From assembly GCF_000016185.1 (NCBI RefSeq), contig NC_011420.2, positions 392,501-456,500 of the forward strand: a DNA stretch of 64,000 nt, written 5' to 3'. The position numbers and the translations under genes are program-made. The DNA comes from Rhodospirillum centenum SW (GTDB lineage Bacteria > Pseudomonadota > Alphaproteobacteria > Azospirillales > Azospirillaceae). Below, piece after piece: positions 1-64,000 of this stretch (the stretch's first letter is position 1; each line of letters starts with the position of its first letter). The notes under the pieces are model-generated. The model saw nothing but the letters and a program-made list of their open reading frames with translations, did no database searches and was not told the origin of the DNA.

Positions 1-51
1 GGAGTCGAGGCTGTCGGCGCCGACGGCGAGGCGCAGCAGGTGGATGGTCAT
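1..51 (-). CDS. DUF1489 family protein, N-terminal fragment
   Basis: Only the first 17 codons are inside the window, running off the left edge. They read MTIHLLRLAVGADSLDS, which matches the conserved opening of the alphaproteobacterial DUF1489 family (M-T-x-H-L-x-K/R-L-x-V-G-x-D-S). The function of the family is unknown. The gene lies 87 bp downstream of the ACP-like gene on the same strand and could be co-transcribed with it. The family call rests on a short stretch, so confidence is moderate. Confidence 0.6.
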   Translation of the reverse strand, partial: MTIHLLRLAVGADSLDS

Positions 52-138
52 CGCAGGCCCTGTTCCGGAACGGAAATCCAAAGGCCGCTCGTTAGCCCGG
101 CGGCCGTTCCGGGTCCAGTTCCCGGAAGGGATGGAGAC

Positions 139-477
139 TCAGGCGGCCGCCGCGTTGAGGGACCGGCAGGCCTCGCCGTAGCCGTCGGAGAGGAACTCCG
201 GCCGCTTGAACAGGCCCTTCAGCCAGGCGGCGAGCATGCAGAGCTCTTCCAGCTTCACGACCTCGTCCAGCGTTCCCGCGGGGAAGCGGATGTCGAAGCT
301 CTCGGCGATGATGTCCAGGACCTCCTCCACCTGTTCGATGGAAAGGCCGCAGTCGGTTTCCAGGATGGCGGTGCGGACCAGGATCTTCTCGTCCACGCCG
401 TATTCGTCGCGGATCAGTTTCACGATCCAGCGGAACAGGTGCATCCAGTTGGCAACGCCCTCGACGGACCGGCTCAC
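139..477 (-). CDS. Small acyl-carrier-protein-like protein (degenerate DSL motif)
   Basis: This is a 112-residue acidic helical protein. The GTG start at 477 is chosen because AAGGAGG sits 8 bases upstream; a longer reading from 597 would overlap mvaB. Residues 17-80 follow the acyl carrier protein pattern: a first helix ending in EYGVDE, then a loop, then GLSIEQVEEV where ACPs have DSLDTVELV, then FDIRFP where ACPs have FDIEIP. Ser46 aligns with the phosphopantetheine serine, but the preceding Asp is Leu. It may be a carrier-like protein, modified or not, or a DUF1493-type relative. Its position 94 bp behind mvaB suggests a link to acyl-CoA metabolism, which is inference. Confidence 0.6.
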   Translation of the reverse strand: MSRSVEGVANWMHLFRWIVKLIRDEYGVDEKILVRTAILETDCGLSIEQVEEVLDIIAESFDIRFPAGTLDEVVKLEELCMLAAWLKGLFKRPEFLSDGYGEACRSLNAAAA

Positions 478-571
478 GGCATCCGCCTCCTTCGCCTCGC
501 AGACCGTGCGGCCTTCCGACTCGCCCAAGCAGTTAAGCGAATTCGGGTTAAGCCGATAGCTCTGCGAAAGG

Positions 572-1468
572 TCAGGCCTGCCGTGCCATCCATGCATGGC
601 CGGCCTTGCTGCCGTTCGGGCGTGTCAGCGCGGCCGATATCCATTCCCCCGTCCGGGCGACGGAATCGAGGTCGACGCCGGTCTCCAGCCCCAGCCCGTG
701 CAGCAGGTAGAGCACGTCCTCCGTCGCCACGTTGCCGCTGGCCCCCCGGGCATAGGGGCACCCGCCCAGCCCCGCCACGGCGCTGTCCACCACCGTCACG
801 CCCGTCTCCAGACAGGCAAGGATGTTGGCGACCGCCTGCCCCCAGGTGTCGTGGAAGTGCAGGGCCAGCCGCTCCACCGGCACCGCCCCGGCGACACGGC
901 GGACCAGGGCGCGGGCACGGGCCGGCGTGCCGACGCCGATCGTGTCACCCAGACTGACCTCGTAGCAGCCGAGGTCGATCAGCCGCGCCGCCACCTCGGC
1001 CACGCGGCCGGGATCGACCTCGCCCTCGTAGGGGCAGCCGAGCACGCAGGAGACATAGCCCCGGACCCGGACCCCGGCCGCCAGGGCCTGCGCCGCGACC
1101 GGACGGAACCGCTCCAGGCTCTCCGCGATCGAGCAGTTGATGTTCCGCTGCGAGAACGATTCGGAGGCGGCGCCGAACACGGCGATCTCCTCCACCCCGG
1201 CGGCAAGCGCCGCCTCCAGCCCCTTCGCGTTCGGCACGAGCACGGGATAGGAGACGCCGGGCCGGCGCCGGAGGCGGGCCAGCAGCGCGGCCGTGTCCGC
1301 CATCTGCGGCACCCATTTCGGCGAGACGAAGGCCCCCGCCTCCACCGCCGGCAACCCGGCTCCGGCCAGTCGCTCGACCAGCTCGACCTTGGTGTCCAGC
1401 GGCACCGTCCGCGGCTCGTTCTGGAGCCCGTCACGCGGCCCGACCTCGACGATCCGGATTCGGGTCAT
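572..1468 (-). CDS. mvaB: Hydroxymethylglutaryl-CoA lyase
   Basis: Cleaves HMG-CoA to acetoacetate and acetyl-CoA, the last step of leucine breakdown (LiuE of the liu pathway). The 298-residue length is normal for the bacterial enzyme. It is a DRE-TIM type barrel: R12-D13 in EVGPRDGLQ bind substrate and metal, H204 and H206 lie in LHFHDT, and Cys237 in the loop GLGGCPYA is the catalytic cysteine of the family signature. A GAAGGGA element precedes the ATG at a rather long distance (about 11 bases). An LCAD-like acyl-CoA dehydrogenase lies 90 bp upstream on the same strand and an ACP-like gene follows. The other liu genes lie further along the same strand. Confidence 0.95.
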   Translation of the reverse strand: MTRIRIVEVGPRDGLQNEPRTVPLDTKVELVERLAGAGLPAVEAGAFVSPKWVPQMADTAALLARLRRRPGVSYPVLVPNAKGLEAALAAGVEEIAVFGAASESFSQRNINCSIAESLERFRPVAAQALAAGVRVRGYVSCVLGCPYEGEVDPGRVAEVAARLIDLGCYEVSLGDTIGVGTPARARALVRRVAGAVPVERLALHFHDTWGQAVANILACLETGVTVVDSAVAGLGGCPYARGASGNVATEDVLYLLHGLGLETGVDLDSVARTGEWISAALTRPNGSKAGHAWMARQA

Positions 1469-1558
1469 GCGCTGCGTTCCCTTCCCCTGCGGCCTTCCCC
1501 TGCGGCAGTCCGACGGGGCGGAGTTTAGGGACGCCCCCGCCGCCTGACCAGGGGGCCG

Positions 1559-2710
1559 TCACAGGGTCCGGCCGATCAGCTCCTTCATGATCTCGTTGGT
1601 GCCGCCGTAGATCTTGCCGACGCGGGCATCGGCCCAGAGCCGGGCGATCGGGTATTCGTTCATGTAGCCGTAGCCGCCGTGGAGCTGCAGGCAGTCGTCG
1701 AGGATGGCGCACTGCCGCTCCGTCAGCCACAGCTTCGCCATGGCGGCCGTGGCCGCATCCAGCTCACCCTTCAGGTGGCGTTCCGTGCAGTCGTCGCAGA
1801 AGGCGCGGGCGACCCGCATCTCGGTCACCGCCTGGGCCAGGGTGAAGCGGGTGTTCTGGAAGTCGATGATGCGCTGGCCGAAGGCCTTGCGCTGCTTCAC
1901 GTAGTCCAGCGTCGCGGCGATGCCCGCCTCGATCCCCGCCAGGGCCTCCAGCGCGATGATGAGCCGCTCCTGCGGCAACTGCTGCATGAGCTGGACGAAC
2001 CCCAGGCCGGGCTGCGGCCCCAGCAGGCTGGAGGTGGGCACGCGCACGTCGTCGAAGAACAGCTCCGACGTGTCCTGGCCCTTGAGGCCGATCTTGTCCA
2101 GGTTCCGGCCGCGGCGGAAGCCGTCCACCGCGTCGGTCTCCACCACGATCAGGCTGGTCCCCTTGGCCCCCGCGGCCGGGTCGGTCTTGGCGACGACGAT
2201 GATCAGGTTGGCGGTCTGGCCGTTGGTGATGAAGGTCTTGGAGCCGTTCAGCACATACTGGTTGCCGTCCAGCCGGGCCGAGGTGCGCACGCCCTGGAGA
2301 TCGGAGCCGGTGCCCGGCTCCGTCATGGCGATGGCGCCGACCAGCTCGCCCGAGGCGAGGCGCGGCAGCCAGCGGCGCTTCTGCTCCTCCGATCCGTAAT
2401 GCAGGATGTAGGGGGCGACGATGCCGTTGTGCAGCGAGATGCCGAAATGCCCGGCCCCGGCCTTCATGCGGGCGTCGATCAGCACGGCCTCGTGCGCGAA
2501 ATCGCCACCCGCACCGCCATATTCCTCCGGCATGGAGGCGCAGAGCAGGCCGGCCTCTCCCGCCCTGGTCCAGACCTCGCGGTCCACCACGCCCTGCTCA
2601 TCCCAGCGCTTCGCGTGCGGAGCGCACTCGCGCTCGAAGAACTTGAGCGCGGCATCATGGAAGATGCGCAGATCCTCCGTCATCCAGCGGGGATTGAAAT
2701 CATGGCCCAT
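1559..2710 (-). CDS. Acyl-CoA dehydrogenase, LCAD-like
   Basis: FAD-dependent acyl-CoA dehydrogenase of 383 residues. The ATG at 2710 follows GGAAGG at 8 bases; a much longer open frame upstream has no family similarity. The flavin and substrate regions are present (AMTEPGTGSDLQG near 128-140, KTFITNGQ near 158-165, LHGGYGYMNEYP near 338-349). The glutamate of the medium-chain type near the C-terminus is replaced by Gly in IYGGTNEIM, whereas Glu261 in helix G aligns with the catalytic Glu of long-chain acyl-CoA dehydrogenase, whose C-terminus also reads YGGTNEIMKELI. Substrate is inferred to be long or branched acyl-CoA. It sits between liuD- and liuE-type genes and is not the isovaleryl enzyme, which is at 30609-31781. 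Confidence 0.9.
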   Translation of the reverse strand: MGHDFNPRWMTEDLRIFHDAALKFFERECAPHAKRWDEQGVVDREVWTRAGEAGLLCASMPEEYGGAGGDFAHEAVLIDARMKAGAGHFGISLHNGIVAPYILHYGSEEQKRRWLPRLASGELVGAIAMTEPGTGSDLQGVRTSARLDGNQYVLNGSKTFITNGQTANLIIVVAKTDPAAGAKGTSLIVVETDAVDGFRRGRNLDKIGLKGQDTSELFFDDVRVPTSSLLGPQPGLGFVQLMQQLPQERLIIALEALAGIEAGIAATLDYVKQRKAFGQRIIDFQNTRFTLAQAVTEMRVARAFCDDCTERHLKGELDAATAAMAKLWLTERQCAILDDCLQLHGGYGYMNEYPIARLWADARVGKIYGGTNEIMKELIGRTL

Positions 2711-2915
2711 GGCCGTCACCTTCCAGGTCCGTTTCCTCCCGGTGCGGACTGTCGTCCGGGGTTCGTCCCCGGTCCGCGGCGCACCGTTCCGGCCACACTG
2801 TAGGAGCAGGTCCGCCCGGCCCGCCAGGACATGGGGAGCCGGATGACCGCACGATCGCGGGAGCGCCCGCGCAGCGGTCGACGGCCGGGGCCGGGGTGCG
2901 GAAAGAGGAGGAGCG

Positions 2916-3371
2916 ATGACCGCCGTTGCGGCTCTGCTGGCCGACCCTGTGCTCTGGAGTCTGTTCGGGGCCGCCTTCGCCGCAGCCACTCTCGTTCCCG
3001 CCCAGTCGGAGATCCTGCTGGTCACGCTGCTGCTGCAGTCGGACCGCGATCCCTGGCTGCTGGTGACGGTCGCCACCGTGGGCAACACACTGGGATCCTG
3101 CGTGAACTGGGCGCTGGGCCGCTTCCTGCGGCACATGGCCGACAAGCCGTGGTTCCCGGCGCCGCACAAGGCGCTGGCGCGGGCGGAACGGGTCTACAAC
3201 CGCTGGGGGCTGCCGTCACTGCTGCTGGCCTGGGTCCCCGTCCTGGGCGATCCGCTGACGGTGGTGGCCGGCAGCCTGCGGGTGCCCTTCCTGCCCTTCG
3301 TGGTCCTGGTCGGCCTGGGTAAGGGCGCGCGCTACGGCGTGCTCGCGCTGGGCACGCTGGGCTGGTTCTGA
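2916..3371 (+). CDS. YqaA/DedA-related inner membrane protein
   Basis: A 151-residue polytopic membrane protein with about four hydrophobic segments (near 7-30, 42-66, 98-118, 123-148). It has the short YqaA layout, including PAQSEILLV, GNTLGSCVNWALGR and LGDPLTVVAGSLRVP, typical of the SNARE-associated/DedA superfamily. Members are thought to act in lipid or membrane homeostasis, but a reaction is not established for YqaA. The ATG follows AGGAGG at an ideal distance. It is divergent from the acyl-CoA dehydrogenase and convergent with the chemoreceptor gene, so it is probably transcribed alone. Confidence 0.8.
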   Translation: MTAVAALLADPVLWSLFGAAFAAATLVPAQSEILLVTLLLQSDRDPWLLVTVATVGNTLGSCVNWALGRFLRHMADKPWFPAPHKALARAERVYNRWGLPSLLLAWVPVLGDPLTVVAGSLRVPFLPFVVLVGLGKGARYGVLALGTLGWF

Positions 3372-3461
3372 AGGATGCGGGCAGCCTGCTGAGATGCGAC
3401 GATGGCGGAAACGCCGGAGCGCCCCCGCCATCGCCGCATACCGGATGACACCCCGGGCCGG

Positions 3462-5477
3462 TCAGGCCGCGCGGACCGTCTCCAGGAAGCCGTCCACCTG
3501 CCGACGCAGCGTGTCCGCCTGGGAGGACAGCAGCCGCGCCGCATCCAGCAGGTCGGCGGAGGCGCGGCCGGTGCGGTCGGCGGCCGAGCGGACATCGCCG
3601 ATGGAGCGGTCGATCTCCTCCGTGCCGCTGGCGGCCTGCTGAACGCTGCGGCTGATCTCGCCGGTGGCGGCGGCCTGCTGCTGCACGGCGGCGGCGATGC
3701 CGGCGGCGATCTCGTTCATCTCCGTGATCATGCCGGCGATCCCGCGGATGGCGCTGACGGTGCCGTGGCTCGCCTGCTGCATGCGGGCGATCTGGCGGCC
3801 GATATCCTCGGTCGCCCGGGCCGTCTGGCTGGCCAGCGACTTCACCTCTCCGGCCACGACGGCGAAGCCCTTGCCCGCTTCCCCGGCCCGCGCCGCCTCG
3901 ATCGTCGCGTTCAAGGCCAGCAGGTTGGTCTGGGCCGCGATCTCCGAGATGAGCTGGACAACGGAACCGATGGCATCGGCCTGAGCGGCCAGCGCCTCGA
4001 CCTGCTCGTTGGCCCCCTGGGCCATGCCGGTGGCAGCCTGTGCCCGCTCGGAGGAGCGCTGCACCTGGCGGCCGATCTCGGCGATGGAAGCGGACAGCTC
4101 CTCAGCCGAGGCGGCGACCGTCTGCACGTTGTTTGACGCCTGACCGCTGGCAGCCGCGACGACTTCCGCCTGGCTGGAGGTCTGGCGGGCAGCCGCCGAC
4201 AGTTCGCCCGCATTGTCCTGGATATGGTGCGCCATCCCGGACACCTCGGTGACGACGCCGCGCACGCCAGCCTCGAAGGAATCGGCGAGCCGGGTCAGGG
4301 CGGCCTTGCGCTCCTCCTCCGCCCGCTGCTTGGCGCGGTCCTGTTCGATGCGCAGGCGCTGCCGCTCGATCAGCCCGTCGCGGAAGACGGCGACGGCGCG
4401 GCCCATCTCACCGATCTCGTCCTTGCGCTTCTGGCCGCTGATATCGACGTTGGTATCGCCGGTGGCCAGCCGGCGCATGGTCGCCGTCAGGCCCACGATG
4501 GGCGTCGAGATGATCCGGCCGAGCAGGAGGCCGAGCAGCGTGGAGAGGACGAGGCAGAGCACCGCCGCCGCGGCGATCATGGTGATGCCGCCCTCGATGG
4601 TGGACTCGGCCTTCGGATCGATGGCGGTCTGCTTCGCCACGACGGAACCGACGGCCGCGGCAAGGTCGCTGAGCACGGTGGCACCCAGCCGGTCCATACC
4701 GTCGGTGATGCGGCTGTCGCGCTCCTCCGTCGCCGTCACGAGAAGACGGAACTGTTCCCCCAGGCCGGCGAGCATGGCGAGCTGCCCCTGGGCGATGGCG
4801 CGGACCTTCTCAGGCGCCTCCGTTTCCTCGGCCAGCATGCCGAGCTGGCCCTCGACGGCCATCAGCTCGGTCAGCATGTTGTCGCGGCTCTTGGGCGACC
4901 CGTCGGCGAGGAAACGGCTGAGATAGATCTCACCCTGCATCAGCGAGAGGGCGGCGGCATTCGCCGTCTCCATCAGGCCGTTGCCGGCGTCGAAGGTCTC
5001 CATCACCAGGCCGTTCAGTCCGGCGGAGAGGGCCTCCGCCATGTTCAGGACCTCGGGCTCCAGCTCTTCGCGGCGGTTCTCGAACTCCACCGCCTGCTCG
5101 AAGGCAGCGATGTAGTCGGTCGTCGTCTTCCGTATCTGGGCGAGGCGCTGCCGCATCGCCGGGTCGGCGACGATCTCATCCGCCTTGCGCAGTCCGTCCA
5201 GCACCTCGTCGATGTTGAGGCGGACGACGGCTGCCTTTTCCGTGGTGGGGGTCCGGTGCCATTCGCGCGAGGCGAGCTGCGCCTCGAACATGTTGGACTG
5301 GATATCGGCGAACTGGAGGTTCTGCCGGGCGGCGATCCGATACTCGGTGAAGAGATCGCCCATGCGCAACGCGCCGACGATCGCGACACCGCCCAGGATG
5401 ACCAGCAAAGCGGCCATCAGCCCGAAGCCGATGTTGATCCGTACCGCGATCCTCAGGTCGTCCAGCCACTTCAACAT
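3462..5477 (-). CDS. Methyl-accepting chemotaxis protein with long helical sensor domain
   Basis: A 671-residue chemoreceptor; the ATG at 5477 has GGAGGAG 5 bases upstream. Order: TM1 (about 14-37), a periplasmic all-helical domain of about 250 residues whose length fits an HBM-type bimodular sensor, TM2 (about 287-312), HAMP (about 313-365), then the signalling domain. The tip carries the conserved hairpin with [18 protein letters not shown], which binds CheA/CheW. The C-terminus (FLETVRAA) lacks the NWETF-type pentapeptide for CheR/CheB tethering. The ligand cannot be read from sequence. The 600-bp upstream gap contains a CtrA-like site. A second receptor with a different sensor lies at 9996-11684. 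Confidence 0.93.
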
Positions 5478-5904
5478 GACCGCTCCTCCAAAATCATCCG
5501 GGCATCGTGTCTGCCCGGCGGTCGACTCGGCCACGCTCAGGGGCCGGCACGACCGGCCCCTGCCATCCGTCCGGGCCGATCGCCCGGGCAGGTGCTGTGC
5601 GGGCCGGTTCTGATACACTGAACCGGCCATAGAGCCGGAACAGTGCGATATCTCACCCTGCCCCGCAGCGTGTCCGAGTGCCGCTTTAGCCCGCCGGCCC
5701 TTGCCACGCAAAGGAGATTCAAGCCCGGAATTGCAGAAACATACCCTTAAGATCTGACGCAGGGGGCTGAACACCATGAAGGCCAGAACACAATCCCTGC
5801 AAAACCCGCGTCACCACCTCTCAACGTCCCGATGTCAAAGGGACCTGAGCACGGAAACGGAACCGGGGCCACCTGTCATCCGAAGGCAGATGAATGGGGA
5901 AATA

Positions 5905-5919
5905 TTAAAAACAACTTAA
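5905..5919. promoter_or_regulatory. CtrA-like binding site TTAA-N7-TTAA
   Basis: TTAA, seven bases (AAACAAC), TTAA followed by G: this fits the half-site spacing of the alphaproteobacterial response regulator CtrA, which controls motility and chemotaxis genes in many members of the class. It lies about 430 bp upstream of the chemoreceptor start in an AT-rich patch. A short AT-rich motif can occur by chance, so function is inferred. Confidence 0.4.
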
Positions 5920-5960
5920 GGGATCCGTCGCCGGGATTGGAGACGATCGCCGGGCGGGTC

Positions 5961-5990
5961 AATGAATTGTATGAAATTGTATTCAATTTT
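5961..5990. repeat. Three tandem 10-bp AT-rich repeats
   Basis: Three consecutive decamers AATGAATTGT, ATGAAATTGT and ATTCAATTTT share the core AATTGT/AATTTT exactly one helical turn apart. Such phasing would place the same face of a DNA-binding protein along the helix or produce a bend. They lie between mccA and the chemoreceptor promoter region. Confidence 0.5.
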
Positions 5991-6077
5991 GTCAGATAGA
6001 GGGCAGCACACTCCGGCATTTATTCATGGATGCGACCTTATGGCCCGCCGGACAGAACCCTGCCGACGGACCGGGGT

Positions 6078-8099
6078 TCAGGCCCCCTCCTCGAACTCCA
6101 TCAGTTCCGTCCCTTCGGGGACCTGATCGCCGACGCGGAACCGGTGCCGGCGCACGGTGCCCGCCACCGGGGCTTTGAGGGTGTGCTCCATCTTCATGGC
6201 CTCCAGCACGACCAGCGGCTGGCCGGCAGCCACGGCCGCCCCCTCCTCGGCCAGAAGCGCGATCACCTTCCCCGGCATGGGGGCGGTCAGCCGGCCGCCG
6301 GTGCCGGACTCCGCCGCAGCGCTCGCCAGCGGCTCGACCAGATGGAAGCGCTGGGTGCCCCCGCGATGGAACAGGGTGATCCCGCCGTCGCGGCGCACCC
6401 AGGAAGCGATGCACCGGATACCGCCCAGTTCCGCCGTCAGCCGGCCATCCTCGGCCAGTTCGCCCCGGGCGGCGAGGTCCCCGCCCGACAGATGGAAGCG
6501 GTAGCCGTCCCGCCCGTAGGTCAGGCGCAGAACATGCTCGGGACCCGTTGCCCCGGGATCGCGGGGCGGTTCGCGCAGGGTGATGGTATCGTGCGCCTCG
6601 TCGTTCAGACGCCAGCCGTCCGCCCGGGCCCAGGGGCTCCGGGGATCGGCACCGGCCGCCGCCTGTCGCTCCGTGCGGGCGGCGCGGTCCAGCAGCAGGC
6701 CGAGAGCCGCCAGCACCTGCGCCTCCTCCGGCGCCGGGGCGGCGGCGGGCAGCAGGTCGGCCTGATGGCGCTCGATGAAGCGGGTATCGAGGTCGGCGGC
6801 CAGGAACGCCGGATGCGCCGCCAGCGTCGAGAGGAAGCCGACATTGGCGGTGAGACCCGCGATCTCCGTCTCCGCCAGGGCCGCGCGCAGCCGGCGCACG
6901 GCGGCGGGCCGGTCGCGGTCCCAGACGATCAGCTTGGCGATCATCGGATCGTAATGGATGGAGATGGCGTCTCCCGTCCGGACCCCCGCATCGACGCGGA
7001 CATGCGGTCCCTCTGCCGGGAAACGCAGATGTTCCAGCGTGCCGGTCTGGGGCAGGAACCCGCGGGCGGGGTCCTCGGCATAGAGGCGCACCTCGATGGC
7101 ATGCCCGTCGATGGCGAGATCATCCTGCGCCAGCGGCAGCCGCTCCCCGGCCGCGACACGCACCTGCCACTCCACCAGATCCTGCCCGGTGATCATCTCG
7201 GTGACGGGATGCTCCACCTGGAGCCGGGTGTTCATCTCCATGAAATAGAAGCGGCCGTCCTGGTCCAGCAGGAATTCGACCGTCCCCGCCCCGACATAGC
7301 CGATGGCGCGGGCGGCCGCGACCGCCGCCTCGCCCATCCGGCGGCGCAGCGCGGGATCAAGGCCGGGGGCCGGTGCCTCCTCCACCACCTTCTGGTGCCG
7401 TCGCTGGATGGAGCAGTCGCGCTCGAACAGGTAGACGCAGCCGCCATGGGCATCCGCGAAGACCTGGATCTCCACATGCCGGGGACGGGCGAGATACTTC
7501 TCGATCAGCACGCGGTCGTCGCCGAAGGCGGCCAGCGCCTCCCGTTTCGCCGAAGCGAGCTGGTCGGTGAAATCCTCCGGCCCGGTGGCGACCTTCATGC
7601 CCTTGCCGCCGCCTCCGGCGCTGGCCTTGATCAGCACGGGCCAGCCGATCCGCTCGGCCTCGGCCCGCAGCAGCGCCCCGTCCTGCGCCTCCCCATGATA
7701 GCCGGGGACGAGCGGCACGCCGGCCGCCGCCATCAGGGCCTTGGCCTCGCTCTTGCCGCCCATGGCGCGGATCGCCGCCGCCGGCGGGCCGACGAAGACC
7801 AGACCGGCGCCCGCGCAGGCCTCGGCGAAGGCCGCATTCTCGGACAGGAACCCATAGCCGGGATGCACGGCGTCGGCGCCGGTGCGGCGTGCAGCGTCCA
7901 GGATGGCGTCGATCCGGAGATAGCTGTCGCGCGCCGGGGCCGGGCCGATGCGGACGGCAGCATCGGCCAGGGCGACGTGCCGGGCGCCGGCATCGGCGTC
8001 GGAGTGGACGGCCACGGTGGCCAGCCCCAGGCGCCGCGCCGTGCGGATGATACGGCAGGCGATCTCGCCGCGGTTGGCGATCAACAGCGTGCGGAACAT
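6078..8099 (-). CDS. mccA: Methylcrotonyl-CoA carboxylase, biotin-carrying alpha subunit
   Basis: ATP-dependent biotin carboxylase plus biotin carrier of the leucine pathway (LiuD), forming 3-methylglutaconyl-CoA with MccB. The 673 residues comprise a biotin carboxylase domain (about 1-445, with the ATP-grasp glycine loop [12 protein letters not shown] and the [13 protein letters not shown] signature), a linker/BT domain, and a biotinyl domain with the modified lysine at about 636 in EAMKMEHT. The MCC assignment rather than propionyl-CoA carboxylase rests on the PWARADGWRLN-type linker and the liu gene context; a separate pccA is present at 45915. MccB is encoded about 10 kb away on the same strand, which is unusual for a two-subunit enzyme. 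Confidence 0.92.
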   Translation of the reverse strand: MFRTLLIANRGEIACRIIRTARRLGLATVAVHSDADAGARHVALADAAVRIGPAPARDSYLRIDAILDAARRTGADAVHPGYGFLSENAAFAEACAGAGLVFVGPPAAAIRAMGGKSEAKALMAAAGVPLVPGYHGEAQDGALLRAEAERIGWPVLIKASAGGGGKGMKVATGPEDFTDQLASAKREALAAFGDDRVLIEKYLARPRHVEIQVFADAHGGCVYLFERDCSIQRRHQKVVEEAPAPGLDPALRRRMGEAAVAAARAIGYVGAGTVEFLLDQDGRFYFMEMNTRLQVEHPVTEMITGQDLVEWQVRVAAGERLPLAQDDLAIDGHAIEVRLYAEDPARGFLPQTGTLEHLRFPAEGPHVRVDAGVRTGDAISIHYDPMIAKLIVWDRDRPAAVRRLRAALAETEIAGLTANVGFLSTLAAHPAFLAADLDTRFIERHQADLLPAAAPAPEEAQVLAALGLLLDRAARTERQAAAGADPRSPWARADGWRLNDEAHDTITLREPPRDPGATGPEHVLRLTYGRDGYRFHLSGGDLAARGELAEDGRLTAELGGIRCIASWVRRDGGITLFHRGGTQRFHLVEPLASAAAESGTGGRLTAPMPGKVIALLAEEGAAVAAGQPLVVLEAMKMEHTLKAPVAGTVRRHRFRVGDQVPEGTELMEFEEGA

Positions 8100-8158
8100 G
8101 GGGCTTTCCTCCGGGCCTCGTTCTTATCGGCCGCGGGCTTGTTCCGCCCCTCCGGCCG

Positions 8159-9856
8159 TCAGTCCGCGGTGGTACCCGATTCCCGGTGCCGCGTCACCAG
8201 TTCCTCGACAGCCTGGGTCGGCACCCCCAGCGCCTGGAGCGCCCCCTTCGCCAACGACAGGCTGGACTCGAAGGTCTCGGGCACCACGCCCTCGACGCCC
8301 AGCTTCGCCAGTTCCGCCGCCCGGGCGCGGTCGCGGGCGCGGGCGAAGACCTGCAGCTTCGGCCAGTGGTGGCGCACGGCCCCCACCGCGCGCTCGGTGG
8401 CCGCGGGCTGGTCCAGGGTGACGATGACCGCGGCAGCATTGTCCGCGCCCAGCTTCTGCAGCAGCTCCGGCCGGCTGCCGTCGCCGTAATGGATGGGATA
8501 GCCCTTCTCGCGCATGGCGCGGACCAGTTCGGGGTTCATGTCCAGCGCGACATAGGGCACCTGCTGCTCGGACAGCAGCGCCGCGACCGTCTGACCGACA
8601 CGACCGAAGCCGTTCACGATCACATGCCCGCTCATCTCTGCCACGTCCGGCTCCGGCCCGGCAGGCTCCGCCTTCTGTGGACCGAGAACGCTCACGATGC
8701 GGTCGGCCAGCGTGGGCAGGAACGGGGTCAGCAGCATCGACAGGCCGACGACGGCGAACATGAACTGGCCGATCTCCGGCGGCAGCATGTGCGCGCTGAG
8801 CGCCGCACCGACCACCACGAAGGCGAACTCTCCGCCCTCGCCCAGCAGCAGGCCGCTGCGGATCGCCACGTCGCGCGGCGCCCCGAAGGCCAGGGCCAGT
8901 CCCGTCGTCAGGCCCGCCTTGATGGCGATGAGCCCGAACACGCTCACCAGGGCCCAGGCAACGTTCTCCATCACCAGGTCAAGGTCGATGCCCATGCCGA
9001 CGGTGAGGAAGAACAGCCCCAGCAGCAGGCCCTTGAAGGGCTGGATGTCGCTCTCGATCTGGTGGCGGAATTCGCTGCCGGCCAGCACGAGGCCGGCGAG
9101 GAAGGCGCCCAGCGCGGCGGACAGGCCGCCCAGGCTGGTGGCCCAGCCCATGGCAAGGACGATCAGCAGCGCGGTGGCCGTGAATATCTCCGTGCTGCGC
9201 GTGGCCGCGACACGCCGCAGCAGCGGCCCCAGGGTGAAGCGGCCGATCACCAGGATCACCGTCACCGCCACGACGGCCTTCAGCAGCGACAGTCCCAGGG
9301 CCAGCAGCAGCGGCTGGTCGCCCGGATTGCTGAGCACGGACACCAGGACCAGCACGGGCACCACGGCCAGATCCTGGAACAGCAGCACGGCGAAGGTGAC
9401 GCGGCCTGTGGCCGACGCGACCTCGCCGCGCTCCACCAGCAACTGGACGACCACGGCGGTGGAGGAAAGGGCGAGACAGGCGCCCAGGACCATGGAGGCT
9501 TCCGGGGAATTGCCCCAGAACCAGGCGATGCCGCCGATCAGTCCCGCCGTCAGCCCCACCTGCGCCGCCCCCAGCCCGAACACCCAGCGGCGCAGCGCCT
9601 GCAGGCGTTCGACCGACAGTTCCAGACCGATGATGAACAGCAGGAAGACGACGCCCAGTTCGGCGAAGGAGCGGATCTTGTCCACATCGCCGATCAGCGC
9701 CAGGCCGGAGGGGCCGATCAGGAGACCGGCCAGAAGATAGCCGAGCACCGGACTGATGCGCAGGCGCGACAGCACCAGCACGACGACGATCGATGCGGCA
9801 AGGAAAAGGATGGCTTCCTGAACGAACGGAAGCGCGTGCTCGGCGGCGTTGGGCAT
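8159..9856 (-). CDS. Kef-type cation:proton antiporter (CPA2) with TrkA-N domain
   Basis: A 565-residue membrane transporter. The first 380 residues form about 12 transmembrane helices with the CPA2 pattern (GYLLAGLLIGPSGLAL, LFQDLAVVPVLVLV, GLLLGEGGEFAFVV). Residues about 410-530 are a Rossmann-like RCK/TrkA-N domain beginning HVIVNGFGRVGQTVAALL, which in KefB/KefC gates potassium efflux in response to nucleotides or glutathione adducts. It probably exchanges K+ or Na+ for H+ and serves pH or electrophile defence. It starts at ATG 9856 with only a weak GAAGA-type ribosome site. It lies 59 bp upstream of mccA on the same strand but has no obvious functional tie. Confidence 0.88.
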   Translation of the reverse strand: MPNAAEHALPFVQEAILFLAASIVVVLVLSRLRISPVLGYLLAGLLIGPSGLALIGDVDKIRSFAELGVVFLLFIIGLELSVERLQALRRWVFGLGAAQVGLTAGLIGGIAWFWGNSPEASMVLGACLALSSTAVVVQLLVERGEVASATGRVTFAVLLFQDLAVVPVLVLVSVLSNPGDQPLLLALGLSLLKAVVAVTVILVIGRFTLGPLLRRVAATRSTEIFTATALLIVLAMGWATSLGGLSAALGAFLAGLVLAGSEFRHQIESDIQPFKGLLLGLFFLTVGMGIDLDLVMENVAWALVSVFGLIAIKAGLTTGLALAFGAPRDVAIRSGLLLGEGGEFAFVVVGAALSAHMLPPEIGQFMFAVVGLSMLLTPFLPTLADRIVSVLGPQKAEPAGPEPDVAEMSGHVIVNGFGRVGQTVAALLSEQQVPYVALDMNPELVRAMREKGYPIHYGDGSRPELLQKLGADNAAAVIVTLDQPAATERAVGAVRHHWPKLQVFARARDRARAAELAKLGVEGVVPETFESSLSLAKGALQALGVPTQAVEELVTRHRESGTTAD

Positions 9857-9995
9857 GAATCGGGATCTTCGGCTCCGGGACTACCCCTTTCTTAGCCGAT
9901 GCCGGACCCCAGGCCGCAAGCTCAATATGCAAGGGGGACCGTGGTGCGCGCCGAATCTGCACCCGGTCCCCCGAAAGTGCCCCGGAATACCCCTG

Positions 9996-11684
9996 TCAGG
10001 CGGCGCGCACGCCCTTCAGAAACTGCTCGATCTCCCGTTGCAACAGGCCGCTCTGCTCCGCCAGGGTGCCGGCGGACTCCACCACGCGGGCGGCGGCGGT
10101 GCCGGTCCGGGTCGCCGCCTCGCTGACCATGGCGACGTTCTCGCTGACCTCCTGCGTGCCCTGGGCGGCGCGCTGCACGCTGCGGGTGATGTCGCCGGTG
10201 GTCGCGTTCTGCTCCTCGATGGCCGCGGCGATGGCCGCCGAGACCTCGCTGAGCGACGCGATGGTGCGCCCGATGCTCTGGATGGCGCCCACCGTATCGT
10301 GGGTGGCGGTCTGGATGCTGCCGATCTGCTGCGCGATCTCCTCGGTCGCCTTCGCGGTCTGGGTCGCCAGCGCCTTCACCTCACCGGCGACGACGGCGAA
10401 GCCCTTGCCCGCCTCCCCGGCCCGCGCCGCCTCGATCGTGGCATTGAGGGCGAGCAGGTTGGTCTGGCTGGCGATGGACTGGATCAGGTCCACGATCTCC
10501 CCGATCCGCTGCACGGCCTCGTTCAGCCCGTTGACGGTGGCGCCGGTCTGCCGGGCCTGGGCGACGGCCCCGGCGGTGAGCTGCGTGCTGCTGCTGACCT
10601 GCCGGCTGATCTCCTGGATCGAAGCGGCCATCTCCTCCGTCGCGGCGGCGACCGTCTGGACGTTGGCCGAGGTTTCCTCCGCGGCGGCGGCGGACGCCGT
10701 GGCCTGACCGTTCGTCTGGTCGGCCATCCGGGCCATCTCCTCGGCCGTGCCGCCCATCGCCTCGGCCGCCTGCGCCACGGTGCCCAGCACCCGGCTGGCG
10801 GTCGTGTCGAAGGTCTTCAGCAGTTCTTCCAGGGCGATGGCGCGGCGTTCCCGTTCCGCCCGCTCGGTGGCCTGCCGCTGCTCCAGCTCGCGGGCCTGCA
10901 CCAGCCCGGTGCGGAAGACCTCCAGCGAGCGCGCCATCTCCCCGATCTCGTCCTTCTTGTCCTGCGACGGCACGGTGACGCCGAGATTGCCGCCGGCCAT
11001 GGTCGCCATGCAGGCGGTGATGGAGCGGACGGGACCCGCGATCTCCTTGCGGGAGATCATCCAGGCGAGCGCCACACCCAGCCCGATGCCGGCCAGCGCG
11101 ATGATGCCGATGGCCGTCAGGCCGAAGGTCAGGGCGGCATGCACCCGATCTGCCGACTGCTGCACGGCCTGCTGGTCGGCTTCGGCCAGCTTGGTGACCG
11201 CCTTGTTCAGATCCTGGCGGGACTTGCGGTTGGCGTCATTGTCGCCGAACTCGCGCGCGGCGGCGGGGCTCACCTCCCGGCCGAGCCGGATCAGCTCCAG
11301 GCGCTTGGCCCGGAAATCGGCGACACGGGCCAGCGCTTCCCCGAAGTCCCCGGCGGATTCGGGAGGCACCAGCGCCTTCCATTCCGCGACCAGGGCATCG
11401 AGGCGGTCGAGGGCCGCCGTCATGGGCTTGGCGAACTTCTCCACCTCTGCCCCGTCCCGGCTCATGTAGACGCCGCGGGAATCCATGACGACGGAGAGAA
11501 TGGTGGCATTCACCCGTTCACCGATCTGCGCCCGGCTGGAGGTGGTCTGCATCTCCTGGACAGCCGTGTTGAACCCGATCAACTGGGTGGCGGCCGTGAT
11601 CCCCAGGCCGAGGGCCGCAAGGGAGAGTATCGCAACGATACTGTAGACCTTGCCCGCGATCCTGAGCTTCGACACCAGTACCAT
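9996..11684 (-). CDS. Methyl-accepting chemotaxis protein, short periplasmic domain
   Basis: A 562-residue chemoreceptor. ATG 11684 is preferred because GGAGG lies about 5 bases upstream; a TTG four codons earlier is the alternative. TM1 spans about 9-30, then comes a helical periplasmic sensor of about 145 residues, of the four-helix-bundle size class. TM2 is about 182-206, HAMP about 207-260, and the signalling hairpin carries [18 protein letters not shown]. The C-terminus again ends in a VRAA sequence without a CheR-docking pentapeptide. The cytoplasmic half closely resembles the receptor at 3462-5477 while the sensor differs, fitting duplication with sensor exchange. Confidence 0.92.
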
Positions 11685-11979
11685 GGCCCCCTCCAACTCC
11701 TTTCAGATATCCGCGCGGACGTTTACCTTCGATTTAACGAAGATACAGGCTGCCCCTTGGGAATTAACCTGTCCCGAAGGTTACCGGCGCCGGACAGGCC
11801 GGAGCATCCCCCCGGCTGCATGCACGGGTAGGCAGTCAAGGATCGGCATCGTCCCAGCGGCGCATGAAATCCAGGTAAAATCCGCCGCGGGGACATCAGG
11901 TCACAGCAGGGCCGGCGCCCCCGGACCGTTGCAGGGAGGGCCGCAGGAAACGCCGCAGGAAGCGCCCTGAAGGCCGGTC

Positions 11980-12933
11980 TCAGGGACGGTTCCGCCGCTG
12001 CTCACTGGAATAGGCGAAAATGGCGTTGAAGCCGAACAGCAGCAGCAATACGCCGCAGACCACTTCGACCGACACCAGGATGCGGATCAGGTCGCTGAAC
12101 GGCAGCATGTCGCCGTAGCCAACCGTCGAGAGGGTGATGACAGAGAAATACAGGGCCTCCGCGAACTGGATGTCGCGGGCCTGGCCGTTGATGATGAACT
12201 GGGGCTGGACCGAGAAACGGTCGATGACCGTGTAGACGGACGCGAAGACGATCACCAGCAGCGAATAGAAGGTGAAGAAGGCCAGCGCCGGCTCCACCAG
12301 CCGCGCGATGCCCTCGAAGAACTCTTCGAACAGCAGCCCCGTATGCAGCAGCAGGATGGCGATGGCCCGGGCCGCGACCAGCACGACGCCGGCGATCAGC
12401 CCCATCGCCCCCAGATAGGCCAGGGTCAGGGCATCCGGGTCCATGCCGGACGGAATCAGGAAGGTGCCCACCCCGACCCCGGCAACCGGCAGCAGCCAGA
12501 CGATCGCCCGGCCCAGCCGGTGGCGCAGCACCGGCCCCTCTTCCAGCACCACGGCCCGGATCGCCTCCCGCTGCCAGACGGCCCCGGCCAGGAAGGTCAG
12601 CAGCGGCAGGGTGAACCCCACCGACAGGGAGACCTGGGACACCAGGGTGAAGTGCAGTTCCACGAAGAAGAGGAAGATGCAGGCGTAGATGCCGATGAAG
12701 TTTGCCAGGGCGATCGTGAAGAAGCGGCTGCCCGGAAACAGATAGTGGAACGCCCCCACCACGGCGGATACCGACACCAGCACCCCCAGCGAGACCCAGC
12801 CGGCGACGGCGCTGACCGACAGCAGCATCAGCGACAGCAGCCCGACCGTGAAGCCGACCGCCACCACGGGATGCCGGGAGCGCGACGGGGTCGGATGCGC
12901 GAGGGTGCGCGGGGACGGGGTATCCTGGGGCAT
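11980..12933 (-). CDS. Potassium channel-like membrane protein
   Basis: A 317-residue membrane protein with several N-terminal hydrophobic segments and a C-terminal two-helix pore module. The pore loop reads TLSTVGYGDMLP with the K+ selectivity filter TVGYGD at about 270-275, followed by the inner helix and a very short cytoplasmic tail, so there is no RCK or cyclic-nucleotide domain. It probably conducts K+; gating is unknown. About 285 bp separate it from the chemoreceptor gene downstream. The divergent start region with liuC downstream contains no evident shared control site. Confidence 0.82.
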   Translation of the reverse strand: MPQDTPSPRTLAHPTPSRSRHPVVAVGFTVGLLSLMLLSVSAVAGWVSLGVLVSVSAVVGAFHYLFPGSRFFTIALANFIGIYACIFLFFVELHFTLVSQVSLSVGFTLPLLTFLAGAVWQREAIRAVVLEEGPVLRHRLGRAIVWLLPVAGVGVGTFLIPSGMDPDALTLAYLGAMGLIAGVVLVAARAIAILLLHTGLLFEEFFEGIARLVEPALAFFTFYSLLVIVFASVYTVIDRFSVQPQFIINGQARDIQFAEALYFSVITLSTVGYGDMLPFSDLIRILVSVEVVCGVLLLLFGFNAIFAYSSEQRRNRP

Positions 12934-13017
12934 CTCGGACCAGCGTGGGGACCTTACCGGAAGCGGCAGGCGGCGCCCCCGGTGGCCGCCTTGACGTGGG
13001 TCAGTCGCAGCAGCGCC

Positions 13018-13803
13018 TCAGCCCGGCTTCCAGGCCGGGGGCCGCTTCTCCAGGAAGCCGGCGACACCCTCCCGGCCCTCCTCGCTGGCGCGGGCAGCGG
13101 CGATGCGTTCGGCCGTGTCGGCCATCAGGGCGTCGTCCACCGGCCGGCCGGCCACCTCACGGATCAGCCGCTTGCTCTCGGCCAGCGCCCGCGGCCCGCC
13201 CTCCAGCAGGCGGGAGACCAGCTTCTCCACGGCCGCGTCCAGGATGTGCGCCGGCACCACCTCATGCACCAGCCCCAGCCGGTGCGCCTCCAGCGCGCTG
13301 AACCGTTCGGCCGTCAGGAAGTAGCGGCGGCAGGCGCGCGCGCCCAGGGCGGCGATCACATAGGGGGCGATGGTGGCCGGGATCAGCCCCAGCCGCACTT
13401 CGGTCAGGGCGAACTGGACGCTGTCCGCCGCGAGTGCCACATCGCAGCAGGAGACGAGCCCGACGGCCCCGGCAAAGGCGTTGCCGTGGACGACGGCCAC
13501 GGTGGGCTTCGGCAGTTCGTTCAGGGTGCGCAGCATCTCCGCCAGCGCCAGCGCGTCGCGGCGGTTCTCCTCCGGCCCGTAGCCGGCCATGCGGCGCATC
13601 CAGGCAAGGTCGCCCCCGGCGGAAAAGCTGGGGCCGTTGCCCCGCAGCAGCACCGCCCGCACGGCCGGATCGCCCCCCAGCCGCCGGAACACGGCCGTCA
13701 GCTCGCCGATCACCGCGTCGTTGAAGGCGTTGTGCACCTCCGGCCGGTTGAGCGTCACGGTGGCGACGCCGTCCGCGCGGGTATGGCTCAGCACGTCGGG
13801 CAT
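13018..13803 (-). CDS. liuC: Methylglutaconyl-CoA hydratase-type enoyl-CoA hydratase
   Basis: A 261-residue crotonase-fold enzyme. ATG 13803 has GAGGAG 6 bases upstream; the longer frame reaching 13956 has no family similarity. The opening TVTLNRPEVHNAFNDAVI, the oxyanion-hole stretch FSAGGDLAWMRRMA and the segment TEVRLGLIPATIAPYV match LiuC-type hydratases, which turn 3-methylglutaconyl-CoA into HMG-CoA between MCC and HMG-CoA lyase. As in that subgroup, only one of the two catalytic glutamates of crotonase is at the classical place (E in TEVRLG). Assignment to leucine breakdown also rests on the presence of all other liu enzymes on the same strand. Confidence 0.85.
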   Translation of the reverse strand: MPDVLSHTRADGVATVTLNRPEVHNAFNDAVIGELTAVFRRLGGDPAVRAVLLRGNGPSFSAGGDLAWMRRMAGYGPEENRRDALALAEMLRTLNELPKPTVAVVHGNAFAGAVGLVSCCDVALAADSVQFALTEVRLGLIPATIAPYVIAALGARACRRYFLTAERFSALEAHRLGLVHEVVPAHILDAAVEKLVSRLLEGGPRALAESKRLIREVAGRPVDDALMADTAERIAAARASEEGREGVAGFLEKRPPAWKPG

Positions 13804-13855
13804 GGGGGCTCCTCGGGGTCTGGGGGCACCCCTTCCTACACGTCCCGCGGTCTCC

Positions 13856-13881
13856 GGGAAAGTCGGGCGGGAAAGTCGGGC
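13856..13881. repeat. Tandem 13-bp repeat (two perfect copies)
   Basis: GGGAAAGTCGGGC occurs twice head to tail, followed by an imperfect third copy. It lies between the divergently transcribed liuC and the gene at 13983, about 55 bp upstream of the liuC start. It may be a slippage product or a binding site. Confidence 0.6.
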
Positions 13882-13982
13882 GGGGAAGCCCGTGGGGGAG
13901 CCGGGCGGCGCAACCGATCCGGGCGCCGGCTGTTCTCCGGGCAGCCGGTCCTGCACCGGCCCCCCCGATCCAGGAGCCCCCG

Positions 13983-14585
13983 ATGCGCCCGCCGATCTCC
14001 AGCCACACCCACGGCCTCATCGACTACGCGGCGGCCGCCGCGTTCGCCGCCGTCCCCCGCCTGTTCGGCTGGGACCGGATGATGACGCGGACGATGGACG
14101 CGGCGGCGCTCGGCACCGTCGCCTACGCCCACCTGACGGACTACGAGGCCGGCGCCGTGCCCGTGCTCAGCATGCGCCAGCATCTGGCGGTGGATGCGCT
14201 GGAGGGCGCCACCTTCCTGGCCGCCGCCTGGATGCTGGACGAAGAACCGCCGGCGGTCCGCTGGACGCTGGCCGGCTTCGGCGCCTTCGCCCTGCTGGCC
14301 AGCGGCCTGACCCGGCGGCAGGCCGGCGGGCATCCGGGGGACTTCCTCTCCTCGCCGGGCGCCGCGCGGGGCGGCCACCGGACCCGGGCCGGCGCCTGGG
14401 TGATGGATGCGGACGGTGAGGACCGCACCATGCACCTGCCGTCCGGCCGCGGGCGGCGGCCCGAGACGGCGGGACGCCAGCCCCGCGGCCCCGAGTTCCG
14501 CCGCCACATCGCGGCGGACCGGGGCAGCGTCGGCCCGGCGGACCGCGACCCCTCCCTGGTCACCGGCCCCGGCCAGGGGATCTGA
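13983..14585 (+). CDS. SPW-repeat-like small membrane protein with basic tail
   Basis: A 200-residue protein; the ATG follows AGGAG at 6 bases. Residues 1-115 contain about four short hydrophobic segments, with the pattern HGLIDYAAAAAFAAVPRLFG, then TDYEAGA, LSMRQHLAVDALEG and FLAAAWML, which resembles two units of the SPW repeat family (membrane proteins of unknown role). Residues about 116-200 are Arg/Gly/Pro-rich, probably disordered and cytoplasmic. It is divergent from liuC and convergent with the secreted protein gene. No function can be assigned. Confidence 0.65.
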   Translation: MRPPISSHTHGLIDYAAAAAFAAVPRLFGWDRMMTRTMDAAALGTVAYAHLTDYEAGAVPVLSMRQHLAVDALEGATFLAAAWMLDEEPPAVRWTLAGFGAFALLASGLTRRQAGGHPGDFLSSPGAARGGHRTRAGAWVMDADGEDRTMHLPSGRGRRPETAGRQPRGPEFRRHIAADRGSVGPADRDPSLVTGPGQGI

Positions 14586-14598
14586 CCGGCCGGGTCGC

Positions 14599-15414
14599 TC
14601 AGGGGGTGACGGTGCAGGACACGCCCTTGACGAGGGCGGAGGCGCCGGTCGCCCGCGTCGCCAGTTCGGTCCAGTTGGACAGGGGCGGCTTGGTCGCCTG
14701 GATCTGGAAGGTGCAGGAGCAGCCTGAGCCCGCCTGACCGGGATTGTAGGCGAAGGAGAAGACCTGGTCCTTCAAGGACACGGTCTTGGCAAGATCGCTG
14801 TTGTCGAAATAGATGGACGGAAGGTCGGACCAGATGACGGTGTTGCCGCTCATCTGGATGGTCTCCGACCCGTTCGGATCGCCGATGGCTGAGTAGTTGT
14901 CGGCGCCGTAGGAATCGACGGAGCTGGTCTGTGTCCCGACCTGCGGGTAGTTCTTCCGCCGGTCGTTATCCACATACCCGCTGTAGCTGACGCTCCCGTT
15001 GGAGATCGTATAGGTCGCCTTGGCAGGGGTCGTGTATCCGACCTTGCCGTTGGACAGCGTCGTCACCGTGGTCCCGGACTGCTCCGTCAGGGTGCGTTGC
15101 AGGCCCTGCCCGTGGGTGCACTGGCTGGCCGTGCCGCTGAGCGCCGCGTGGATCTCGAACCCGAAACCCATCCAGCTTCCGTTGGTATCGCTCCCGGTGG
15201 CGAGGCCCAGGGGGCACTGGATCTGCTTCTTGCCGGTGCCGCAGGCGGTCGTGCTGACCGTCGCGCACTCGCTGAAGGTGGATGCGCTGTTGACGCAGAA
15301 GCTGGTCGGGGTGCCCCCGACCTTCAGCGTCATGCCCGTGCAGGAACAGGCCGCAGCCACAGGACCCGCGGCGGCGAGGGTGAGGAGGAACAGAAGTCCG
15401 GCGATGCGCGGCAT
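14599..15414 (-). CDS. Secreted cysteine-rich protein of unknown function
   Basis: A 271-residue protein starting at ATG 15414 with AAGGAG 8 bases upstream. Residues 1-21 form a classical signal peptide (MPRIAGLLFLLTLAAAG then AAA). The mature part begins at once with a CSC pair and has about ten cysteines in total, including a second CSC pair near residue 233, so disulphide bonding outside the cytoplasm is likely. The rest is Ser/Thr/Gly-rich with many short polar strands, typical of an extracellular beta protein. I do not recognise the family. Its codon use is less G+C-biased than that of the neighbours. Three tandem 15-bp repeats lie upstream. Confidence 0.72.
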   Translation of the reverse strand: MPRIAGLLFLLTLAAAGPVAAACSCTGMTLKVGGTPTSFCVNSASTFSECATVSTTACGTGKKQIQCPLGLATGSDTNGSWMGFGFEIHAALSGTASQCTHGQGLQRTLTEQSGTTVTTLSNGKVGYTTPAKATYTISNGSVSYSGYVDNDRRKNYPQVGTQTSSVDSYGADNYSAIGDPNGSETIQMSGNTVIWSDLPSIYFDNSDLAKTVSLKDQVFSFAYNPGQAGSGCSCTFQIQATKPPLSNWTELATRATGASALVKGVSCTVTP

Positions 15415-15502
15415 GGGTCGGCTCCTTGGTATCCCGGTCCAAGGCGGCCCCGGACAGGGAGCCGCCATGAAGGTGGGACGCGGCGGCGGGCCGGTTGTGA
15501 CA

Positions 15503-15547
15503 GCCGGCGCGGGGAAGGCCGGCGCGGGAAAGACCGGCGCGGCAAGG
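15503..15547. repeat. Three tandem 15-bp repeats
   Basis: Three consecutive units, GCCGGCGCGGGGAAG, GCCGGCGCGGGAAAG and ACCGGCGCGGCAAGG, differ at few positions. They lie 90-130 bp upstream of the secreted cysteine-rich protein gene and just past the end of the 106-residue gene. They may be an mRNA leader element, a binding array or a slippage-prone microsatellite. Confidence 0.75.
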
Positions 15548-15573
15548 CCCCTCAAGGGACGTGTCGGGGCGGA

Positions 15574-15894
15574 TCAGGGCGGACCGGGGGGTGACGGACC
15601 GCCGGGGGACGGCCCCCCGGGTGAGGAATCACCGGACGGGTCCTTGCGGAGGGTCCGGCGGATCGTCTTCGCCCCTTCCCGCGTGTGGCGGGCCGCCTCC
15701 GCCGCCTTCGGCAGTGTCAGCAGAAGCTGCTGGATGCCGAACAGAAGCATGCCGTGCTCGCCCTGGAGGTCGGCGAGGTCCGTCACCAGGACCTCCTTCA
15801 GCTCCATCAGGGAGGCCAGCACCATGGCGGCGGCGACCAGGATGTGCGCCCAGGTATTGTCCGCCAGCCTGCCGATGCGGTGCAGAATCGCCAT
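15574..15894 (-). CDS. Hypothetical small protein with one membrane-type helix
   Basis: A 106-residue frame opening MAILHRIGRLADNTWAHIL, followed by a hydrophobic helix (about 18-32), an amphipathic helical stretch with LLFGIQQLLLTLPKAAEAA, and a Ser/Gly/Pro-rich repetitive tail (GGPSPGGPSPPG). No clear ribosome site precedes the ATG. I do not recognise a family. The helical heptad-like pattern and compatible third-base usage support coding, but the prolonged low-complexity tail lowers confidence. Confidence 0.45.
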   Translation of the reverse strand: MAILHRIGRLADNTWAHILVAAAMVLASLMELKEVLVTDLADLQGEHGMLLFGIQQLLLTLPKAAEAARHTREGAKTIRRTLRKDPSGDSSPGGPSPGGPSPPGPP

Positions 15895-16121
15895 CCCCGT
15901 CCCCGTCCGCTTCCCCGCCCGCCGTCGGGCCGGGCGCCTGCGGGAATGACGGCCGGACGGCCGCGGCGTGAAGGGACACGACCGGCGATGCCCGCGTCAG
16001 GGGCGGACCGATGCGCGCAGGAACTCCCCCCGGCACCCGTGCGCAGCATCCAGGGCGACCGCCTTGCCACCCAAGGTCGGCCCTCGCATACTTCGGACGC
16101 CTGCCCTTCCGGAGTACCCCC

Positions 16122-18197
16122 GTGCCCGCCGCCCGCCCCATGCCGACCGACCTGCCGGAAAATGACCGCGCCCTGGTGGAGGCCGCGCAGCGCGGGGTGC
16201 CATGGGCGCCGGCGGGAGAGGGTCAGCCGAACTTCGACGGGGAGATGCCGACCGTCCAGGCCAGCACCATCCGCGCCCTGTGCCTTGGGCTGTGGGACGA
16301 TGTGCGCCTGGACCCGCGCGGTATTCATATTGTCGGCGTCAGGATCGACGGGGACCTGGACCTGTCAGAGGGAACGTGTATCGGACCTTTGAAGCTTAGG
16401 GCCTGCCACCTGACAGCACCCCTCAGACTTTGGGGTGCGACGCTTCCGAGTCTGTACCTGTCCGCCAGCCGGCTGGATGCGGGCCTTCTCGCGGACAGCG
16501 TCCGTATCACAGGCGATCTGGTCTGCGATCACGGATTTCGGGCGACGGGCGACCTCCGTCTGCTTGGCGCTCGCGTTGGTGGCGACATGAGCTTTCGCAC
16601 TGCCACCCTTGCTGGAGGCGCGATGGGGGCCCTCAGTGCCGACGGGGTAACGGTCGAAGGAAGCCTCTTCTGTGACGAGGGATTCAACGCCAGAGGAACC
16701 GTCCGCCTTCCCTTCGCCCAGATAGGCCGGGATGCTTATTTTAGAAAGGCAGTACTGAATGGTGGCGAAACAATAGCCCTCTTCGCCGATGGATCTGCAA
16801 TCAAAGGAAACCTGTTCTGCGACCAGTCATTCATCACAATGGGAGCCGTTCGCATCGCAACTGCGCACGTCGGCGGCGGCGCCTTCTTCCATGGCGCAAT
16901 CCTGAACGGTGGCGGGGAATCGGCCCTCATTGGAGACAGAGCAGAGATAAGAGGCAACCTTTTCTGTAAAGACGGCTTCACCGCCAGGGGGAGCATCAAA
17001 ATCATTGCCGCCCGTATAGGTGGAAGCGCTGATTTCAATGGAGCACATCTGGACGGTGGCGGAAATGCAGCCCTGTTTGCCGACGGGGCGGACATCAGAG
17101 GCGAATTATCCTTTGGAAGTGGGTTCACTGCCAAGGGAACCGTTTGTCTTCCCTCCGCACACATAGGCGTAACCGTTTCATTCATTGACGCCGTGCTGGA
17201 TGGCGGAAGCGGACAGGCCCTCAACGCCGAAAACCTGAAAGTTCAGGGAGGGCTGCTCTGCCGGGACAAAACCAGGATCAATGGCGGCGTCTCCGTCGCC
17301 GGCATTTCGATTCAGGGGCTTCTTGATTGGCGACCGGCATCCTGGACGGGGATGCTGGATTTATCCCATGCCCGGGCAGTTGTCTGGGCGGACAACTGGT
17401 CCGGGCGCAAATGGGACTGCGACGGGGCACCGCGCATAATCCTGCGTGACTTCAGGTTCGACAGCTTCCTGGTTGCCGACTTTGTGAAGTCAGACGCGGT
17501 GTCCCGCCTGAACTGGCTCAAGGCGGCGCTGGGCGATGACTTCGTGCCCGGTCCCTATGAGAATCTCGCCCGTGTGTTGCGGGCAGCCGGGGATGATGCC
17601 GGTGCGAAGCGGGTGGGGCTGGAGAAGGAGCGCGCCCGCACCCGGCATGAAGTGAAATCCTCCAATGGAAGGCTGCCGAGGTCGGCCCGCTGGCTCTGGG
17701 GCGCCTTCCTGGACCTCACCATCGGCTATGGCTATCAGTGGTGGCGTGGCGGCGCCTTTGGCCTGCTGTTCCTGCTGCTGGTCGGCTGGGGAGTGTTCAA
17801 CTCGTCCGGGCCGCTGGACACCGGCGGGTCCGGCATCATCAAGCCGGCCCTGCCCGTGGCGTTCATCGAGGATCTGGGGCGGCGGATCGACGACAGGCCG
17901 CTCTGGCCGGGGGAGACCCCGTCCCACCACGGGATCGGGTACAGGCTGCCGCCGGAATATCCGCCGTTCAGCGGCTTCTGCTACTCGCTGGACACCCTGC
18001 TGCCCCTGATCGATCTCGGCCAGTCGGGGGCCTGGTCCCCCAGCCCGATCGCCCCGTCCTTCTGGGACGACAAGAGGGGCTGGGCCGTCACGTTCTATCT
18101 CTATTTCCACATCTTTGCCGGCTGGGGTCTATCCACGCTGATCGCCGTTGACCTGACGGGCGTGATCCAGCGGGGGACTGGCCGTCCGTCGGAGTAG
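16122..18197 (+). CDS. Membrane protein with five 49-residue repeats (membrane-associated oxidoreductase-like family)
   Basis: About 691 residues from GTG 16122, which has CCGGAG 7 bases upstream; ATG 16140 (685 residues, numbering used here) is the alternative. Residues 118-362 are five consecutive units of exactly 49 residues, each with the pattern ADG-x-x-I/V-x-GNLFCDxxF, then G-x-V/I-x-x-x-x-A-x-I/V-GG, then A-x-L-x-GG. Such spacing suggests a solenoid of short beta strands. Four units carry a Cys at the same place (129, 178, 227, 276). A linker with the segment PYENLARVLRAAGDDAGAKRV follows, then a membrane helix and YSLDTLLPLIDLGQ before a last helix. This architecture occurs in proteins named membrane-associated oxidoreductase in databases, without proven activity. 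The repeat DNA is noticeably AT-richer than its flanks. Confidence 0.8.
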   Translation: MPAARPMPTDLPENDRALVEAAQRGVPWAPAGEGQPNFDGEMPTVQASTIRALCLGLWDDVRLDPRGIHIVGVRIDGDLDLSEGTCIGPLKLRACHLTAPLRLWGATLPSLYLSASRLDAGLLADSVRITGDLVCDHGFRATGDLRLLGARVGGDMSFRTATLAGGAMGALSADGVTVEGSLFCDEGFNARGTVRLPFAQIGRDAYFRKAVLNGGETIALFADGSAIKGNLFCDQSFITMGAVRIATAHVGGGAFFHGAILNGGGESALIGDRAEIRGNLFCKDGFTARGSIKIIAARIGGSADFNGAHLDGGGNAALFADGADIRGELSFGSGFTAKGTVCLPSAHIGVTVSFIDAVLDGGSGQALNAENLKVQGGLLCRDKTRINGGVSVAGISIQGLLDWRPASWTGMLDLSHARAVVWADNWSGRKWDCDGAPRIILRDFRFDSFLVADFVKSDAVSRLNWLKAALGDDFVPGPYENLARVLRAAGDDAGAKRVGLEKERARTRHEVKSSNGRLPRSARWLWGAFLDLTIGYGYQWWRGGAFGLLFLLLVGWGVFNSSGPLDTGGSGIIKPALPVAFIEDLGRRIDDRPLWPGETPSHHGIGYRLPPEYPPFSGFCYSLDTLLPLIDLGQSGAWSPSPIAPSFWDDKRGWAVTFYLYFHIFAGWGLSTLIAVDLTGVIQRGTGRPSE
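16491..17225 (+). repeat. Five in-frame 147-bp repeats encoding the 49-residue units
   Basis: Unit boundaries by residue (ATG 16140 numbering) are 118-166, 167-215, 216-264, 265-313 and 314-362, so each unit is 147 bp with no gaps. Protein identity between neighbours is evident at the GNLFCD and ARIGG positions, while the DNA has diverged. The third and fourth units are the most AT-rich. Confidence 0.85.
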
Positions 18198-18206
18198 CGC
18201 CGTCCC

Positions 18207-19814
18207 TCACATCCGGAACACGCCGAAGCGGGTGCGCTCGACGGGGGCGTTGAGGGCGGCGCTGAGGGAGAGGGCGACCACGGTGCGGGTTTCGGCCGGG
18301 TCGATGATGCCGTCGTCCCAGAGCCGGGCGCTGGCGTAGTAGGGGTGGCCCTGGCGTTCGTACTGCTCCCGGATCGGGGCCTTGAAGGCGTCCTCCTCTT
18401 CCGGGCTCCAGGTGCCGCCGCGGGCCTCGATGCCGTCGCGGCGGACGGTGGCCAGCACGGTGGCCGCCTGCTCCCCGCCCATGACGCTGATCCGGGCGTT
18501 CGGCCACATCCAGAGGAAGCGCGGGCTGTAGGCGCGGCCGCACATGCCGTAGTTGCCGGCCCCGAAGCTGCCGCCGATGATGACGGTGACCTTCGGCACG
18601 GACGCGCAGGCCACGGCCGTCACCAGCTTGGCACCGTCCTTGGCGATGCCCGCGTTCTCGTACTTCCGGCCGACCATGAAGCCGGTGATGTTCTGGAGGA
18701 ACAGCAGCGGGATGCCCCGCTGGCAGCACAGCTCGATGAAATGGGCGCCCTTCAGCGCGCTCTCGCTGAACAGGATGCCGTTGTTGGCGATGATGCCCAC
18801 GGGGCAGCCCCAGATGTGGGCGAAGCCGCAGACCAGCGTCGTGCCGTACAGCGCCTTGAACTCGTCGAACTCGCTGGCGTCCACGATGCGGGCGATCACC
18901 TCGCGCACGTCATAGGGCTTGCGCGTGTCGGTGGGGATGACGCCGTACAGTTCCTCCGCGGCGAAGCGCGGCTCCACGGGCGCGCGCAGGGCCACCTGCG
19001 GCTGCTTTCGCCTGTTCAGGTTGGCAACGATGCGCCGGGCGATGGCAAGGGCGTGGCGGTCGTCGGCGGCATGGTGGTCGGTGACGCCGCTGACGCGCGA
19101 ATGCACGTCCGCCCCGCCCAGATCCTCGGCGCTGACCACCTCGCCCGTGGCGGCCTTCACCAGCGGCGGGCCGCCCAGGAAGATGGTTCCCTGCCCCTTC
19201 ACGATGACGCTTTCGTCCGCCATGGCGGGAACATAGGCGCCGCCGGCCGTGCAGCTTCCCATCACCACGGCGATCTGCGGGATGCCGGCGGCGCTCATGG
19301 TGGCCTGGTTGTAGAAGATGCGGCCGAAATGGTCGCGGTCGGGGAAGACCTCGTCCTGGTTCGGCAGGTTGGCCCCGCCGCTGTCCACCAGATAGAGGCA
19401 GGGCAGGTTGTTCTGCGCCGCGATCTCCTGCGCCCGCAGGTGCTTCTTCACGGTCAGCGGATAATAGGTGCCGCCCTTCACCGTGGCGTCGTTGGCGACG
19501 ATGACGCACTCCTGCCCCTCGACCCGGCCGATGCCGGTCAGGATGCCGGCGGCCGGCACGTCGTCGGCATAGACGCCATGGGCGGCAAGCTGGCTCAGTT
19601 CCAGATAGGGGCTGCCGGGGTCCAGCAGGTGGCGCACGCGGTCGCGTGGCAGCAGCTTGCCGCGGGACAGGTGCTTCTCCCGCGCCGCCTCCCCGCCGCC
19701 CAGCTTGATCCGCGCCACCGTGACCTTGAGGTCGGCGACCAGCGCGCGCATGGCCGCGTCGTTCTCGGCGAAGGCCGGGCTGCGGGTGTCGATGGTGCTG
19801 CTCAGCACGGGCAT
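18207..19814 (-). CDS. mccB: Methylcrotonyl-CoA carboxylase, carboxyltransferase beta subunit
   Basis: Transfers CO2 from carboxybiotin on MccA to 3-methylcrotonyl-CoA (LiuB). The 535 residues start at ATG 19814 with AGGAGGG 7 bases upstream; a long open frame further upstream is not part of the gene. It has the two crotonase-like halves of acyl-CoA carboxyltransferases, with the oxyanion-hole loops [13 protein letters not shown] and [15 protein letters not shown], and MCC-type segments such as [19 protein letters not shown] and [15 protein letters not shown]. It ends 9 bp from the convergent repeat-protein gene. Its partner mccA is 10 kb away on the same strand. Confidence 0.95.
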
Positions 19815-19994
19815 GGGCGTCCCTCCTGGCGCCGGCCCTGGGCTGGGATCAGCCGGCCGGTCTCTTGTCCGCCTGGGAATATCCGACCCTGCGGGAGCGG
19901 CGCAAGCGGCTCCCGCCGCCGGTGGCGGAACGGGGGCCGGGCGGATCGCGCCTGCGGATTGTTGGTCGGGCATGGCCACGCCGACGGAGACCCG

Positions 19995-20882
19995 ATGACC
20001 GACCAGGACGCCCCCTTCCGCCGCGACCTCTATACCCGGGAGAACGCGGTTCCGGAGCCCGAGCCTTCCCCCCGCCTGCGCCAGACGGAGAAGAAGGACG
20101 TCCGCCGGATGTCCGCACCCCGTGCCGCCGTGATCCACGAGGCGATCCGCAAGGAGGGGGAGGAACAGCTCGGCCGCCCCACCTCGGCCCTTGTCTGGTC
20201 CGCGCTGGCCGCCGGCCTCTCCATGGGCTTCTCCATGGTGGGGCTGGGCGTGATGCGGGCCGGCATGCCCGACGGGGCGGAGTGGGCGGGGCTGGTGGCG
20301 AGCTTCGGTTACGCCTTCGGGTTCCTGATCGTGATCCTGGGGCGGCAGCAGCTTTTCACCGAGAACACGCTGACGGTGATGCTGCCGCTGCTGCACCATC
20401 GGTCGTGGCGGACGCTGCGGGCGCTGTTGCGCCTGTGGGGGATCGTCTTCGCCTTCAACGTGGTCGGCACCCTGGCCTTCGCCTTCGTCGCCCACCGGAC
20501 GGCGATCTTCGAGCCGCCCCTGAAGGAGGCGTTCGTCGATCTCGGCACGCATGTCGCCGGGTTCCCCTGGTGGACGACCTTCGGCAAGGCGGTGGTGGCG
20601 GGGTGGCTGATCGCGTTGCTGGTCTGGCTGCAACCCCTGTCGGGCGCCGCCCGGCCCTTCGTCATCATCCTCATCACCTACCTGATCGCGCTCCTGGATC
20701 TGGCGCACGTCATCGCCGGATCGGCGGAGGTGTCCTATGCGGCGTTTGCCGGCGCCATCACCTGGTCCGACTATGCCGCGGGCTTCCTGCTGCCGACGCT
20801 GCTGGGCAACGTCACGGGCGGGGTGGTGCTGGTCGCCCTGGTCCACCATGCCCAGATCCGGGCGGAAATGTACGAGGATTAG
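19995..20882 (+). CDS. Formate/nitrite transporter family membrane protein (YfdC-like)
   Basis: A 295-residue membrane protein with a charged cytoplasmic N-terminus (about 1-65) and six transmembrane helices. The FNT pattern is seen in [37 protein letters not shown] (read in part, near 98-120) and [20 protein letters not shown] at the end. FNT members form pentameric channels for formate, nitrite or hydrosulphide; the long N-terminus places it in the YfdC subgroup, whose substrate is unclear. GGAG lies 5 bases before the ATG. It is divergent from mccB and convergent with the S9 peptidase, with a strong hairpin between. Confidence 0.82.
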
Positions 20883-20899
20883 GCCCGGCCGGACAGGAC

Positions 20900-20932
20900 A
20901 AGGGGGCGGGACCCGTCCGGCCCCGCCCCCTT
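20900..20932. terminator. GC-rich hairpin between convergent genes
   Basis: Arms AAGGGGGCGGG and CCCGCCCCCTT pair over 11 bp around an 11-base loop. It lies 18 bp after the transporter stop and 56 bp beyond the end of the S9 peptidase gene, so it could end transcription from both sides. No long T run follows, so efficiency as an intrinsic terminator is uncertain. Confidence 0.6.
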
Positions 20933-20987
20933 CCCGTTCGTGCCCGACCTTCCGGTCAGACGCGTTTCCGGCCAGCCACCCTTCCGG

Positions 20988-22991
20988 TCAGCCGGCGTTG
21001 CCGTTCCCGGCGAACACCTTGCGGAAGAACATGGCCTGGGCCATGCCGGCGTAGAACTGGTTGGTGCGCTTGCGGAAGCCGTGCCCTTCGTCCATCGCCA
21101 GCACGTACCAGACATCGCCGCCGTTCTTGCGGATCTGCGCCACCATCTGCTCGGACTCGCCGCGCGGCACGCGGGGGTCGTTCGCGCCCTGGATGATCAG
21201 CATGGGCTTGGTGATCTTCCCGGCGTTGGTCAGCGGCGAGATGGCGACCAGATGCTCCCGCATCCTGGCGTCACGCTCGTCGCCGTACTCGACGCGGCGC
21301 AGGTCCCGGCGGTAGTCGGCCGTGCTCTCCAGGAAGGTGACGAAGTTGGAGATGCCGACCGAGGAGGAGCCGCCGGCCAGCCGGTCGTTGAAGTGCGTCA
21401 TGCTGGCAAGCGTCATGTAGCCGCCATAGGAGCCGCCGACCACGACGACCCGCTTGGGGTCCAGGTCCGGCTGGGTGGCGATCCAGTCCAGCAGCGCCCC
21501 GATGTCCTTGACGGAATCCTCACGCTTGAAGCCGTTGTCCAGGCCGACATAGGTCTTGCCGTAGCCGGTGGAGCCGCGGACGTTCGGCCGTACCACGGCC
21601 GCCCCCAGCTCGTTCACCCAGAACTGCACGCCGGAGCTGAAGCTGGGCCGGGTCTGGCCCTCCGGCCCGCCATGGATGTCGATGATGACCGGCAGCTTCC
21701 CGCTGGCGCCCTGCGGCTTGTAGACGAAGGCCGGGATCTGCCTCGGCTTGCCGTCCACCTTGTCGAAGGTCGGGTACTGGACCAGCGTCGCATCGGCGAA
21801 GCTGTCCGTGTTCAGCCCGCCGACCTCGCTCCGGGTCCACTGCGTCACCGTGCGGCCGGCGATGTCGACCACGAAGACATCCGACGGCGCCGTCGGGCGC
21901 GAGACGGAGACGGCGAGCCGGGTCCCGTCCGGGCTGAAGCGCAGCCCGCCGACGGTGCCCTTGGGCAGGTCCGCCGCCGGCAGCGGCTTCAGGCTGGTCA
22001 TGTCCAGCAGGTGCAGAGTGGAATAGCCGGCCTCGTTGACCGTGTAGGCGAGCAGCCGGCCGTCATGGCTCAGCTCCGCCTCCTCCACGTCCCAGGGCTG
22101 CTCTTCCGAGATCCAGCGGGTCTTGCCGCCGGCAAGGTCGTAGATGCCCAGCCGCTTGAACTCACCCGCCTCGTCGGAGACGAGGACGACACCCTTCCCG
22201 TCCGGCGTGAAACCGACGCCGGAGAGGTGGACATCGTCCATCTCCGGCTTCACGCGGGTCTTCTCCCCGGTCTTCACGTCCACGACCCAGAGCTGCGACC
22301 GCGCCACGGAGATGGACTTGCCGACCAGCAGCCGGCCGTCGTCGGCCGACCAGGCGACCGGCCCCCAGCTCCCGGTCTCCGCCACCAGCGGCTGGACGGT
22401 CGCCGCCTGTTCCGGCGTGGCGACATAGACGTCGGTGTTCCTGCCGTCGCGGCGGGTGCTGGCGAAGGCGATGCGGTCCCCCTTGGACGACCACAGCAGG
22501 CCCTGGTTGCGCGACTTCCCGTCGGTCAGCATGGCGACCGCGCCGGTCTTCAGGTCCTGGCGGAAGAGCTGGAACTGCTCGCTGCCGCCGCGGTCCCAGC
22601 TGTAGATCAGATCCGCGCTCCCCGCCCGGGGGGAGAGCCGGCCGCTGGTGATCGGCTCCTCCTTGAAGGTGAGCTGCTGCCGCGCCCCCAGGGGCTGCAT
22701 GACGAGGTGGAGCTGGTTCGTCTCCCCGAAGCGGGTGGAGATCAGCAGGCCCGCGCCGTCCGCCGTCCAGTCCAGCACGCCGGCGGAACGGGCGTTCAGA
22801 TAGGCGCGGTAGCGCTCGGCCAGCGCCTCGTCCACCGCCGGCACGTCCTCCGTCACCAGCGTGCCGCGCTCGACCCGCTGCACGTCGCGCGCGTCCGCCG
22901 GCAGGGCGGCCAGGGCCAGCGGCAGCGCCGCCGTCAGGGCCAGAGCCAGGGTTCCGGCGCGCAGCCGCTTGTTCCACTCGATCGTCATCAT
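20988..22991 (-). CDS. Exported S9-family prolyl oligopeptidase-like serine peptidase
   Basis: A 667-residue protein with an N-terminal signal peptide (hydrophobic 12-30, cleavage near ADA). Residues about 60-420 form a beta-propeller with repeated WSxDG-type blades (for example FSPDGTRLAVSVS), and 425-667 an alpha/beta hydrolase. The catalytic triad is visible: Ser521 in GGSYGGY, Asp605 in GANDPRVP and His637 in DEGHGF. It probably trims proline-containing or acylated peptides in the periplasm. AAGGGGGC precedes the ATG. Its nearest relatives by layout are bacterial acylaminoacyl/prolyl peptidases rather than DPP4 proper. Confidence 0.9.
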   Translation of the reverse strand: MMTIEWNKRLRAGTLALALTAALPLALAALPADARDVQRVERGTLVTEDVPAVDEALAERYRAYLNARSAGVLDWTADGAGLLISTRFGETNQLHLVMQPLGARQQLTFKEEPITSGRLSPRAGSADLIYSWDRGGSEQFQLFRQDLKTGAVAMLTDGKSRNQGLLWSSKGDRIAFASTRRDGRNTDVYVATPEQAATVQPLVAETGSWGPVAWSADDGRLLVGKSISVARSQLWVVDVKTGEKTRVKPEMDDVHLSGVGFTPDGKGVVLVSDEAGEFKRLGIYDLAGGKTRWISEEQPWDVEEAELSHDGRLLAYTVNEAGYSTLHLLDMTSLKPLPAADLPKGTVGGLRFSPDGTRLAVSVSRPTAPSDVFVVDIAGRTVTQWTRSEVGGLNTDSFADATLVQYPTFDKVDGKPRQIPAFVYKPQGASGKLPVIIDIHGGPEGQTRPSFSSGVQFWVNELGAAVVRPNVRGSTGYGKTYVGLDNGFKREDSVKDIGALLDWIATQPDLDPKRVVVVGGSYGGYMTLASMTHFNDRLAGGSSSVGISNFVTFLESTADYRRDLRRVEYGDERDARMREHLVAISPLTNAGKITKPMLIIQGANDPRVPRGESEQMVAQIRKNGGDVWYVLAMDEGHGFRKRTNQFYAGMAQAMFFRKVFAGNGNAG

Positions 22992-23117
22992 GCCCCCTTG
23001 GAAGCGTCCCGGTTTCGGTCTTGCCGGGCGGGAGGATAGCAGGATCGGTCCCGGGCGCGAGGGGTGGCCCGGCCGCCCATGCCCGAATTGGCCCCTTCCC
23101 CGGCCACCCGTCCGGAC

Positions 23118-24146
23118 TCAGGCGGCGGCCCGCGTCTGGAGCACAAGCGGGTCCATCACCCGGAACCAGAGCGGCGGCACCATCGCCAGCAGCGCCATGC
23201 CGGGATAGCCGAACGGCATCCGCATGGCGTCCAGATCGTCCACCAGTTCGGGGAAGGCCTTGCCGGGCCAGCGGTGGTGCTCGGCATGGAGGCCCAGGTT
23301 GAAGGTGGTCCAGTTGGTCAGGCGGTGGGCGGAATTCCAGCTGTGCCGGGCGCCGATCCGTTCCCAGCCGCCGCGCCCGTCGGGCCGGCGTTGCAGCCCG
23401 TAATGCTCGATATAGCCGGTGGTCATCAGGAGCTGCACCGCGATCCAGGCCTGGATCAGGAAGAACAGCAGCCCCGGCAGCCCGGTCCACAGGGTGACGC
23501 CGACCAGCAGCGCCCCCTGGATCACGGCATAGTGCAGGTTGCGGTTCCGCCAGTGCCAGGGCCCCATGCCGCGGCGGTGCAGCCGCTCCCGCTCCAGCCG
23601 CCAGCTCTCCCGCAGGCCGCCCAGCACGGAGCGGGGAATGTAGGCGTAGAGGCTCTCGCCCAGCCGCGCCGTCGTCGGATCGTCGGGCGTGCCCACGGTG
23701 CGGTGATGGCCGTGGACATGCTCGATGCGGAAGACGGCCCAGAGCACGAGAGAGGAAATGGCGACGCCCAGCCCCCGCTCCCACGCCCGCGGGCGGTGGA
23801 TCAGCTCGTGCGCGGCGGTCAGCCCGACGCTGCCCTGCACCAGTCCCACCGCCAGGGCGGCGCCCAGGAACTCCCAGACCGTGAAGGCACCCGCCGCGAC
23901 CAGATGCAGGGCGTAGACCAGCAGCCCGGCCAGGAGCGGGAACATGGCCCACACCACCCAGGCCCCGCCGGTGCCGCCCGGCGGCACACGGAAGCGGGTC
24001 TGCTCCGGCAGCAGCAGGTCCAGCAGCGCCGCCAGACCGGCGAACCAGATGACCGGCAGCAGCACCCACCAGCCGCCCAGTCCCAGACCCAGGGCGGCCA
24101 GAACGGGGACGACGAAGGCGCCGAAGGCGTGCCCGAGCCCGCCCAT
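23118..24146 (-). CDS. AlkB-like membrane diiron monooxygenase
   Basis: A 342-residue membrane protein. All histidine boxes of the alkane-hydroxylase/desaturase superfamily are present: HELIH at 113-117, HVHGHH at 143-148, LHAEHH at 286-291 and the AlkB-type GYIEHYGL at 244-251. About six hydrophobic segments surround them. It should insert oxygen into an alkane, alkyl-aromatic or fatty chain using rubredoxin or ferredoxin; none is encoded in the window. It is shorter than classical AlkB, mainly at the N-terminus. ATG 24146 lies 8 bp after the isomerase gene, so the two are probably one transcript. Confidence 0.87.
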   Translation of the reverse strand: MGGLGHAFGAFVVPVLAALGLGLGGWWVLLPVIWFAGLAALLDLLLPEQTRFRVPPGGTGGAWVVWAMFPLLAGLLVYALHLVAAGAFTVWEFLGAALAVGLVQGSVGLTAAHELIHRPRAWERGLGVAISSLVLWAVFRIEHVHGHHRTVGTPDDPTTARLGESLYAYIPRSVLGGLRESWRLERERLHRRGMGPWHWRNRNLHYAVIQGALLVGVTLWTGLPGLLFFLIQAWIAVQLLMTTGYIEHYGLQRRPDGRGGWERIGARHSWNSAHRLTNWTTFNLGLHAEHHRWPGKAFPELVDDLDAMRMPFGYPGMALLAMVPPLWFRVMDPLVLQTRAAA

Positions 24147-24154
24147 GCCCGGCC

Positions 24155-24757
24155 TCACCAGCCGCCGGTTTCGAGCCAGCGTTCGAGCTGCCCCATCCGG
24201 TCCGCCCCCCAGAAGGGCTCCCCGTCCACGATGAAGAAGGGGGAGCCGAAGACACCCTTGGCCACCGCCTCCTCGTTCACGGCACGCAGGCGGTCCTTCA
24301 CCGCGGGGTCCTGGATGCCCTCGGCCAGTGCCGCCGGGTCGATGCCGAGGTCGGCCGCGACCTCCGCCACCGCCTCCGCCGGGCCGAGGTCGCGCCCCTC
24401 CCCCCAGTGCGCGCGGTAGACGGCCTGCGCCAGCAGCCGGGCAAGCTCCGGCCGGTCGGGCTGCAACCACCAGAAGGCGCGGCAGGCGGCCAGGGCGGCG
24501 ATGGGCATCCGCTCCGGAATGGTCAGCTTCACGCCCAAGAGGCGGGCGAAGCGGGGAACGTCGTGCAGCAGGTAGTCGCCGGCGAGCGGCCGCTCCATCA
24601 GGGGACGCTGGCCGGTGACCTTGAAGACCGCCCCCAGCAGGATCGGCTTCCAGTCCACGGTGCGGCCGGCCCGCGCGCCCAGCGCATCAATCTGGGTCGC
24701 GGCCAGATAGCCGTAGGGCGAGGCGAAGTCGAAATAGAACTCGATCGGTGCGGCCAC
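24155..24757 (-). CDS. 2-hydroxychromene-2-carboxylate isomerase family protein (DsbA/kappa-GST fold)
   Basis: A 200-residue thioredoxin-fold protein. The start is GTG 24757 with AAGGA about 8 bases before it. The N-terminal motif EFYFDFASPYGYLAA, with Ser in the position of the active-site residue, and the C-terminal GVFGSPFFIVDGEPFWGADRM are hallmarks of the HCCA isomerase/kappa-GST group. These use glutathione in aromatic (naphthalene) degradation, but many homologues have other or unknown substrates. Its near-contiguity with the AlkB-like gene suggests a shared substrate pathway. Confidence 0.85.
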   Translation of the reverse strand: MAAPIEFYFDFASPYGYLAATQIDALGARAGRTVDWKPILLGAVFKVTGQRPLMERPLAGDYLLHDVPRFARLLGVKLTIPERMPIAALAACRAFWWLQPDRPELARLLAQAVYRAHWGEGRDLGPAEAVAEVAADLGIDPAALAEGIQDPAVKDRLRAVNEEAVAKGVFGSPFFIVDGEPFWGADRMGQLERWLETGGW

Positions 24758-24888
24758 GGCGTCCTTCCTTCCCGTCGGTCCCGGTCTCTTCGGTCCGGGT
24801 TTCGTCGGTGGAAGCGTAACGCCCGGGCGGCGGCGGGCGCAACGGCGCCCGCACGGCCGTCCTCAGGACGGATCCGCCCCGGGGGACG

Positions 24889-25575
24889 TCACCAGGGCAG
24901 TTCCTCCCCGCGGTAGCTGTAGAAGCGGCCGCTGTGCCCGATGCCGACGCCGGCCAGCACGCGGCGCAGCCCGGCCACGCTTTCCGCCGGCTTCACCGGG
25001 GCCTGATCTCCCCCCATGTCGGTCTGCACCCAGCCGGGATGCAGCACGACCACGGCGATGTTGCGGTCGCGCAGGTCCAGCGACAGGTTCTTCATGCCCA
25101 TGTTCACGGCCGCCTTGGACATGCGGTAGGCGTAGTAGCCGCCGCTGCTGTTGTCGGCCATGGAGCCCATCTGGCTGCTGACGGTCGCCACCACCGGCCT
25201 GAGCGCCCGGGTCAGGTTGGGGGTCAGGGCCAGGGTCACCAGCACCGGGCCCAGGGCATTGACCCGCAGCGTCTCCTCCCAGCCGGCCGTATCCAGCGTG
25301 ACCTGACTCTGCTGATGCGGATGCGGCCCCATGATGCCGGCATTGTTGATGAGAAGGTCCACGACCTCCCCCTCCAGGCCGGCGGCGAAGGCTTCGATAC
25401 CGGCGGGGTCGGCGACATCCAGACGGCGGATCTCGACCCCGGACACGGCACGCAGCGCATCGGCCTGATCCGGGTTGCGGACGCCGGCGATGACGCGCCA
25501 GCCGTCGGCAGCGTACTGGCGGGCGAACTCCAGCCCGATGCCCCGGCTGGCGCCGGTGACGACGAGTGTGGGCAT
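24889..25575 (-). CDS. Short-chain dehydrogenase/reductase
   Basis: A 228-residue classical SDR. It has the nucleotide-binding TGASRGIG (residues 7-14), the NNAG motif, the catalytic Ser in ATVSSQMGS and the YAYRMSK active-site Tyr/Lys pair. The pattern MGSMADNSSGGYYAYRMSKAA is typical of the C-factor-like subgroup. The substrate is unknown. ATG 25575 has GAGGAG 6 bases upstream. It lies 131 bp upstream of the isomerase and AlkB-like genes on the same strand and may belong with them. Confidence 0.88.
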   Translation of the reverse strand: MPTLVVTGASRGIGLEFARQYAADGWRVIAGVRNPDQADALRAVSGVEIRRLDVADPAGIEAFAAGLEGEVVDLLINNAGIMGPHPHQQSQVTLDTAGWEETLRVNALGPVLVTLALTPNLTRALRPVVATVSSQMGSMADNSSGGYYAYRMSKAAVNMGMKNLSLDLRDRNIAVVVLHPGWVQTDMGGDQAPVKPAESVAGLRRVLAGVGIGHSGRFYSYRGEELPW

Positions 25576-25739
25576 GTCCTGCTCCTCTCCGGTTGCGGAT
25601 TCCCGCGGATTGCAGGCAGGCTAACGCCCCCGTCAGCCGCTGTCATGCCCGCCGCAGGGGTTATGCCCCCACGGCGGGCCGGAGACAGACGCTCTCCAGG
25701 ACATGGGGCACGGCGACCCGGCCGGGGCGCCGTGCGGGA

Positions 25740-26600
25740 TCAGGCGACAGCGGCCGTGGGCGACAGGGCCGCAGCCAGCGTGGCGCCCCAGCTTCCGGTC
25801 GGGTCGCTGGCCGCCTGCCAGCCCATGACACCGCCGATGTAGCGGTAGGTGGAGACCAGCGGGGTCACGATCTGCCCGACGATGTCCGACACGGGCATCC
25901 AGCCGCTGCCGGCATCGTTCTGCCCCACCGGCTTGCCGATGACGATCTTGGTGGCCGGAATACCGGCCGCGATCATCCCGGCGACGGAACCGGCGGAGGT
26001 GCCGAGGATGAAGGAGGGCTCCTGGAAGCCGGGGTTGTTGTAGTACTGCAGATTGAGAAAATCGATCTGCGTTCCCACGGCCTCCATGATCCGGATATAG
26101 GCGCTGGACCAGGTCGGGAAGAAGTAGGGGGCCTGCGGCGCGTGCGAGATCAGACGGGCGCTGGCCGGCAGCGCCCCGTAGAGCGCCTGAGTCAGGTTGA
26201 TCATGAACTGCGTGCCGTCGTAACCCGCGCTGCCGGTGAAGGCCGCGCTGTCCTCGAAATCGATGTCGATCCCGTCCAGGCCGTAGGTCTGGACCATCGC
26301 AGCGATCTGGGCGGCGGAGAACTGCACATTGCCCGCCATCTGCTGCCACTGGGCGGACGAACAGGCACCGCCGCCGATCGCCATCATCACCTTCTTGCCG
26401 GCGCTCTTGAGGGCCGGGATCTGGGCCATGACGGTGCTGGTGAGGTTGCCATCCAGCACCATGGTTCCGCTGGGGTCGGGCCGGGCGAAGGACAGGATGA
26501 CGTGGGTGTAGTCGGAAGAGGCGAAACTGGAGAGCGGAATCAAGTTGCTGTTGTAATAGATCACCAGACGGTTGGCGTTGGGCGTGGCGTTGTCGAGCAT
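25740..26600 (-). CDS. GH18 family protein (chitinase/endoglucosaminidase type)
   Basis: A 286-residue TIM-barrel glycosidase. ATG 26600 is chosen because GGGAGG lies 5 bases upstream; an ATG nine codons earlier has no ribosome site. The substrate-binding strand MMAIGGG and the catalytic signature LDGIDIDFE (Asp109, Asp112, Asp114, Glu116) are intact, so hydrolysis of beta-1,4-GlcNAc links is plausible. No signal peptide is visible, which is odd for a chitin-degrading enzyme and suggests either non-classical export or an intracellular substrate. Overlapping palindromes just upstream may bind a regulator. No other chitin-utilisation gene is nearby. Confidence 0.85.
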   Translation of the reverse strand: MLDNATPNANRLVIYYNSNLIPLSSFASSDYTHVILSFARPDPSGTMVLDGNLTSTVMAQIPALKSAGKKVMMAIGGGACSSAQWQQMAGNVQFSAAQIAAMVQTYGLDGIDIDFEDSAAFTGSAGYDGTQFMINLTQALYGALPASARLISHAPQAPYFFPTWSSAYIRIMEAVGTQIDFLNLQYYNNPGFQEPSFILGTSAGSVAGMIAAGIPATKIVIGKPVGQNDAGSGWMPVSDIVGQIVTPLVSTYRYIGGVMGWQAASDPTGSWGATLAAALSPTAAVA

Positions 26601-26637
26601 GTCATCCTCCCATGGATAGGTCGCCATGGAGGTACTC

Positions 26638-26661
26638 TACCATCAGTTGGTACAGGTACCA
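26638..26661. promoter_or_regulatory. Overlapping inverted repeats upstream of the GH18 gene
   Basis: Two dyads share an arm: TACCA-TCAGT-TGGTA (26638-26652) and TGGTAC-AG-GTACCA (26648-26661). A third smaller dyad GGTA-CTC-TACC touches the left side. They lie 38-61 bp upstream of the GH18 start, where a promoter or operator is expected. Confidence 0.6.
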
Positions 26662-26742
26662 TGCTTTTTTCGCTGCTTGCCGGACAGGCCACCGCCATAC
26701 CCTGGACGCCGGAACCCGCCGGGCCGTGAACGGCCCGCACGC

Positions 26743-26777
26743 AAAAAAGCCGCCGGTCCCGTCGTGGGGCCGGCGGC
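26743..26777 (-). terminator. Rho-independent terminator of the thiolase gene
   Basis: On the minus strand, arms GCCGCCGG and CCGGCGGC form a GC-rich hairpin followed immediately by six T residues. It sits 36 bp after the thiolase stop codon and is the clearest intrinsic terminator in the window. A second perfect dyad (CGGGCCGT-GA-ACGGCCCG, 26720-26737) follows it. Confidence 0.9.
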
Positions 26778-26812
26778 CTTGCCTTGCTTCCGGGCCGGAA
26801 TGTGCGGGGATG

Positions 26813-27997
26813 TCAGAGCCGCTCGACCGCCATGGCCGTCGCCTCGCCGCCGCCGATGCAGAGGCTGGCGACGCCGCGCTTCAGCCCGTACTGCTCCAGC
26901 GCGTTCAGCAGGGTGACCAGGATGCGGGCACCCGAAGCGCCGATCGGGTGGCCCAGCGCGCAGGCACCGCCATGCACGTTGACCTTGTCGCGCGGCAGGT
27001 CGAACTCCCGCATCGCCGCCATGGAGACGACGGCGAACGCCTCGTTGATCTCGAACAGATCCACGTCGCGGGCCTGCCAGCCGGTCTTCTCGAACAGGGT
27101 GCGCATCGCACCGACCGGGGCGGTGGTGAACCAGGCCGGTTCCTGGGCGTAGCTGGCATGCCCACGGATGGCCCCCAGCACCTTGAGCCCGCGCCGTTCA
27201 GCCTCGGACCGGCGCATCAGCACCAGGGCCGCGGCCCCGTCGCTGATCGAGCTGCTGTTGGCCGCGGTGACGGTGCCGTCCTTGCGGAAGGCCGGCTTCA
27301 GGGTCGGGATCTTCTCCGGCCGCGCCTTGGCCGGCTGCTCGTCCCGGTCCACCACCGTCTCGCCGGCGCGGGTCTTCACGCTGACGGGCACCAGTTCCGC
27401 GGCGAAGCGGCCGGTCTCCCCCGCTTCACGCGCGCGGCGCAGGCTTTCCAGCGCGTACCCGTCCTGCTGCTCGCGGGTGAACTGGTAGCGGGTGGCCGTG
27501 TCCTCGGCATAGGTGCCCATGGCGCGGCCGCGGTCATAGGCGTCCTCCAGCCCGTCCAGCGCCATGTGGTCGTAGACCGTGGCGTGGCCGTAGCGGTAGC
27601 CGCCGCGGGCGCGGTCCAGCAGATAGGGGGCGTTGGACATGCTCTCCATGCCGCCCGCCAGACCGATGCCGATGGAGCCGGCGACGATGGCGTCGTGGAT
27701 CTGCATGGCGGCCTTCATGCCGCTGCCACACATCTTGTTGAGGGTCGTGCAGGGCACGCCCATGGGCAGGCCGGCGCCCAGCGCCGCCTGACGGCCGGGG
27801 GCCTGGCCCTGGCCGGCCTGGAGCACGTTGCCCATGACGACCTCGTCGATTTCCTCCGGCGCGACGCCGGAGCGTTCGACCGCGGCCCTGATGGCGGCGG
27901 CGCCGAGCTGCGCCGCCGGCAAGGGCGAGAGGTCGCCCATCATGCCGCCCATGGCGGTGCGGGCGGCGGAAACGATGACGACTGGATCATGCGACAT
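26813..27997 (-). CDS. Acetyl-CoA C-acyltransferase (thiolase)
   Basis: A 394-residue thiolase from ATG 27997 (GGGAG 8 bases before); a GTG three codons upstream is the alternative. The active-site residues are all visible: nucleophilic Cys90 in NKMCGSGMK, His in NEAFAVV/GHPIGASG and the second Cys in CIGGGEATAMA. It joins or cleaves acyl-CoA with CoA, either acetoacetyl-CoA formation/cleavage or a beta-oxidation step. Placed between ivd and mccB on the same strand, it may process acetoacetyl-CoA arising from leucine-derived acetoacetate. The strong terminator behind it marks the end of the transcript. Confidence 0.92.
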   Translation of the reverse strand: MSHDPVVIVSAARTAMGGMMGDLSPLPAAQLGAAAIRAAVERSGVAPEEIDEVVMGNVLQAGQGQAPGRQAALGAGLPMGVPCTTLNKMCGSGMKAAMQIHDAIVAGSIGIGLAGGMESMSNAPYLLDRARGGYRYGHATVYDHMALDGLEDAYDRGRAMGTYAEDTATRYQFTREQQDGYALESLRRAREAGETGRFAAELVPVSVKTRAGETVVDRDEQPAKARPEKIPTLKPAFRKDGTVTAANSSSISDGAAALVLMRRSEAERRGLKVLGAIRGHASYAQEPAWFTTAPVGAMRTLFEKTGWQARDVDLFEINEAFAVVSMAAMREFDLPRDKVNVHGGACALGHPIGASGARILVTLLNALEQYGLKRGVASLCIGGGEATAMAVERL

Positions 27998-28044
27998 GGC
28001 GTTCACTCCCGATGGTCCTTTCCCGATGGCTCGTGTCCAAGGGC

Positions 28045-28094
28045 GGGCGCGCGGCAGGCGCGCGGGTAAGATGGGCGCGCGGCAGGCACGCGGG
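28045..28094. repeat. Two 22-bp direct repeats in the thiolase leader
   Basis: A 22-bp unit at 28045-28066 recurs at 28073-28094 with a single difference (GGCAGGCG versus GGCAGGCA in the core), six bases between copies. It lies in the 178-bp gap between the TetR gene and the thiolase, both minus strand, so it may bind the regulator or be part of the mRNA leader. Confidence 0.7.
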
Positions 28095-28175
28095 GGGACC
28101 CTAGCCGAAGGCCGGGGTCCGGTCGATGCCCCGATGCCGCCCGCCCGACGGTGGAGGGATCCGGAGGGGATGGCG

Positions 28176-28769
28176 TCAGGTCGGGCGGGAACGGTCGAGC
28201 AGCGCGGCGAAGGCGGTGCGGGCCAGCCTCTCCGCCCCGGGATGCCGCATCATCCGGTGCATGTGGGAGAAGCCGAAGGCGATGCCCGTCATCTCGAAGG
28301 CGAACAGCTCCGCGTCCAGGTCGCGGCGCAGATGCCCCTCCGCCACCGCCCGGCGGGCCAGATCCGTGGCGAAGTCGATGAGCTGTCCGTGGGTGCGGGC
28401 GACAAGGTCGCGCAAGGGACCCGGCTTGTCGTCCAGTTCCTTGGCCGCCGTCTCCAGCGGACAGCCGCCGGGCGGCACCCCCTCCCGGATCCAGACGATC
28501 CAGCCGTCGAAGAAGGTCTCGACCCGCGGCAGGCCGCGCGGCCGGGCCACGGCGGGGCGCAGCACGCGCTCCGTGAACAGTGCCAGGGCATGTTCCAGCA
28601 CCGCCTGCTGCAACAGCTCCTTGGAACCGAAATGGGCGAACAGCCCGCTCTTGGACATGCCCAGCCGGTCGGCCAGCGTGCCGATCGTCAGCCCGGTCAC
28701 CCCCTCGGTGCTGGTAACGGCCAGCGCCTGATCCAGGATCGCGGCCCGCGTGCGTTCGCCCTTGCCCAT
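28176..28769 (-). CDS. TetR-family transcriptional regulator
   Basis: A 197-residue repressor-type protein. Residues about 5-50 form the TetR helix-turn-helix (TRAAILDQALAVTSTEGV then TIGTLADRLGMSKSGLFAHF and the stretch GSKELLQQAVLEHA). The C-terminal half is a divergent ligand domain with GGCPLETAAKELDD. The ligand is unknown; acyl-CoA is a reasonable guess because the thiolase lies downstream and ivd upstream on the same strand. A perfect CGAACG-AC-CGTTCG palindrome lies 14 bp upstream of its start, which suggests autoregulation. Confidence 0.9.
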   Translation of the reverse strand: MGKGERTRAAILDQALAVTSTEGVTGLTIGTLADRLGMSKSGLFAHFGSKELLQQAVLEHALALFTERVLRPAVARPRGLPRVETFFDGWIVWIREGVPPGGCPLETAAKELDDKPGPLRDLVARTHGQLIDFATDLARRAVAEGHLRRDLDAELFAFEMTGIAFGFSHMHRMMRHPGAERLARTAFAALLDRSRPT

Positions 28770-28782
28770 GGAACCACTGGAC

Positions 28783-28796
28783 CGAACGACCGTTCG
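28783..28796. promoter_or_regulatory. Palindromic operator at the TetR promoter
   Basis: CGAACG-AC-CGTTCG is a perfect inverted repeat with a 2-base centre, located 14-27 bp upstream of the TetR gene start and about 110 bp upstream of the divergent cNMP-binding gene. Position and symmetry fit a TetR-family autoregulatory operator. It shares ACCGTTCG with the sites upstream of pccA and pccB. Confidence 0.6.
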
Positions 28797-28904
28797 CCTG
28801 TCAAGCAGGGGCACCGCACCACGCCCGCCGTACCGCGAACACAGGCGACAAGCGCTGGACGCGGGTGTATGCAGTCGGCGGGACAATTGCATCCAGGTCC
28901 GTCC

Positions 28905-29300
28905 ATGTCCGCCGCTTTCCAGCGCCGCACCGTCGAACCCGGGGACATCATCTTCCGCGAGGGCGACCCCGGCGACAGTCTGTATGTCGTCGAATCCGGC
29001 CGTGTCGTCGTCTGGCGGGGCGATCCAGCGCATCCCACCCGGATCGGCACGGTGGAGAAGGGCGGTGTGTTCGGGGAGATGGCCATCTTCGACCGCAAGC
29101 CGCGCATGGCCAACGCCAGTGCTGAAGAGCGCTCGACCGTGATGCGGATGCCGGCCAGCGTGCTGCGGGAGAGCCTGTACGGCGCCGACCCGCTGCTGCA
29201 TCAGCTCGTGCAGATCCTGATCGACAACATCCGCCACATGGCCCGCCGCCTGGACGAGCTTGAGGGCCGCATCGCCCCGCCCGACGGACCGATGGGCTGA
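28905..29300 (+). CDS. Cyclic nucleotide-binding domain protein
   Basis: A 131-residue single-domain protein. Residues about 5-118 form a CAP-type effector beta-barrel with GDIIFREGDPGDSLYVV and the phosphate-binding cassette FGEMAIFDRKPRMANASA, in which Glu and Arg contact the cyclic nucleotide. There is no DNA-binding domain, so it is a stand-alone sensor that may act through a partner. A start 12 codons upstream (28869) is possible; neither start has a strong ribosome site. It is divergent from the TetR gene and followed after 122 bp by an AI-2E-family transporter gene. Confidence 0.85.
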   Translation: MSAAFQRRTVEPGDIIFREGDPGDSLYVVESGRVVVWRGDPAHPTRIGTVEKGGVFGEMAIFDRKPRMANASAEERSTVMRMPASVLRESLYGADPLLHQLVQILIDNIRHMARRLDELEGRIAPPDGPMG

Positions 29301-29422
29301 GGCGCCGGGACCGGCGGCCGCGACCGACCGCACCCGTTGTCCGCATTTCCCGCTGCCGCCGGGGAACATGGTCCACCCGGGCCGGTTCCCCTGTGTGCAA
29401 CAGCGAAGCGGGGAGATGCGGA

Positions 29423-30598
29423 ATGGATGCCGCCGCCGGCACGGGTGCGGGAAGCACGGGCGCAGGGAGAACGGGTGCCCCAGGCCCCTGGAGCGGTGAC
29501 CGGACCTACGTCCGCCGGGTCCTGATCGCGTTGCTGCTGGTCGGGCTGGCCGCGACCCTGTGGCTCGCGTCGCATGCCCTGCTGCTGCTGTTCGGCGCCA
29601 TCCTGTTCGCCGTCGCCATCCGGGGGCTGGCCGGACTTCTCCGCCGGGTCCTGCCTGTCGGGGAGGAAACGTCCGTCGTCATCGTGCTGCTGATCCTGCT
29701 GGCGCTCGCGGGCGGTGTCGGCTTCCTGTTCGGGTCGCAGATCTCCCAGCAGTTCAGCAAGGTCGCCCAGCAGGTGCCCGACAGCCTCCAGAAGCTGGAG
29801 GACACCCTGCGGTCCACCGGCTGGGGCCAGCAGCTTCTGGCCCTGACCGGCGGGGTTCCGCTGACCGGCGACGGCGGCCAGGGCGGTGGTCAGGGCGGCG
29901 GTCAGGGGGGTGCGGGCGCCGCGCCCGACGGCGGCAGCGGCGGCGCCGGCCTGGGCTGGCTGGTGCGGCAGGCCGGATCCGTCGCCGTCGCCATCACCGG
30001 AGCCCTGGGCGATCTGCTTCTCGTGCTGTTCGGCGCGGTCTACCTCGCCTTCCAGCCGGGGCTGTACCGGGCCGGGATCGAGAAGCTGGTGCCCAAGGAC
30101 CGGACGGACCAGATCGTCCGTGCCCTGGATGCGACGGGCGGCGCCCTGTGGAAATGGTCGGCGGGCATGCTGGTGGAGATGGTGCTGGTCGGTGCCCTGA
30201 CCATGGTCGGGCTCTGGCTGCTGGGCGTGCCCGCCCCGCTGGCGCTGGGGCTGATCGCCGGAACGCTGGAGTTCATCCCCATCGTCGGGCCGATTCTGGC
30301 CGCGATCCCGGCGATCCTGCTGGCCTTCACCGTCAGCCCGGACCTGGCCCTCTGGACGGCGCTGTTCTACGTGGCCCTGCAACAGGTGGAGGGCAACCTG
30401 ATCCTGCCGCTGATCCAGCGCAGGGCGGTCGCCCTTCCCCCGGTCGTCTCGTTGTTCGCACTCCTGGTCTTCGGGTCCCTGTTCGGCGCCATCGGGGTGC
30501 TGCTCGCCGTGCCGCTGGCGGTCACGGCGATGACGCTCGTCCAGGTGCTCTATGTCCGCGACACGCTGGGCAAGCCGGTGACGGTGGAAGGCGGCTGA
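29423..30598 (+). CDS. AI-2E family (PerM-type) membrane transporter with Gly-rich loop
   Basis: A 391-residue membrane protein; ATG 29423 follows GGGAG at 7-8 bases. It has paired hydrophobic segments at about 33-68 and 83-104, a soluble helical segment, and a C-terminal block of five helices with the family stretch IAGTLEFIPIVGPILAAIPAILLA and a final LFGAIGVLLAVPLAV. The family includes putative exporters of small solutes and Na+/H+ antiporters; the substrate here is unknown. Residues about 148-177, between the soluble part and the second membrane block, are a Gly/Gln-rich run (GGQGGGQGGGQGG) encoded by repetitive DNA, an insert not usual in the family. Confidence 0.85.
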   Translation: MDAAAGTGAGSTGAGRTGAPGPWSGDRTYVRRVLIALLLVGLAATLWLASHALLLLFGAILFAVAIRGLAGLLRRVLPVGEETSVVIVLLILLALAGGVGFLFGSQISQQFSKVAQQVPDSLQKLEDTLRSTGWGQQLLALTGGVPLTGDGGQGGGQGGGQGGAGAAPDGGSGGAGLGWLVRQAGSVAVAITGALGDLLLVLFGAVYLAFQPGLYRAGIEKLVPKDRTDQIVRALDATGGALWKWSAGMLVEMVLVGALTMVGLWLLGVPAPLALGLIAGTLEFIPIVGPILAAIPAILLAFTVSPDLALWTALFYVALQQVEGNLILPLIQRRAVALPPVVSLFALLVFGSLFGAIGVLLAVPLAVTAMTLVQVLYVRDTLGKPVTVEGG

Positions 30599-30608
30599 CC
30601 GTGGCCGG

Positions 30609-31781
30609 TCACGCCGTTTCCCGGAACAGCTCGCGGCCGATCAGCATGCGGCGGATCTCCGAGGTGCCGGCCCCGATCTCGTAGAGCTTGGCGTCGCGCA
30701 GCAGGCGCCCGGTGGGGAACTCGTTGATGTAGCCGTTCCCGCCCAGAACCTGGATCGCGTCCAGCGCCACCTTCGTGGCGTTCTCCGCCGCCATCAGGAT
30801 GACGCCGGCGGCGTCCTTGCGGGTGATGCGGCCCAGGTCGGCCGCCTTGCCGACGGCATAGGCATAGGCGCGGGTCGAGTTCAGCGCCACGTACATGTCC
30901 GCCAGCTTGCCCTGGATGAACTGGAACTCGCCGATGGGCTGGCCGAACTGCTCGCGCTGGTGGACATAGGGGACGACCACGTCCAGCGCCGCCTGCATGA
31001 TGCCGATGGGGCCGGCGGACAGCAGCGCGCGCTCGTAGTCCAGACCCGACATCAGCACCCGCACGCCGCCGTTCATCCGGCCCAGCACGTTCTCCTCCGG
31101 GACCTCGCAGTCCTGGAAGACCAGCTCGCCCGTGTGGCTGCCGCGCATGCCGAGCTTGTCCAGCTTCTGCGCGCAGGAAAAGCCCTTGAAGCCCTTCTCG
31201 ATCAGGAAGGCCGTGATGCCCTTCGGCCCGGCGGTGGGGTCGGTCTTGGCGTAGACCACCAGCACGTCGGCATCGGGGCCGTTGGTGATCCACATCTTGC
31301 TGCCGTTCAGGACGAAGCGGTCGCCCCGCCGTTCCGCCCGCAGCTTCATGGAGACGACATCGGAACCGGCGCCGGTCTCGCTCATCGCCAGCGCACCGAC
31401 ATGCTCGCCGCTGATGAGCTTCGGCAGGTAGCGCCGCTTCTGCTCGGGGCTGCCGTTCAGCCGGATCTGGTTGACGCACAGGTTGGAGTGGGCGCCGTAG
31501 GAGAGCCCGACCGAGGCGGAGGCGCGGCTGATCTCCTCCATGGCGACCATGTGCTCGACATAGCCCAGCCCGGCACCGCCCCACTCCTCCTCCACCGTCA
31601 CGCCCAGCAGGCCCAGGTCGCCGAACTTGCGCCAGAGGTCCATGGGGAACTGGTCGGTGCGGTCGATCTCGGCGGCGCGCGGCGCGATCTCGTCGGAGGA
31701 GAAGCTGCGCACCGTGTCGCGCAGCATGTCCGCGGTCTCGCCCAGACCGAAATCCATCAGGGGCAGGCTGTTGGGGATCAT
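30609..31781 (-). CDS. ivd: Isovaleryl-CoA dehydrogenase
   Basis: FAD enzyme oxidising isovaleryl-CoA to 3-methylcrotonyl-CoA, the first committed step of leucine breakdown after the branched-chain ketoacid dehydrogenase (LiuA). The 390 residues contain the isovaleryl-specific stretches [15 protein letters not shown] and [19 protein letters not shown], in which Ala/Gly replaces the C-terminal catalytic Glu of other dehydrogenases, the base instead being a Glu in helix G (YERALLS region). Substrate-loop motif [13 protein letters not shown] is present. It ends 10 bp from the convergent transporter gene. In the minus-strand order it precedes mccB, liuC, mccA and mvaB. Confidence 0.95.
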
Positions 31782-31853
31782 GGGTCGTCTCTCCCGGAAC
31801 TGGTTTTGCCGGGGAGACTAGCGGGGGGCGGGCCGGGATGAAAGTGGCCATGG

Positions 31854-31885
31854 AAAAGGGCCGCGGTGTCGCCACCGCGGCCCTT
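31854..31885 (-). terminator. Intrinsic terminator after the first TonB receptor gene
   Basis: Arms AAGGGCCGCGGTG and CACCGCGGCCCTT pair perfectly over 13 bp around a 4-base loop, and on the minus strand the stem runs into a short T tract. It lies 25 bp beyond the receptor stop codon. Confidence 0.8.
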
Positions 31886-31909
31886 GTACAGAGCACTGAC
31901 CTGCCGGGA

Positions 31910-34900
31910 TCAGAACTTCGCGTTCAGACCGACGGAGTAGTAACGGCCGATCAGGTCATAGACGCCGGCGCCGGTCACGTACTTCGGCGGCTCGACATCG
32001 AACAGGTTGTTGATCGCCAGACGCACTTCGACGTTATCCGCAAGCATGTACGTCGCCGTGGTGTCGAAGCGCCAGTAATCATCGACCTCAAGGATATCAC
32101 GGCTCTCAACCGTGAAGTCGTTGTTGAACTTCGCGCTGGAGAGATAGTTGGCCTGAACCAGCAAACCGATCTTGTCATAGGTGTAGTCGGCCTGGATCTG
32201 GAACTGGTGCTTGGACTGGCCGACCTCGCCGGCATCGCTGCCCAGATCGAAGCCCAGACCGGTAACCGACGTCTCCAACTGATGGATGTAGTAGTAGGAG
32301 CCGCCCAGGGCCAACTGACCGTAGTCGCCGAAATCGAAGTCGTAGTTCGCAGTGGCGGTCAGGCCGCTGAAGTTGGTGTAGCCCGCGTTGACGTAGCCGG
32401 TCCGGATGAAGGTGATCTGGCCGATATCGTCCTCGTTGATGAGGCCCGCGGAACGCGGGGTGCGGACGAAGCGGTCGCAGGCCGCCGACGGATAGCCCGG
32501 ATTGTCATAGCAGACCTGCAACAGCGCGGACGCCGACAGGTTCGTGATCGCCTCGCTGATCTCGATGTCGACCCAGTCGACCGCAATCGTCAGATCTTCC
32601 AGGAAGCGCGGGTTGACGACCACGCCGACCGACCAGGACTTCGCCTGCTCGTTGGTCAGCGACGGGTTGCCGGCCGTCTCACCCTGGATCGTGGCGGTCT
32701 CGATCCGCGACACGAACGGAGCGTTCGGATCGCGGCCGAGCGCCTCCAGCGCCGCGCGGCAGTTCGCCTGACGGACAGCCGGGTTCGGACCACCGCTCAC
32801 ATTGCGGGTGGCGCAGGGGTCGGTCGCCGTCGTGAACAGATCGGACTTCGGCAGGAACAGTTCCGTGATCGCCGGCGACCGGATCGATTCGGTCCAGTTG
32901 CCGCGGAAGGTGATGTCCCGGATCGGCGAGTAACGGCCGCCGATGGTCCAGGTGTCATCCCCGCCCGACAGGCTGTTATCGACATAGCGGATGGAGCCTT
33001 CGGCCTCCAGCCGGTGGACGAGCGGGATGCCCATGCTGTCGTCCAGCAGCGGGATCAGCACCTCGCCATACACCTCCTTGGAGGTGTAGTCGCCCGAAAC
33101 CGGGGAGATGGCGACCGTGCGACCGGCACCTGCGAGCGTGATCTCACCCGGGTTGAAGTCACCCTTCTCCTTGCGCCAGAGGGCACCGACACCGACCTGG
33201 AGATCGCCCGCCGGCAGGGTGATGATCGAGGTGTCGGCGTTGAACTCGACGACTTCCTGCGTGATGGCCGAGCTGGAGACGTCCCTGCCCGTGACATAGG
33301 CGATCGCCTCGGGGCTGGGCGAGCCGTTGCCGAAGATGTTCAGCGGCACGCAGCCGGCAGCCCGCGAACGGCAGACGATCTGGTTCGTGGCCGGATCAAC
33401 GACCGCGTCGATGGCGAGCGGGAAGGTCGCGTCCAGCACCTGCGTGGTGGTGAACTCGCCCTCGGTCTTGCCGTAGTTGTAGGACAGCGACCAGTTGACC
33501 GCGCGATCGGCAACGTCGAAGTCGCCGCTGAAGCCGGTCACGATGCGCTTCAGTTCGTTCTCGCTGCGGTTCTCGTTGCCATCGACGAGATCGAGATGGC
33601 CGCGGGAGAGGACGAAGGTCGTGCGGCCGCCGGCCGACAGAACGGCACGGTCAGCAGGGGAGAGGAACGCATTGTCGGTCCGCATCGTCAGACCGCTACC
33701 CTCACCGCTGAACAGGGGAGAGTTGTACACGGGCTGATTGACGTTCTCGTAACCGATCGTCTTGGAGTAGTTGCCTTCGACGAAGAAGCGCAGATTGTCC
33801 AGGATGTCGTAGTGGCCCATGATGGCGCCGAGCTTGCGCTCGACCGGGGCCTGCAAGGACGTCACGGACGACAGGCGGAGGCCATCGCCACCGATGGCGA
33901 CCGAGCCGGAGAAGATCTGGCCGGGATCGAACGGGACCAGTCGGCCATCCACGAACTGGGCCGGCACGGTCTGGCCCGGATTGTTCGGGTCGGGAATCCG
34001 GAAGAAGCGGCTGGTGATCGCGGCCGCCGAACCACCGCCCGAGTTGACGGTGAGCGGGATGCCGCCGGCCGTGACCAGCGGGATCGTGCGGCCTTCGCGG
34101 TAGAGCTGCCCGGGAATGCCGTCAGCGGCACCCGTATCCGCCGGGTTCGGAACGAAGGTGATGTCCTTGGCCGTCCGCTTGCGGTCGGTGTACAGCAGGC
34201 CCTGGGTGTCGTTGTACTCGACCGCCAGGGCGATGTTGCCGCGATCGTTGTCGAAGTTCACACCGTAGGCGGCACGGACGCGCTTGTTCTTCGCGTCATC
34301 ATCGTCCGAGTTGCCGAACAGCAGGTCGACCTCGCCGCCCTCGTAATCGTCGCGCAGGATCACGTTCACGGTACCGGCGATGGCATCGGCGCCGTAGATC
34401 GGCGCGCCACCCACCGCGATCCGGTCGATCCGCTCGATGAAAGCGGTCGGGATCACGTTCATGTCCACCTGAAGACCCGGCCCGGCATCGCCGAACAGCG
34501 ACGGGGCGCGGCCTGCCACGAAGCGGCGGCCGTTCACCAGGGTCAGCGTGCGGGCGGAGCCCAGGCTGAACAGGTTGACGAAGTTCTGACCGACGTTGAA
34601 CGTGCTCTGGTCGCCGATCGGCGACACGGCCGTACCGAAACCAGGGACATCGTTCAGCGCATCGGCGATGTTGGTGAAACCGCGGCGGTCGATGTAGCCG
34701 ATGTTGACCTCAACGGTCGGCTGAAGCACGTCGAACTGGGTACGGCGCAGACGCGACCCGGTGATGACGATTTCTTCGACCTTCGAGCCATCATTCGCAG
34801 CAGCCGTGCCCGTCGCCTGGGCGACCTGAGCCTGCGCCACCTGGGTCGTCGGCTCGGCCATGGCGTCCGACCGGCCCTTCACAACGGCGTCCTGCGCGGC

Positions 34901-34990
34901 GGCATAGCCGGTCGTCATCAGGAATGCGGCAACGCCGGTCAGCAGCGCGGTCTTCAGTCCGCGCGTGTCAACTCCCTGCTGAATGCTCAT
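31910..34990 (-). CDS. TonB-dependent outer membrane receptor
   Basis: A 1026-residue receptor with a signal peptide (hydrophobic 12-28, cleavage after AAA/AQ), an Ala/Gln-rich linker (about 45-65), then VEEIVITGSRLRR, the start of the plug domain (about 70-200; note GGAPIYGADAIAGTVNVIL). A 22-strand barrel follows and ends in GLNAKF with the terminal Phe needed for outer-membrane assembly. GAAGGGG precedes the ATG. The substrate is unknown: no siderophore, vitamin or sugar gene is adjacent. The size and the VTGSR-type plug entry resemble the large receptor families expanded in Caulobacter and sphingomonads. A similar receptor lies directly upstream on the same strand. Confidence 0.93.
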   Translation of the reverse strand: MSIQQGVDTRGLKTALLTGVAAFLMTTGYAAAQDAVVKGRSDAMAEPTTQVAQAQVAQATGTAAANDGSKVEEIVITGSRLRRTQFDVLQPTVEVNIGYIDRRGFTNIADALNDVPGFGTAVSPIGDQSTFNVGQNFVNLFSLGSARTLTLVNGRRFVAGRAPSLFGDAGPGLQVDMNVIPTAFIERIDRIAVGGAPIYGADAIAGTVNVILRDDYEGGEVDLLFGNSDDDDAKNKRVRAAYGVNFDNDRGNIALAVEYNDTQGLLYTDRKRTAKDITFVPNPADTGAADGIPGQLYREGRTIPLVTAGGIPLTVNSGGGSAAAITSRFFRIPDPNNPGQTVPAQFVDGRLVPFDPGQIFSGSVAIGGDGLRLSSVTSLQAPVERKLGAIMGHYDILDNLRFFVEGNYSKTIGYENVNQPVYNSPLFSGEGSGLTMRTDNAFLSPADRAVLSAGGRTTFVLSRGHLDLVDGNENRSENELKRIVTGFSGDFDVADRAVNWSLSYNYGKTEGEFTTTQVLDATFPLAIDAVVDPATNQIVCRSRAAGCVPLNIFGNGSPSPEAIAYVTGRDVSSSAITQEVVEFNADTSIITLPAGDLQVGVGALWRKEKGDFNPGEITLAGAGRTVAISPVSGDYTSKEVYGEVLIPLLDDSMGIPLVHRLEAEGSIRYVDNSLSGGDDTWTIGGRYSPIRDITFRGNWTESIRSPAITELFLPKSDLFTTATDPCATRNVSGGPNPAVRQANCRAALEALGRDPNAPFVSRIETATIQGETAGNPSLTNEQAKSWSVGVVVNPRFLEDLTIAVDWVDIEISEAITNLSASALLQVCYDNPGYPSAACDRFVRTPRSAGLINEDDIGQITFIRTGYVNAGYTNFSGLTATANYDFDFGDYGQLALGGSYYYIHQLETSVTGLGFDLGSDAGEVGQSKHQFQIQADYTYDKIGLLVQANYLSSAKFNNDFTVESRDILEVDDYWRFDTTATYMLADNVEVRLAINNLFDVEPPKYVTGAGVYDLIGRYYSVGLNAKF

Positions 34991-35086
34991 TGATGCCCCT
35001 TCATATTCAGTTGTGCCTGCGGCTCCCCACCTCCCGAGCGGGTATCGCAGACCAGTTCGAAGGAGTTAGCCGTCGCCTTCCGCGGG

Positions 35087-35144
35087 TTGCAACGGCACCT
35101 GAGCGCGCAGAGTTACGATTTCATGTCGTGTTGCAATTTTGCAA
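35087..35144. promoter_or_regulatory. Cluster of TTGCAA elements upstream of a TonB receptor
   Basis: The self-complementary hexamer TTGCAA occurs at 35087-35092, 35131-35136 and 35139-35144. The last two form TTGCAATTTTGCAA, spaced 8 bp start to start, and the first is about 4 helical turns away. All lie 97-154 bp upstream of the receptor start codon. In a GC-rich genome three copies within 60 bp are unlikely by chance; a repressor site is plausible. Confidence 0.45.
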
Positions 35145-35244
35145 ACAGTCGGCCTGCCGACAGGAAATTTCCCACCCGTCGGCAGGGGGCATCGGAAATC
35201 AAGCGCAAGCCCGCCGATGCCGCGTTGCTGCGGCGCAACATGAA

Positions 35245-35270
35245 GGGCGCCGCGGTCTCCCGCGGCGCCC
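35245..35270. terminator. Perfect 11-bp hairpin, possible terminator
   Basis: GGGCGCCGCGG and CCGCGGCGCCC pair around TCTC. It lies about 100 bp beyond the end of the 941-residue receptor gene (minus strand). No U-rich tail follows on either strand, so it might instead stabilise the mRNA end. Confidence 0.4.
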
Positions 35271-35372
35271 CCGGAAAATGCCAGAAATGGTTGCCGCCCC
35301 ACCGGGGCCGCGCAAGGCGGCAGAAATCCCGGGCGTTTTTTCACGCGGGCAGCCCCGGGACGTGGGAAAGCC

Positions 35373-38198
35373 TCAGAATTCGGCGCGCACCCCCACATAG
35401 AAGAAGCGTCCGACCGGGTCGTACACGTCGGCCGCCGTTTCGGTGCCGGTGACGTTCGCATCGAAGGGCGAAGCGATCAGCGGCGGCTTTTCGTCCAGCA
35501 GGTTGTCGATGCCGGCGAACACCGTGTAGCCCTCGGCGACCCGGTAGCGCGCCTGGATGTCGTTGTAGATGTGCGAGCCGATCCGGTTGGACGGGAACTC
35601 CGATTCGTTGTCGATGTTCGCCGCCCCGATGTAGCGCAGGAGCCAACTGAAGGTCAGCGGTCCCTGGTCGTAGGTGGTCCGCAGGTTGAAGCGGTACTTG
35701 GAGAGCCCGACAGAGCCGGCCGATTCGACCGGATCGGCGTCCTCGAAGGGCACGTTCTCGTTCTCGATCAGGTAGGTGCCGATCAGGTTCAGGTTCAGCG
35801 AGCCGTCGGCGAGGTCGAAGCGGTAGTCGAGTTCGACGTCCACGCCCTTGGCCGTCTGCGTCGCCACGTTCTCCTGCTGTGAGTTGATCTCCACGATCAG
35901 GCCGGTGGTCGGATCGCGCCGGATCAGATTGCAGAAGATGTTGTCGGGATAGGTCGGCTGCTGCACGCACTGGTCCACGGTGGTCTGCGTGCCGAAGCCC
36001 TGGATCGCATCCTCGATGTCGATGTCGAAATAGTCGACCGTCAGCGCGAGGCCGGGAATGAAGGACGGGGTGAAGACCACGCCCAGGGTCAGGGTGTCGG
36101 CCTTCTCCTCCTGGAGGGTGCTGTTGCCCGAGTTGAAGCCGGGGATGGAGGAGAGGTCGAGCTGCGTCGGGTTGAAGCCGCCAGCCGCTACCGCCTGCGC
36201 GATACCGGGGGTGGCAAGGCAGTTCGCGGACACCGTGTCCGTCGCCCCGGCAACGACGCCGGCGCAGGGATCGTTGACCGAAACGAAGGTCTGCCGCGGC
36301 GGGGTGAACAGCTCGCCGATGTTCGGCGCCCGCACCGAGCGGGACCAGACGCCGCGGAGCCGGACATCCGGCACCGGCTGGTATTCGGCCCCGGCCTTGT
36401 AGGCCCAGACATTGCCGATGGTGCTGTAGTCCGCGTAGCGGACGGCCCCTTCCACGCTCAGGCTCTCGACGAACGGCAGGCCGGAGAGAATCGGGATCAC
36501 CGTCTCCGCATAGGCTTCCCAGACATCGTACTCGCCGGCCGTGAAGGCGCTCTGGTTGCCCGAGCTGATCCCGGCGATGGACAGGGCGTCGGGCCGGAAC
36601 TCGCTCTCCTCCTTGCGCCATTCCAGGCCGACCGCAGCACCCAGGGGACCGGCCGGCAGTTCCACCACGTCACCGGACAGGAAGGCACCGGCCGTCTGCT
36701 GCTGGATCGTGCTGTCGAAGGTGGAATTGGCCGTCACATAGTCGAGCCCCGCCCCGGTCGCCGTGCCGGTTCCGAAGATGTCGATGGGCACGCAGCCCTG
36801 GGCCCGGGCCAGAGCATCGGAGCATTGCAGGGCGCCGCCCGGCCCGGCCTCGGCGTTCAGCGCCTCCTGCATGCGGACGACGTTGAACACGCCGGTAGAG
36901 ATCTGGTCCTGGGTGACCTTGCCGAACTGGTAGTAGGTCTGCCAGTTCCAGCCGTTCGCCAGCTCGCCCTCGAAGCCGGTGGCGAACCGGAAGGTCTGGC
37001 GGGTGATGTCGGACTCGCGCGGGCCGATCTCGTTGAAGCGACGGGCGAACAGGATCTCGTCCGTACCGGCCGGGATCAGCGAGCGCAGCCCCGCCGGGAT
37101 GAAGGGATTGGTCACCGGGATCGACAGCACCGGGGCGTCGATACCCACACCGATGGTCGTGTTGTCACCGAAGGCGATCGGCTCGGACCGCGAGCTGGTC
37201 TCGGTCCGGGCGTAGGTGCCCTCGAAGAAGAAGGTGACGTCCTCGACCAGATCGTAGCGGGTGATGGTCGAGAGCAGGTAACGCTCGATCGGCACCGCGA
37301 TCAGGCGGTCCTGATTGCGGTTGTAGCCGTTCACGGCCGTGACGAAGGGCGTGCCGTCCGGGTTGCGGTTGCCGACGCCGGGGATGATGAAGCGCCCGCC
37401 GGGTCCATAGGAACTGAGCGCCGGGCGGGAGATCACGCCGTCGGCGGAAGAGAAGGCGTCCACCTCGGAGATCGCGCGGTCCTTCGACTCCACCTCGTTG
37501 GTCTTGTCGTAGGTGAAGTTGACGATGATGTTGCCGCGGTCCTCGGCGAAGTTCGACCCGAAGGTCGCCGAGGCATTGTAGTTCTCCCCGTCCCCCTCGT
37601 CGGTGACGCCGCTCTGGGCGCTGAAGGACGCGCCCTGGAAGTCACGCTTCAGGATGATGTTGACGACGCCGGCGATGGCTTCGGAGCCGTAGACGGCGGA
37701 CGCGCCGCCTGTCACCACCTCGACCCGCTCGATGAAGTCCGAAGGGATGGAGTTGAGATCGACCGAGGTCGAGCCCTCGATCCCGCCCACATGCCGCCGG
37801 CCGTTCACCAGAACCAGGGTACGGTCGGTGCCCAGATTGCGCAGATCGACCAGGTTCAGGCCCGTGGCGCTGACCAGGAAGTTGGAATTTGTCGTCGACA
37901 CGCCGGGCACGCCGGCCGCCGGCAGCTCGTTGATCAGATCGGCGGCATTGGTGCTGCCCTTCAACTGGATCGTCGCCGCGTCGATCACCTGCACCGGCGT
38001 CGGCGCCGTCAGGTTCGATCGCTGGATGCGGGAGCCGGTGACGACGATCTCCTCGATGCCGCCCTGGGTCCCCTCCTGGGCCAGGGCGGGCAGCGCGGTC
38101 AGCGGAACGACGAGGGCCACCAGGGCGGCGCCGGCCAGGCAGCGGCGGCGCAGAGCGCCCTCCAGGCCATTGTCGGTCGAGCGGGTGCGGATCTTCAC
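35373..38198 (-). CDS. TonB-dependent outer membrane receptor
   Basis: A 941-residue receptor starting at GTG 38198, seven bases after AAGGA. The signal peptide spans about 19-40 (LAGAALVALVVPLTALPALAQ). The plug begins at IEEIVVTGSRIQRSN and includes GGASAVYGSEAIAGVVNIIL. The barrel ends in VGVRAEF with a C-terminal Phe. It resembles the neighbouring receptor in layout but only modestly in sequence. It probably imports a carbohydrate, peptide or iron complex; the sequence does not say which. An AT-rich dyad lies 158-190 bp upstream of the start. Confidence 0.93.
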   Translation of the reverse strand: MKIRTRSTDNGLEGALRRRCLAGAALVALVVPLTALPALAQEGTQGGIEEIVVTGSRIQRSNLTAPTPVQVIDAATIQLKGSTNAADLINELPAAGVPGVSTTNSNFLVSATGLNLVDLRNLGTDRTLVLVNGRRHVGGIEGSTSVDLNSIPSDFIERVEVVTGGASAVYGSEAIAGVVNIILKRDFQGASFSAQSGVTDEGDGENYNASATFGSNFAEDRGNIIVNFTYDKTNEVESKDRAISEVDAFSSADGVISRPALSSYGPGGRFIIPGVGNRNPDGTPFVTAVNGYNRNQDRLIAVPIERYLLSTITRYDLVEDVTFFFEGTYARTETSSRSEPIAFGDNTTIGVGIDAPVLSIPVTNPFIPAGLRSLIPAGTDEILFARRFNEIGPRESDITRQTFRFATGFEGELANGWNWQTYYQFGKVTQDQISTGVFNVVRMQEALNAEAGPGGALQCSDALARAQGCVPIDIFGTGTATGAGLDYVTANSTFDSTIQQQTAGAFLSGDVVELPAGPLGAAVGLEWRKEESEFRPDALSIAGISSGNQSAFTAGEYDVWEAYAETVIPILSGLPFVESLSVEGAVRYADYSTIGNVWAYKAGAEYQPVPDVRLRGVWSRSVRAPNIGELFTPPRQTFVSVNDPCAGVVAGATDTVSANCLATPGIAQAVAAGGFNPTQLDLSSIPGFNSGNSTLQEEKADTLTLGVVFTPSFIPGLALTVDYFDIDIEDAIQGFGTQTTVDQCVQQPTYPDNIFCNLIRRDPTTGLIVEINSQQENVATQTAKGVDVELDYRFDLADGSLNLNLIGTYLIENENVPFEDADPVESAGSVGLSKYRFNLRTTYDQGPLTFSWLLRYIGAANIDNESEFPSNRIGSHIYNDIQARYRVAEGYTVFAGIDNLLDEKPPLIASPFDANVTGTETAADVYDPVGRFFYVGVRAEF

Positions 38199-38564
38199 TC
38201 TCGGTTCCTTTCCTTGCCCCACAGCGCGGGGCAAGGCCCCGCCGTTGCGAGGCCGGATAGCAGAGAGCTTAAAGAAACCGCAATGAACCTTTCCGGCTAA
38301 AAGTCCTCACCTTCCATCAGCGTGACAAATCCGCTTCACCCGAAATTGCGTGAAAGAAAGAATATATCCAACAGGACATATTTCTTCCATTCTATTGAAT
38401 GACCTTATCGGCACCGGACAGGGCGCGTTCATCCGGAGCAGGTGGACCTCCCGTCCCCTTCACGGAACGGCCACGGAACGGGAGGCTGGCATCCCTTGCC
38501 GGAACGGATGCGTCACCGCCGCCCTGACAGACGGTCTAGGCGGGATGACCGATCCGGACGGGGA
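38199..38564. other. 366-bp gap upstream of the 941-residue TonB receptor
   Basis: No gene is visible. The segment from about 38310 to 38410 is AT-rich and holds an extended imperfect inverted repeat (38356-38387, listed separately). The remainder shows no recognisable element; it also carries the 3' flank of mgtE. Confidence 0.5.
38356..38387. promoter_or_regulatory. AT-rich inverted repeat upstream of the TonB receptor
   Basis: Arms GAAAGAATATATCC and GGACATATTTCTTC match at 11 of 14 positions around a central AACA. It stands out against GC-rich flanks and lies 158 bp upstream of the receptor start. It is a candidate operator or transcription-factor site. Confidence 0.5.
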
Positions 38565-39995
38565 TCAGAGCAGGATGAGACTGGCGAGCCCGAGGAAGGC
38601 CAGGAAGCCCACCACGTCGGTGACCGTCGTCAGAAAGACGCTGGAGGCGACCGCGGGGTCGATCTTCATCCGGTGCAGGGCGAAGGGGATCAGCGCCCCG
38701 AACAGCCCCGCGCACATCATGTTGACGATCATGGCAATGCCGATGACCAGCCCGATCAGCGGATCGCGGAACCAGAGACAGGCGATACCGCCGGCCAGCA
38801 CGGCGAACAGCACCCCGTTGGCCGTGCCGACCAGCATCTCCTTGCCGATCACGCGGGCCGCGTTCGCCTCTGACAACTCGCGGGTCGCCAGCGCCCGCAC
38901 CGCCACCGTCAGGGTCTGGGTGCCGGCATTGCCGCCCATGCTGGCGACGATCGGCATCAGGACGGCCAGCGCCACCACCTGCGCGATGGTGGTTTCGAAG
39001 AAGCCGATGACGACGGAGGCGACGATGGCCGTGACGAGATTGACCGCCAGCCAGGAGAAGCGGGACTTCGTCGTGTCCAGCACGGCGCGGTAGAGGTCGC
39101 CCTCGCCGACGCCGCCCAGGCGCAGCATGTCCTCCTCCGCCTCCTCCTCGATCACGTCCACCACGTCGTCCACGGTGACCACGCCGATCAGGCGGCCGGC
39201 CTTGTCCACGACGGGGGCGGAGACGAGACCGTAGCGACGGAAGCTGCGCGCCACCTCCTCCTGGTCGGCGGTGGCGGAGAAGCTGTGGATGTCCTTGGTC
39301 AGGATGTCCATCAGCCGCACCGTGCGCTTCGAGCGCATGACCCGGGACAGGGGTACCGCACCGATGACGCGGTGCATCGGGTCCACGACGAAGATGTCGT
39401 AGAACTGCTCCGGCAGGGCGCTCTCGTCGGTGCCCGCGGCGGCGCGCAGATAGTCCAGCAGCCTGCCCACCGTCCAGAACTGCGGGACGGAGACGAACTC
39501 GCGGCTCATCAGGCGGCCGGCGGAGGATTCCGGGAAGGTCAGGCCTTCCTCGACCAGCGCGCGGGTCTCCGCCGGCAGGTTCTCCAGGATCGCCTGCCGG
39601 GCCCCGTCGTCCAGATCCTGGATGACGTCCACGGCATCGTCGGTGTCCAGCTCCGCGACGGCGGCGGCCAGCTCCTTGGGGTTGAGCAGGGAGACGACCT
39701 CGTCGCGGAGGTCGAGCGGCAGATAGGCCAGGATCTCCGCGTCGAAGGACGGGCGCAGCAGGGCGACCAGCCGCTCGCGCTCCTCGGCATCCGACTGTTC
39801 CAGCAGGTGCGCCACGTCGCCGGCATGCCAGTCGGCCAGCAGGGCGGCGACAACGTCCGGCTCGTCCGCCTCCAGCCTGTCCCGGACCGCGCGGAACCGG
39901 GCCTCCTGCTCGTCGGCCTCCTGCCGGCGGTCCCGCTCAGGCTGGTCCTGCCGCTCCCCGGGCGGCCGCTCGTCCAGGCCCTGGCTGCTCGGCAT
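38565..39995 (-). CDS. mgtE: Magnesium transporter MgtE
   Basis: A 476-residue Mg2+ channel. A charged N-terminal stretch precedes the MgtE N domain (about 45-155, superhelical with DAEILAYLPLDLRDEVV). Two CBS domains follow (about 158-290), closed by VDDVVDVIEEEAEED with acidic Mg2+-sensing residues, then five transmembrane helices (about 315-476) with ASMGGNAGTQTL and the pore region. Cytosolic Mg2+ closes the channel through the N and CBS domains. It starts 8 bp after the maeB stop codon, so the two are co-transcribed. I saw no Mg2+ riboswitch. Confidence 0.95.
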   Translation of the reverse strand: MPSSQGLDERPPGERQDQPERDRRQEADEQEARFRAVRDRLEADEPDVVAALLADWHAGDVAHLLEQSDAEERERLVALLRPSFDAEILAYLPLDLRDEVVSLLNPKELAAAVAELDTDDAVDVIQDLDDGARQAILENLPAETRALVEEGLTFPESSAGRLMSREFVSVPQFWTVGRLLDYLRAAAGTDESALPEQFYDIFVVDPMHRVIGAVPLSRVMRSKRTVRLMDILTKDIHSFSATADQEEVARSFRRYGLVSAPVVDKAGRLIGVVTVDDVVDVIEEEAEEDMLRLGGVGEGDLYRAVLDTTKSRFSWLAVNLVTAIVASVVIGFFETTIAQVVALAVLMPIVASMGGNAGTQTLTVAVRALATRELSEANAARVIGKEMLVGTANGVLFAVLAGGIACLWFRDPLIGLVIGIAMIVNMMCAGLFGALIPFALHRMKIDPAVASSVFLTTVTDVVGFLAFLGLASLILL

Positions 39996-40003
39996 GGGCG
40001 ACC

Positions 40004-42316
<2,313 letters not shown>

Positions 42317-42646
42317 GCCGGGGACCCCATGGTTCGGGCGGAATTCTGCCCCCGCGCCACCACGTGCGGAGGTGTTCCTGCTTAGGCCGGGGAAGGCGGG
42401 AATGTCCAGCGGGGATGCGCCCCCGGGCGGCAGCAACGGCCTTGCGGTGCAGCCGGCTCCAGCCGGCGCGATCGGGCGTCGCGCGGGTTGCCGGCAGGCG
42501 GGGCAGAGGGTCTGGGGGTGTGCGGCAGCCGGTCGGAAAAGATCCCCGGGCGAGGGCCGCCCCGCCGGAGAGGACACCGCCGCGGATCGCGGGGGAGCCT
42601 CTGATACCGGCCATGCGGGACGTATTCGTCAGGACCTGAGAAGGAA
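42317..42646. other. 330-bp gap between maeB and tRNA-Leu
   Basis: Both flanking genes are on the minus strand, so this should hold the maeB promoter and the tRNA 3' flank. The sequence is GC-rich and I found no gene, clear promoter or strong hairpin in it. Confidence 0.5.
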
Positions 42647-42731
42647 TGGTGCGGTCGAGAAGACTCGAACTTCCACGGGTTGCCCCACAGCGACCTCAAC
42701 GCTGCGCGTCTACCAGTTCCGCCACGACCGC
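42647..42731 (-). tRNA. tRNA-Leu (anticodon GAG)
   Basis: An 85-nt class II tRNA read on the minus strand. The acceptor arms GCGGTCG and CGACCGC pair over 7 bp; the discriminator base is A and CCA is encoded. The D-arm contains GGTAGACGC; the anticodon loop TTGAGGT gives GAG (reading CTC/CTT leucine codons). There is a long variable arm, and the T-arm contains GTTCGAGTC. All these features are those of bacterial tRNA-Leu. Confidence 0.95.
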
Positions 42732-42896
42732 ACGCTGGTCCTGAAGCGAACGCCGGCAGGCTGGTAGGCCTTGCCGACGGGTGCCGGGGGAGATAGCAAA
42801 TCCCGGACGGCTGATCAAGCTATTCCCTCACCCCTTCCTTTTCGCCGCAGCGGAGGTCACATCCCTGCCCGCGGCATGGCTCGAAACGGACCCAGA

Positions 42897-43634
42897 ATGG
42901 ACCCCGACAGCGCGACGACGGACAGGACCACGGCAGGCTGGACGCCCCAGGAGGGCGGGCCTGTCGAGTGGCGGATCAGCGAGGCGCCCGTCCCCTACCC
43001 CGAGGCCCTGGCCTTCATGGAGGAGCGTGTCGCCGCCATCCGGGCCGGCACGGCGCCGGAGACGGTCTGGCTGCTGGAGCATCCGCCCCTCTACACCGCC
43101 GGCACCAGCGCCAGGGCCGAGGACCTGCTGACCCCGTCCCGATTCCCGGTCTACCAGACAGGCCGCGGCGGCCAGTTCACCTATCACGGTCCCGGCCAGC
43201 GGATCGCCTATGTCATGCTGGACCTCCAGGCCCGCGGCGGCGACGTGCGCGACTTCGTCTGGCGGCTGGAGGAGTGGCTGATCCGCACGCTGGCACAGTT
43301 CGCCGTGCGCGGGGAGCGCCGCTGCGGCCGGGTCGGCGTCTGGGTCGATCTCTCCCCCTACGGCCGGCCGGGGCGGGAGGCGAAGATCGCCGCCCTCGGC
43401 GTCCGCGTCCGCCGCGGCGTCAGCTTCCACGGAGTCGCGCTGAACGTGGAGCCGGACCTGTCGCATTTCGACGGCATCGTGCCCTGCGGCATCCGGGAAC
43501 ACGGCGTCACCTCCCTGGCCGACCTGGGCCACATCCTCAGCCTGCCGGAGGTGGATGCCGCCCTGCGCGACGTCTTCCAGGCCCTGTTCATGGCCGGCGG
43601 CGATCCGCGCCCGTGCGGAGGGCCGTCGGCATGA
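42897..43634 (+). CDS. lipB: Octanoyltransferase LipB
   Basis: Moves the octanoyl group from acyl carrier protein to lipoyl domains, the first step of lipoate synthesis. It has 245 residues from ATG 42897 (ATG 42876 is the alternative; neither has a good ribosome site). The family signature [13 protein letters not shown] (about 89-101), Lys163 in AKIAALGV and the acyl-thioester Cys197 in GIVPCGI are all present. Lipoylated enzymes include the branched-chain ketoacid dehydrogenase feeding the leucine pathway. Its stop overlaps the next start codon (ATGA), so the two are translationally coupled. Confidence 0.93.
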
Positions 43635-43840
43635 GGGACGACCGTTCCGTCACCGCCCTGGTGCTGTACGCCGTCGGCGGCGGCAGCGTCTTCGTCAGCC
43701 TGTTCCTGCTGACCAGCCCCACCGTGGACACCTTCGCCCCCGGCCTGATCGGGCTGCTGCTGGGATTCGTCCTGCTCGGCCTGGGCCGCGTCTGTGCCCA
43801 TCTGGCCCGCATCCAGGGACTGCTGGAACGGCGCGGCTGA
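43631..43840 (+). CDS. Small two-helix membrane protein coupled to lipB
   Basis: A 69-residue protein whose ATG overlaps the lipB TGA by the ATGA arrangement, which strongly supports translation. It has two hydrophobic helices (about 8-27 and 36-56) and a basic C-terminus ([14 protein letters not shown]). The family is not recognised. A function tied to lipoate or to the membrane is only suggested by coupling. Confidence 0.65.
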
Positions 43841-43885
43841 GCCTGCCGGAAGCGGAACGGACCGGCCCGCGAATCGGGCTGGCGG

Positions 43886-43907
43886 GATTAGGGCAATTGC
43901 TCTAATC
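43886..43907. promoter_or_regulatory. 22-bp palindrome upstream of the diiron protein gene
   Basis: Outer arms GATTAG and CTAATC flank the self-complementary GCAATTGC, with one unpaired position on each side, giving near-perfect dyad symmetry over 22 bp. It lies 109-130 bp upstream of the start at 44016, in the promoter region. The size and AT-rich ends fit a MarR- or LysR-type operator, but no regulator gene is adjacent. Confidence 0.6.
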
Positions 43908-44015
43908 TCGTTCCGGGATCAGGAGGGCGGCCTGTCGGCTCCGCACCGGAGCCGGCGACAAGGGGGAACAACCCCCGTCATGAGCCGCGCCCGGAACAAT
44001 GGGAGGAGACATCCG

Positions 44016-45104
44016 ATGGCCGCGACGCAGATCAACTACACCTTGCCCGTGGAGCAGACGAAGTGGTTCGTGCCGGGCGGTGCCGAGACCGCCTTCACCT
44101 GGGACTACGACGACATGCGCGGGTCGCTGCTGTCCCTGTACGACAAGGGCAAGCGGCAGCAGTGGGACGCTTCCGACCGCATCGACTGGTCCCAGGACCT
44201 GGATCCTGAGAACCCGATGCAGTTGCCGGACGAGTCGCTGCTGATCTTCGGAACCCCGATGTGGGACCGGATGACGGAGGCGGAGCGGCGGCGCTTCCGC
44301 CACCACGCCCAGGCCTGGCAGATCAGCCAGTTCCTGCACGGCGAACAGGGCGCCCTGATCTGCACCGCCAAGATCGTGCAGACCGTGCCGGACATCGACA
44401 GCAAGTTCTACGCCGCGACCCAGGTCGCGGACGAGGCGCGGCACGTCGAGGCCTATTCCCGCCTGCTGCGGGAGAAGTTCGAACTGGCCTATCCGATCAA
44501 CCCGCACCTGAAGACCCTGCTGGACCAGGCCATCAGCGACCGGCGCTGGGACTTCACCTATCTGGCCATGCAGATCCTGATCGAGGGGCTGGCCCTGGCC
44601 GCGTTCCAGCGCATCCGCGACTATTCGCAGAACCCGCTGTCCGCGGCGATCAACGCCTATGTCATGCAGGACGAGGCGCGGCACGTCGCCTTCGGCCGGC
44701 TGGCGCTGCGCGACTACTACCCGCACCTGACCCAGAAGGAGCGCGACGAGCGCGAGGAGTTCGTGCAGGAAGCCTGCTGGCTGATGCGCGACCGCTTCAC
44801 CGGCTTCGAAATCCTGGAGCATCTGGATCTGCCGGTAGCGGAGATCCGCGAGCATGCCGAGCATTCGGAGGCGATGCGGCTGTTCCGCACCTTCCTGTTC
44901 TCCCGCATCGTCCCGACGGTGCGCGACATCGGCCTGTGGGGTCCGCGGGTGCAGAAGACCTACACGGACATGGGCGTCATCATGTTCTCACAGATCGACA
45001 GCGCCGAGATGCTGGCCCAGGACCAGAAGGTGGCCGAGGAGTTCGACGCGGAGAAGCGGCTGCGCGACCTGGAGAAGGCGATCGCCCAGGGGGAGGCGGA
45101 CTGA
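44016..45104 (+). CDS. R2-like ferritin-fold diiron protein, probable oxygenase
   Basis: A 362-residue soluble helical protein; the ATG follows GGAGGAG at about 8 bases. The four-helix diiron ligand set of the ribonucleotide-reductase-R2/ferritin-like superfamily is visible: Glu110 (HGEQGAL), Glu140/His143 (DEARHVE), Glu190 (LIEGLA) and Glu220/His223 (DEARHVAFG). The spacing is too short and no radical-bearing Tyr context is evident for a true class I R2, and no R1 gene is present, so an oxygenase or oxidase function is more likely (AurF-type N-oxygenases and R2-like ligand-binding oxidases are relatives). The substrate is unknown. It is preceded by a palindromic site and followed by a convergent small membrane gene. 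Confidence 0.82.
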   Translation: MAATQINYTLPVEQTKWFVPGGAETAFTWDYDDMRGSLLSLYDKGKRQQWDASDRIDWSQDLDPENPMQLPDESLLIFGTPMWDRMTEAERRRFRHHAQAWQISQFLHGEQGALICTAKIVQTVPDIDSKFYAATQVADEARHVEAYSRLLREKFELAYPINPHLKTLLDQAISDRRWDFTYLAMQILIEGLALAAFQRIRDYSQNPLSAAINAYVMQDEARHVAFGRLALRDYYPHLTQKERDEREEFVQEACWLMRDRFTGFEILEHLDLPVAEIREHAEHSEAMRLFRTFLFSRIVPTVRDIGLWGPRVQKTYTDMGVIMFSQIDSAEMLAQDQKVAEEFDAEKRLRDLEKAIAQGEAD

Positions 45105-45158
45105 GCCGGAGAGAGTCGCAGGAGAGATGCGCGCGGAGGGGCTGCGGGAGCGGCCCCC

Positions 45159-45500
45159 CTAGCCGAGATGCGAGCCGGGCTTCTGCCGCTGGGCAAGCAG
45201 GCTCAGATGCAGCAGGTGGGCGGCCACGAAGGCGAAGCAGACGATGGCGAGCAACGGCACCGCCCCGAGCACGCTGTCGCCCACGGCACCCGTGATCCAG
45301 AGCAGGCTTGTCAGGATCAGGGCCGCCAGCGTGGGCGTGAAGAACAGGGCGACACGACGGGGAGCACTCCAGGTCGGCTGCCCGTCAAGGCCCCACTGCA
45401 TGGGCAGCAGCTCCGCCGGGTCGAGCCGCCGGTCCGCCCTGAACGACAGCAGGCTCATGAGGCCGACGGCCGCCACACAGATCAGTACACAGGCCCACAT
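45159..45500 (-). CDS. DUF1648-like small membrane protein
   Basis: A 113-residue protein with three hydrophobic segments (about 3-20, 50-70, 80-102). The segment AELLPMQWGLDGQPTWSAPR, between the first and second helices, is the LPxxW(N/D)xxGxP motif of DUF1648, a domain found in SdpI-type immunity and related membrane proteins. It is much shorter than SdpI and its role is unknown. It is convergent with the diiron protein gene and preceded by about 110 bp without features. Confidence 0.65.
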   Translation of the reverse strand: MWACVLICVAAVGLMSLLSFRADRRLDPAELLPMQWGLDGQPTWSAPRRVALFFTPTLAALILTSLLWITGAVGDSVLGAVPLLAIVCFAFVAAHLLHLSLLAQRQKPGSHLG

Positions 45501-45610
45501 CGGTCACGCCCCCGCGCTGCTTGTGACGGAAGCACATCCTAGGCCCGCAGAAAGGGGCTGACAATATCAATCCAGAGTTGGTTTTTCAGTGCAAGGCACG
45601 GACGTGTGCG

Positions 45611-45898
45611 TCAGGCTGTCGCGCGCTGTCCGAAGCCGGTAGAGCCTGGATCGTCCCCCGGCTCCGTCCGCACCTCGGCGACCAGCGATGCTGGTGGACC
45701 CTCCCGGCAGTCCGCCAGCATCGCCTCCACCGCCGCGGCGGGGCCGGCGAACAGCGCCTCGACACTGCCGTCGGCCCGGTTGCGGACCCAGCCGTCAAGC
45801 CCCGCCGCCCCCGCCCGCCGGACGGTCCAGGCGCGGTAACCCACGCCCTGGACCCGGCCGGTGATACGGGCGAGAACCGCGGTGCGCCCGCCGCTCAT
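45611..45898 (-). CDS. acyP: Acylphosphatase
   Basis: A 95-residue ferredoxin-like enzyme hydrolysing carboxyl-phosphate bonds. The catalytic signature [11 protein letters not shown] (Arg in the phosphate loop) and [17 protein letters not shown] with the catalytic Asn are intact. ATG 45898 lies 16 bp after the pccA stop and has a G-rich ribosome site, so it is probably the second gene of a pccA-acyP transcript. A C-terminal extension of a few residues beyond the usual 90 is of low complexity. Confidence 0.93.
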
Positions 45899-45914
45899 GG
45901 TGCTGCCCCCCGGC

Positions 45915-47915
45915 TCACTCGAACTCCATGATCTTCTCGTCCACGGAAAGGCTGGCACCCTTCTGGACATAGACCTTCTTCACGGTGCCGGCAGCGTCGG
46001 CGCGGAGGATGTTCTCCATCTTCATCGCCTCGACCACGGCCAGTTCCTGCCCGGCCTCGACCTTGTCGCCCTCCTTGACCGCGACCGTGACCAGCAGGCC
46101 CGGCATCGGCGACAGCAGGAACTTCGACATGTCGGGCGGCAGCTTCACCGGCATGCGGCCAGCGAGATCGGCCGTGCGCGCCGTCAGCACCTCCACGCTC
46201 AGGGCCGCGCCGGCATGGAACAGCTTCCAGCGGATGCCCTGGCGCTCCACCTGCACCACCATCGGCCGGCCCCCGACGGTGCCGGTCCAGAGCGTGTGGC
46301 CCAGTTCCCAGTCGCTGAGGACATCCAACGTCTCCCCGCCGATCTCCACCGTCGCCCCGTGGTCATGCGGATGCACGGCAGCCGCGTGGTTCTCCCCGTT
46401 GCAGCGGGCCATCCAGTTGTCGGTGGTGCGGCGGCCATGGCCGCAGACCTGGCCGCTGACCATGCCGTCGCGCTCGGCCAGACGGCGCTGGCAGAACAGG
46501 GCAACGGCCAGCACGCGGCGCAGCGTGTCCGGATCGGGCGTCAGACCGTGGAAGCCGTCGGGGAATTCCTCGGCGATGAAGTTGGTGGAGAGGCGGCCGT
46601 CGCGGAACCGCTCCTTCTGCATCACGGCGGCGAGGAAGCTGATGTTGTGGCCGACGCCGCGGATCTCGAACCCGTCCAGCGCCGTTCCCATGGCGCGGAT
46701 GGCGGCGGCGCGGTCGGGGCCGTAGGTGATCAGCTTGGCGACCATCGGGTCGTAGAACATGCTGATCTCGCCACCCTCGTACACGCCGGTATCGACGCGG
46801 ACGACGGTGCCGTCGGGGTGCGTCGCCTCCGCCGGCGGACGGTAGCGGATGACGCGGCCGGTGGAGGGCAGGAAGTTGCGCGTCGGCTCCTCGGCATAGA
46901 CGCGGGCCTCCATCGACCAGCCGGTCAGCGTCACGTCCTGCTGGGTGAAGGGCAGCGTCTCCCCGGCCGCGACGCGGATCATCAGCTCCACCAGATCAAG
47001 GCCGGTGATCATCTCCGTCACCGGATGCTCCACCTGGAGGCGGGTGTTCATCTCCAGGAAGTAGAAGTTGCGGTCCTTGTCGACGATGAACTCCACCGTG
47101 CCGGCGCTGCGGTACTGAACGGCCTTGGCCAGCGCCACCGCCTGTTCACCCATGGCGCGGCGGGTCGCCGCGTCGAGGAAGGGCGACGGCGCCTCCTCGA
47201 TCACCTTCTGGTGCCGGCGCTGGATCGAGCATTCCCGCTCGCCCAGATAGACACAGTTGCCGTGCGCGTCGGCCAGGACCTGAATCTCGATGTGGCGCGG
47301 ATCGATGATGTACTTCTCGATGAACACCCGGTCGTCGGCGAAGCTGGACCGGGCCTCGTTCGTGGCGCTGCGGAACCCGTCGCGCGCCTCGGCGTCGTTC
47401 CAGGCGACGCGCATGCCCTTGCCGCCGCCGCCGGCGGACGCCTTGATCATCACCGGGTAGCCGATCTCCCGCGCGATGGCGACCGCCTCGGCATCGTCGG
47501 CGATCACGCCCAGATAGCCCGGGACGGTGGAGACACCGGCCGCCTTCGCCAGCTTCTTCGACTCGATCTTGTCGCCCATGGCGCCGATGGCATGGACATC
47601 GGGGCCGATGAAGACGATGCCGTCGGCCTTCAGCTTCTCGCAGAACTCCGCCTTTTCGGAGAGGAAACCGTAACCCGGATGGACCGCCTGGGCCCCGGTC
47701 CGGCGGCATGCCTCGATGATACGGTCCGCCACCAGATAGCTCTGGGCGCTGGGGGCCGGACCGATGGCGACCGCTTCGTCCGCCATCTCCACATGCAGCG
47801 CGCCGGCATCGGCCTCCGAATAGACCGCCACCGTCCTGATGCCCATCCGCCGTGCCGTCTTGATGACGCGGCAGGCGATCTCACCGCGGTTGGCGATCAG
47901 AATTTTGGAGAACAT
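45915..47915 (-). CDS. pccA: Propionyl-CoA carboxylase, biotin-carrying alpha subunit
   Basis: With PccB, carboxylates propionyl-CoA to methylmalonyl-CoA. It has 666 residues from ATG 47915, where homologues begin [17 protein letters not shown]; an ATG seven codons upstream (47936) also has a possible ribosome site. Biotin carboxylase domain about 1-446 ([28 protein letters not shown]), then the BT linker, then the biotinyl domain with Lys at about 632 in [13 protein letters not shown], the alpha-PCC form of the motif. The segment [12 protein letters not shown]-type linker region and [12 protein letters not shown] support PCC rather than MCC. The pccB gene lies about 4 kb upstream on the same strand. 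Confidence 0.93.
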
Positions 47916-48003
47916 TTCGAGCCTGGCCTTTTTCATCTATTCCACCGGCTACCCGCCGGGTGCCCGGAAATGCACCCAATTCGGGTGCCAATGTCAATGT
48001 CGT

Positions 48004-48020
48004 GACCGTTCGGAACGGTC
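48004..48020. promoter_or_regulatory. Perfect palindrome upstream of pccA
   Basis: GACCGTT-CGG-AACGGTC is a perfect 7-bp inverted repeat around CGG, 68-89 bp upstream of the possible pccA starts. A smaller dyad GCACCC-AATTC-GGGTGC follows nearer the gene. The core ACCGTTCGG recurs in the pccB upstream dyad, suggesting a common regulator of the two subunits. Confidence 0.65.
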
Positions 48021-48097
48021 GGTGCCGCGTGCATCTTTTGCATGCCGTCACCGGCCGGACACCCCGGCCGGCGGCGCACTGTGGGCTGTGCGCCGGC

Positions 48098-48409
48098 TCA
48101 GCCCGAGTCGAAGCCGAACAGACGGCGCAGCTCGCGGCAGTCGTCGCTGCCCGCGGTGAACTCACGGCAGACCAGCGGCCGGTCGGCGTAGACCCGGCAG
48201 TGGACCGCCTCGCCCAGCGTGCCGGCCAGGGCGGAGCAGCGGTCGCCGTCGCAGCGCATGCGTCCGTCCTCGATGAAGTAGGCCGGGATGCCGGCACCGT
48301 CGCCCGGCCCCAGCAGCGCCGGCCATTCCCAGGAATAGGCGCAACAGGCGCCGCAGCCCTCGCAGTCGGGCACAGCCCCGTCCCCGTCGACGGTATCGGG
48401 ACGGCTCAC
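48098..48409 (-). CDS. YkgJ family cysteine-cluster protein
   Basis: A 103-residue zinc/iron-chelating type protein starting at GTG 48409, which overlaps the stop of the upstream 2TM gene by GTGA. It carries the family pattern CEGCGACC at 16-23, then DGDRCSALAG, HCRVYADRPLVCREF and a last Cys, the arrangement that binds a metal in YkgJ proteins. The biochemical role of the family is unclear. The coupled 2TM gene and divergent cydAB may indicate a link with respiration. Confidence 0.85.
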   Translation of the reverse strand: MSRPDTVDGDGAVPDCEGCGACCAYSWEWPALLGPGDGAGIPAYFIEDGRMRCDGDRCSALAGTLGEAVHCRVYADRPLVCREFTAGSDDCRELRRLFGFDSG

Positions 48410-48642
48410 GACCGCGGCCGGTCGAACAGTCCCAGCACCCAGGCCACATGCACCCCGAGCGGAGCGAACCAGGCCACCAGCGGGAACAGGAACCAGGGAT
48501 AGTCCGGCGTCGTCAGGAAATTCACCGGGACCAGCACCACCATCGTGCCGAAATAGGCAAGCAGGTGGTTCAGCAGGGTGCCGCGGCGGCGGCGGGCGCG
48601 GGCGTCCGGATCGGAACCAGGGTCGGCGTCGCGGGTCGGCAT
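48406..48642 (-). CDS. 2TM domain protein
   Basis: A 78-residue protein with a charged N-terminus (about 1-24) and a tight two-helix hairpin: LLNHLLAYFGTMVVLVPVNFL, then TTPDYPWFLFPLVAWFAPLG and HVAWVLGLF. This is the 2TM domain layout found in small bacterial membrane proteins and at the N-termini of some histidine kinases. Its stop overlaps the GTG of the YkgJ gene. It is divergent from cydA, with 241 bp between. Confidence 0.75.
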   Translation of the reverse strand: MPTRDADPGSDPDARARRRRGTLLNHLLAYFGTMVVLVPVNFLTTPDYPWFLFPLVAWFAPLGVHVAWVLGLFDRPRS

Positions 48643-48883
48643 GGGGCTCGGAACCTGGTTGCGGGACGGATGCACGGAACGGCGGGCCGACTGTAGCGCC
48701 CCGCGCCGCCGGCCGCCATGCATCGCCGCCATCGCCCGCCCTTCCCTTGCGGCGTTTCCGCACAGCGGCATCGCGCCCGGGAACGAAGCCCCCCTTCCGG
48801 GGTGTTTCAGGCCCGACGACGACGCCTGCCCCGGGGCCACGGCTCCCCCGGAGCGCCGCCCAGATCCCGCGAGGTCTGCCGCC

Positions 48884-50323
48884 ATGGAACTCGATCCGGT
48901 TCTTCTCGCCCGCATCCAGTTCGCCTTCACCATCTCCTTCCACATCCTGTTCCCCGCCTTCACGATCGGGCTCGCCACCTGGATCGCCGTGCTGGAGGGG
49001 CGCTGGATCTGGTCGGGACGGGACATCTACCGGCAGCTCTCCGAGTACTGGACGAAGATCTTTGCCGTGTCCTTCGGCATGGGCGTCGTCTCCGGCATCG
49101 TCATGTCCTACCAGTTCGGCACGAACTGGAGCCGCTATTCGGACATCGGCGGCAACATCCTGGGGCCGCTGATCAATTACGAGGTCGTGACCGCCTTCTT
49201 CCTGGAGGCGACCTTCCTGGGCATCCTTCTGTTCGGGCGGGACCGGGTGCCCCGGCGCGTGCATTTCTTCGCCGCCTGCATGGTGGCGCTGGGCACGCTG
49301 ATCTCGGCCTTCTGGATTCTCTCGGCCAACAGCTTCATGCAGACGCCCGCCGGGTACGAGCTGCGCGACGGCCGCCTGTTTCCGGCGGACTGGTGGGCCA
49401 TCGTGTTCAACCCGTCCTTCCCCACCCGCTACTTCCACATGGTGATCGCCTGCTTCCTGACGACGGCCTTCGTCGTGGCTGGGGTCAGCGCCTGGCACCT
49501 GCTGCGGCGCCGGCACCAGGAGTACGCCCGCATCGGCCTGTCGATGGCGCTGGGGCTGATCGCCGTGCTGGCGCCGGCGCAGGTGGTGGTGGGCGATCTC
49601 TCGGGCCTGAACACGCTGGAACACCAGCCGACGAAGCTGGCCGCCATCGAGGGGCACTGGGAGACCCGCGCCGGCGCCCCGCTGATCCTGTTCGCCCTGC
49701 CCGACCAGGAGGCGGAGACGAACCGTTTCAGCATAGAGGTGCCGAACCTCGGCAGCCTGATCCTGACCCATGACTGGAACGGCGTCGTCTCCGGCCTGAA
49801 GGAGGTGCCGCCGGCCGACCGGCCGCCGGTGCTGCCCGTCTTCTTCTCCTTCCGCGTCATGGTCGGGCTGGGCCTCGTCATGCTGGCGGTGGGGTTCTAC
49901 GGCCTCTGGCTTCGCACCAGGGGACGGCTCTACGACACCCGCTGGTTCCTGCATACCCTGGTCTGGTGTACGCCCATCGGCTTCTTCGCCATCCTGGCCG
50001 GCTGGATCACGACGGAAGTGGGCCGCCAGCCCTGGACCGTCTACGGCCTGCTGCGCACGGCCGACAGCGTCTCCCCCGCCATCACGGGGCCGGGGGTGCT
50101 GGCCTCCCTGATCACCTTCTTCGTCGTCTACTGCATCGTCTTCAGCGCCGGGACCTACTACCTGGTGCGGCTGTTCCAGCGCGGCCCGGGCGGCCCGACG
50201 CAGCCCGCCGACCCGCCCACCGGTCGGCCGAAGCGCCCCCTCTCCAAGGCGGAAGAAGGGCTGGACGCCGCGCCCGACGAGGGACCCGCCCCGTTCCGGC
50301 ACCGCCCCACCCCGGCCGAGTGA
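48884..50323 (+). CDS. cydA: Cytochrome bd-type quinol oxidase subunit I (cyanide-insensitive type)
   Basis: Inner-membrane quinol:O2 oxidoreductase, 479 residues, nine helices. The haem ligands are visible: His20 (FHILFP), His185 (YFHMVIAC) and Met326 (FRVMVGLG). The GRQPW motif at 380-384 and the short, Gln-poor Q loop are those of the cyanide-insensitive (CioA) branch. The C-terminus beyond about 445 is a Pro/Arg-rich tail. GAGG lies about 9 bases before the ATG. cydB follows after 59 bp; the cydDC exporter and a CydX-type peptide are absent nearby. Confidence 0.95.
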   Translation: MELDPVLLARIQFAFTISFHILFPAFTIGLATWIAVLEGRWIWSGRDIYRQLSEYWTKIFAVSFGMGVVSGIVMSYQFGTNWSRYSDIGGNILGPLINYEVVTAFFLEATFLGILLFGRDRVPRRVHFFAACMVALGTLISAFWILSANSFMQTPAGYELRDGRLFPADWWAIVFNPSFPTRYFHMVIACFLTTAFVVAGVSAWHLLRRRHQEYARIGLSMALGLIAVLAPAQVVVGDLSGLNTLEHQPTKLAAIEGHWETRAGAPLILFALPDQEAETNRFSIEVPNLGSLILTHDWNGVVSGLKEVPPADRPPVLPVFFSFRVMVGLGLVMLAVGFYGLWLRTRGRLYDTRWFLHTLVWCTPIGFFAILAGWITTEVGRQPWTVYGLLRTADSVSPAITGPGVLASLITFFVVYCIVFSAGTYYLVRLFQRGPGGPTQPADPPTGRPKRPLSKAEEGLDAAPDEGPAPFRHRPTPAE

Positions 50324-50382
50324 GGCCGGTCGGATGATCCTGCCGGCAATCCCGGCCCGACGGACCTGACGGAGACGACGGC

Positions 50383-51402
50383 ATGAGCGGCATCGACGTG
50401 GACCTGACCCTGATCTTCGCCGGGATCGGCGCCTTCGCGGTCTTCATGTACGTCCTGCTGGACGGCTTCGACCTGGGCGTGGGCATCCTGTTCCCCTGGG
50501 CGCCGGGCGGCGATGCCGACCGCGACCTGATGATGAACTCCGTGGCGCCGATCTGGGACGGCAACGAGACCTGGCTGATCCTGGGCGGGGCCGCCCTGTT
50601 CGCCGGCTTCCCGCTGGCCTATGCGGTGCTGCTGCCGGCGCTCTACCTGCCGCTGCTGCTGATGCTGATCGCGCTGATCTTCCGCGGCGTGGCCTTCGAG
50701 TTCCGCTTCAAGGCCGACACCAGCCGGCGGCTGTGGGACTGGTCGTTCCACCTCGGCTCGCTGTTCGCCACCTTCGCGCAGGGCGTGATCCTGGGCGGCT
50801 TCATCCAGGGCTTCGAGGTCCAGGGCCGGGACTATGCCGGCGGGCTGTTCGACTGGCTGACGCCGTTCAGCATCATGACCGGCGTCGCGCTGGTGGCGGG
50901 GTATGCGCTGCTGGGCGCGGCGTGGCTGGTGATGAAGACGGACGGAGCGTTGCAGGACTGGAGCTACCGCGTGGCGGGGCTGGCGCTGCTGGCCGTTCTG
51001 GTCTTCATCGCCGTCGTCAGCCTGTGGACACCGCTGCACAGCGACGCCATCCGCGACCGCTGGTTCAGCCTGCCGAACCTCTACTATCTGTCGCCGGTGC
51101 CGCTGCTGACGGCCGCCGTGGCGGCAGCGCTCTTCGGCGCCCTGCGCCGGCGCCGGGAAACAGCGCCCTTCGTCCTGGCGATGGGGCTGTTCCTCCTGTC
51201 CTATCTGGGGCTGGCGATCAGCCTGTGGCCCTATCTGGTGCCGCCGGCCTTCACCCTCTGGGATGCGGCCTCCCCGCCGGAAAGCCAGGTCTTCCTGCTG
51301 GTCGGGCTGGCCTTCCTGATCCCGACCACCCTGCTCTACACCGCCTTCACCTACTGGGTCTTCCGCGGCAAGGTCCGTCCCGGGGCCGGCTACCAGCATT
51401 AG
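50383..51402 (+). CDS. cydB: Cytochrome bd-type quinol oxidase subunit II
   Basis: A 339-residue membrane protein with eight helices that stabilises the haems of CydA. Family signatures: FMYVLLDGFDLGVGILFPWAP near the N-terminus, then WDGNETWLILGGAALFAGFP and FRFKADTSRRLWDWSF. The final helix ends in FTYWVFRGKVRPGAGYQH. I looked for a CydX-like short frame in the next 60 bases and saw none. A hairpin follows. Confidence 0.95.
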   Translation: MSGIDVDLTLIFAGIGAFAVFMYVLLDGFDLGVGILFPWAPGGDADRDLMMNSVAPIWDGNETWLILGGAALFAGFPLAYAVLLPALYLPLLLMLIALIFRGVAFEFRFKADTSRRLWDWSFHLGSLFATFAQGVILGGFIQGFEVQGRDYAGGLFDWLTPFSIMTGVALVAGYALLGAAWLVMKTDGALQDWSYRVAGLALLAVLVFIAVVSLWTPLHSDAIRDRWFSLPNLYYLSPVPLLTAAVAAALFGALRRRRETAPFVLAMGLFLLSYLGLAISLWPYLVPPAFTLWDAASPPESQVFLLVGLAFLIPTTLLYTAFTYWVFRGKVRPGAGYQH

Positions 51403-51440
51403 GGCCGTTCCGCCCCCCTCCCCCGGGCGCCGGAAACGGA

Positions 51441-51469
51441 AAGGGCGGCAGGCCGAGGCCGCCGCCCTT
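51441..51469. terminator. Hairpin between cydB and the SCP2 gene
   Basis: Arms AAGGGCGGC and GCCGCCCTT enclose a further paired GGC/GCC core. It lies 39 bp after cydB and 37 bp beyond the end of the convergent SCP2 gene. On the minus strand it is followed by CCGTTTCC-like sequence; only short T runs are present, so it is a probable bidirectional terminator. Confidence 0.6.
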
Positions 51470-51506
51470 CATCCGCCGCGATGCGACGGCCGTTCCGCGA
51501 GGGAGA

Positions 51507-51809
51507 TCAGTCGTCCAGCATCGTGGACAGCTTCATCGCCACGCCCATGTCGCCCTGCACCTTCAGCTTGCCCATGGTGAAGGCCATCATGGGGGAGAGC
51601 TGGCCGTGTTGCAGCTTCATGAAGTCCTCAAGGCTGATCTTCAGGACGCACTTGGCATCCTCGCCGCCCTCGGTGATCTCGGGCGGGGTCCTGGTGCCGT
51701 CGATGAAGATGCTGCCCTGGTCCCCGAAGTCGAACTTGACGGTCGAGTTCAGCCCGTTGAAGCGGCTGGAACTGGACTGCATCTCGGTCAGGATCTGTTG
51801 CAGCGACAT
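51507..51809 (-). CDS. SCP2 sterol-carrier domain protein
   Basis: A 100-residue single-domain lipid-binding protein with the pattern GSIFIDGTRTPPEI, then DAKCVLKISLEDFMKLQHGQLSP and AFTMGKLKVQGDMGVAMKL. SCP2 domains bind fatty acyl-CoAs or other lipids. It starts 37 bp after pccB on the same strand with GGAGGGAG before the ATG, so it is very likely co-transcribed and may present acyl-CoA substrates or products to the pathway. Confidence 0.9.
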   Translation of the reverse strand: MSLQQILTEMQSSSSRFNGLNSTVKFDFGDQGSIFIDGTRTPPEITEGGEDAKCVLKISLEDFMKLQHGQLSPMMAFTMGKLKVQGDMGVAMKLSTMLDD

Positions 51810-51846
51810 GGACGTTTCTCCCTCCTGTTGGGCCCCCTGACAACGG

Positions 51847-53379
51847 TCAGAGCGGCAGGTTGTCGTGCTTCTTCCAGGGATTCTGGAGATTCTTGTTCTT
51901 GAGCATCGCCAGCGCCTTGCACAGGCGGCGGCGGGTGCCGTGGGGCCGGATGATGTCGTCGATGTAGCCGCGGCTGGCGGCCACGAACGGGTTGGCGAAC
52001 TTCTGCCGGTATTCCTCGGTGCGCGCCTCGATCTTCGCCTGGTCGCCGATGTCCTGGCGGAAGATGATCTCCACCGCCCCCTTCGGCCCCATGACCGCGA
52101 TCTCGGCGGACGGCCAGGCGTAGTTGACGTCGCCGCGCAGGTGCTTGGACGCCATCACGTCGTAGGCGCCGCCGTAGGCCTTGCGGGTGATGACGGTGAC
52201 CTTCGGCACCGTCGCCTCGGCATAGGCGAACAGCAGCTTCGCCCCGTGCTTGATGATGCCGCCATACTCCTGCGCCGTGCCCGGCAGGAAGCCCGGCACG
52301 TCCACGAAGGTGACGATCGGGATGTTGAAGGCGTCGCAGAAGCGGACGAAGCGCGCCGCCTTGATGGAACTCTGGATGTCCAGGCAGCCGGCCAGAACCA
52401 TCGGCTGGTTCGCCACGAAGCCGACCGTGGCCCCCTGCATACGGCCGAAGCCGGTGATGATGTTCTTGGCGTAGTCCGGTTGCAGCTCGAAGAAGTCGCC
52501 CTCGTCCACGACCTTCAGGATCAGCTCCTTCATGTCGTAGGGCTTGTTCGGGTTCGCCGGGATCAGCGTGTCGAGCGACATCTCCTCGCGGTTCGCCGGA
52601 TCGGGCGTCGGGCGCACCGGCGGCTGTTCGCGGTTGGAGAGCGGCAGGAAATCGAACAGGCGGCGGGTCTGGAGCAGGGTCTCGATGTCGTTCTCGAACG
52701 CCATGTCCGCGACACCGGACTTGTGCGAGTGCGTCACTGCCCCGCCCAGTTCCTCGGCCGTCACCACCTCGTGCGTCACCGTCTTCACCACGTCGGGGCC
52801 GGTGACGAACATGTAGGAGCTGTCCTTCACCATGAAGATGAAGTCGGTCATCGCCGGGCTGTAGACGGCACCGCCGGCGCACGGCCCCATGATCAGGGAG
52901 ATCTGCGGCACCACGCCCGAGGCCAGCACGTTGCGCTGGAACACCTCGGCATAGCCGCCGAGCGAGGCCACGCCTTCCTGGATGCGCGCGCCGCCGGAAT
53001 CGTTCAGGCCGATGACGGGCGCCCCCACCTTCATCGCCTGGTCCATGACCTTGCAGATCTTCTCGGCGTGCGCCTCGGACAGCGAACCGCCGAAGACCGT
53101 GAAGTCCTGGCTGAAGACGAAGACCAGACGGCCGTTGATGGTGCCATGCCCGATGACCACGCCGTCGCCGGGCACCTTCTGCGCATCCATGCCGAAATCG
53201 ATGCAGCGATGCTCGACGAACATGTCCCACTCCTCGAAGGAGCCTTCGTCGAGCAGGACATCGATGCGCTCACGGGCGGCCAGCTTGCCCTTGGAGTGCT
53301 GGGCCGCGATCCGACGTTCACCACCGCCCAGGCGCGCAGCCGCACGCTTCGCCTCGAGCTTGGCCAGAATCTCCTGCAT
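51847..53379 (-). CDS. pccB: Propionyl-CoA carboxylase, carboxyltransferase beta subunit
   Basis: Receives CO2 from PccA biotin and carboxylates propionyl-CoA. It has 510 residues from ATG 53379 ([20 protein letters not shown]), with AAGGG close upstream. Both carboxyltransferase halves are complete: [16 protein letters not shown] with the N-terminal oxyanion hole, and [19 protein letters not shown] with the C-terminal one; [14 protein letters not shown] is typical of PCC/acyl-CoA carboxylases and the size is standard. It heads a pccB-SCP2 transcript. The 140 bp upstream carry a hairpin and a dyad sharing ACCGTTCGG with pccA. Confidence 0.95.
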
Positions 53380-53412
53380 GATCCCTTGATCTTCCTCTGA
53401 GACTGCGCCGGG

Positions 53413-53465
53413 CCAACCGTCACGACGCGACGGTTGGCATAGCATCCGAACGGTAGGTTGCCAAC
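53413..53465. promoter_or_regulatory. pccB leader: hairpin and dyad with shared motif
   Basis: CCAACCGTC and GACGGTTGG (53413-53421, 53429-53437) form a 9-bp stem with a 7-base loop, 34 bp upstream of the pccB start. Overlapping it, GTTGGCA and TGCCAAC (53433-53465) enclose 19 bp centred on CCGAACGGT, the complement of the ACCGTTCGG in the pccA palindrome. The two alternative pairings share bases, so they cannot form together. Confidence 0.6.
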
Positions 53466-53522
53466 TGCGGTGCAATGAAAATTCCCGCAAGGCGGACGGC
53501 ACGCACTGTCATTGCGGCGGAG

Positions 53523-54218
53523 CTAACCGGCAAGCAGGCGGAGGAACCGTTCCGTCGCCCCGAGGTCGGCCCGGATGCCGGCACGGCGGGCGGCGGCTTC
53601 GGCGTCCACGCCCCAGGTCTCGCTCTGCCAGGATTCGTCGAGCTGGGAGACGGCGAAGGCCTCCTCCGCGTCGATCCGCCCCTCCAGCAGCGCCAGCGCC
53701 ACGACCAGAGAGCCGGAGAGGGCGACCGCGTTCTGCAGCCCCGACAGGCGCCAGTCGTCCTGCGCCTCCACCGCCCGCCGAAGGGCGGCCAGCGTCAGGT
53801 CCGACTGCGGCCGGTGGACGATGCCGGTGGTGGGCAGCAGCATCGCGTCGTAGCGGCTGGCCACCCAGTCCAGCAGCGGCTGCCACGCCTCCTCCTGCCG
53901 CGCCACCAGGGAGCGCGGATGGTCGGCCCGGTAGCAGAGCAGGTCCGTGCCGGCATAGGCGGCGACCCCGTCCACGATGGCGGCCCGCTGCGGCACGATG
54001 CGGTCCACGGTCGTGCTGGCGAGCTGCATCATCGGCATGGAGTGCGGCTCCACCGTCTCCGTCTGGGCGTCCCATTCGGCGGCGACGGCTTCCGCCAGGG
54101 CGCGTGTCGGCAGCACGAGCGGCGCGCGGGCGGGCGACTTCAGGCTGCGCCCGTCCAGCCGGACCTCCCAGCCGCCCTCTACGGCGGCCGTCCCGACCTC
54201 TCTGTAGACCCGCTTCAT
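53523..54218 (-). CDS. ATP12 family F1-ATPase assembly chaperone
   Basis: A 231-residue chaperone that binds the F1 alpha subunit during assembly; the family occurs in mitochondria and alphaproteobacteria. Recognisable segments are WEVRLDGRSLKSPARAPLVLP, EWDAQTETVEPHSMPMMQLA, TDLLCYRADHP and the C-terminal SWQSETWGVDAEAAARR. It lies 25 bp after the HAD phosphatase on the same strand and is probably the last gene of that transcript. Confidence 0.93.
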   Translation of the reverse strand: MKRVYREVGTAAVEGGWEVRLDGRSLKSPARAPLVLPTRALAEAVAAEWDAQTETVEPHSMPMMQLASTTVDRIVPQRAAIVDGVAAYAGTDLLCYRADHPRSLVARQEEAWQPLLDWVASRYDAMLLPTTGIVHRPQSDLTLAALRRAVEAQDDWRLSGLQNAVALSGSLVVALALLEGRIDAEEAFAVSQLDESWQSETWGVDAEAAARRAGIRADLGATERFLRLLAG

Positions 54219-54243
54219 CCAGTGTATCTCCCGTTCCGGGACG

Positions 54244-54927
54244 TCAGTTCAGGGCCGCCGGGCCGGAGGGCGCCATCAGGGCGAGCACGGCTGCCGGCAG
54301 CGCCGCACAGTCGGTGACGATCCGGTCGGCCCCCGCGGCGGTCAGTTCCTCCACCTCATGGTAGCCCCAGGAGACGCCGACCACCGGCACGCGGGCGTTG
54401 CGGGCCATCAGCATGTCGAAGGTGGTGTCCCCGATCACCACCGTCTCCTCCCGCTCCGCCCCCGCCTCGGCCATCGCGTGGTGGACCATGTCGGGATGCG
54501 GCTTGCCGGGCAGCAGGTCGCTGGTCTGCAAGGTGACGAAACGCCCGCGCAGACCGTGATGGTCCAGCGTCGCCAGCAGGCCGCGGCGCGACTTGCCGGT
54601 GGCGACCCCCAGCAGGCAGCCCGCCGCCTCCAGCGCGTCCAGCGCCTCCACCACGCCGGGGAACAGCGGTTCGGGAACCCGTGCCAGCAGACGGTTCTCG
54701 TGGAAGGCGGCCTTGTAGGCCTCGGCGATCTCCACATGCAGGGCCGGCTCCAGCAGGGGCGCCAGCGTCGCCACGGCCCCGACCAGCGGCAGGCCGACGA
54801 CCCGCCGCACCGCCTCGGCCGGCGGGGGTGGAAGATTGGCGGCGGCGAACCCGGCCGTCATGGCGGCGACGATGGCGTACTGGCTGTCCACCAGGGTTCC
54901 GTCGCAATCGAAAAGGGCAAGTTTCAC
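54244..54927 (-). CDS. HAD-superfamily hydrolase, phosphoglycolate phosphatase-like
   Basis: A 227-residue phosphatase starting at GTG 54927, where the HAD motif I FDCDGTLVD begins almost at once. Motif II is ATGKS, the motif III Lys is in LLPGKPHPDM, and motif IV is IGDTTFDMLMA. The cap is a helical bundle (about 16-85) as in Gph-type phosphatases. It probably removes phosphate from small metabolites; the exact substrate is not evident. In alphaproteobacteria it commonly sits between an RluC-type gene and the ATP12 gene, as here. Confidence 0.88.
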   Translation of the reverse strand: MKLALFDCDGTLVDSQYAIVAAMTAGFAAANLPPPPAEAVRRVVGLPLVGAVATLAPLLEPALHVEIAEAYKAAFHENRLLARVPEPLFPGVVEALDALEAAGCLLGVATGKSRRGLLATLDHHGLRGRFVTLQTSDLLPGKPHPDMVHHAMAEAGAEREETVVIGDTTFDMLMARNARVPVVGVSWGYHEVEELTAAGADRIVTDCAALPAAVLALMAPSGPAALN

Positions 54928-55171
54928 GGTCGGGCCGCTCGGGCTGCGGGGACTGCCGCTCAGATAGCACCGCCCGGCCCGCGGCGGAAGCACCCGCGGG
55001 GCCGCGGCAGGGCAGGCCGGGACCGCACGGTCCGGTAACGGTGACGACGGTCACTGTCCGGTGCGGGGCGCGGGCCTAGAACCGCTCCAACCATCGCAAC
55101 GACCTTTGCAGCACGGGCCGGCGCCGGGTCCCCCGCGGGAGGACAGGCGTGTCCGGCCGGGAGCACGAGCC

Positions 55172-55285
55172 ATGAAGCGCGTGAACATGATCCGGGCGGA
55201 GACCCTGGCGGACCGGCTGACGGTCGCCGGCCTTGTCGGGGGCGTCCTGTTCTACCTGGGCTACGGCGTCTACCTGTTCGGCTGA
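55172..55285 (+). CDS. Small single-helix membrane protein
   Basis: A 37-residue frame (MKRVNMIRAETLADRL then a hydrophobic helix VAGLVGGVLFYLGYGVYLFG). GGGAG lies 8 bases before the ATG and the protein has the basic start plus helix expected of a real membrane peptide. It lies alone, on the opposite strand, in the 417-bp gap between the HAD and RluC-type genes. Function unknown. Confidence 0.5.
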   Translation: MKRVNMIRAETLADRLTVAGLVGGVLFYLGYGVYLFG

Positions 55286-55344
55286 AGCCCGCGGCCCGGG
55301 AGCCGGGGCGGACGCCGACGGATCGTGCCGTCGGCGTCCGGGCC

Positions 55345-56355
55345 TCAGAACTCCAGTTCCGCGAAGGGATCGTCCTTCCGCTTGTCCTCGAACCCGAAAT
55401 AGTCCCAGGCCGGGCGCATGTGCTTCGGCAGGGGGGCCGTCACGTCGATGACGCCGCCGCGCGGATGCGGCAGGATGATCCGGCGGGCATGCAGATGGAG
55501 CTGCCGCGGCAGGTCCCCCGCCCCCTCCAGGAAGGCGCCCTGGCCGGCATACTTGCCGTCGCCCAGGATCGGCGTGCCGAGGGCGGCCATGTGGACGCGG
55601 AGCTGGTGGGTGCGCCCGGTGCGCGGCCACAGCGCCACGAAGGCAGCCTGTTTGTGGGCGTGCTCCAGCACCGTGTAGTAGGTGATGGCGTGAACGCCCT
55701 CATCCTCGTCCACGGTCATTCGTTCGCCGCGGGTGCCGGCCTCCTTGGCGACGGGCAGGTCGATGCGGCCCTTCATGGGCTTCGGCACCCCCACCGTCAC
55801 CGCCCAGTAGATCTTGCGCGCCTCGCGGGAGCGGAAAGCGGCCGTCAGCTTGGCCGCCGCCGCGGCGCTGCGCGCCAGCACGAGGCAGCCCGAGGTGTCC
55901 TTGTCCAGCCGGTGGACCAGCTTGGGCCGCCCCTCCGCCTCGAACTTCAGGGCGTCCAGCATGGCGTCCAGATGCTTCACCTGGTTGGTGCCGCCCTGGG
56001 TGGCGAGCCCGGCGGGCTTGTCCAGCACGATGACGTCGTGGTCGCGGAACAGGACGCGGGCGCGCAGCTCCTTCGCCGCGCGCTCGTCCACCTCCGGCCG
56101 CGCCTTGGGCCGGACCGCATCGGGCGGCGGCGCGTCGGGCAAGGGCGGAATGCGGACGGACTGGCCGGGCAGCAGGCGCGTGCTGGCCTCCGCCCGTTTG
56201 CCGTCCACCCGGACCTGACCCGTGCGCAGCAGCTTCTGGAGCTGGATGTGGGAGAGCAGCGGATAGTGCCGCTTGAACCAGCGGTCCAGCCGGACCTCGC
56301 CCTCGTCGTCCCCGACCAGCCGGGTCTCGACCTGCTTCTTCTCACTCTCGCTCAT
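55345..56355 (-). CDS. Pseudouridine synthase, RluC/RluD family
   Basis: A 336-residue enzyme that isomerises uridine in 23S rRNA. An N-terminal S4 RNA-binding domain (about 20-70, VRLDRWFKRHYPLLSHIQLQ) is followed by the synthase domain with the catalytic Asp151 in VHRLDKDTSG and the RTGRTHQLRVHMA motif near the end. Which positions are modified cannot be told; it is closer to RluC by length and C-terminus. Its ATG overlaps the crcB stop (ATGA), indicating translational coupling. Confidence 0.93.
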   Translation of the reverse strand: MSESEKKQVETRLVGDDEGEVRLDRWFKRHYPLLSHIQLQKLLRTGQVRVDGKRAEASTRLLPGQSVRIPPLPDAPPPDAVRPKARPEVDERAAKELRARVLFRDHDVIVLDKPAGLATQGGTNQVKHLDAMLDALKFEAEGRPKLVHRLDKDTSGCLVLARSAAAAAKLTAAFRSREARKIYWAVTVGVPKPMKGRIDLPVAKEAGTRGERMTVDEDEGVHAITYYTVLEHAHKQAAFVALWPRTGRTHQLRVHMAALGTPILGDGKYAGQGAFLEGAGDLPRQLHLHARRIILPHPRGGVIDVTAPLPKHMRPAWDYFGFEDKRKDDPFAELEF

Positions 56356-56732
56356 GCAACCGCCGTCCGGATCAGCGCCAGACCGGCGAACAGGCCGCCG
56401 ACCGACAACAGGAAAGAGGCCGCAACATAGGCTGCCGCAGCGCCGATTGCACCCCGTTCGACCAGCAGGGCAACGTCGAGCGAAAAGCTGGAGAAGGTGG
56501 TGAAGCCGCCGAGCACGCCCACCATCAGGAAGGCCCGCAGTTCCGGCGCCGGCTGCCAGACATGGGCGCCGAGCCCGGCCAGCACGCCCATGGCGAAGCT
56601 GCCGGTCACGTTCACCGTCATCGTCGCCCAGGGATAGGCGGTGCCCAGCCAGTGGCCCAGGCCGACACCCGTCAGATAGCGGGCCACGGCCCCGAGACCG
56701 CCGCCCGCGGCCACGGCCAGGATCATCTTCAT
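56352..56732 (-). CDS. crcB: Fluoride channel CrcB (Fluc)
   Basis: A 126-residue four-helix membrane protein that exports fluoride as a dual-topology dimer. Signatures are GGGLGAVARYL, NVTGSFAMG with the pore Asn, and GGFTTFSSFS, which supplies the Phe box and central Na+ site. ATG 56732 overlaps the DUF429 stop, and its own stop overlaps the RluC-type start. No fluoride riboswitch is seen, as expected for an internal operon gene. Confidence 0.95.
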   Translation of the reverse strand: MKMILAVAAGGGLGAVARYLTGVGLGHWLGTAYPWATMTVNVTGSFAMGVLAGLGAHVWQPAPELRAFLMVGVLGGFTTFSSFSLDVALLVERGAIGAAAAYVAASFLLSVGGLFAGLALIRTAVA

Positions 56733-57622
56733 GCGTCCACCCCGAATATCCACCCTTCGCGCCGGGCCGTCTCCGCCTCCGGCGCCGTCCAGACCCGCGC
56801 CTCTCCCGCGAGTGCGAGAAGGCCGGCGGCCGAGATCATGGCATCGCCCGTATGGTCGTCAAAGCCCTCCGGAAAGCCGGGCGGCAATGCGCAGCCGAAG
56901 GCCGCGAGCGCCCGCTCCAGCTCCGCCAGCGTGCGCAGCTTGGCCGTGCCGTGCCCGGCCCGGCGGCGGAACAGGGTCGGGTAGATCTCGCACACGACCG
57001 AGCGCGCACCGACCGGCTCCGCCGGCCAGACGGCGAGACGGCCGCCGGCCTCCCGCCGCAGCCGGCGCAGCGAGCGCATGCCGGCGAGCGACGCCTTGCC
57101 CACCTGCTTGGAGGCAGCCGCGAGCTTGAACACGGACACCGGGGTGCCGAAGCCGCCCGCGGCGGCCGCCACCTCCACCCGCCGGCGCTTGGTGGAACCG
57201 TCGCCCCAGTGCGGCGGCGTCGGCCCGGCGATCCAGAAGCTGGGCGCGAAGCGCGGATCGTGGACGACGGCACCCGCGAAATCATCCGATGCCTCGCCGG
57301 CCGCCGCCTCCACCAGATCCCAGAGCGCGAACAGGTCCGCCACCCCCGGCACGCGGCCGTCCAGATAGCCGGCGCCGGGCACCCAGGGCAGGCTGAAGGC
57401 GCAGTCGATCCCGATCAGCAGGCGCCGGCCCTGCGCGAGCCGGTCCAGCAGCCAGTTCACCGCCTCCTCCCGCCGCCAGTGGCGGCCCGGCGGCGGCACC
57501 GGCCGGACGATACGGTCCAAGGGCGAAACGACGGCGATGGCGATGCCGCGGGCCGGCTGCGCGCCGGTCCAGTCGATGCCGACATGGAGGTCGAAGGCGG
57601 TCGGGAACGGATCGGGCAGCAT
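56729..57622 (-). CDS. DUF429 family protein (RNase H-like fold)
   Basis: A 297-residue protein with conserved acidic motifs of the family: GIDWTGAQ near the N-terminus, LIGIDCAFSLP near 70, and FDDHTGDAMISAAGLLALAG near the C-terminus. Together these resemble an RNase H/resolvase-like nuclease site with D-x-D type metal ligands. Activity has not been shown for the family to my knowledge. It is the first gene of a DUF429-crcB-pseudouridine synthase run joined by 4-bp overlaps. Confidence 0.85.
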   Translation of the reverse strand: MLPDPFPTAFDLHVGIDWTGAQPARGIAIAVVSPLDRIVRPVPPPGRHWRREEAVNWLLDRLAQGRRLLIGIDCAFSLPWVPGAGYLDGRVPGVADLFALWDLVEAAAGEASDDFAGAVVHDPRFAPSFWIAGPTPPHWGDGSTKRRRVEVAAAAGGFGTPVSVFKLAAASKQVGKASLAGMRSLRRLRREAGGRLAVWPAEPVGARSVVCEIYPTLFRRRAGHGTAKLRTLAELERALAAFGCALPPGFPEGFDDHTGDAMISAAGLLALAGEARVWTAPEAETARREGWIFGVDA

Positions 57623-58071
57623 GGCAGGCTCGGCGGCGGGTCGGCCGCGACCCTATCATGGTGCTAAATACCCATCTGCCGGGCTGAGCTCCAGCCCAGG
57701 GAGTGAGATGACGGCAGCCTTGTGATGGCTTTCTGTAACCGGGCATGAGGGCGCCCGGCCCGGAGGTCATGGCCAAGCACTTGGGCCGGCAGATGAGTTG
57801 TAGGCAGCGGCGAGGCAAACGCCATCCGCTCGTTCAGGATGCTGTTGACGGAGGAATGCTCGCCCGAGAGGGGCTCTCGCACCTTGGCGTGCACAATCAC
57901 AGCCGCCAGCACCTCGTCTTTCACCCGCCGGATCAGCCACAATGGATGGCGGGGCGATCTCGGTTCTTCAACGAAACGCATCGGAATGCCCCAGCTTGGT
58001 CCGACCGATGCCCCAGAATTCAGCGTATGACGCGGAGAGTCATACGACGGTATCCGGATTCAAAGGTGTCT
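57623..58071. other. 449-bp region between DUF429 and the DUF3644 island, possible remnant
   Basis: No recognisable gene. A minus-strand frame (57664-57981, 105 codons) has no family I know and its composition is mixed. A hairpin-type sequence GGGCTG-AGCTC-CAGCCC lies near 57685, and a perfect 8-bp hairpin lies at 58024-58046. G+C falls gradually from left to right, which fits a junction between core chromosome and an acquired segment, possibly with debris of a former mobile element. Confidence 0.45.
58024..58046 (-). terminator. Perfect 8-bp hairpin after the DUF3644 gene
   Basis: CGTATGAC and GTCATACG pair around a 7-base loop, 26 bp beyond the stop codon on the minus strand. A further dyad TGAGTT-GAT-AACTCA (58080-58094) covers the last codons of the gene. 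No T run follows, so it may end transcription weakly or mark an element boundary. Confidence 0.5.
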
Positions 58072-59271
58072 TCAGCTACTGAGTTGATAACTCAGTATCG
58101 CCTGCCACTTCCCGTCATCTGCAACCTCGGCAACAAGGCGCTCAACCCAACTTCTCGAATAAGTGTAATCGCCATGCGCCGAGTGGTAAACACAATATTC
58201 CTTTTTGGTATTTTGAGGAAAAGAATCGCCCTTACGCGGCCTTACTTCATGCAAGCGCCAAGCTTGGTTATGATTATGCAAGCTAAAAGCCCGCCCGGTT
58301 CGTCGCGAAACTTCCTCGCACACCACCTTAGGCTTATAAGGATGGGTTTCGTCCGCGGGTCGAAATTTGACCAAGACATTTCGAATCTCTTTGGCCTCAG
58401 CCGATTCCGACTGTACGAATTGGAAATGTGAGCGGCTCTTTGATGCGCTGTCCAGGGTATAGATCACACGGAACTGGTAATCCAGGTCGGTCAACTCCTC
58501 CTCGGTCAGACCGTCCCGCAGGCGGGCGTCGAGAGCCTCTATATGTTCGGGAATATCGTGCTTTTGGAGTTCGGCCACTTGGCCAAGGCTCAGTTTCGAG
58601 AATTGCAGGGCAAAGGCCAAATCGCCTTGCAGCGAGAGAGACTCACCAAACAGATCACGGATTATGCGGTCAAAATTCAAACAGCAGGCTTGAAAAAGGG
58701 GCAGCCACTTTGAATCGGCCTTACCCAGGATGTTGTGTTCGACAGCGTCCCGAATATCCTTGAGCGCATTCAAATTGCGTTTCATGCCATCAGAAAGTGG
58801 GCAGTCGTCACGCTTAACCATGTAGCTCAACGACCACGTCTTCCCTTCGGCATCGGTGATTGTACCCCGCTTCCGAATGTAGTGTTCGTGCAGGAGGTAA
58901 GTCCAAGCCACATTCGCCAAAATTGCGAACATTTCTGTCTTGAAAATTACGGTCGGACTGTTGAAAACTTGAACAGCAACAATCATTGCCTCTCGTGCCC
59001 GCACCAACCTCTCATCTTCGAAGGCATTCAAGCCGGTACGCGGGTCAAACGCTTTCTTTCTGGCGATGAATCCCTCGACAACCTCATCTGACGCGGCAAC
59101 AATATTGTCAGACCTCTTAACCTCGGTAATGCGCGCGCTATTGACCGTTGCTTTGCGACCAACGTTCAGCATTGCCTGAATATCCTGATTGCGATACCCT
59201 CTATTCAGCAAGGCCTTCACTACCGGCTTTTCATTAGCAGTCAAAGAACCATTGCGGTTTCTTACGACCAT
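58072..59271 (-). CDS. DUF3644 domain protein with HEPN-like RxxxxH motif, putative defence gene
   Basis: A 399-residue cytoplasmic protein. Residues about 9-50 look like a helix-turn-helix (GYRNQDIQAMLNVGRKATVN). Residues about 88-235 match DUF3644, with AMIVAVQVFNSPTVIFKTEM, then LANVAWTYLLHEHYI. The stretch DIRDAVEH supplies Arg174-x4-His179, the R-x4-6-H signature of HEPN ribonucleases. The C-terminal part (about 300-399) with RAFSLHNHNQAWRLHEVRP resembles a winged-helix or recognition domain. HEPN/DUF3644 proteins are frequent in phage-defence neighbourhoods; that role here is inference. The gene is clearly AT-richer and uses other codons than its neighbours. A good sigma70-type promoter precedes it. 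Confidence 0.75.
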   Translation of the reverse strand: MVVRNRNGSLTANEKPVVKALLNRGYRNQDIQAMLNVGRKATVNSARITEVKRSDNIVAASDEVVEGFIARKKAFDPRTGLNAFEDERLVRAREAMIVAVQVFNSPTVIFKTEMFAILANVAWTYLLHEHYIRKRGTITDAEGKTWSLSYMVKRDDCPLSDGMKRNLNALKDIRDAVEHNILGKADSKWLPLFQACCLNFDRIIRDLFGESLSLQGDLAFALQFSKLSLGQVAELQKHDIPEHIEALDARLRDGLTEEELTDLDYQFRVIYTLDSASKSRSHFQFVQSESAEAKEIRNVLVKFRPADETHPYKPKVVCEEVSRRTGRAFSLHNHNQAWRLHEVRPRKGDSFPQNTKKEYCVYHSAHGDYTYSRSWVERLVAEVADDGKWQAILSYQLSS

Positions 59272-59600
59272 GCCGCCAACCTTTCAGTCGTTGTGCATGG
59301 CAAGCATACTTCGGCAGGAGATTTGGATCAAAGGCATATCACCACACCTTGCATCACTCGACTTTCTGCCTATCGGGGCATACGATTTTTATGCCTACGG
59401 TGCGGCTTAGTCCATCTCAGGGCTCGCTTGGAAAGCCTTGAAGCCGGGTTGGTGGTAGGTTCAGGTGGGACATTAACCAGAGCTAGATTCTGTCAGAGAC
59501 TTTCCGGACCGCCAGCAAAGATGGCGGGGACCCGCCCTGCCCTCGCCCCGATCGTTCGGCTATGCTCGGGGTCCCAACGGTTTGGCCGGGACGGTCGGAC
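59272..59600. other. Upstream flank of the DUF3644 gene
   Basis: Contains the DUF3644 promoter (59303-59331). From about 59330 to 59500 the composition stays AT-richer than the chromosome, then returns to GC-rich by about 59520, which I take as the right edge of the acquired segment. No tRNA, integrase or direct repeat was recognised. Confidence 0.5.
59303..59331 (-). promoter_or_regulatory. Sigma70-type promoter of the DUF3644 gene
   Basis: On the minus strand, TTGATC (-35, 59331-59326) and TATGCT (-10, 59308-59303) are separated by exactly 17 bp. The predicted start of transcription would be about 25 bases before the ATG at 59271. It fits the enteric consensus better than most promoters in this GC-rich window. 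Confidence 0.6.
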
Positions 59601-59951
59601 ATGCGGATCGGATACTGGACGGCAGGCGCGGCGATGGCCGCCTTTTTCCTTCTGCCCGGCCCCGCCCGGGCACAGGGCACGCCGCCGCCGGCCGGCCCCC
59701 CGCAGGACGCGGGCTCCAACGCGGCAGAGGAGCCGCCGGAGGAGATTGTCATCATCGGCCGGCGGCGGCCGACGCCCGACTTCCAGGAGCAGTACGAATT
59801 CCACAAGGCGGAGTTCGAGCGGCTGCGGCAGATCTATGAGGAACCCCCACCCCCGCCCCGCTATTCGCCCGGGGAGCGGAAGCTGCGGGTGCAGGAGAGC
59901 ATCTCCTCCACCCTGCCCGGCAAGCCCACCCTGCTGGACCGCGCGAACTGA
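59601..59951 (+). CDS. Small exported protein with a TonB-box-like segment
   Basis: A 116-residue protein with a clear signal peptide (MRIGYWTAGAAMAAFFLLPG, cleavage after ARA/AQ), a Pro/Gly/Glu-rich spacer, then EEIVIIGRRR at 47-56, which resembles the EEIVVTGRR entry of TonB-dependent receptors. A charged helical stretch and a Pro-rich run follow. It is not long enough for a plug or barrel. It may be a periplasmic protein of unknown role, found next to but convergent with a TonB receptor. The ribosome site is weak. Confidence 0.6.
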   Translation: MRIGYWTAGAAMAAFFLLPGPARAQGTPPPAGPPQDAGSNAAEEPPEEIVIIGRRRPTPDFQEQYEFHKAEFERLRQIYEEPPPPPRYSPGERKLRVQESISSTLPGKPTLLDRAN

Positions 59952-59971
59952 GCGGCCCTCCCGCGAACAGG

Positions 59972-59999
59972 AACGGCCCCGATGCGGACATCGGGGCCG
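59972..59999. terminator. Bidirectional hairpin between convergent genes
   Basis: ACGGCCCCGATG and CATCGGGGCCGT pair perfectly over 12 bp around CGGA. It is 20 bp after the small exported protein gene and 27 bp beyond the end of the TonB receptor gene. T-rich tails are weak on both sides, but position and stem strength argue for termination. Confidence 0.75.
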
Positions 60000-60026
60000 T
60001 CCTGACGGATGCGGGTCCTTGCCGCC

Positions 60027-62285
60027 TTACGGCAGCCTGGCCGTGAACGAGATGCCGACGGTCATCGGATCGTTCACGACGGCGGCGAGATAGTTCTCGA
60101 TCACGCCCTTGACGTTCTTCTCGTTGGTGATGTTGCGGCCGAACAGGGCCACCTCGTAGGTCCGGTCCGGATTCTCGTAGCCGATCTTCAGCCCGCCCTC
60201 GAAGTCGCCCTTGCTGTAGAACTCCTCCGACTCGTACAGCACGAAGTTCGTGCGGCCGGTCATGTTCCAGTCGGTGAACAGGAACAGGTTGCTGCCGTCG
60301 GCCAGCGGCATGTTGTACCGGGCGGTCAGGCTGAGGATGTATTCCGGCGCGTTCGGGAACGGGTTGCCGTCGATCTTCGCGCGGCCGTTCACCAGCGGGT
60401 CCTTCACCGTGCAGACGCCGCCCGAGCAGATCGACGTGGTGACCTGATCGTCCTTGATCTCGGTATCGGTGTAGGTCAGGCCGGCGGTGATGATGAAGTC
60501 CGGCGTCAGGAAGGCTTCGGCATCCACCTCAAGGCCGTAGGCGACGCCCTTGTCCGCGTTCAGCAGACGGGCGGTGCCGTTGCCGTCGAAGGCGGTGAGC
60601 TGGATGTCGTTGACCGTGTAGGTGTAGACGGCGCCGTTCAGGCGCAGCCGGTCGTCCAGCAGGCTGCTCTTCAGGCCGGCCTCGTAGGAGAGGATCGTCT
60701 CCGAGGTGGCGGTCGTCGGGGCGCCGTTGAAGGAGACCGTGCGGCCCTGGATGGTCGGGCCGCGGAAGCCGCGGGCGATGCGGCCGAACACCGACACCTC
60801 GTCGGTCAGGTCGTAGAAGGCGCTGGCGTCCCAGCTCAGCTCGTCGTCCTTCAGCTCGACATGGCGGATGCCGGTGTAGGACGCCTGCGTGATCCGGCGG
60901 CCGTCCTCCACGCTGGTGAAGGTGCCGGCCTGCAGGGCGCGCAGGACGTTCATCTCCTTCTTGTCCTCGGTCCAGCGCAGGCCGCCGGTGAGCTTCAGGT
61001 CGTCGGTGATCCGGTAGCCGGCCTGACCGAACAGGGCCCAGGACCTGTTCTCGTTGCCCAGCGTGACGAAGCCGCTGGCGCCGCCCGTCTCGAAGAAATT
61101 GTACGGACGGAAGGTGAGCTGCTCGTCGGAATCGAAGTAGAAGCCGCCGACCTGCCAGTTGAGCGGGCCCGTCGTGTCGCTGGCGAGGCGCAGCTCCTGC
61201 GTCCACTGGTCCAGATCGTCGATGTTGCCCTGGGACTCGGCGAAGTTGCCGGCGGTGCCGTCGGTGTCGCCGCGGCTGTAGCCGTTCGTCGTCTCGTAGG
61301 CGGTGATCGAGGTCAGGACGACATTGCCGAAGTCGTGATCGACCTTCAGCGAGCTGCCCCAGCCCTCATAGGACTGGTCGTTGGCGTCGCCGTCGTTGTA
61401 GGCGACCTTGTCCTTGTCGTAGTTGCCGTTCAGCTTGTGGCTGCCCTTGGTCAGGGCGTAGCCGCGGAACAGGGTGGAGGTGGCGTCGAGATCGCGGCCG
61501 TGAACGTTCAGCAGGACGTCGGTGTCCTCGCCCGGGGTCAGCAGGAACTGGACGCGGGCGGCCTTGTCGTCGTAGCCGCCCAGCTTGGTGCCGTCGGCCG
61601 TGTTGTCCACCCAGTCGCCGCGGTGCTGCACCATGGCGGAGGCGCGGATGGCGAGCACGCCGTCGATCAGCGAGCCGCCGACACCGGCATCGGCCGTCAC
61701 CGTGCCGAAGGTGCCGTAGGTGACGGTGCCGCGCCCCTGGGTCTCATGGCTCGGGGCGATCGAGTCGAACTTGATGATGCCGGCCGTGGTGTTGCGGCCG
61801 AACAGGGTGCCCTGCGGCCCGCGCATCACCTCGACCTGCTGCGTGTCGAACAGCGGCGAGCTTTTCAGCACCACGTTCTCCATCACCACATCGTCGATGA
61901 TGATGGAGACGGGCTGCGAGGCGCCCAGGTAGAAATCGTTGTTGCCCAGGCCGCGGATGTAGAAGCGCGGGAAGATGCGGCCGGTCGAGGTCTCCGCATA
62001 GAGGCCCGGCACGCGGCCCGACAGCGCCAGCACGTCACCGCCGCCGGCCAGATAGTCGCGGAAGGTGTCGCCGGAGATGGCCGCCACGGACACCGGCACC
62101 TCCTGGAGGTTCTCGCTGCGCCGCTGCGCGGTGACGATGATCTCCTCCAGGGCCGGTTCCGCCGGCTGGGCGGTCTGGGCCGCGACACCGGCCGGCACGA
62201 GCAGCGCCAGGGCGGAAAGCCCGGCGTTCAGAGCATGCTTGAGCTGCACTTGGGTCCTCATCAGTCGGTTCAGGCGGCTGGACAT
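60027..62285 (-). CDS. TonB-dependent outer membrane receptor
   Basis: A 752-residue receptor from ATG 62285 (ATG 62261 is the alternative; an AGG sits 5-6 bases before the first). The signal peptide has a basic start and hydrophobic core ending AGVAAQT. The plug opens LEEIIVTAQRRSENLQEVP and includes VEVMRGPQGTLFGRNTTAG, the pattern of the FecA/FpvA-like and polysaccharide-type receptors common in sphingomonads and Caulobacter. The barrel has RNITNEKNV near its end. The last residues are SFTARLP, so the usual terminal aromatic residue is missing. The substrate is unknown. Confidence 0.92.
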   Translation of the reverse strand: MSSRLNRLMRTQVQLKHALNAGLSALALLVPAGVAAQTAQPAEPALEEIIVTAQRRSENLQEVPVSVAAISGDTFRDYLAGGGDVLALSGRVPGLYAETSTGRIFPRFYIRGLGNNDFYLGASQPVSIIIDDVVMENVVLKSSPLFDTQQVEVMRGPQGTLFGRNTTAGIIKFDSIAPSHETQGRGTVTYGTFGTVTADAGVGGSLIDGVLAIRASAMVQHRGDWVDNTADGTKLGGYDDKAARVQFLLTPGEDTDVLLNVHGRDLDATSTLFRGYALTKGSHKLNGNYDKDKVAYNDGDANDQSYEGWGSSLKVDHDFGNVVLTSITAYETTNGYSRGDTDGTAGNFAESQGNIDDLDQWTQELRLASDTTGPLNWQVGGFYFDSDEQLTFRPYNFFETGGASGFVTLGNENRSWALFGQAGYRITDDLKLTGGLRWTEDKKEMNVLRALQAGTFTSVEDGRRITQASYTGIRHVELKDDELSWDASAFYDLTDEVSVFGRIARGFRGPTIQGRTVSFNGAPTTATSETILSYEAGLKSSLLDDRLRLNGAVYTYTVNDIQLTAFDGNGTARLLNADKGVAYGLEVDAEAFLTPDFIITAGLTYTDTEIKDDQVTTSICSGGVCTVKDPLVNGRAKIDGNPFPNAPEYILSLTARYNMPLADGSNLFLFTDWNMTGRTNFVLYESEEFYSKGDFEGGLKIGYENPDRTYEVALFGRNITNEKNVKGVIENYLAAVVNDPMTVGISFTARLP

Positions 62286-62487
62286 CCAGGCCTGCAAGGC
62301 GGGCGGCCGCACGTCCGGGGGATGCCCTTTGCCCCGAACGCGGACGTGGACGGGCCGCCCCGCCGTTGGCGGCCCGGTTACTCCCGATCCGCGACGGAGC
62401 GATGACGAAAATGTTACAGCGATGAAAGTGGCGACGGGGTGTGGCTTCCGCACATCACCCCCGGCCGGGACAGCAGGCCTTCCCCCC

Positions 62488-63786
62488 TCAGCCCTGTCCC
62501 TGCCGTTCCGTCCGCAGCCGGGCCCAGTAGTCCAGGCGCTTGCGGATCTCCCGCTCGAAGCCGCGTTCGACGGGGTTGTAGAAGACCTGCCGCTCCATCC
62601 CGTCGGGGAAGTAGTTCTGCCCGCTGAAGCCATCCGCCGTATCGTGGTCGTAGGCGTAGCCGTGCCCGTAGCCGAGCTGCTTCATCAGCTTGGTCGGGGC
62701 GTTCAGGATGTGCATGGGCGGCATCAGGCTGCCCGTCTCCCGCGCCGCGCGCAGGGCCGCGCCATGGGCCTTGTAGGCGGCGTTCGACTTGGGCGCCGTG
62801 CCCAGATAGATGACGAGCTGGGCGATGGCGAGGTCGCCCTCCGGGCTGCCCAGCCGCTCATAGGCTTCCCAGGCGGCGATGGCCTGGGTCAGCGCCTGCG
62901 GATCGGCAAGCCCGACATCCTCCACCGCGAAGCGGCAGAGCCGGCGGGCGATGTAGCGGGGGTCCTCCCCGCCCGCCAGCATGCGGGCGAACCAGTAGAG
63001 CGCCGCATCCGTGTCGGAGCCGCGCAGCGACTTGTGCAGCGCCGAGATCAGGTTGTAGTGGCCTTCCTGCGCCTTGTCGTAGAGCGGCATCCGCCGCTGC
63101 ACCGCCGCCGTCAGCCCCGTCGTGTCCAGCGCCGTGCCGTCGGGAAGCTGGAACAGCTCCTCGCACAGGTTCAGGCAGTAGCGGCCGTCGCCGTCCGCCA
63201 TGGCCTTCAGCGCCAGCCGTGCATCCTCGTCCAGCGGCAGGGGGCGGCCCGTCTCCGCCTCCGCGCGTTGCAGCAGCTTCTCCAGCGCCGCCTCGTCCAG
63301 CCGGTTCAGGACGAAGACCTGGGCGCGGGACAGGAGTGCGGCGTTCAGCTCGAAGCTGGGATTCTCCGTCGTGGCCCCGACCAGGGTGACGGTGCCGTCC
63401 TCGACATAGGGCAGGAAACCGTCCTGCTGGGAGCGGTTGAAGCGGTGGATCTCATCGATGAACAGCAGGGTCCCCTGCCCCATCGCCCGCCGCGCCTTGG
63501 CCGCCTCGAACACCTTGCGCAGGTCGGCCACGCCGGAGAAGACGGCGGACAGCGGCTCGAAATGCAGGTCGGTGGACTGGGCCAGAAGCCGGGCGATGGT
63601 GGTCTTGCCGCAGCCAGGCGGCCCCCAGAGGATCATGGAGGTGAGGCGCCGCGCCTTGACCTGCCGGCCGACGGGCCCCTCGGGGGCCAGCAGATGCTCC
63701 TGCCCCACGACCTCCTCCAGCCGGCGCGGCCGCAGCCGGTCGGCCAGGGGGCGGGGAGCCTGATCCTCGAACAACGTACCCGACAT
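62488..63786 (-). CDS. rarA: Replication-associated recombination protein RarA (MgsA)
   Basis: A 432-residue AAA+ ATPase that acts at stalled replication forks and interacts with SSB. ATG 63786 is used; GTG 63795 is three codons upstream. Walker A is GPPGCGKTT, Walker B is LLFIDEIHRFNRSQQD, sensor 1 is GATTENPSFE, and the C-terminal tetramer domain includes KSLRGSDTDAALYWFARML and YLGTAPKSNAAYKA. It lies upstream of the TonB receptor and directly downstream of a Deg-type protease gene on the same strand. Confidence 0.95.
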   Translation of the reverse strand: MSGTLFEDQAPRPLADRLRPRRLEEVVGQEHLLAPEGPVGRQVKARRLTSMILWGPPGCGKTTIARLLAQSTDLHFEPLSAVFSGVADLRKVFEAAKARRAMGQGTLLFIDEIHRFNRSQQDGFLPYVEDGTVTLVGATTENPSFELNAALLSRAQVFVLNRLDEAALEKLLQRAEAETGRPLPLDEDARLALKAMADGDGRYCLNLCEELFQLPDGTALDTTGLTAAVQRRMPLYDKAQEGHYNLISALHKSLRGSDTDAALYWFARMLAGGEDPRYIARRLCRFAVEDVGLADPQALTQAIAAWEAYERLGSPEGDLAIAQLVIYLGTAPKSNAAYKAHGAALRAARETGSLMPPMHILNAPTKLMKQLGYGHGYAYDHDTADGFSGQNYFPDGMERQVFYNPVERGFEREIRKRLDYWARLRTERQGQG

Positions 63787-63861
63787 GATCCTCACCGGGC
63801 GGCGGAAGGCAGCCGGGCCCCAGCATGCCCGCCCCGCCCGCGGGCGGCAAACGCCATTGCG

Positions 63862-64000
63862 TCAGCCGCCGATGGTGGTGGTCAGGACCTGATCGCCGCG
63901 CTGCACGTCGATGGTCCAGGCCCGCGCCCGGCGGGCCAGTTCGGCCGACAGATCGCGCACCCGCTCAATGGCCGTGCCGTTGATCCGCAGGATCACGTCG
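63862..64000 (-). CDS. Deg/HtrA-type serine protease, C-terminal fragment
   Basis: The last 45 codons of a gene that continues past the right edge. They read in part DVILRINGTAIERVRDL and TIDVQRGDQVLTTTIGG followed by a stop. This is the second half of a PDZ domain (G/D-D-V-I-L-x-I-N-G, then the terminal strand with R-G-x) as found at the end of DegP/DegQ-type periplasmic proteases. The protease domain itself is outside the window. In many alphaproteobacteria a Do-like protease gene precedes rarA, which supports the call. Confidence 0.75.
   Translation of the reverse strand, partial: DVILRINGTAIERVRDLSAELARRARAWTIDVQRGDQVLTTTIGG

Follow-up and report, generated by a model that had tools for sequence, protein, structure and literature searches.

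Among solved structures, the closest folds to the middle domain of the protein described here belong to HepT toxins and Csm6 HEPN nucleases (6m6u, 8xdj, 8pe3). A nucleotidyltransferase antitoxin accompanies HepT, and Csm6 responds to CRISPR second messengers; neither kind of partner was seen beside the DUF3644 gene among the ORFs of the window, by which we mean the whole 64-kb stretch of DNA that was analysed. For the EC042_2821 family, which 'overlaps with DUF3644', the relevant passages of Anantharaman et al. (2013; PMC3710099) predict a wHTH–HEPN(DUF3644)–REase architecture and a role in defence. The window protein resembles the family as described there in its R-x4-H HEPN motif, its N-terminal HTH (some family members have an N-terminal (w)HTH) and its homologous C-terminal domain, and some of its DUF3644 relatives lie beside restriction–modification (R-M) genes. 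It departs from that description in three respects: the model of its C-terminal domain is a winged helix and not a REase, its score for PF18740 falls below the cut-off, and the window copy lies outside any R-M operon.

A defence label is also carried by PDC-S19, a single-gene phage defence candidate in PADLOC, eight models of which match the 399-aa window protein (best E 1.4e-54, aa 83–364); these models begin at the HEPN part, whereas the window protein has an additional HTH at its N-terminus. We found no phage or RNase test of the DUF3644/PDC-S19 family in the literature searched, and no PDC passage in those parts of PADLOC's 2022 paper that were covered. Two further candidates from PADLOC were tried, according to the pertinent section of PMC12409345, and no evidence of defence emerged, so the label is no proof of function.

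A working counterpart is Tha of Staphylococcus aureus prophages, which the main account in PMC11087260 describes as a HEPN RNase that protects against phages, protection being lost in the H270A mutant. As in Tha, the HEPN domain is part of a single chain, carries R-x4-H and, in relatives of the window protein, is encoded in the phage region between integrase and CI repressor; tha in 80alpha occupies the same integrase–repressor region as the DUF3644 relatives, the 301-aa gene of the 80alpha record being taken as tha from its length and its overlap with 'xis'. Tha itself has its HEPN domain at the C-terminus of its 301 aa and an antisense inhibitor gene, as reported in the same account, so the comparison is only with how it works. 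Tha is switched on by phage minor tail proteins. As a sequence relative Tha was rejected: BLASTP gave E 0.55, and the Tha-like 80alpha protein has no DUF3644 match (E up to 0.1) and belongs to another PHROG.

Since both the architecture and the role were predicted in 2013, and PADLOC has its PDC-S19 entry, this is not a new system. What is new here is the phage-region evidence for the DUF3644 family, the deep invariance of its motif and a likely relabelling of PF18740. Relatives occur on plasmids and in phages and satellites of Gram-positive hosts, yet the name DUF3644 is printed in a single paper of the literature searched.

The DUF3644/HEPN gene (58072–59271, minus strand) is a single ORF whose product matches DUF3644 (PF12358) over aa 89–253 with 150.6 bits against a gathering cut-off of 27.6 (E 4.8e-44), a match shared by 31/31 members of a 31-row alignment of close homologues (E up to 1). 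Its own genome, a single contig of 4,355,543 bases, contains no other DUF3644 match. The sequence-only reading had described a lone gene of foreign composition, and the composition bears this out: GC is 0.504 in the gene against 0.687 in the whole window, the lowest GC of any 1200-bp segment of the 64 kb (step 100) is 0.505, and a 1-kb GC profile has its minimum at 58001–59500. GC3 is 0.562, as compared with 0.90–0.935 in five neighbouring genes. The other clear dip in GC, 0.587 at 16501–17500, falls within a frame at 16011–18197 (plus) of 728 aa, whose internal repeats and hydrophobic C-terminal portion give it, by eye, the look of a repeat-bearing membrane protein.

To the left of the gene lies a conserved gene with no Pfam match (56729–57622, minus), found in 29/59 genomes including its own, and to the right a small gene (59562–59951, plus) whose homologue adjoins the left-flank gene in eight relatives' loci (L010, L011, L014 and L017–L021), with three strong matches (E 3e-9 or better) and five weak ones (E 4e-6 to 7e-5). 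The matched parts of the two flank genes are 222–510 bp apart in those loci as against about 2.1 kb in the window, and a DUF3644 query against the fetched flank loci of relatives matched the window's own locus only. As had been supposed, it is a solitary gene with conserved genes on both sides; in relatives the site is empty, and 57623–59600 is a fair outline of the insertion. Its distribution is patchy. With the window's own genome included each time, DUF3644 is present in 6/59 genomes and in 17/385 genomes of the class, and the window protein itself in 4/82 genomes of its taxonomic family; together with the eight empty loci, the last two counts show that it is not a core locus conserved in all relatives. 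The closest homologue (locus L038, 82% protein identity) shares DNA similarity over the gene and about 136 bp upstream of it, after which similarity ends. Furthermore, GC is lower in the gene than in the surrounding DNA in 30/30 loci (mean difference 0.11, smallest 0.003; the count omits L059 and L060, which have the same figures as L058 in the locus list). The DUF3644 gene is an insertion of foreign, AT-rich DNA, and the adjacency of the flanks in relatives, the end of similarity upstream and the low GC throughout the 30 loci together indicate that it moves, AT-rich, among hosts.

The full-length AF2 model, built from 31 sequences (mean pLDDT 78.3, pTM 0.58), begins with an N-terminal HTH and four long helices within aa 87–208, followed by a stretch that is poorly predicted and then by the C-terminal domain. 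The N-terminal HTH (aa 1–62; 59086–59271, minus) is modelled with helices at 14–23, 28–35 and 45–53, and aa 10–58 superpose on the HTH found in small terminases of phages (Z 5.5, rmsd 1.9, over a short alignment of 49 residues), in agreement with the HTH-like N-terminus noticed earlier. When this HTH was searched for in other proteins it was found in 4/289 genomes, three of the matches being DUF3644 genes; the fourth (E 5e-4) was dropped, its frame resembling what is presumably a relaxase-helicase.

The HEPN domain (aa 76–211; 58639–59046, minus), to which Pfam, the model and fold matches all point, has helices at 87–104, 111–135, 161–177 and 190–208. Its predicted active site is R174-D-A-V-E-H179 (RDAVEH, 174–179; 58735–58752, minus). 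In the model R174 is close to where helix 3 (161–177) ends and H179 follows in the loop after it, so that the two residues are together and not apart, and this is the placement given for the HEPN motif in the structural passages of PMC3710099. The best VIA-align match of the middle domain was HepT (6m6u; Z 9.8, rmsd 2.9, 113 aligned), followed by the AF0298 HEPN protein (2hsb, Z 9.6), the HEPN structure 4nqf and 1wwp, also listed as HEPN in PMC3710099 (Z 9.0), and an AMPylated HEPN toxin (8xdj, Z 8.9), although the tool warns that, for helical bundles, scores below a Z of about 13 may reflect nothing more than packing. In two to three of the top eight rows HEPN is missing from the title (rows 6–8: 1ufb, 3mfn and 3c18; Z 8.4–8.0), and Csm6' (8pe3) stands at Z 7.8. 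The first row that we take to be unrelated to HEPN has Z 6.7. Foldseek searches with the full-length and C-terminal models were uninformative, with no E below 1 for the full-length model. By sequence, no solved relative was found at E up to 10, whether the query was the single protein or the phage/plasmid profile, and the close-homologue profile yielded one weak HTH protein, EsrB (E 0.069).

Rx4-6H is the motif of the HEPN superfamily, whose RNases act as metal-independent dimers, and its conservation here is deep. R174 and H179 are invariant in 33/33 close full-length homologues, the window protein included, in 14/14 diverse members that are 17–82% identical to the query, and in the copies on 8/8 viral contigs; among the 14 diverse members only six columns are invariant, the motif R and H among them. 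The count of 33 followed removal, from 37 genome loci, of five ORFs outside 350–480 aa (L063, L067, L068, L071 and L073), and the 31-row alignment also lacks L059 and L060, with the same figures as L058. All full-length homologues examined keep R-x4-H. Four of the frames set aside are shortened relative to about 400 aa (L067, 326 aa; L068, 248; L071, 237; L073, 129), whether by gene decay or through a sequencing or assembly error, and the shortest, which was not counted, lacks the motif. Assignment of the modelled middle domain to HEPN is supported, because the motif has both the expected placement and this invariance, fold Z on its own being open to the packing effect; the signature proposed from the sequence, with HEPN structures leading the fold list, stands. 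The HEPN domain is followed by a mostly low-confidence linker (aa 212–305; 58357–58638, minus; pLDDT <50 at 225–238, 269–288 and 292–305).

Relatives of the gene travel on phages and plasmids. In a phage collection 41/50,697 records carry one: 27 from Streptococcus (25 of them satellites), 10 from Staphylococcus, two from Listeria and two others. In Javan463 and Javan254 the relative has the repressor on one side and the integrase on the other; it adjoins the integrase in S-CoN_Ph25, and in a Listeria phage three small genes separate the two. Hotspots of defence genes in prophages and satellites are documented in the pertinent part of PMC9122126. Plasmid records with a relative number 26/72,556, with hosts that include Pseudomonadota, Actinomycetota and Bacteroidota, and one plasmid copy lies 60 bp behind a DNA methyltransferase gene. 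Eight viral contigs hold copies 50–53% identical, and their neighbours include terminase and primase families (4/102 proteins each). The phage members make up phrog_9605, which the Javan463 protein matches at E 2.9e-120 and the window protein at E 1.9e-18. Its function is unassigned, and the label 'HEPN, defence candidate' would suit it better.

The sequence-only reading had suggested a search for defence genes around DUF3644 relatives, and in bacterial genomes restriction and Abi genes were found as neighbours. Near neighbours were 116 of the 206 ORFs within 4 kb of 32 loci (the two nearest per side, ≤1500 aa), and far proteins were 70 ORFs >6 kb away in 29 loci (at most two per side, the outermost skipped). 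PADLOC families (E up to 1e-10) numbered 128 among the 116 near neighbours and 2 among the 70 far proteins, a measure that counts families, and so gives large helicases too much weight, in sets that also differ in size. Ten tightly spaced neighbours were scanned singly, and five had a PADLOC match. At L049, in Roseospira, the DUF3644 gene has a type III methyltransferase on one side and a UvrD helicase on the other; the remaining three matches are a type I restriction subunit (L066), a Snf2-type helicase (L069) and another PADLOC candidate (L052). The five with no match include NAD synthase, gyrase and a sulphur transporter, and several of these neighbours are housekeeping genes. R-M genes lie beside the relatives at L049, L066 and L095. 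Around the window copy there is neither a defence island nor a recognizable prophage, and no Pfam family recurs in >2 of the 116 near neighbours. With no recurrent partner, and with defence genes in the company of some relatives, the gene looks autonomous; it favours defence islands but does not need them.

We put at roughly 65% the probability that the DUF3644 gene is a mobile, stand-alone anti-phage gene encoding a HEPN RNase that acts by abortive infection. The computed support consists of the insertion, the single-gene layout, the HEPN fold, the invariant R-x4-H, the C-terminal winged helix considered below, mobile carriage and defence neighbours. The C-terminal recognition-type domain and the single-gene defence device first proposed from the sequence, as predicted functions, are supported by the model, by conservation and by the context of relatives. 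We infer the RNA cleavage, dimerization, silencing at rest, trigger and cell arrest that would make up the mechanism. In the uninfected cell the protein would be kept inactive within its own chain. A phage cue would be recognized, most likely by the HTH and winged-helix parts or by the flexible linker, and two HEPN domains would then come together so that R174 and H179 line the cleft they form. RNA would be cut, growth would stop and the phage would be stopped with it. If this is right, DUF3644 would be a second HEPN family, beside Tha, in the defence cargo of the prophage integrase–repressor region. The gene is compact and needs no partner to be cloned with it, its active site is invariant with a catalytic mutant to hand, and sensor domains are likely at either end, which makes it easy to test.

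The gene could instead be a stand-alone toxin or addiction gene that stabilizes mobile elements or halts growth under stress, with no specific anti-phage purpose. HEPN proteins are the toxins of HepT-type pairs, as the section on them in PMC3710099 sets out, and carriage on plasmids (26/72,556) and phages would suit such a gene. We nevertheless regard it as unlikely, since the lack of a recurrent partner gene among the 116 neighbours leaves no antitoxin evident, and relatives keep company with defence genes and sit in the lysogeny regions of phages.

The C-terminal domain (aa 306–399; 58075–58356, minus), which the sequence-only reading had taken for a possible recognition domain, is related to PF18740, and its model is a winged helix of the MerR type. 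Modelled alone, it gave pLDDT 87.8 and pTM 0.78, with helices and one beta hairpin. The first seven rows of its fold search were HiNmlR, GlnR, RacA, TnrA, CadR, MtaN and BmrR (Z 5.8–4.7), some of which we take to be MerR members; two further MerR-type chains are at rows 9 and 13, and ribosome-assembly chains (Z 4.7–4.5) tie with the lower MerR-type rows. In the whole-protein fold search this region was matched by CarH (Z 6.2). The link to PF18740 (EC042_2821 domain) is sub-threshold in the window protein itself (aa 308–386, E 0.12, 13.4 bits against a cut-off of 24.9). It is stronger through relatives: a profile of the C-terminal domain matched a profile of seven phage and plasmid members at 98.4% (E 5.6e-15), and one of those seven scores 108.7 bits for PF18740. 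A PF18740 scan of 299 genomes of the phylum gave one weak match and none above the cut-off, and so no stronger member from there. The confident MerR-like model and the profile link to a PF18740 member lead us to read PF18740, in the DUF3644 family, as likely to be a MerR-type winged helix and not a REase, with fold Z-scores that are moderate. If the winged-helix model is right, the Pfam label needs correction and the search for a trigger should begin with nucleic acids. More tentatively, and with the odds against it, the protein may be a nucleic-acid-triggered single-chain RNase, in which the HTH modules at the two ends would hold an invader DNA cue and activate HEPN, PF18740 would be a mislabelled MerR-type winged helix with no REase present, and DNA binding would be coupled to RNA cleavage with no guide RNA, second messenger or partner protein.

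The opposite view of the same domain is that the protein is a DNA-directed restriction enzyme, whose C-terminal REase fold cuts foreign DNA and whose HEPN domain is a back-up toxin. The C-terminal domain is labelled REase-like as EC042_2821_CTD in the passage of PMC3710099 that treats it, and PF18740 carries the REase label in Pfam; with E allowed up to 1, 22/31 close members match PF18740, the best of them at 2e-5, and relatives lie beside R-M genes. Moreover, the REase domain described in that passage is about 180 aa long, as compared with the 97 positions of PF18740, so that part of it may fall in the badly modelled linker. Set against this are the model of the C-terminal domain (pLDDT 87.8), whose first seven fold rows are of MerR type, and the near-invariant columns of a 30-row C-terminal alignment (L072 left out, L039 trimmed shorter), in which no conserved D/E-x-K pair was seen. 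REase chains were also missing from the listed rows of the C-terminal fold search, which by itself proves nothing. We consider a restriction enzyme improbable. In the same alignment H, C and H at aa 334, 360 and 363 (58183–58272, minus) are invariant, and some distant members lack part of this set; these residues might bind metal or hold the wing together.

That the protein is a regulator, with HEPN merely a dimerizing or binding scaffold between two DNA-binding ends, seems very improbable in spite of the HTH-type folds at both ends and the position next to repressors in phages, because a scaffold would not need the motif, which is wholly or partly lost in the HEPN domains fused to nucleotidyltransferases that PMC3710099 discusses, whereas here the motif R and H are among only six invariant columns at 17–82% identity, and occurrence is patchy (17/385 genomes).

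The DUF3644 gene had also been credited with its own consensus promoter and with hairpins at its 3' end. Upstream, the stretch common to L038 (59272–59407, minus) holds a weak promoter-like pair at 59303–59331. A standard scan of 57500–59800 (9 of 12) gave no site on the gene's strand; a laxer one (8 of 12) gave two within 330 bp upstream, with 0.27 expected and at least one such site in 23% of simulated sequences. At the nearer site TTGATC is kept in L038 and the −10 is not. The two 8-of-12 sites lend a promoter weak support, whereas a consensus match is absent at 9 of 12. Hairpins beyond chance find no support: the region of the 8-bp stem-loop 3' of the stop codon (58024–58046, minus) folds no better than shuffles (z 0.06), and a terminator scan listed nothing at the gene's 3' end.

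No Rfam family matched 57000–60400 at gathering level, and a small ORF at 57664–57981 (minus) has no plasmid and no Pfam match. Inverted arms of 13 nt, 92% complementary, at 57670–57682 and 57786–57798 (270–400 bp past the gene end) fold better than most shuffles (z −2.4), and a DNA search of the genome with 57623–58071 found no second copy of this part; the stretch 57670–57798 is perhaps a trace of a small mobile element. A possible insertion-sequence relic at 57902–58013 (minus) has no Pfam match and a 76% copy elsewhere in the genome; presumably a transposase label applies to it. About 0.4 kb from that second copy, and outside the window, lies a gene for a DarT-type ADP-ribosyltransferase toxin (Pfam DarT, E 5.3e-67) at G000:C1:513039–513695 (L117:40–696, minus).
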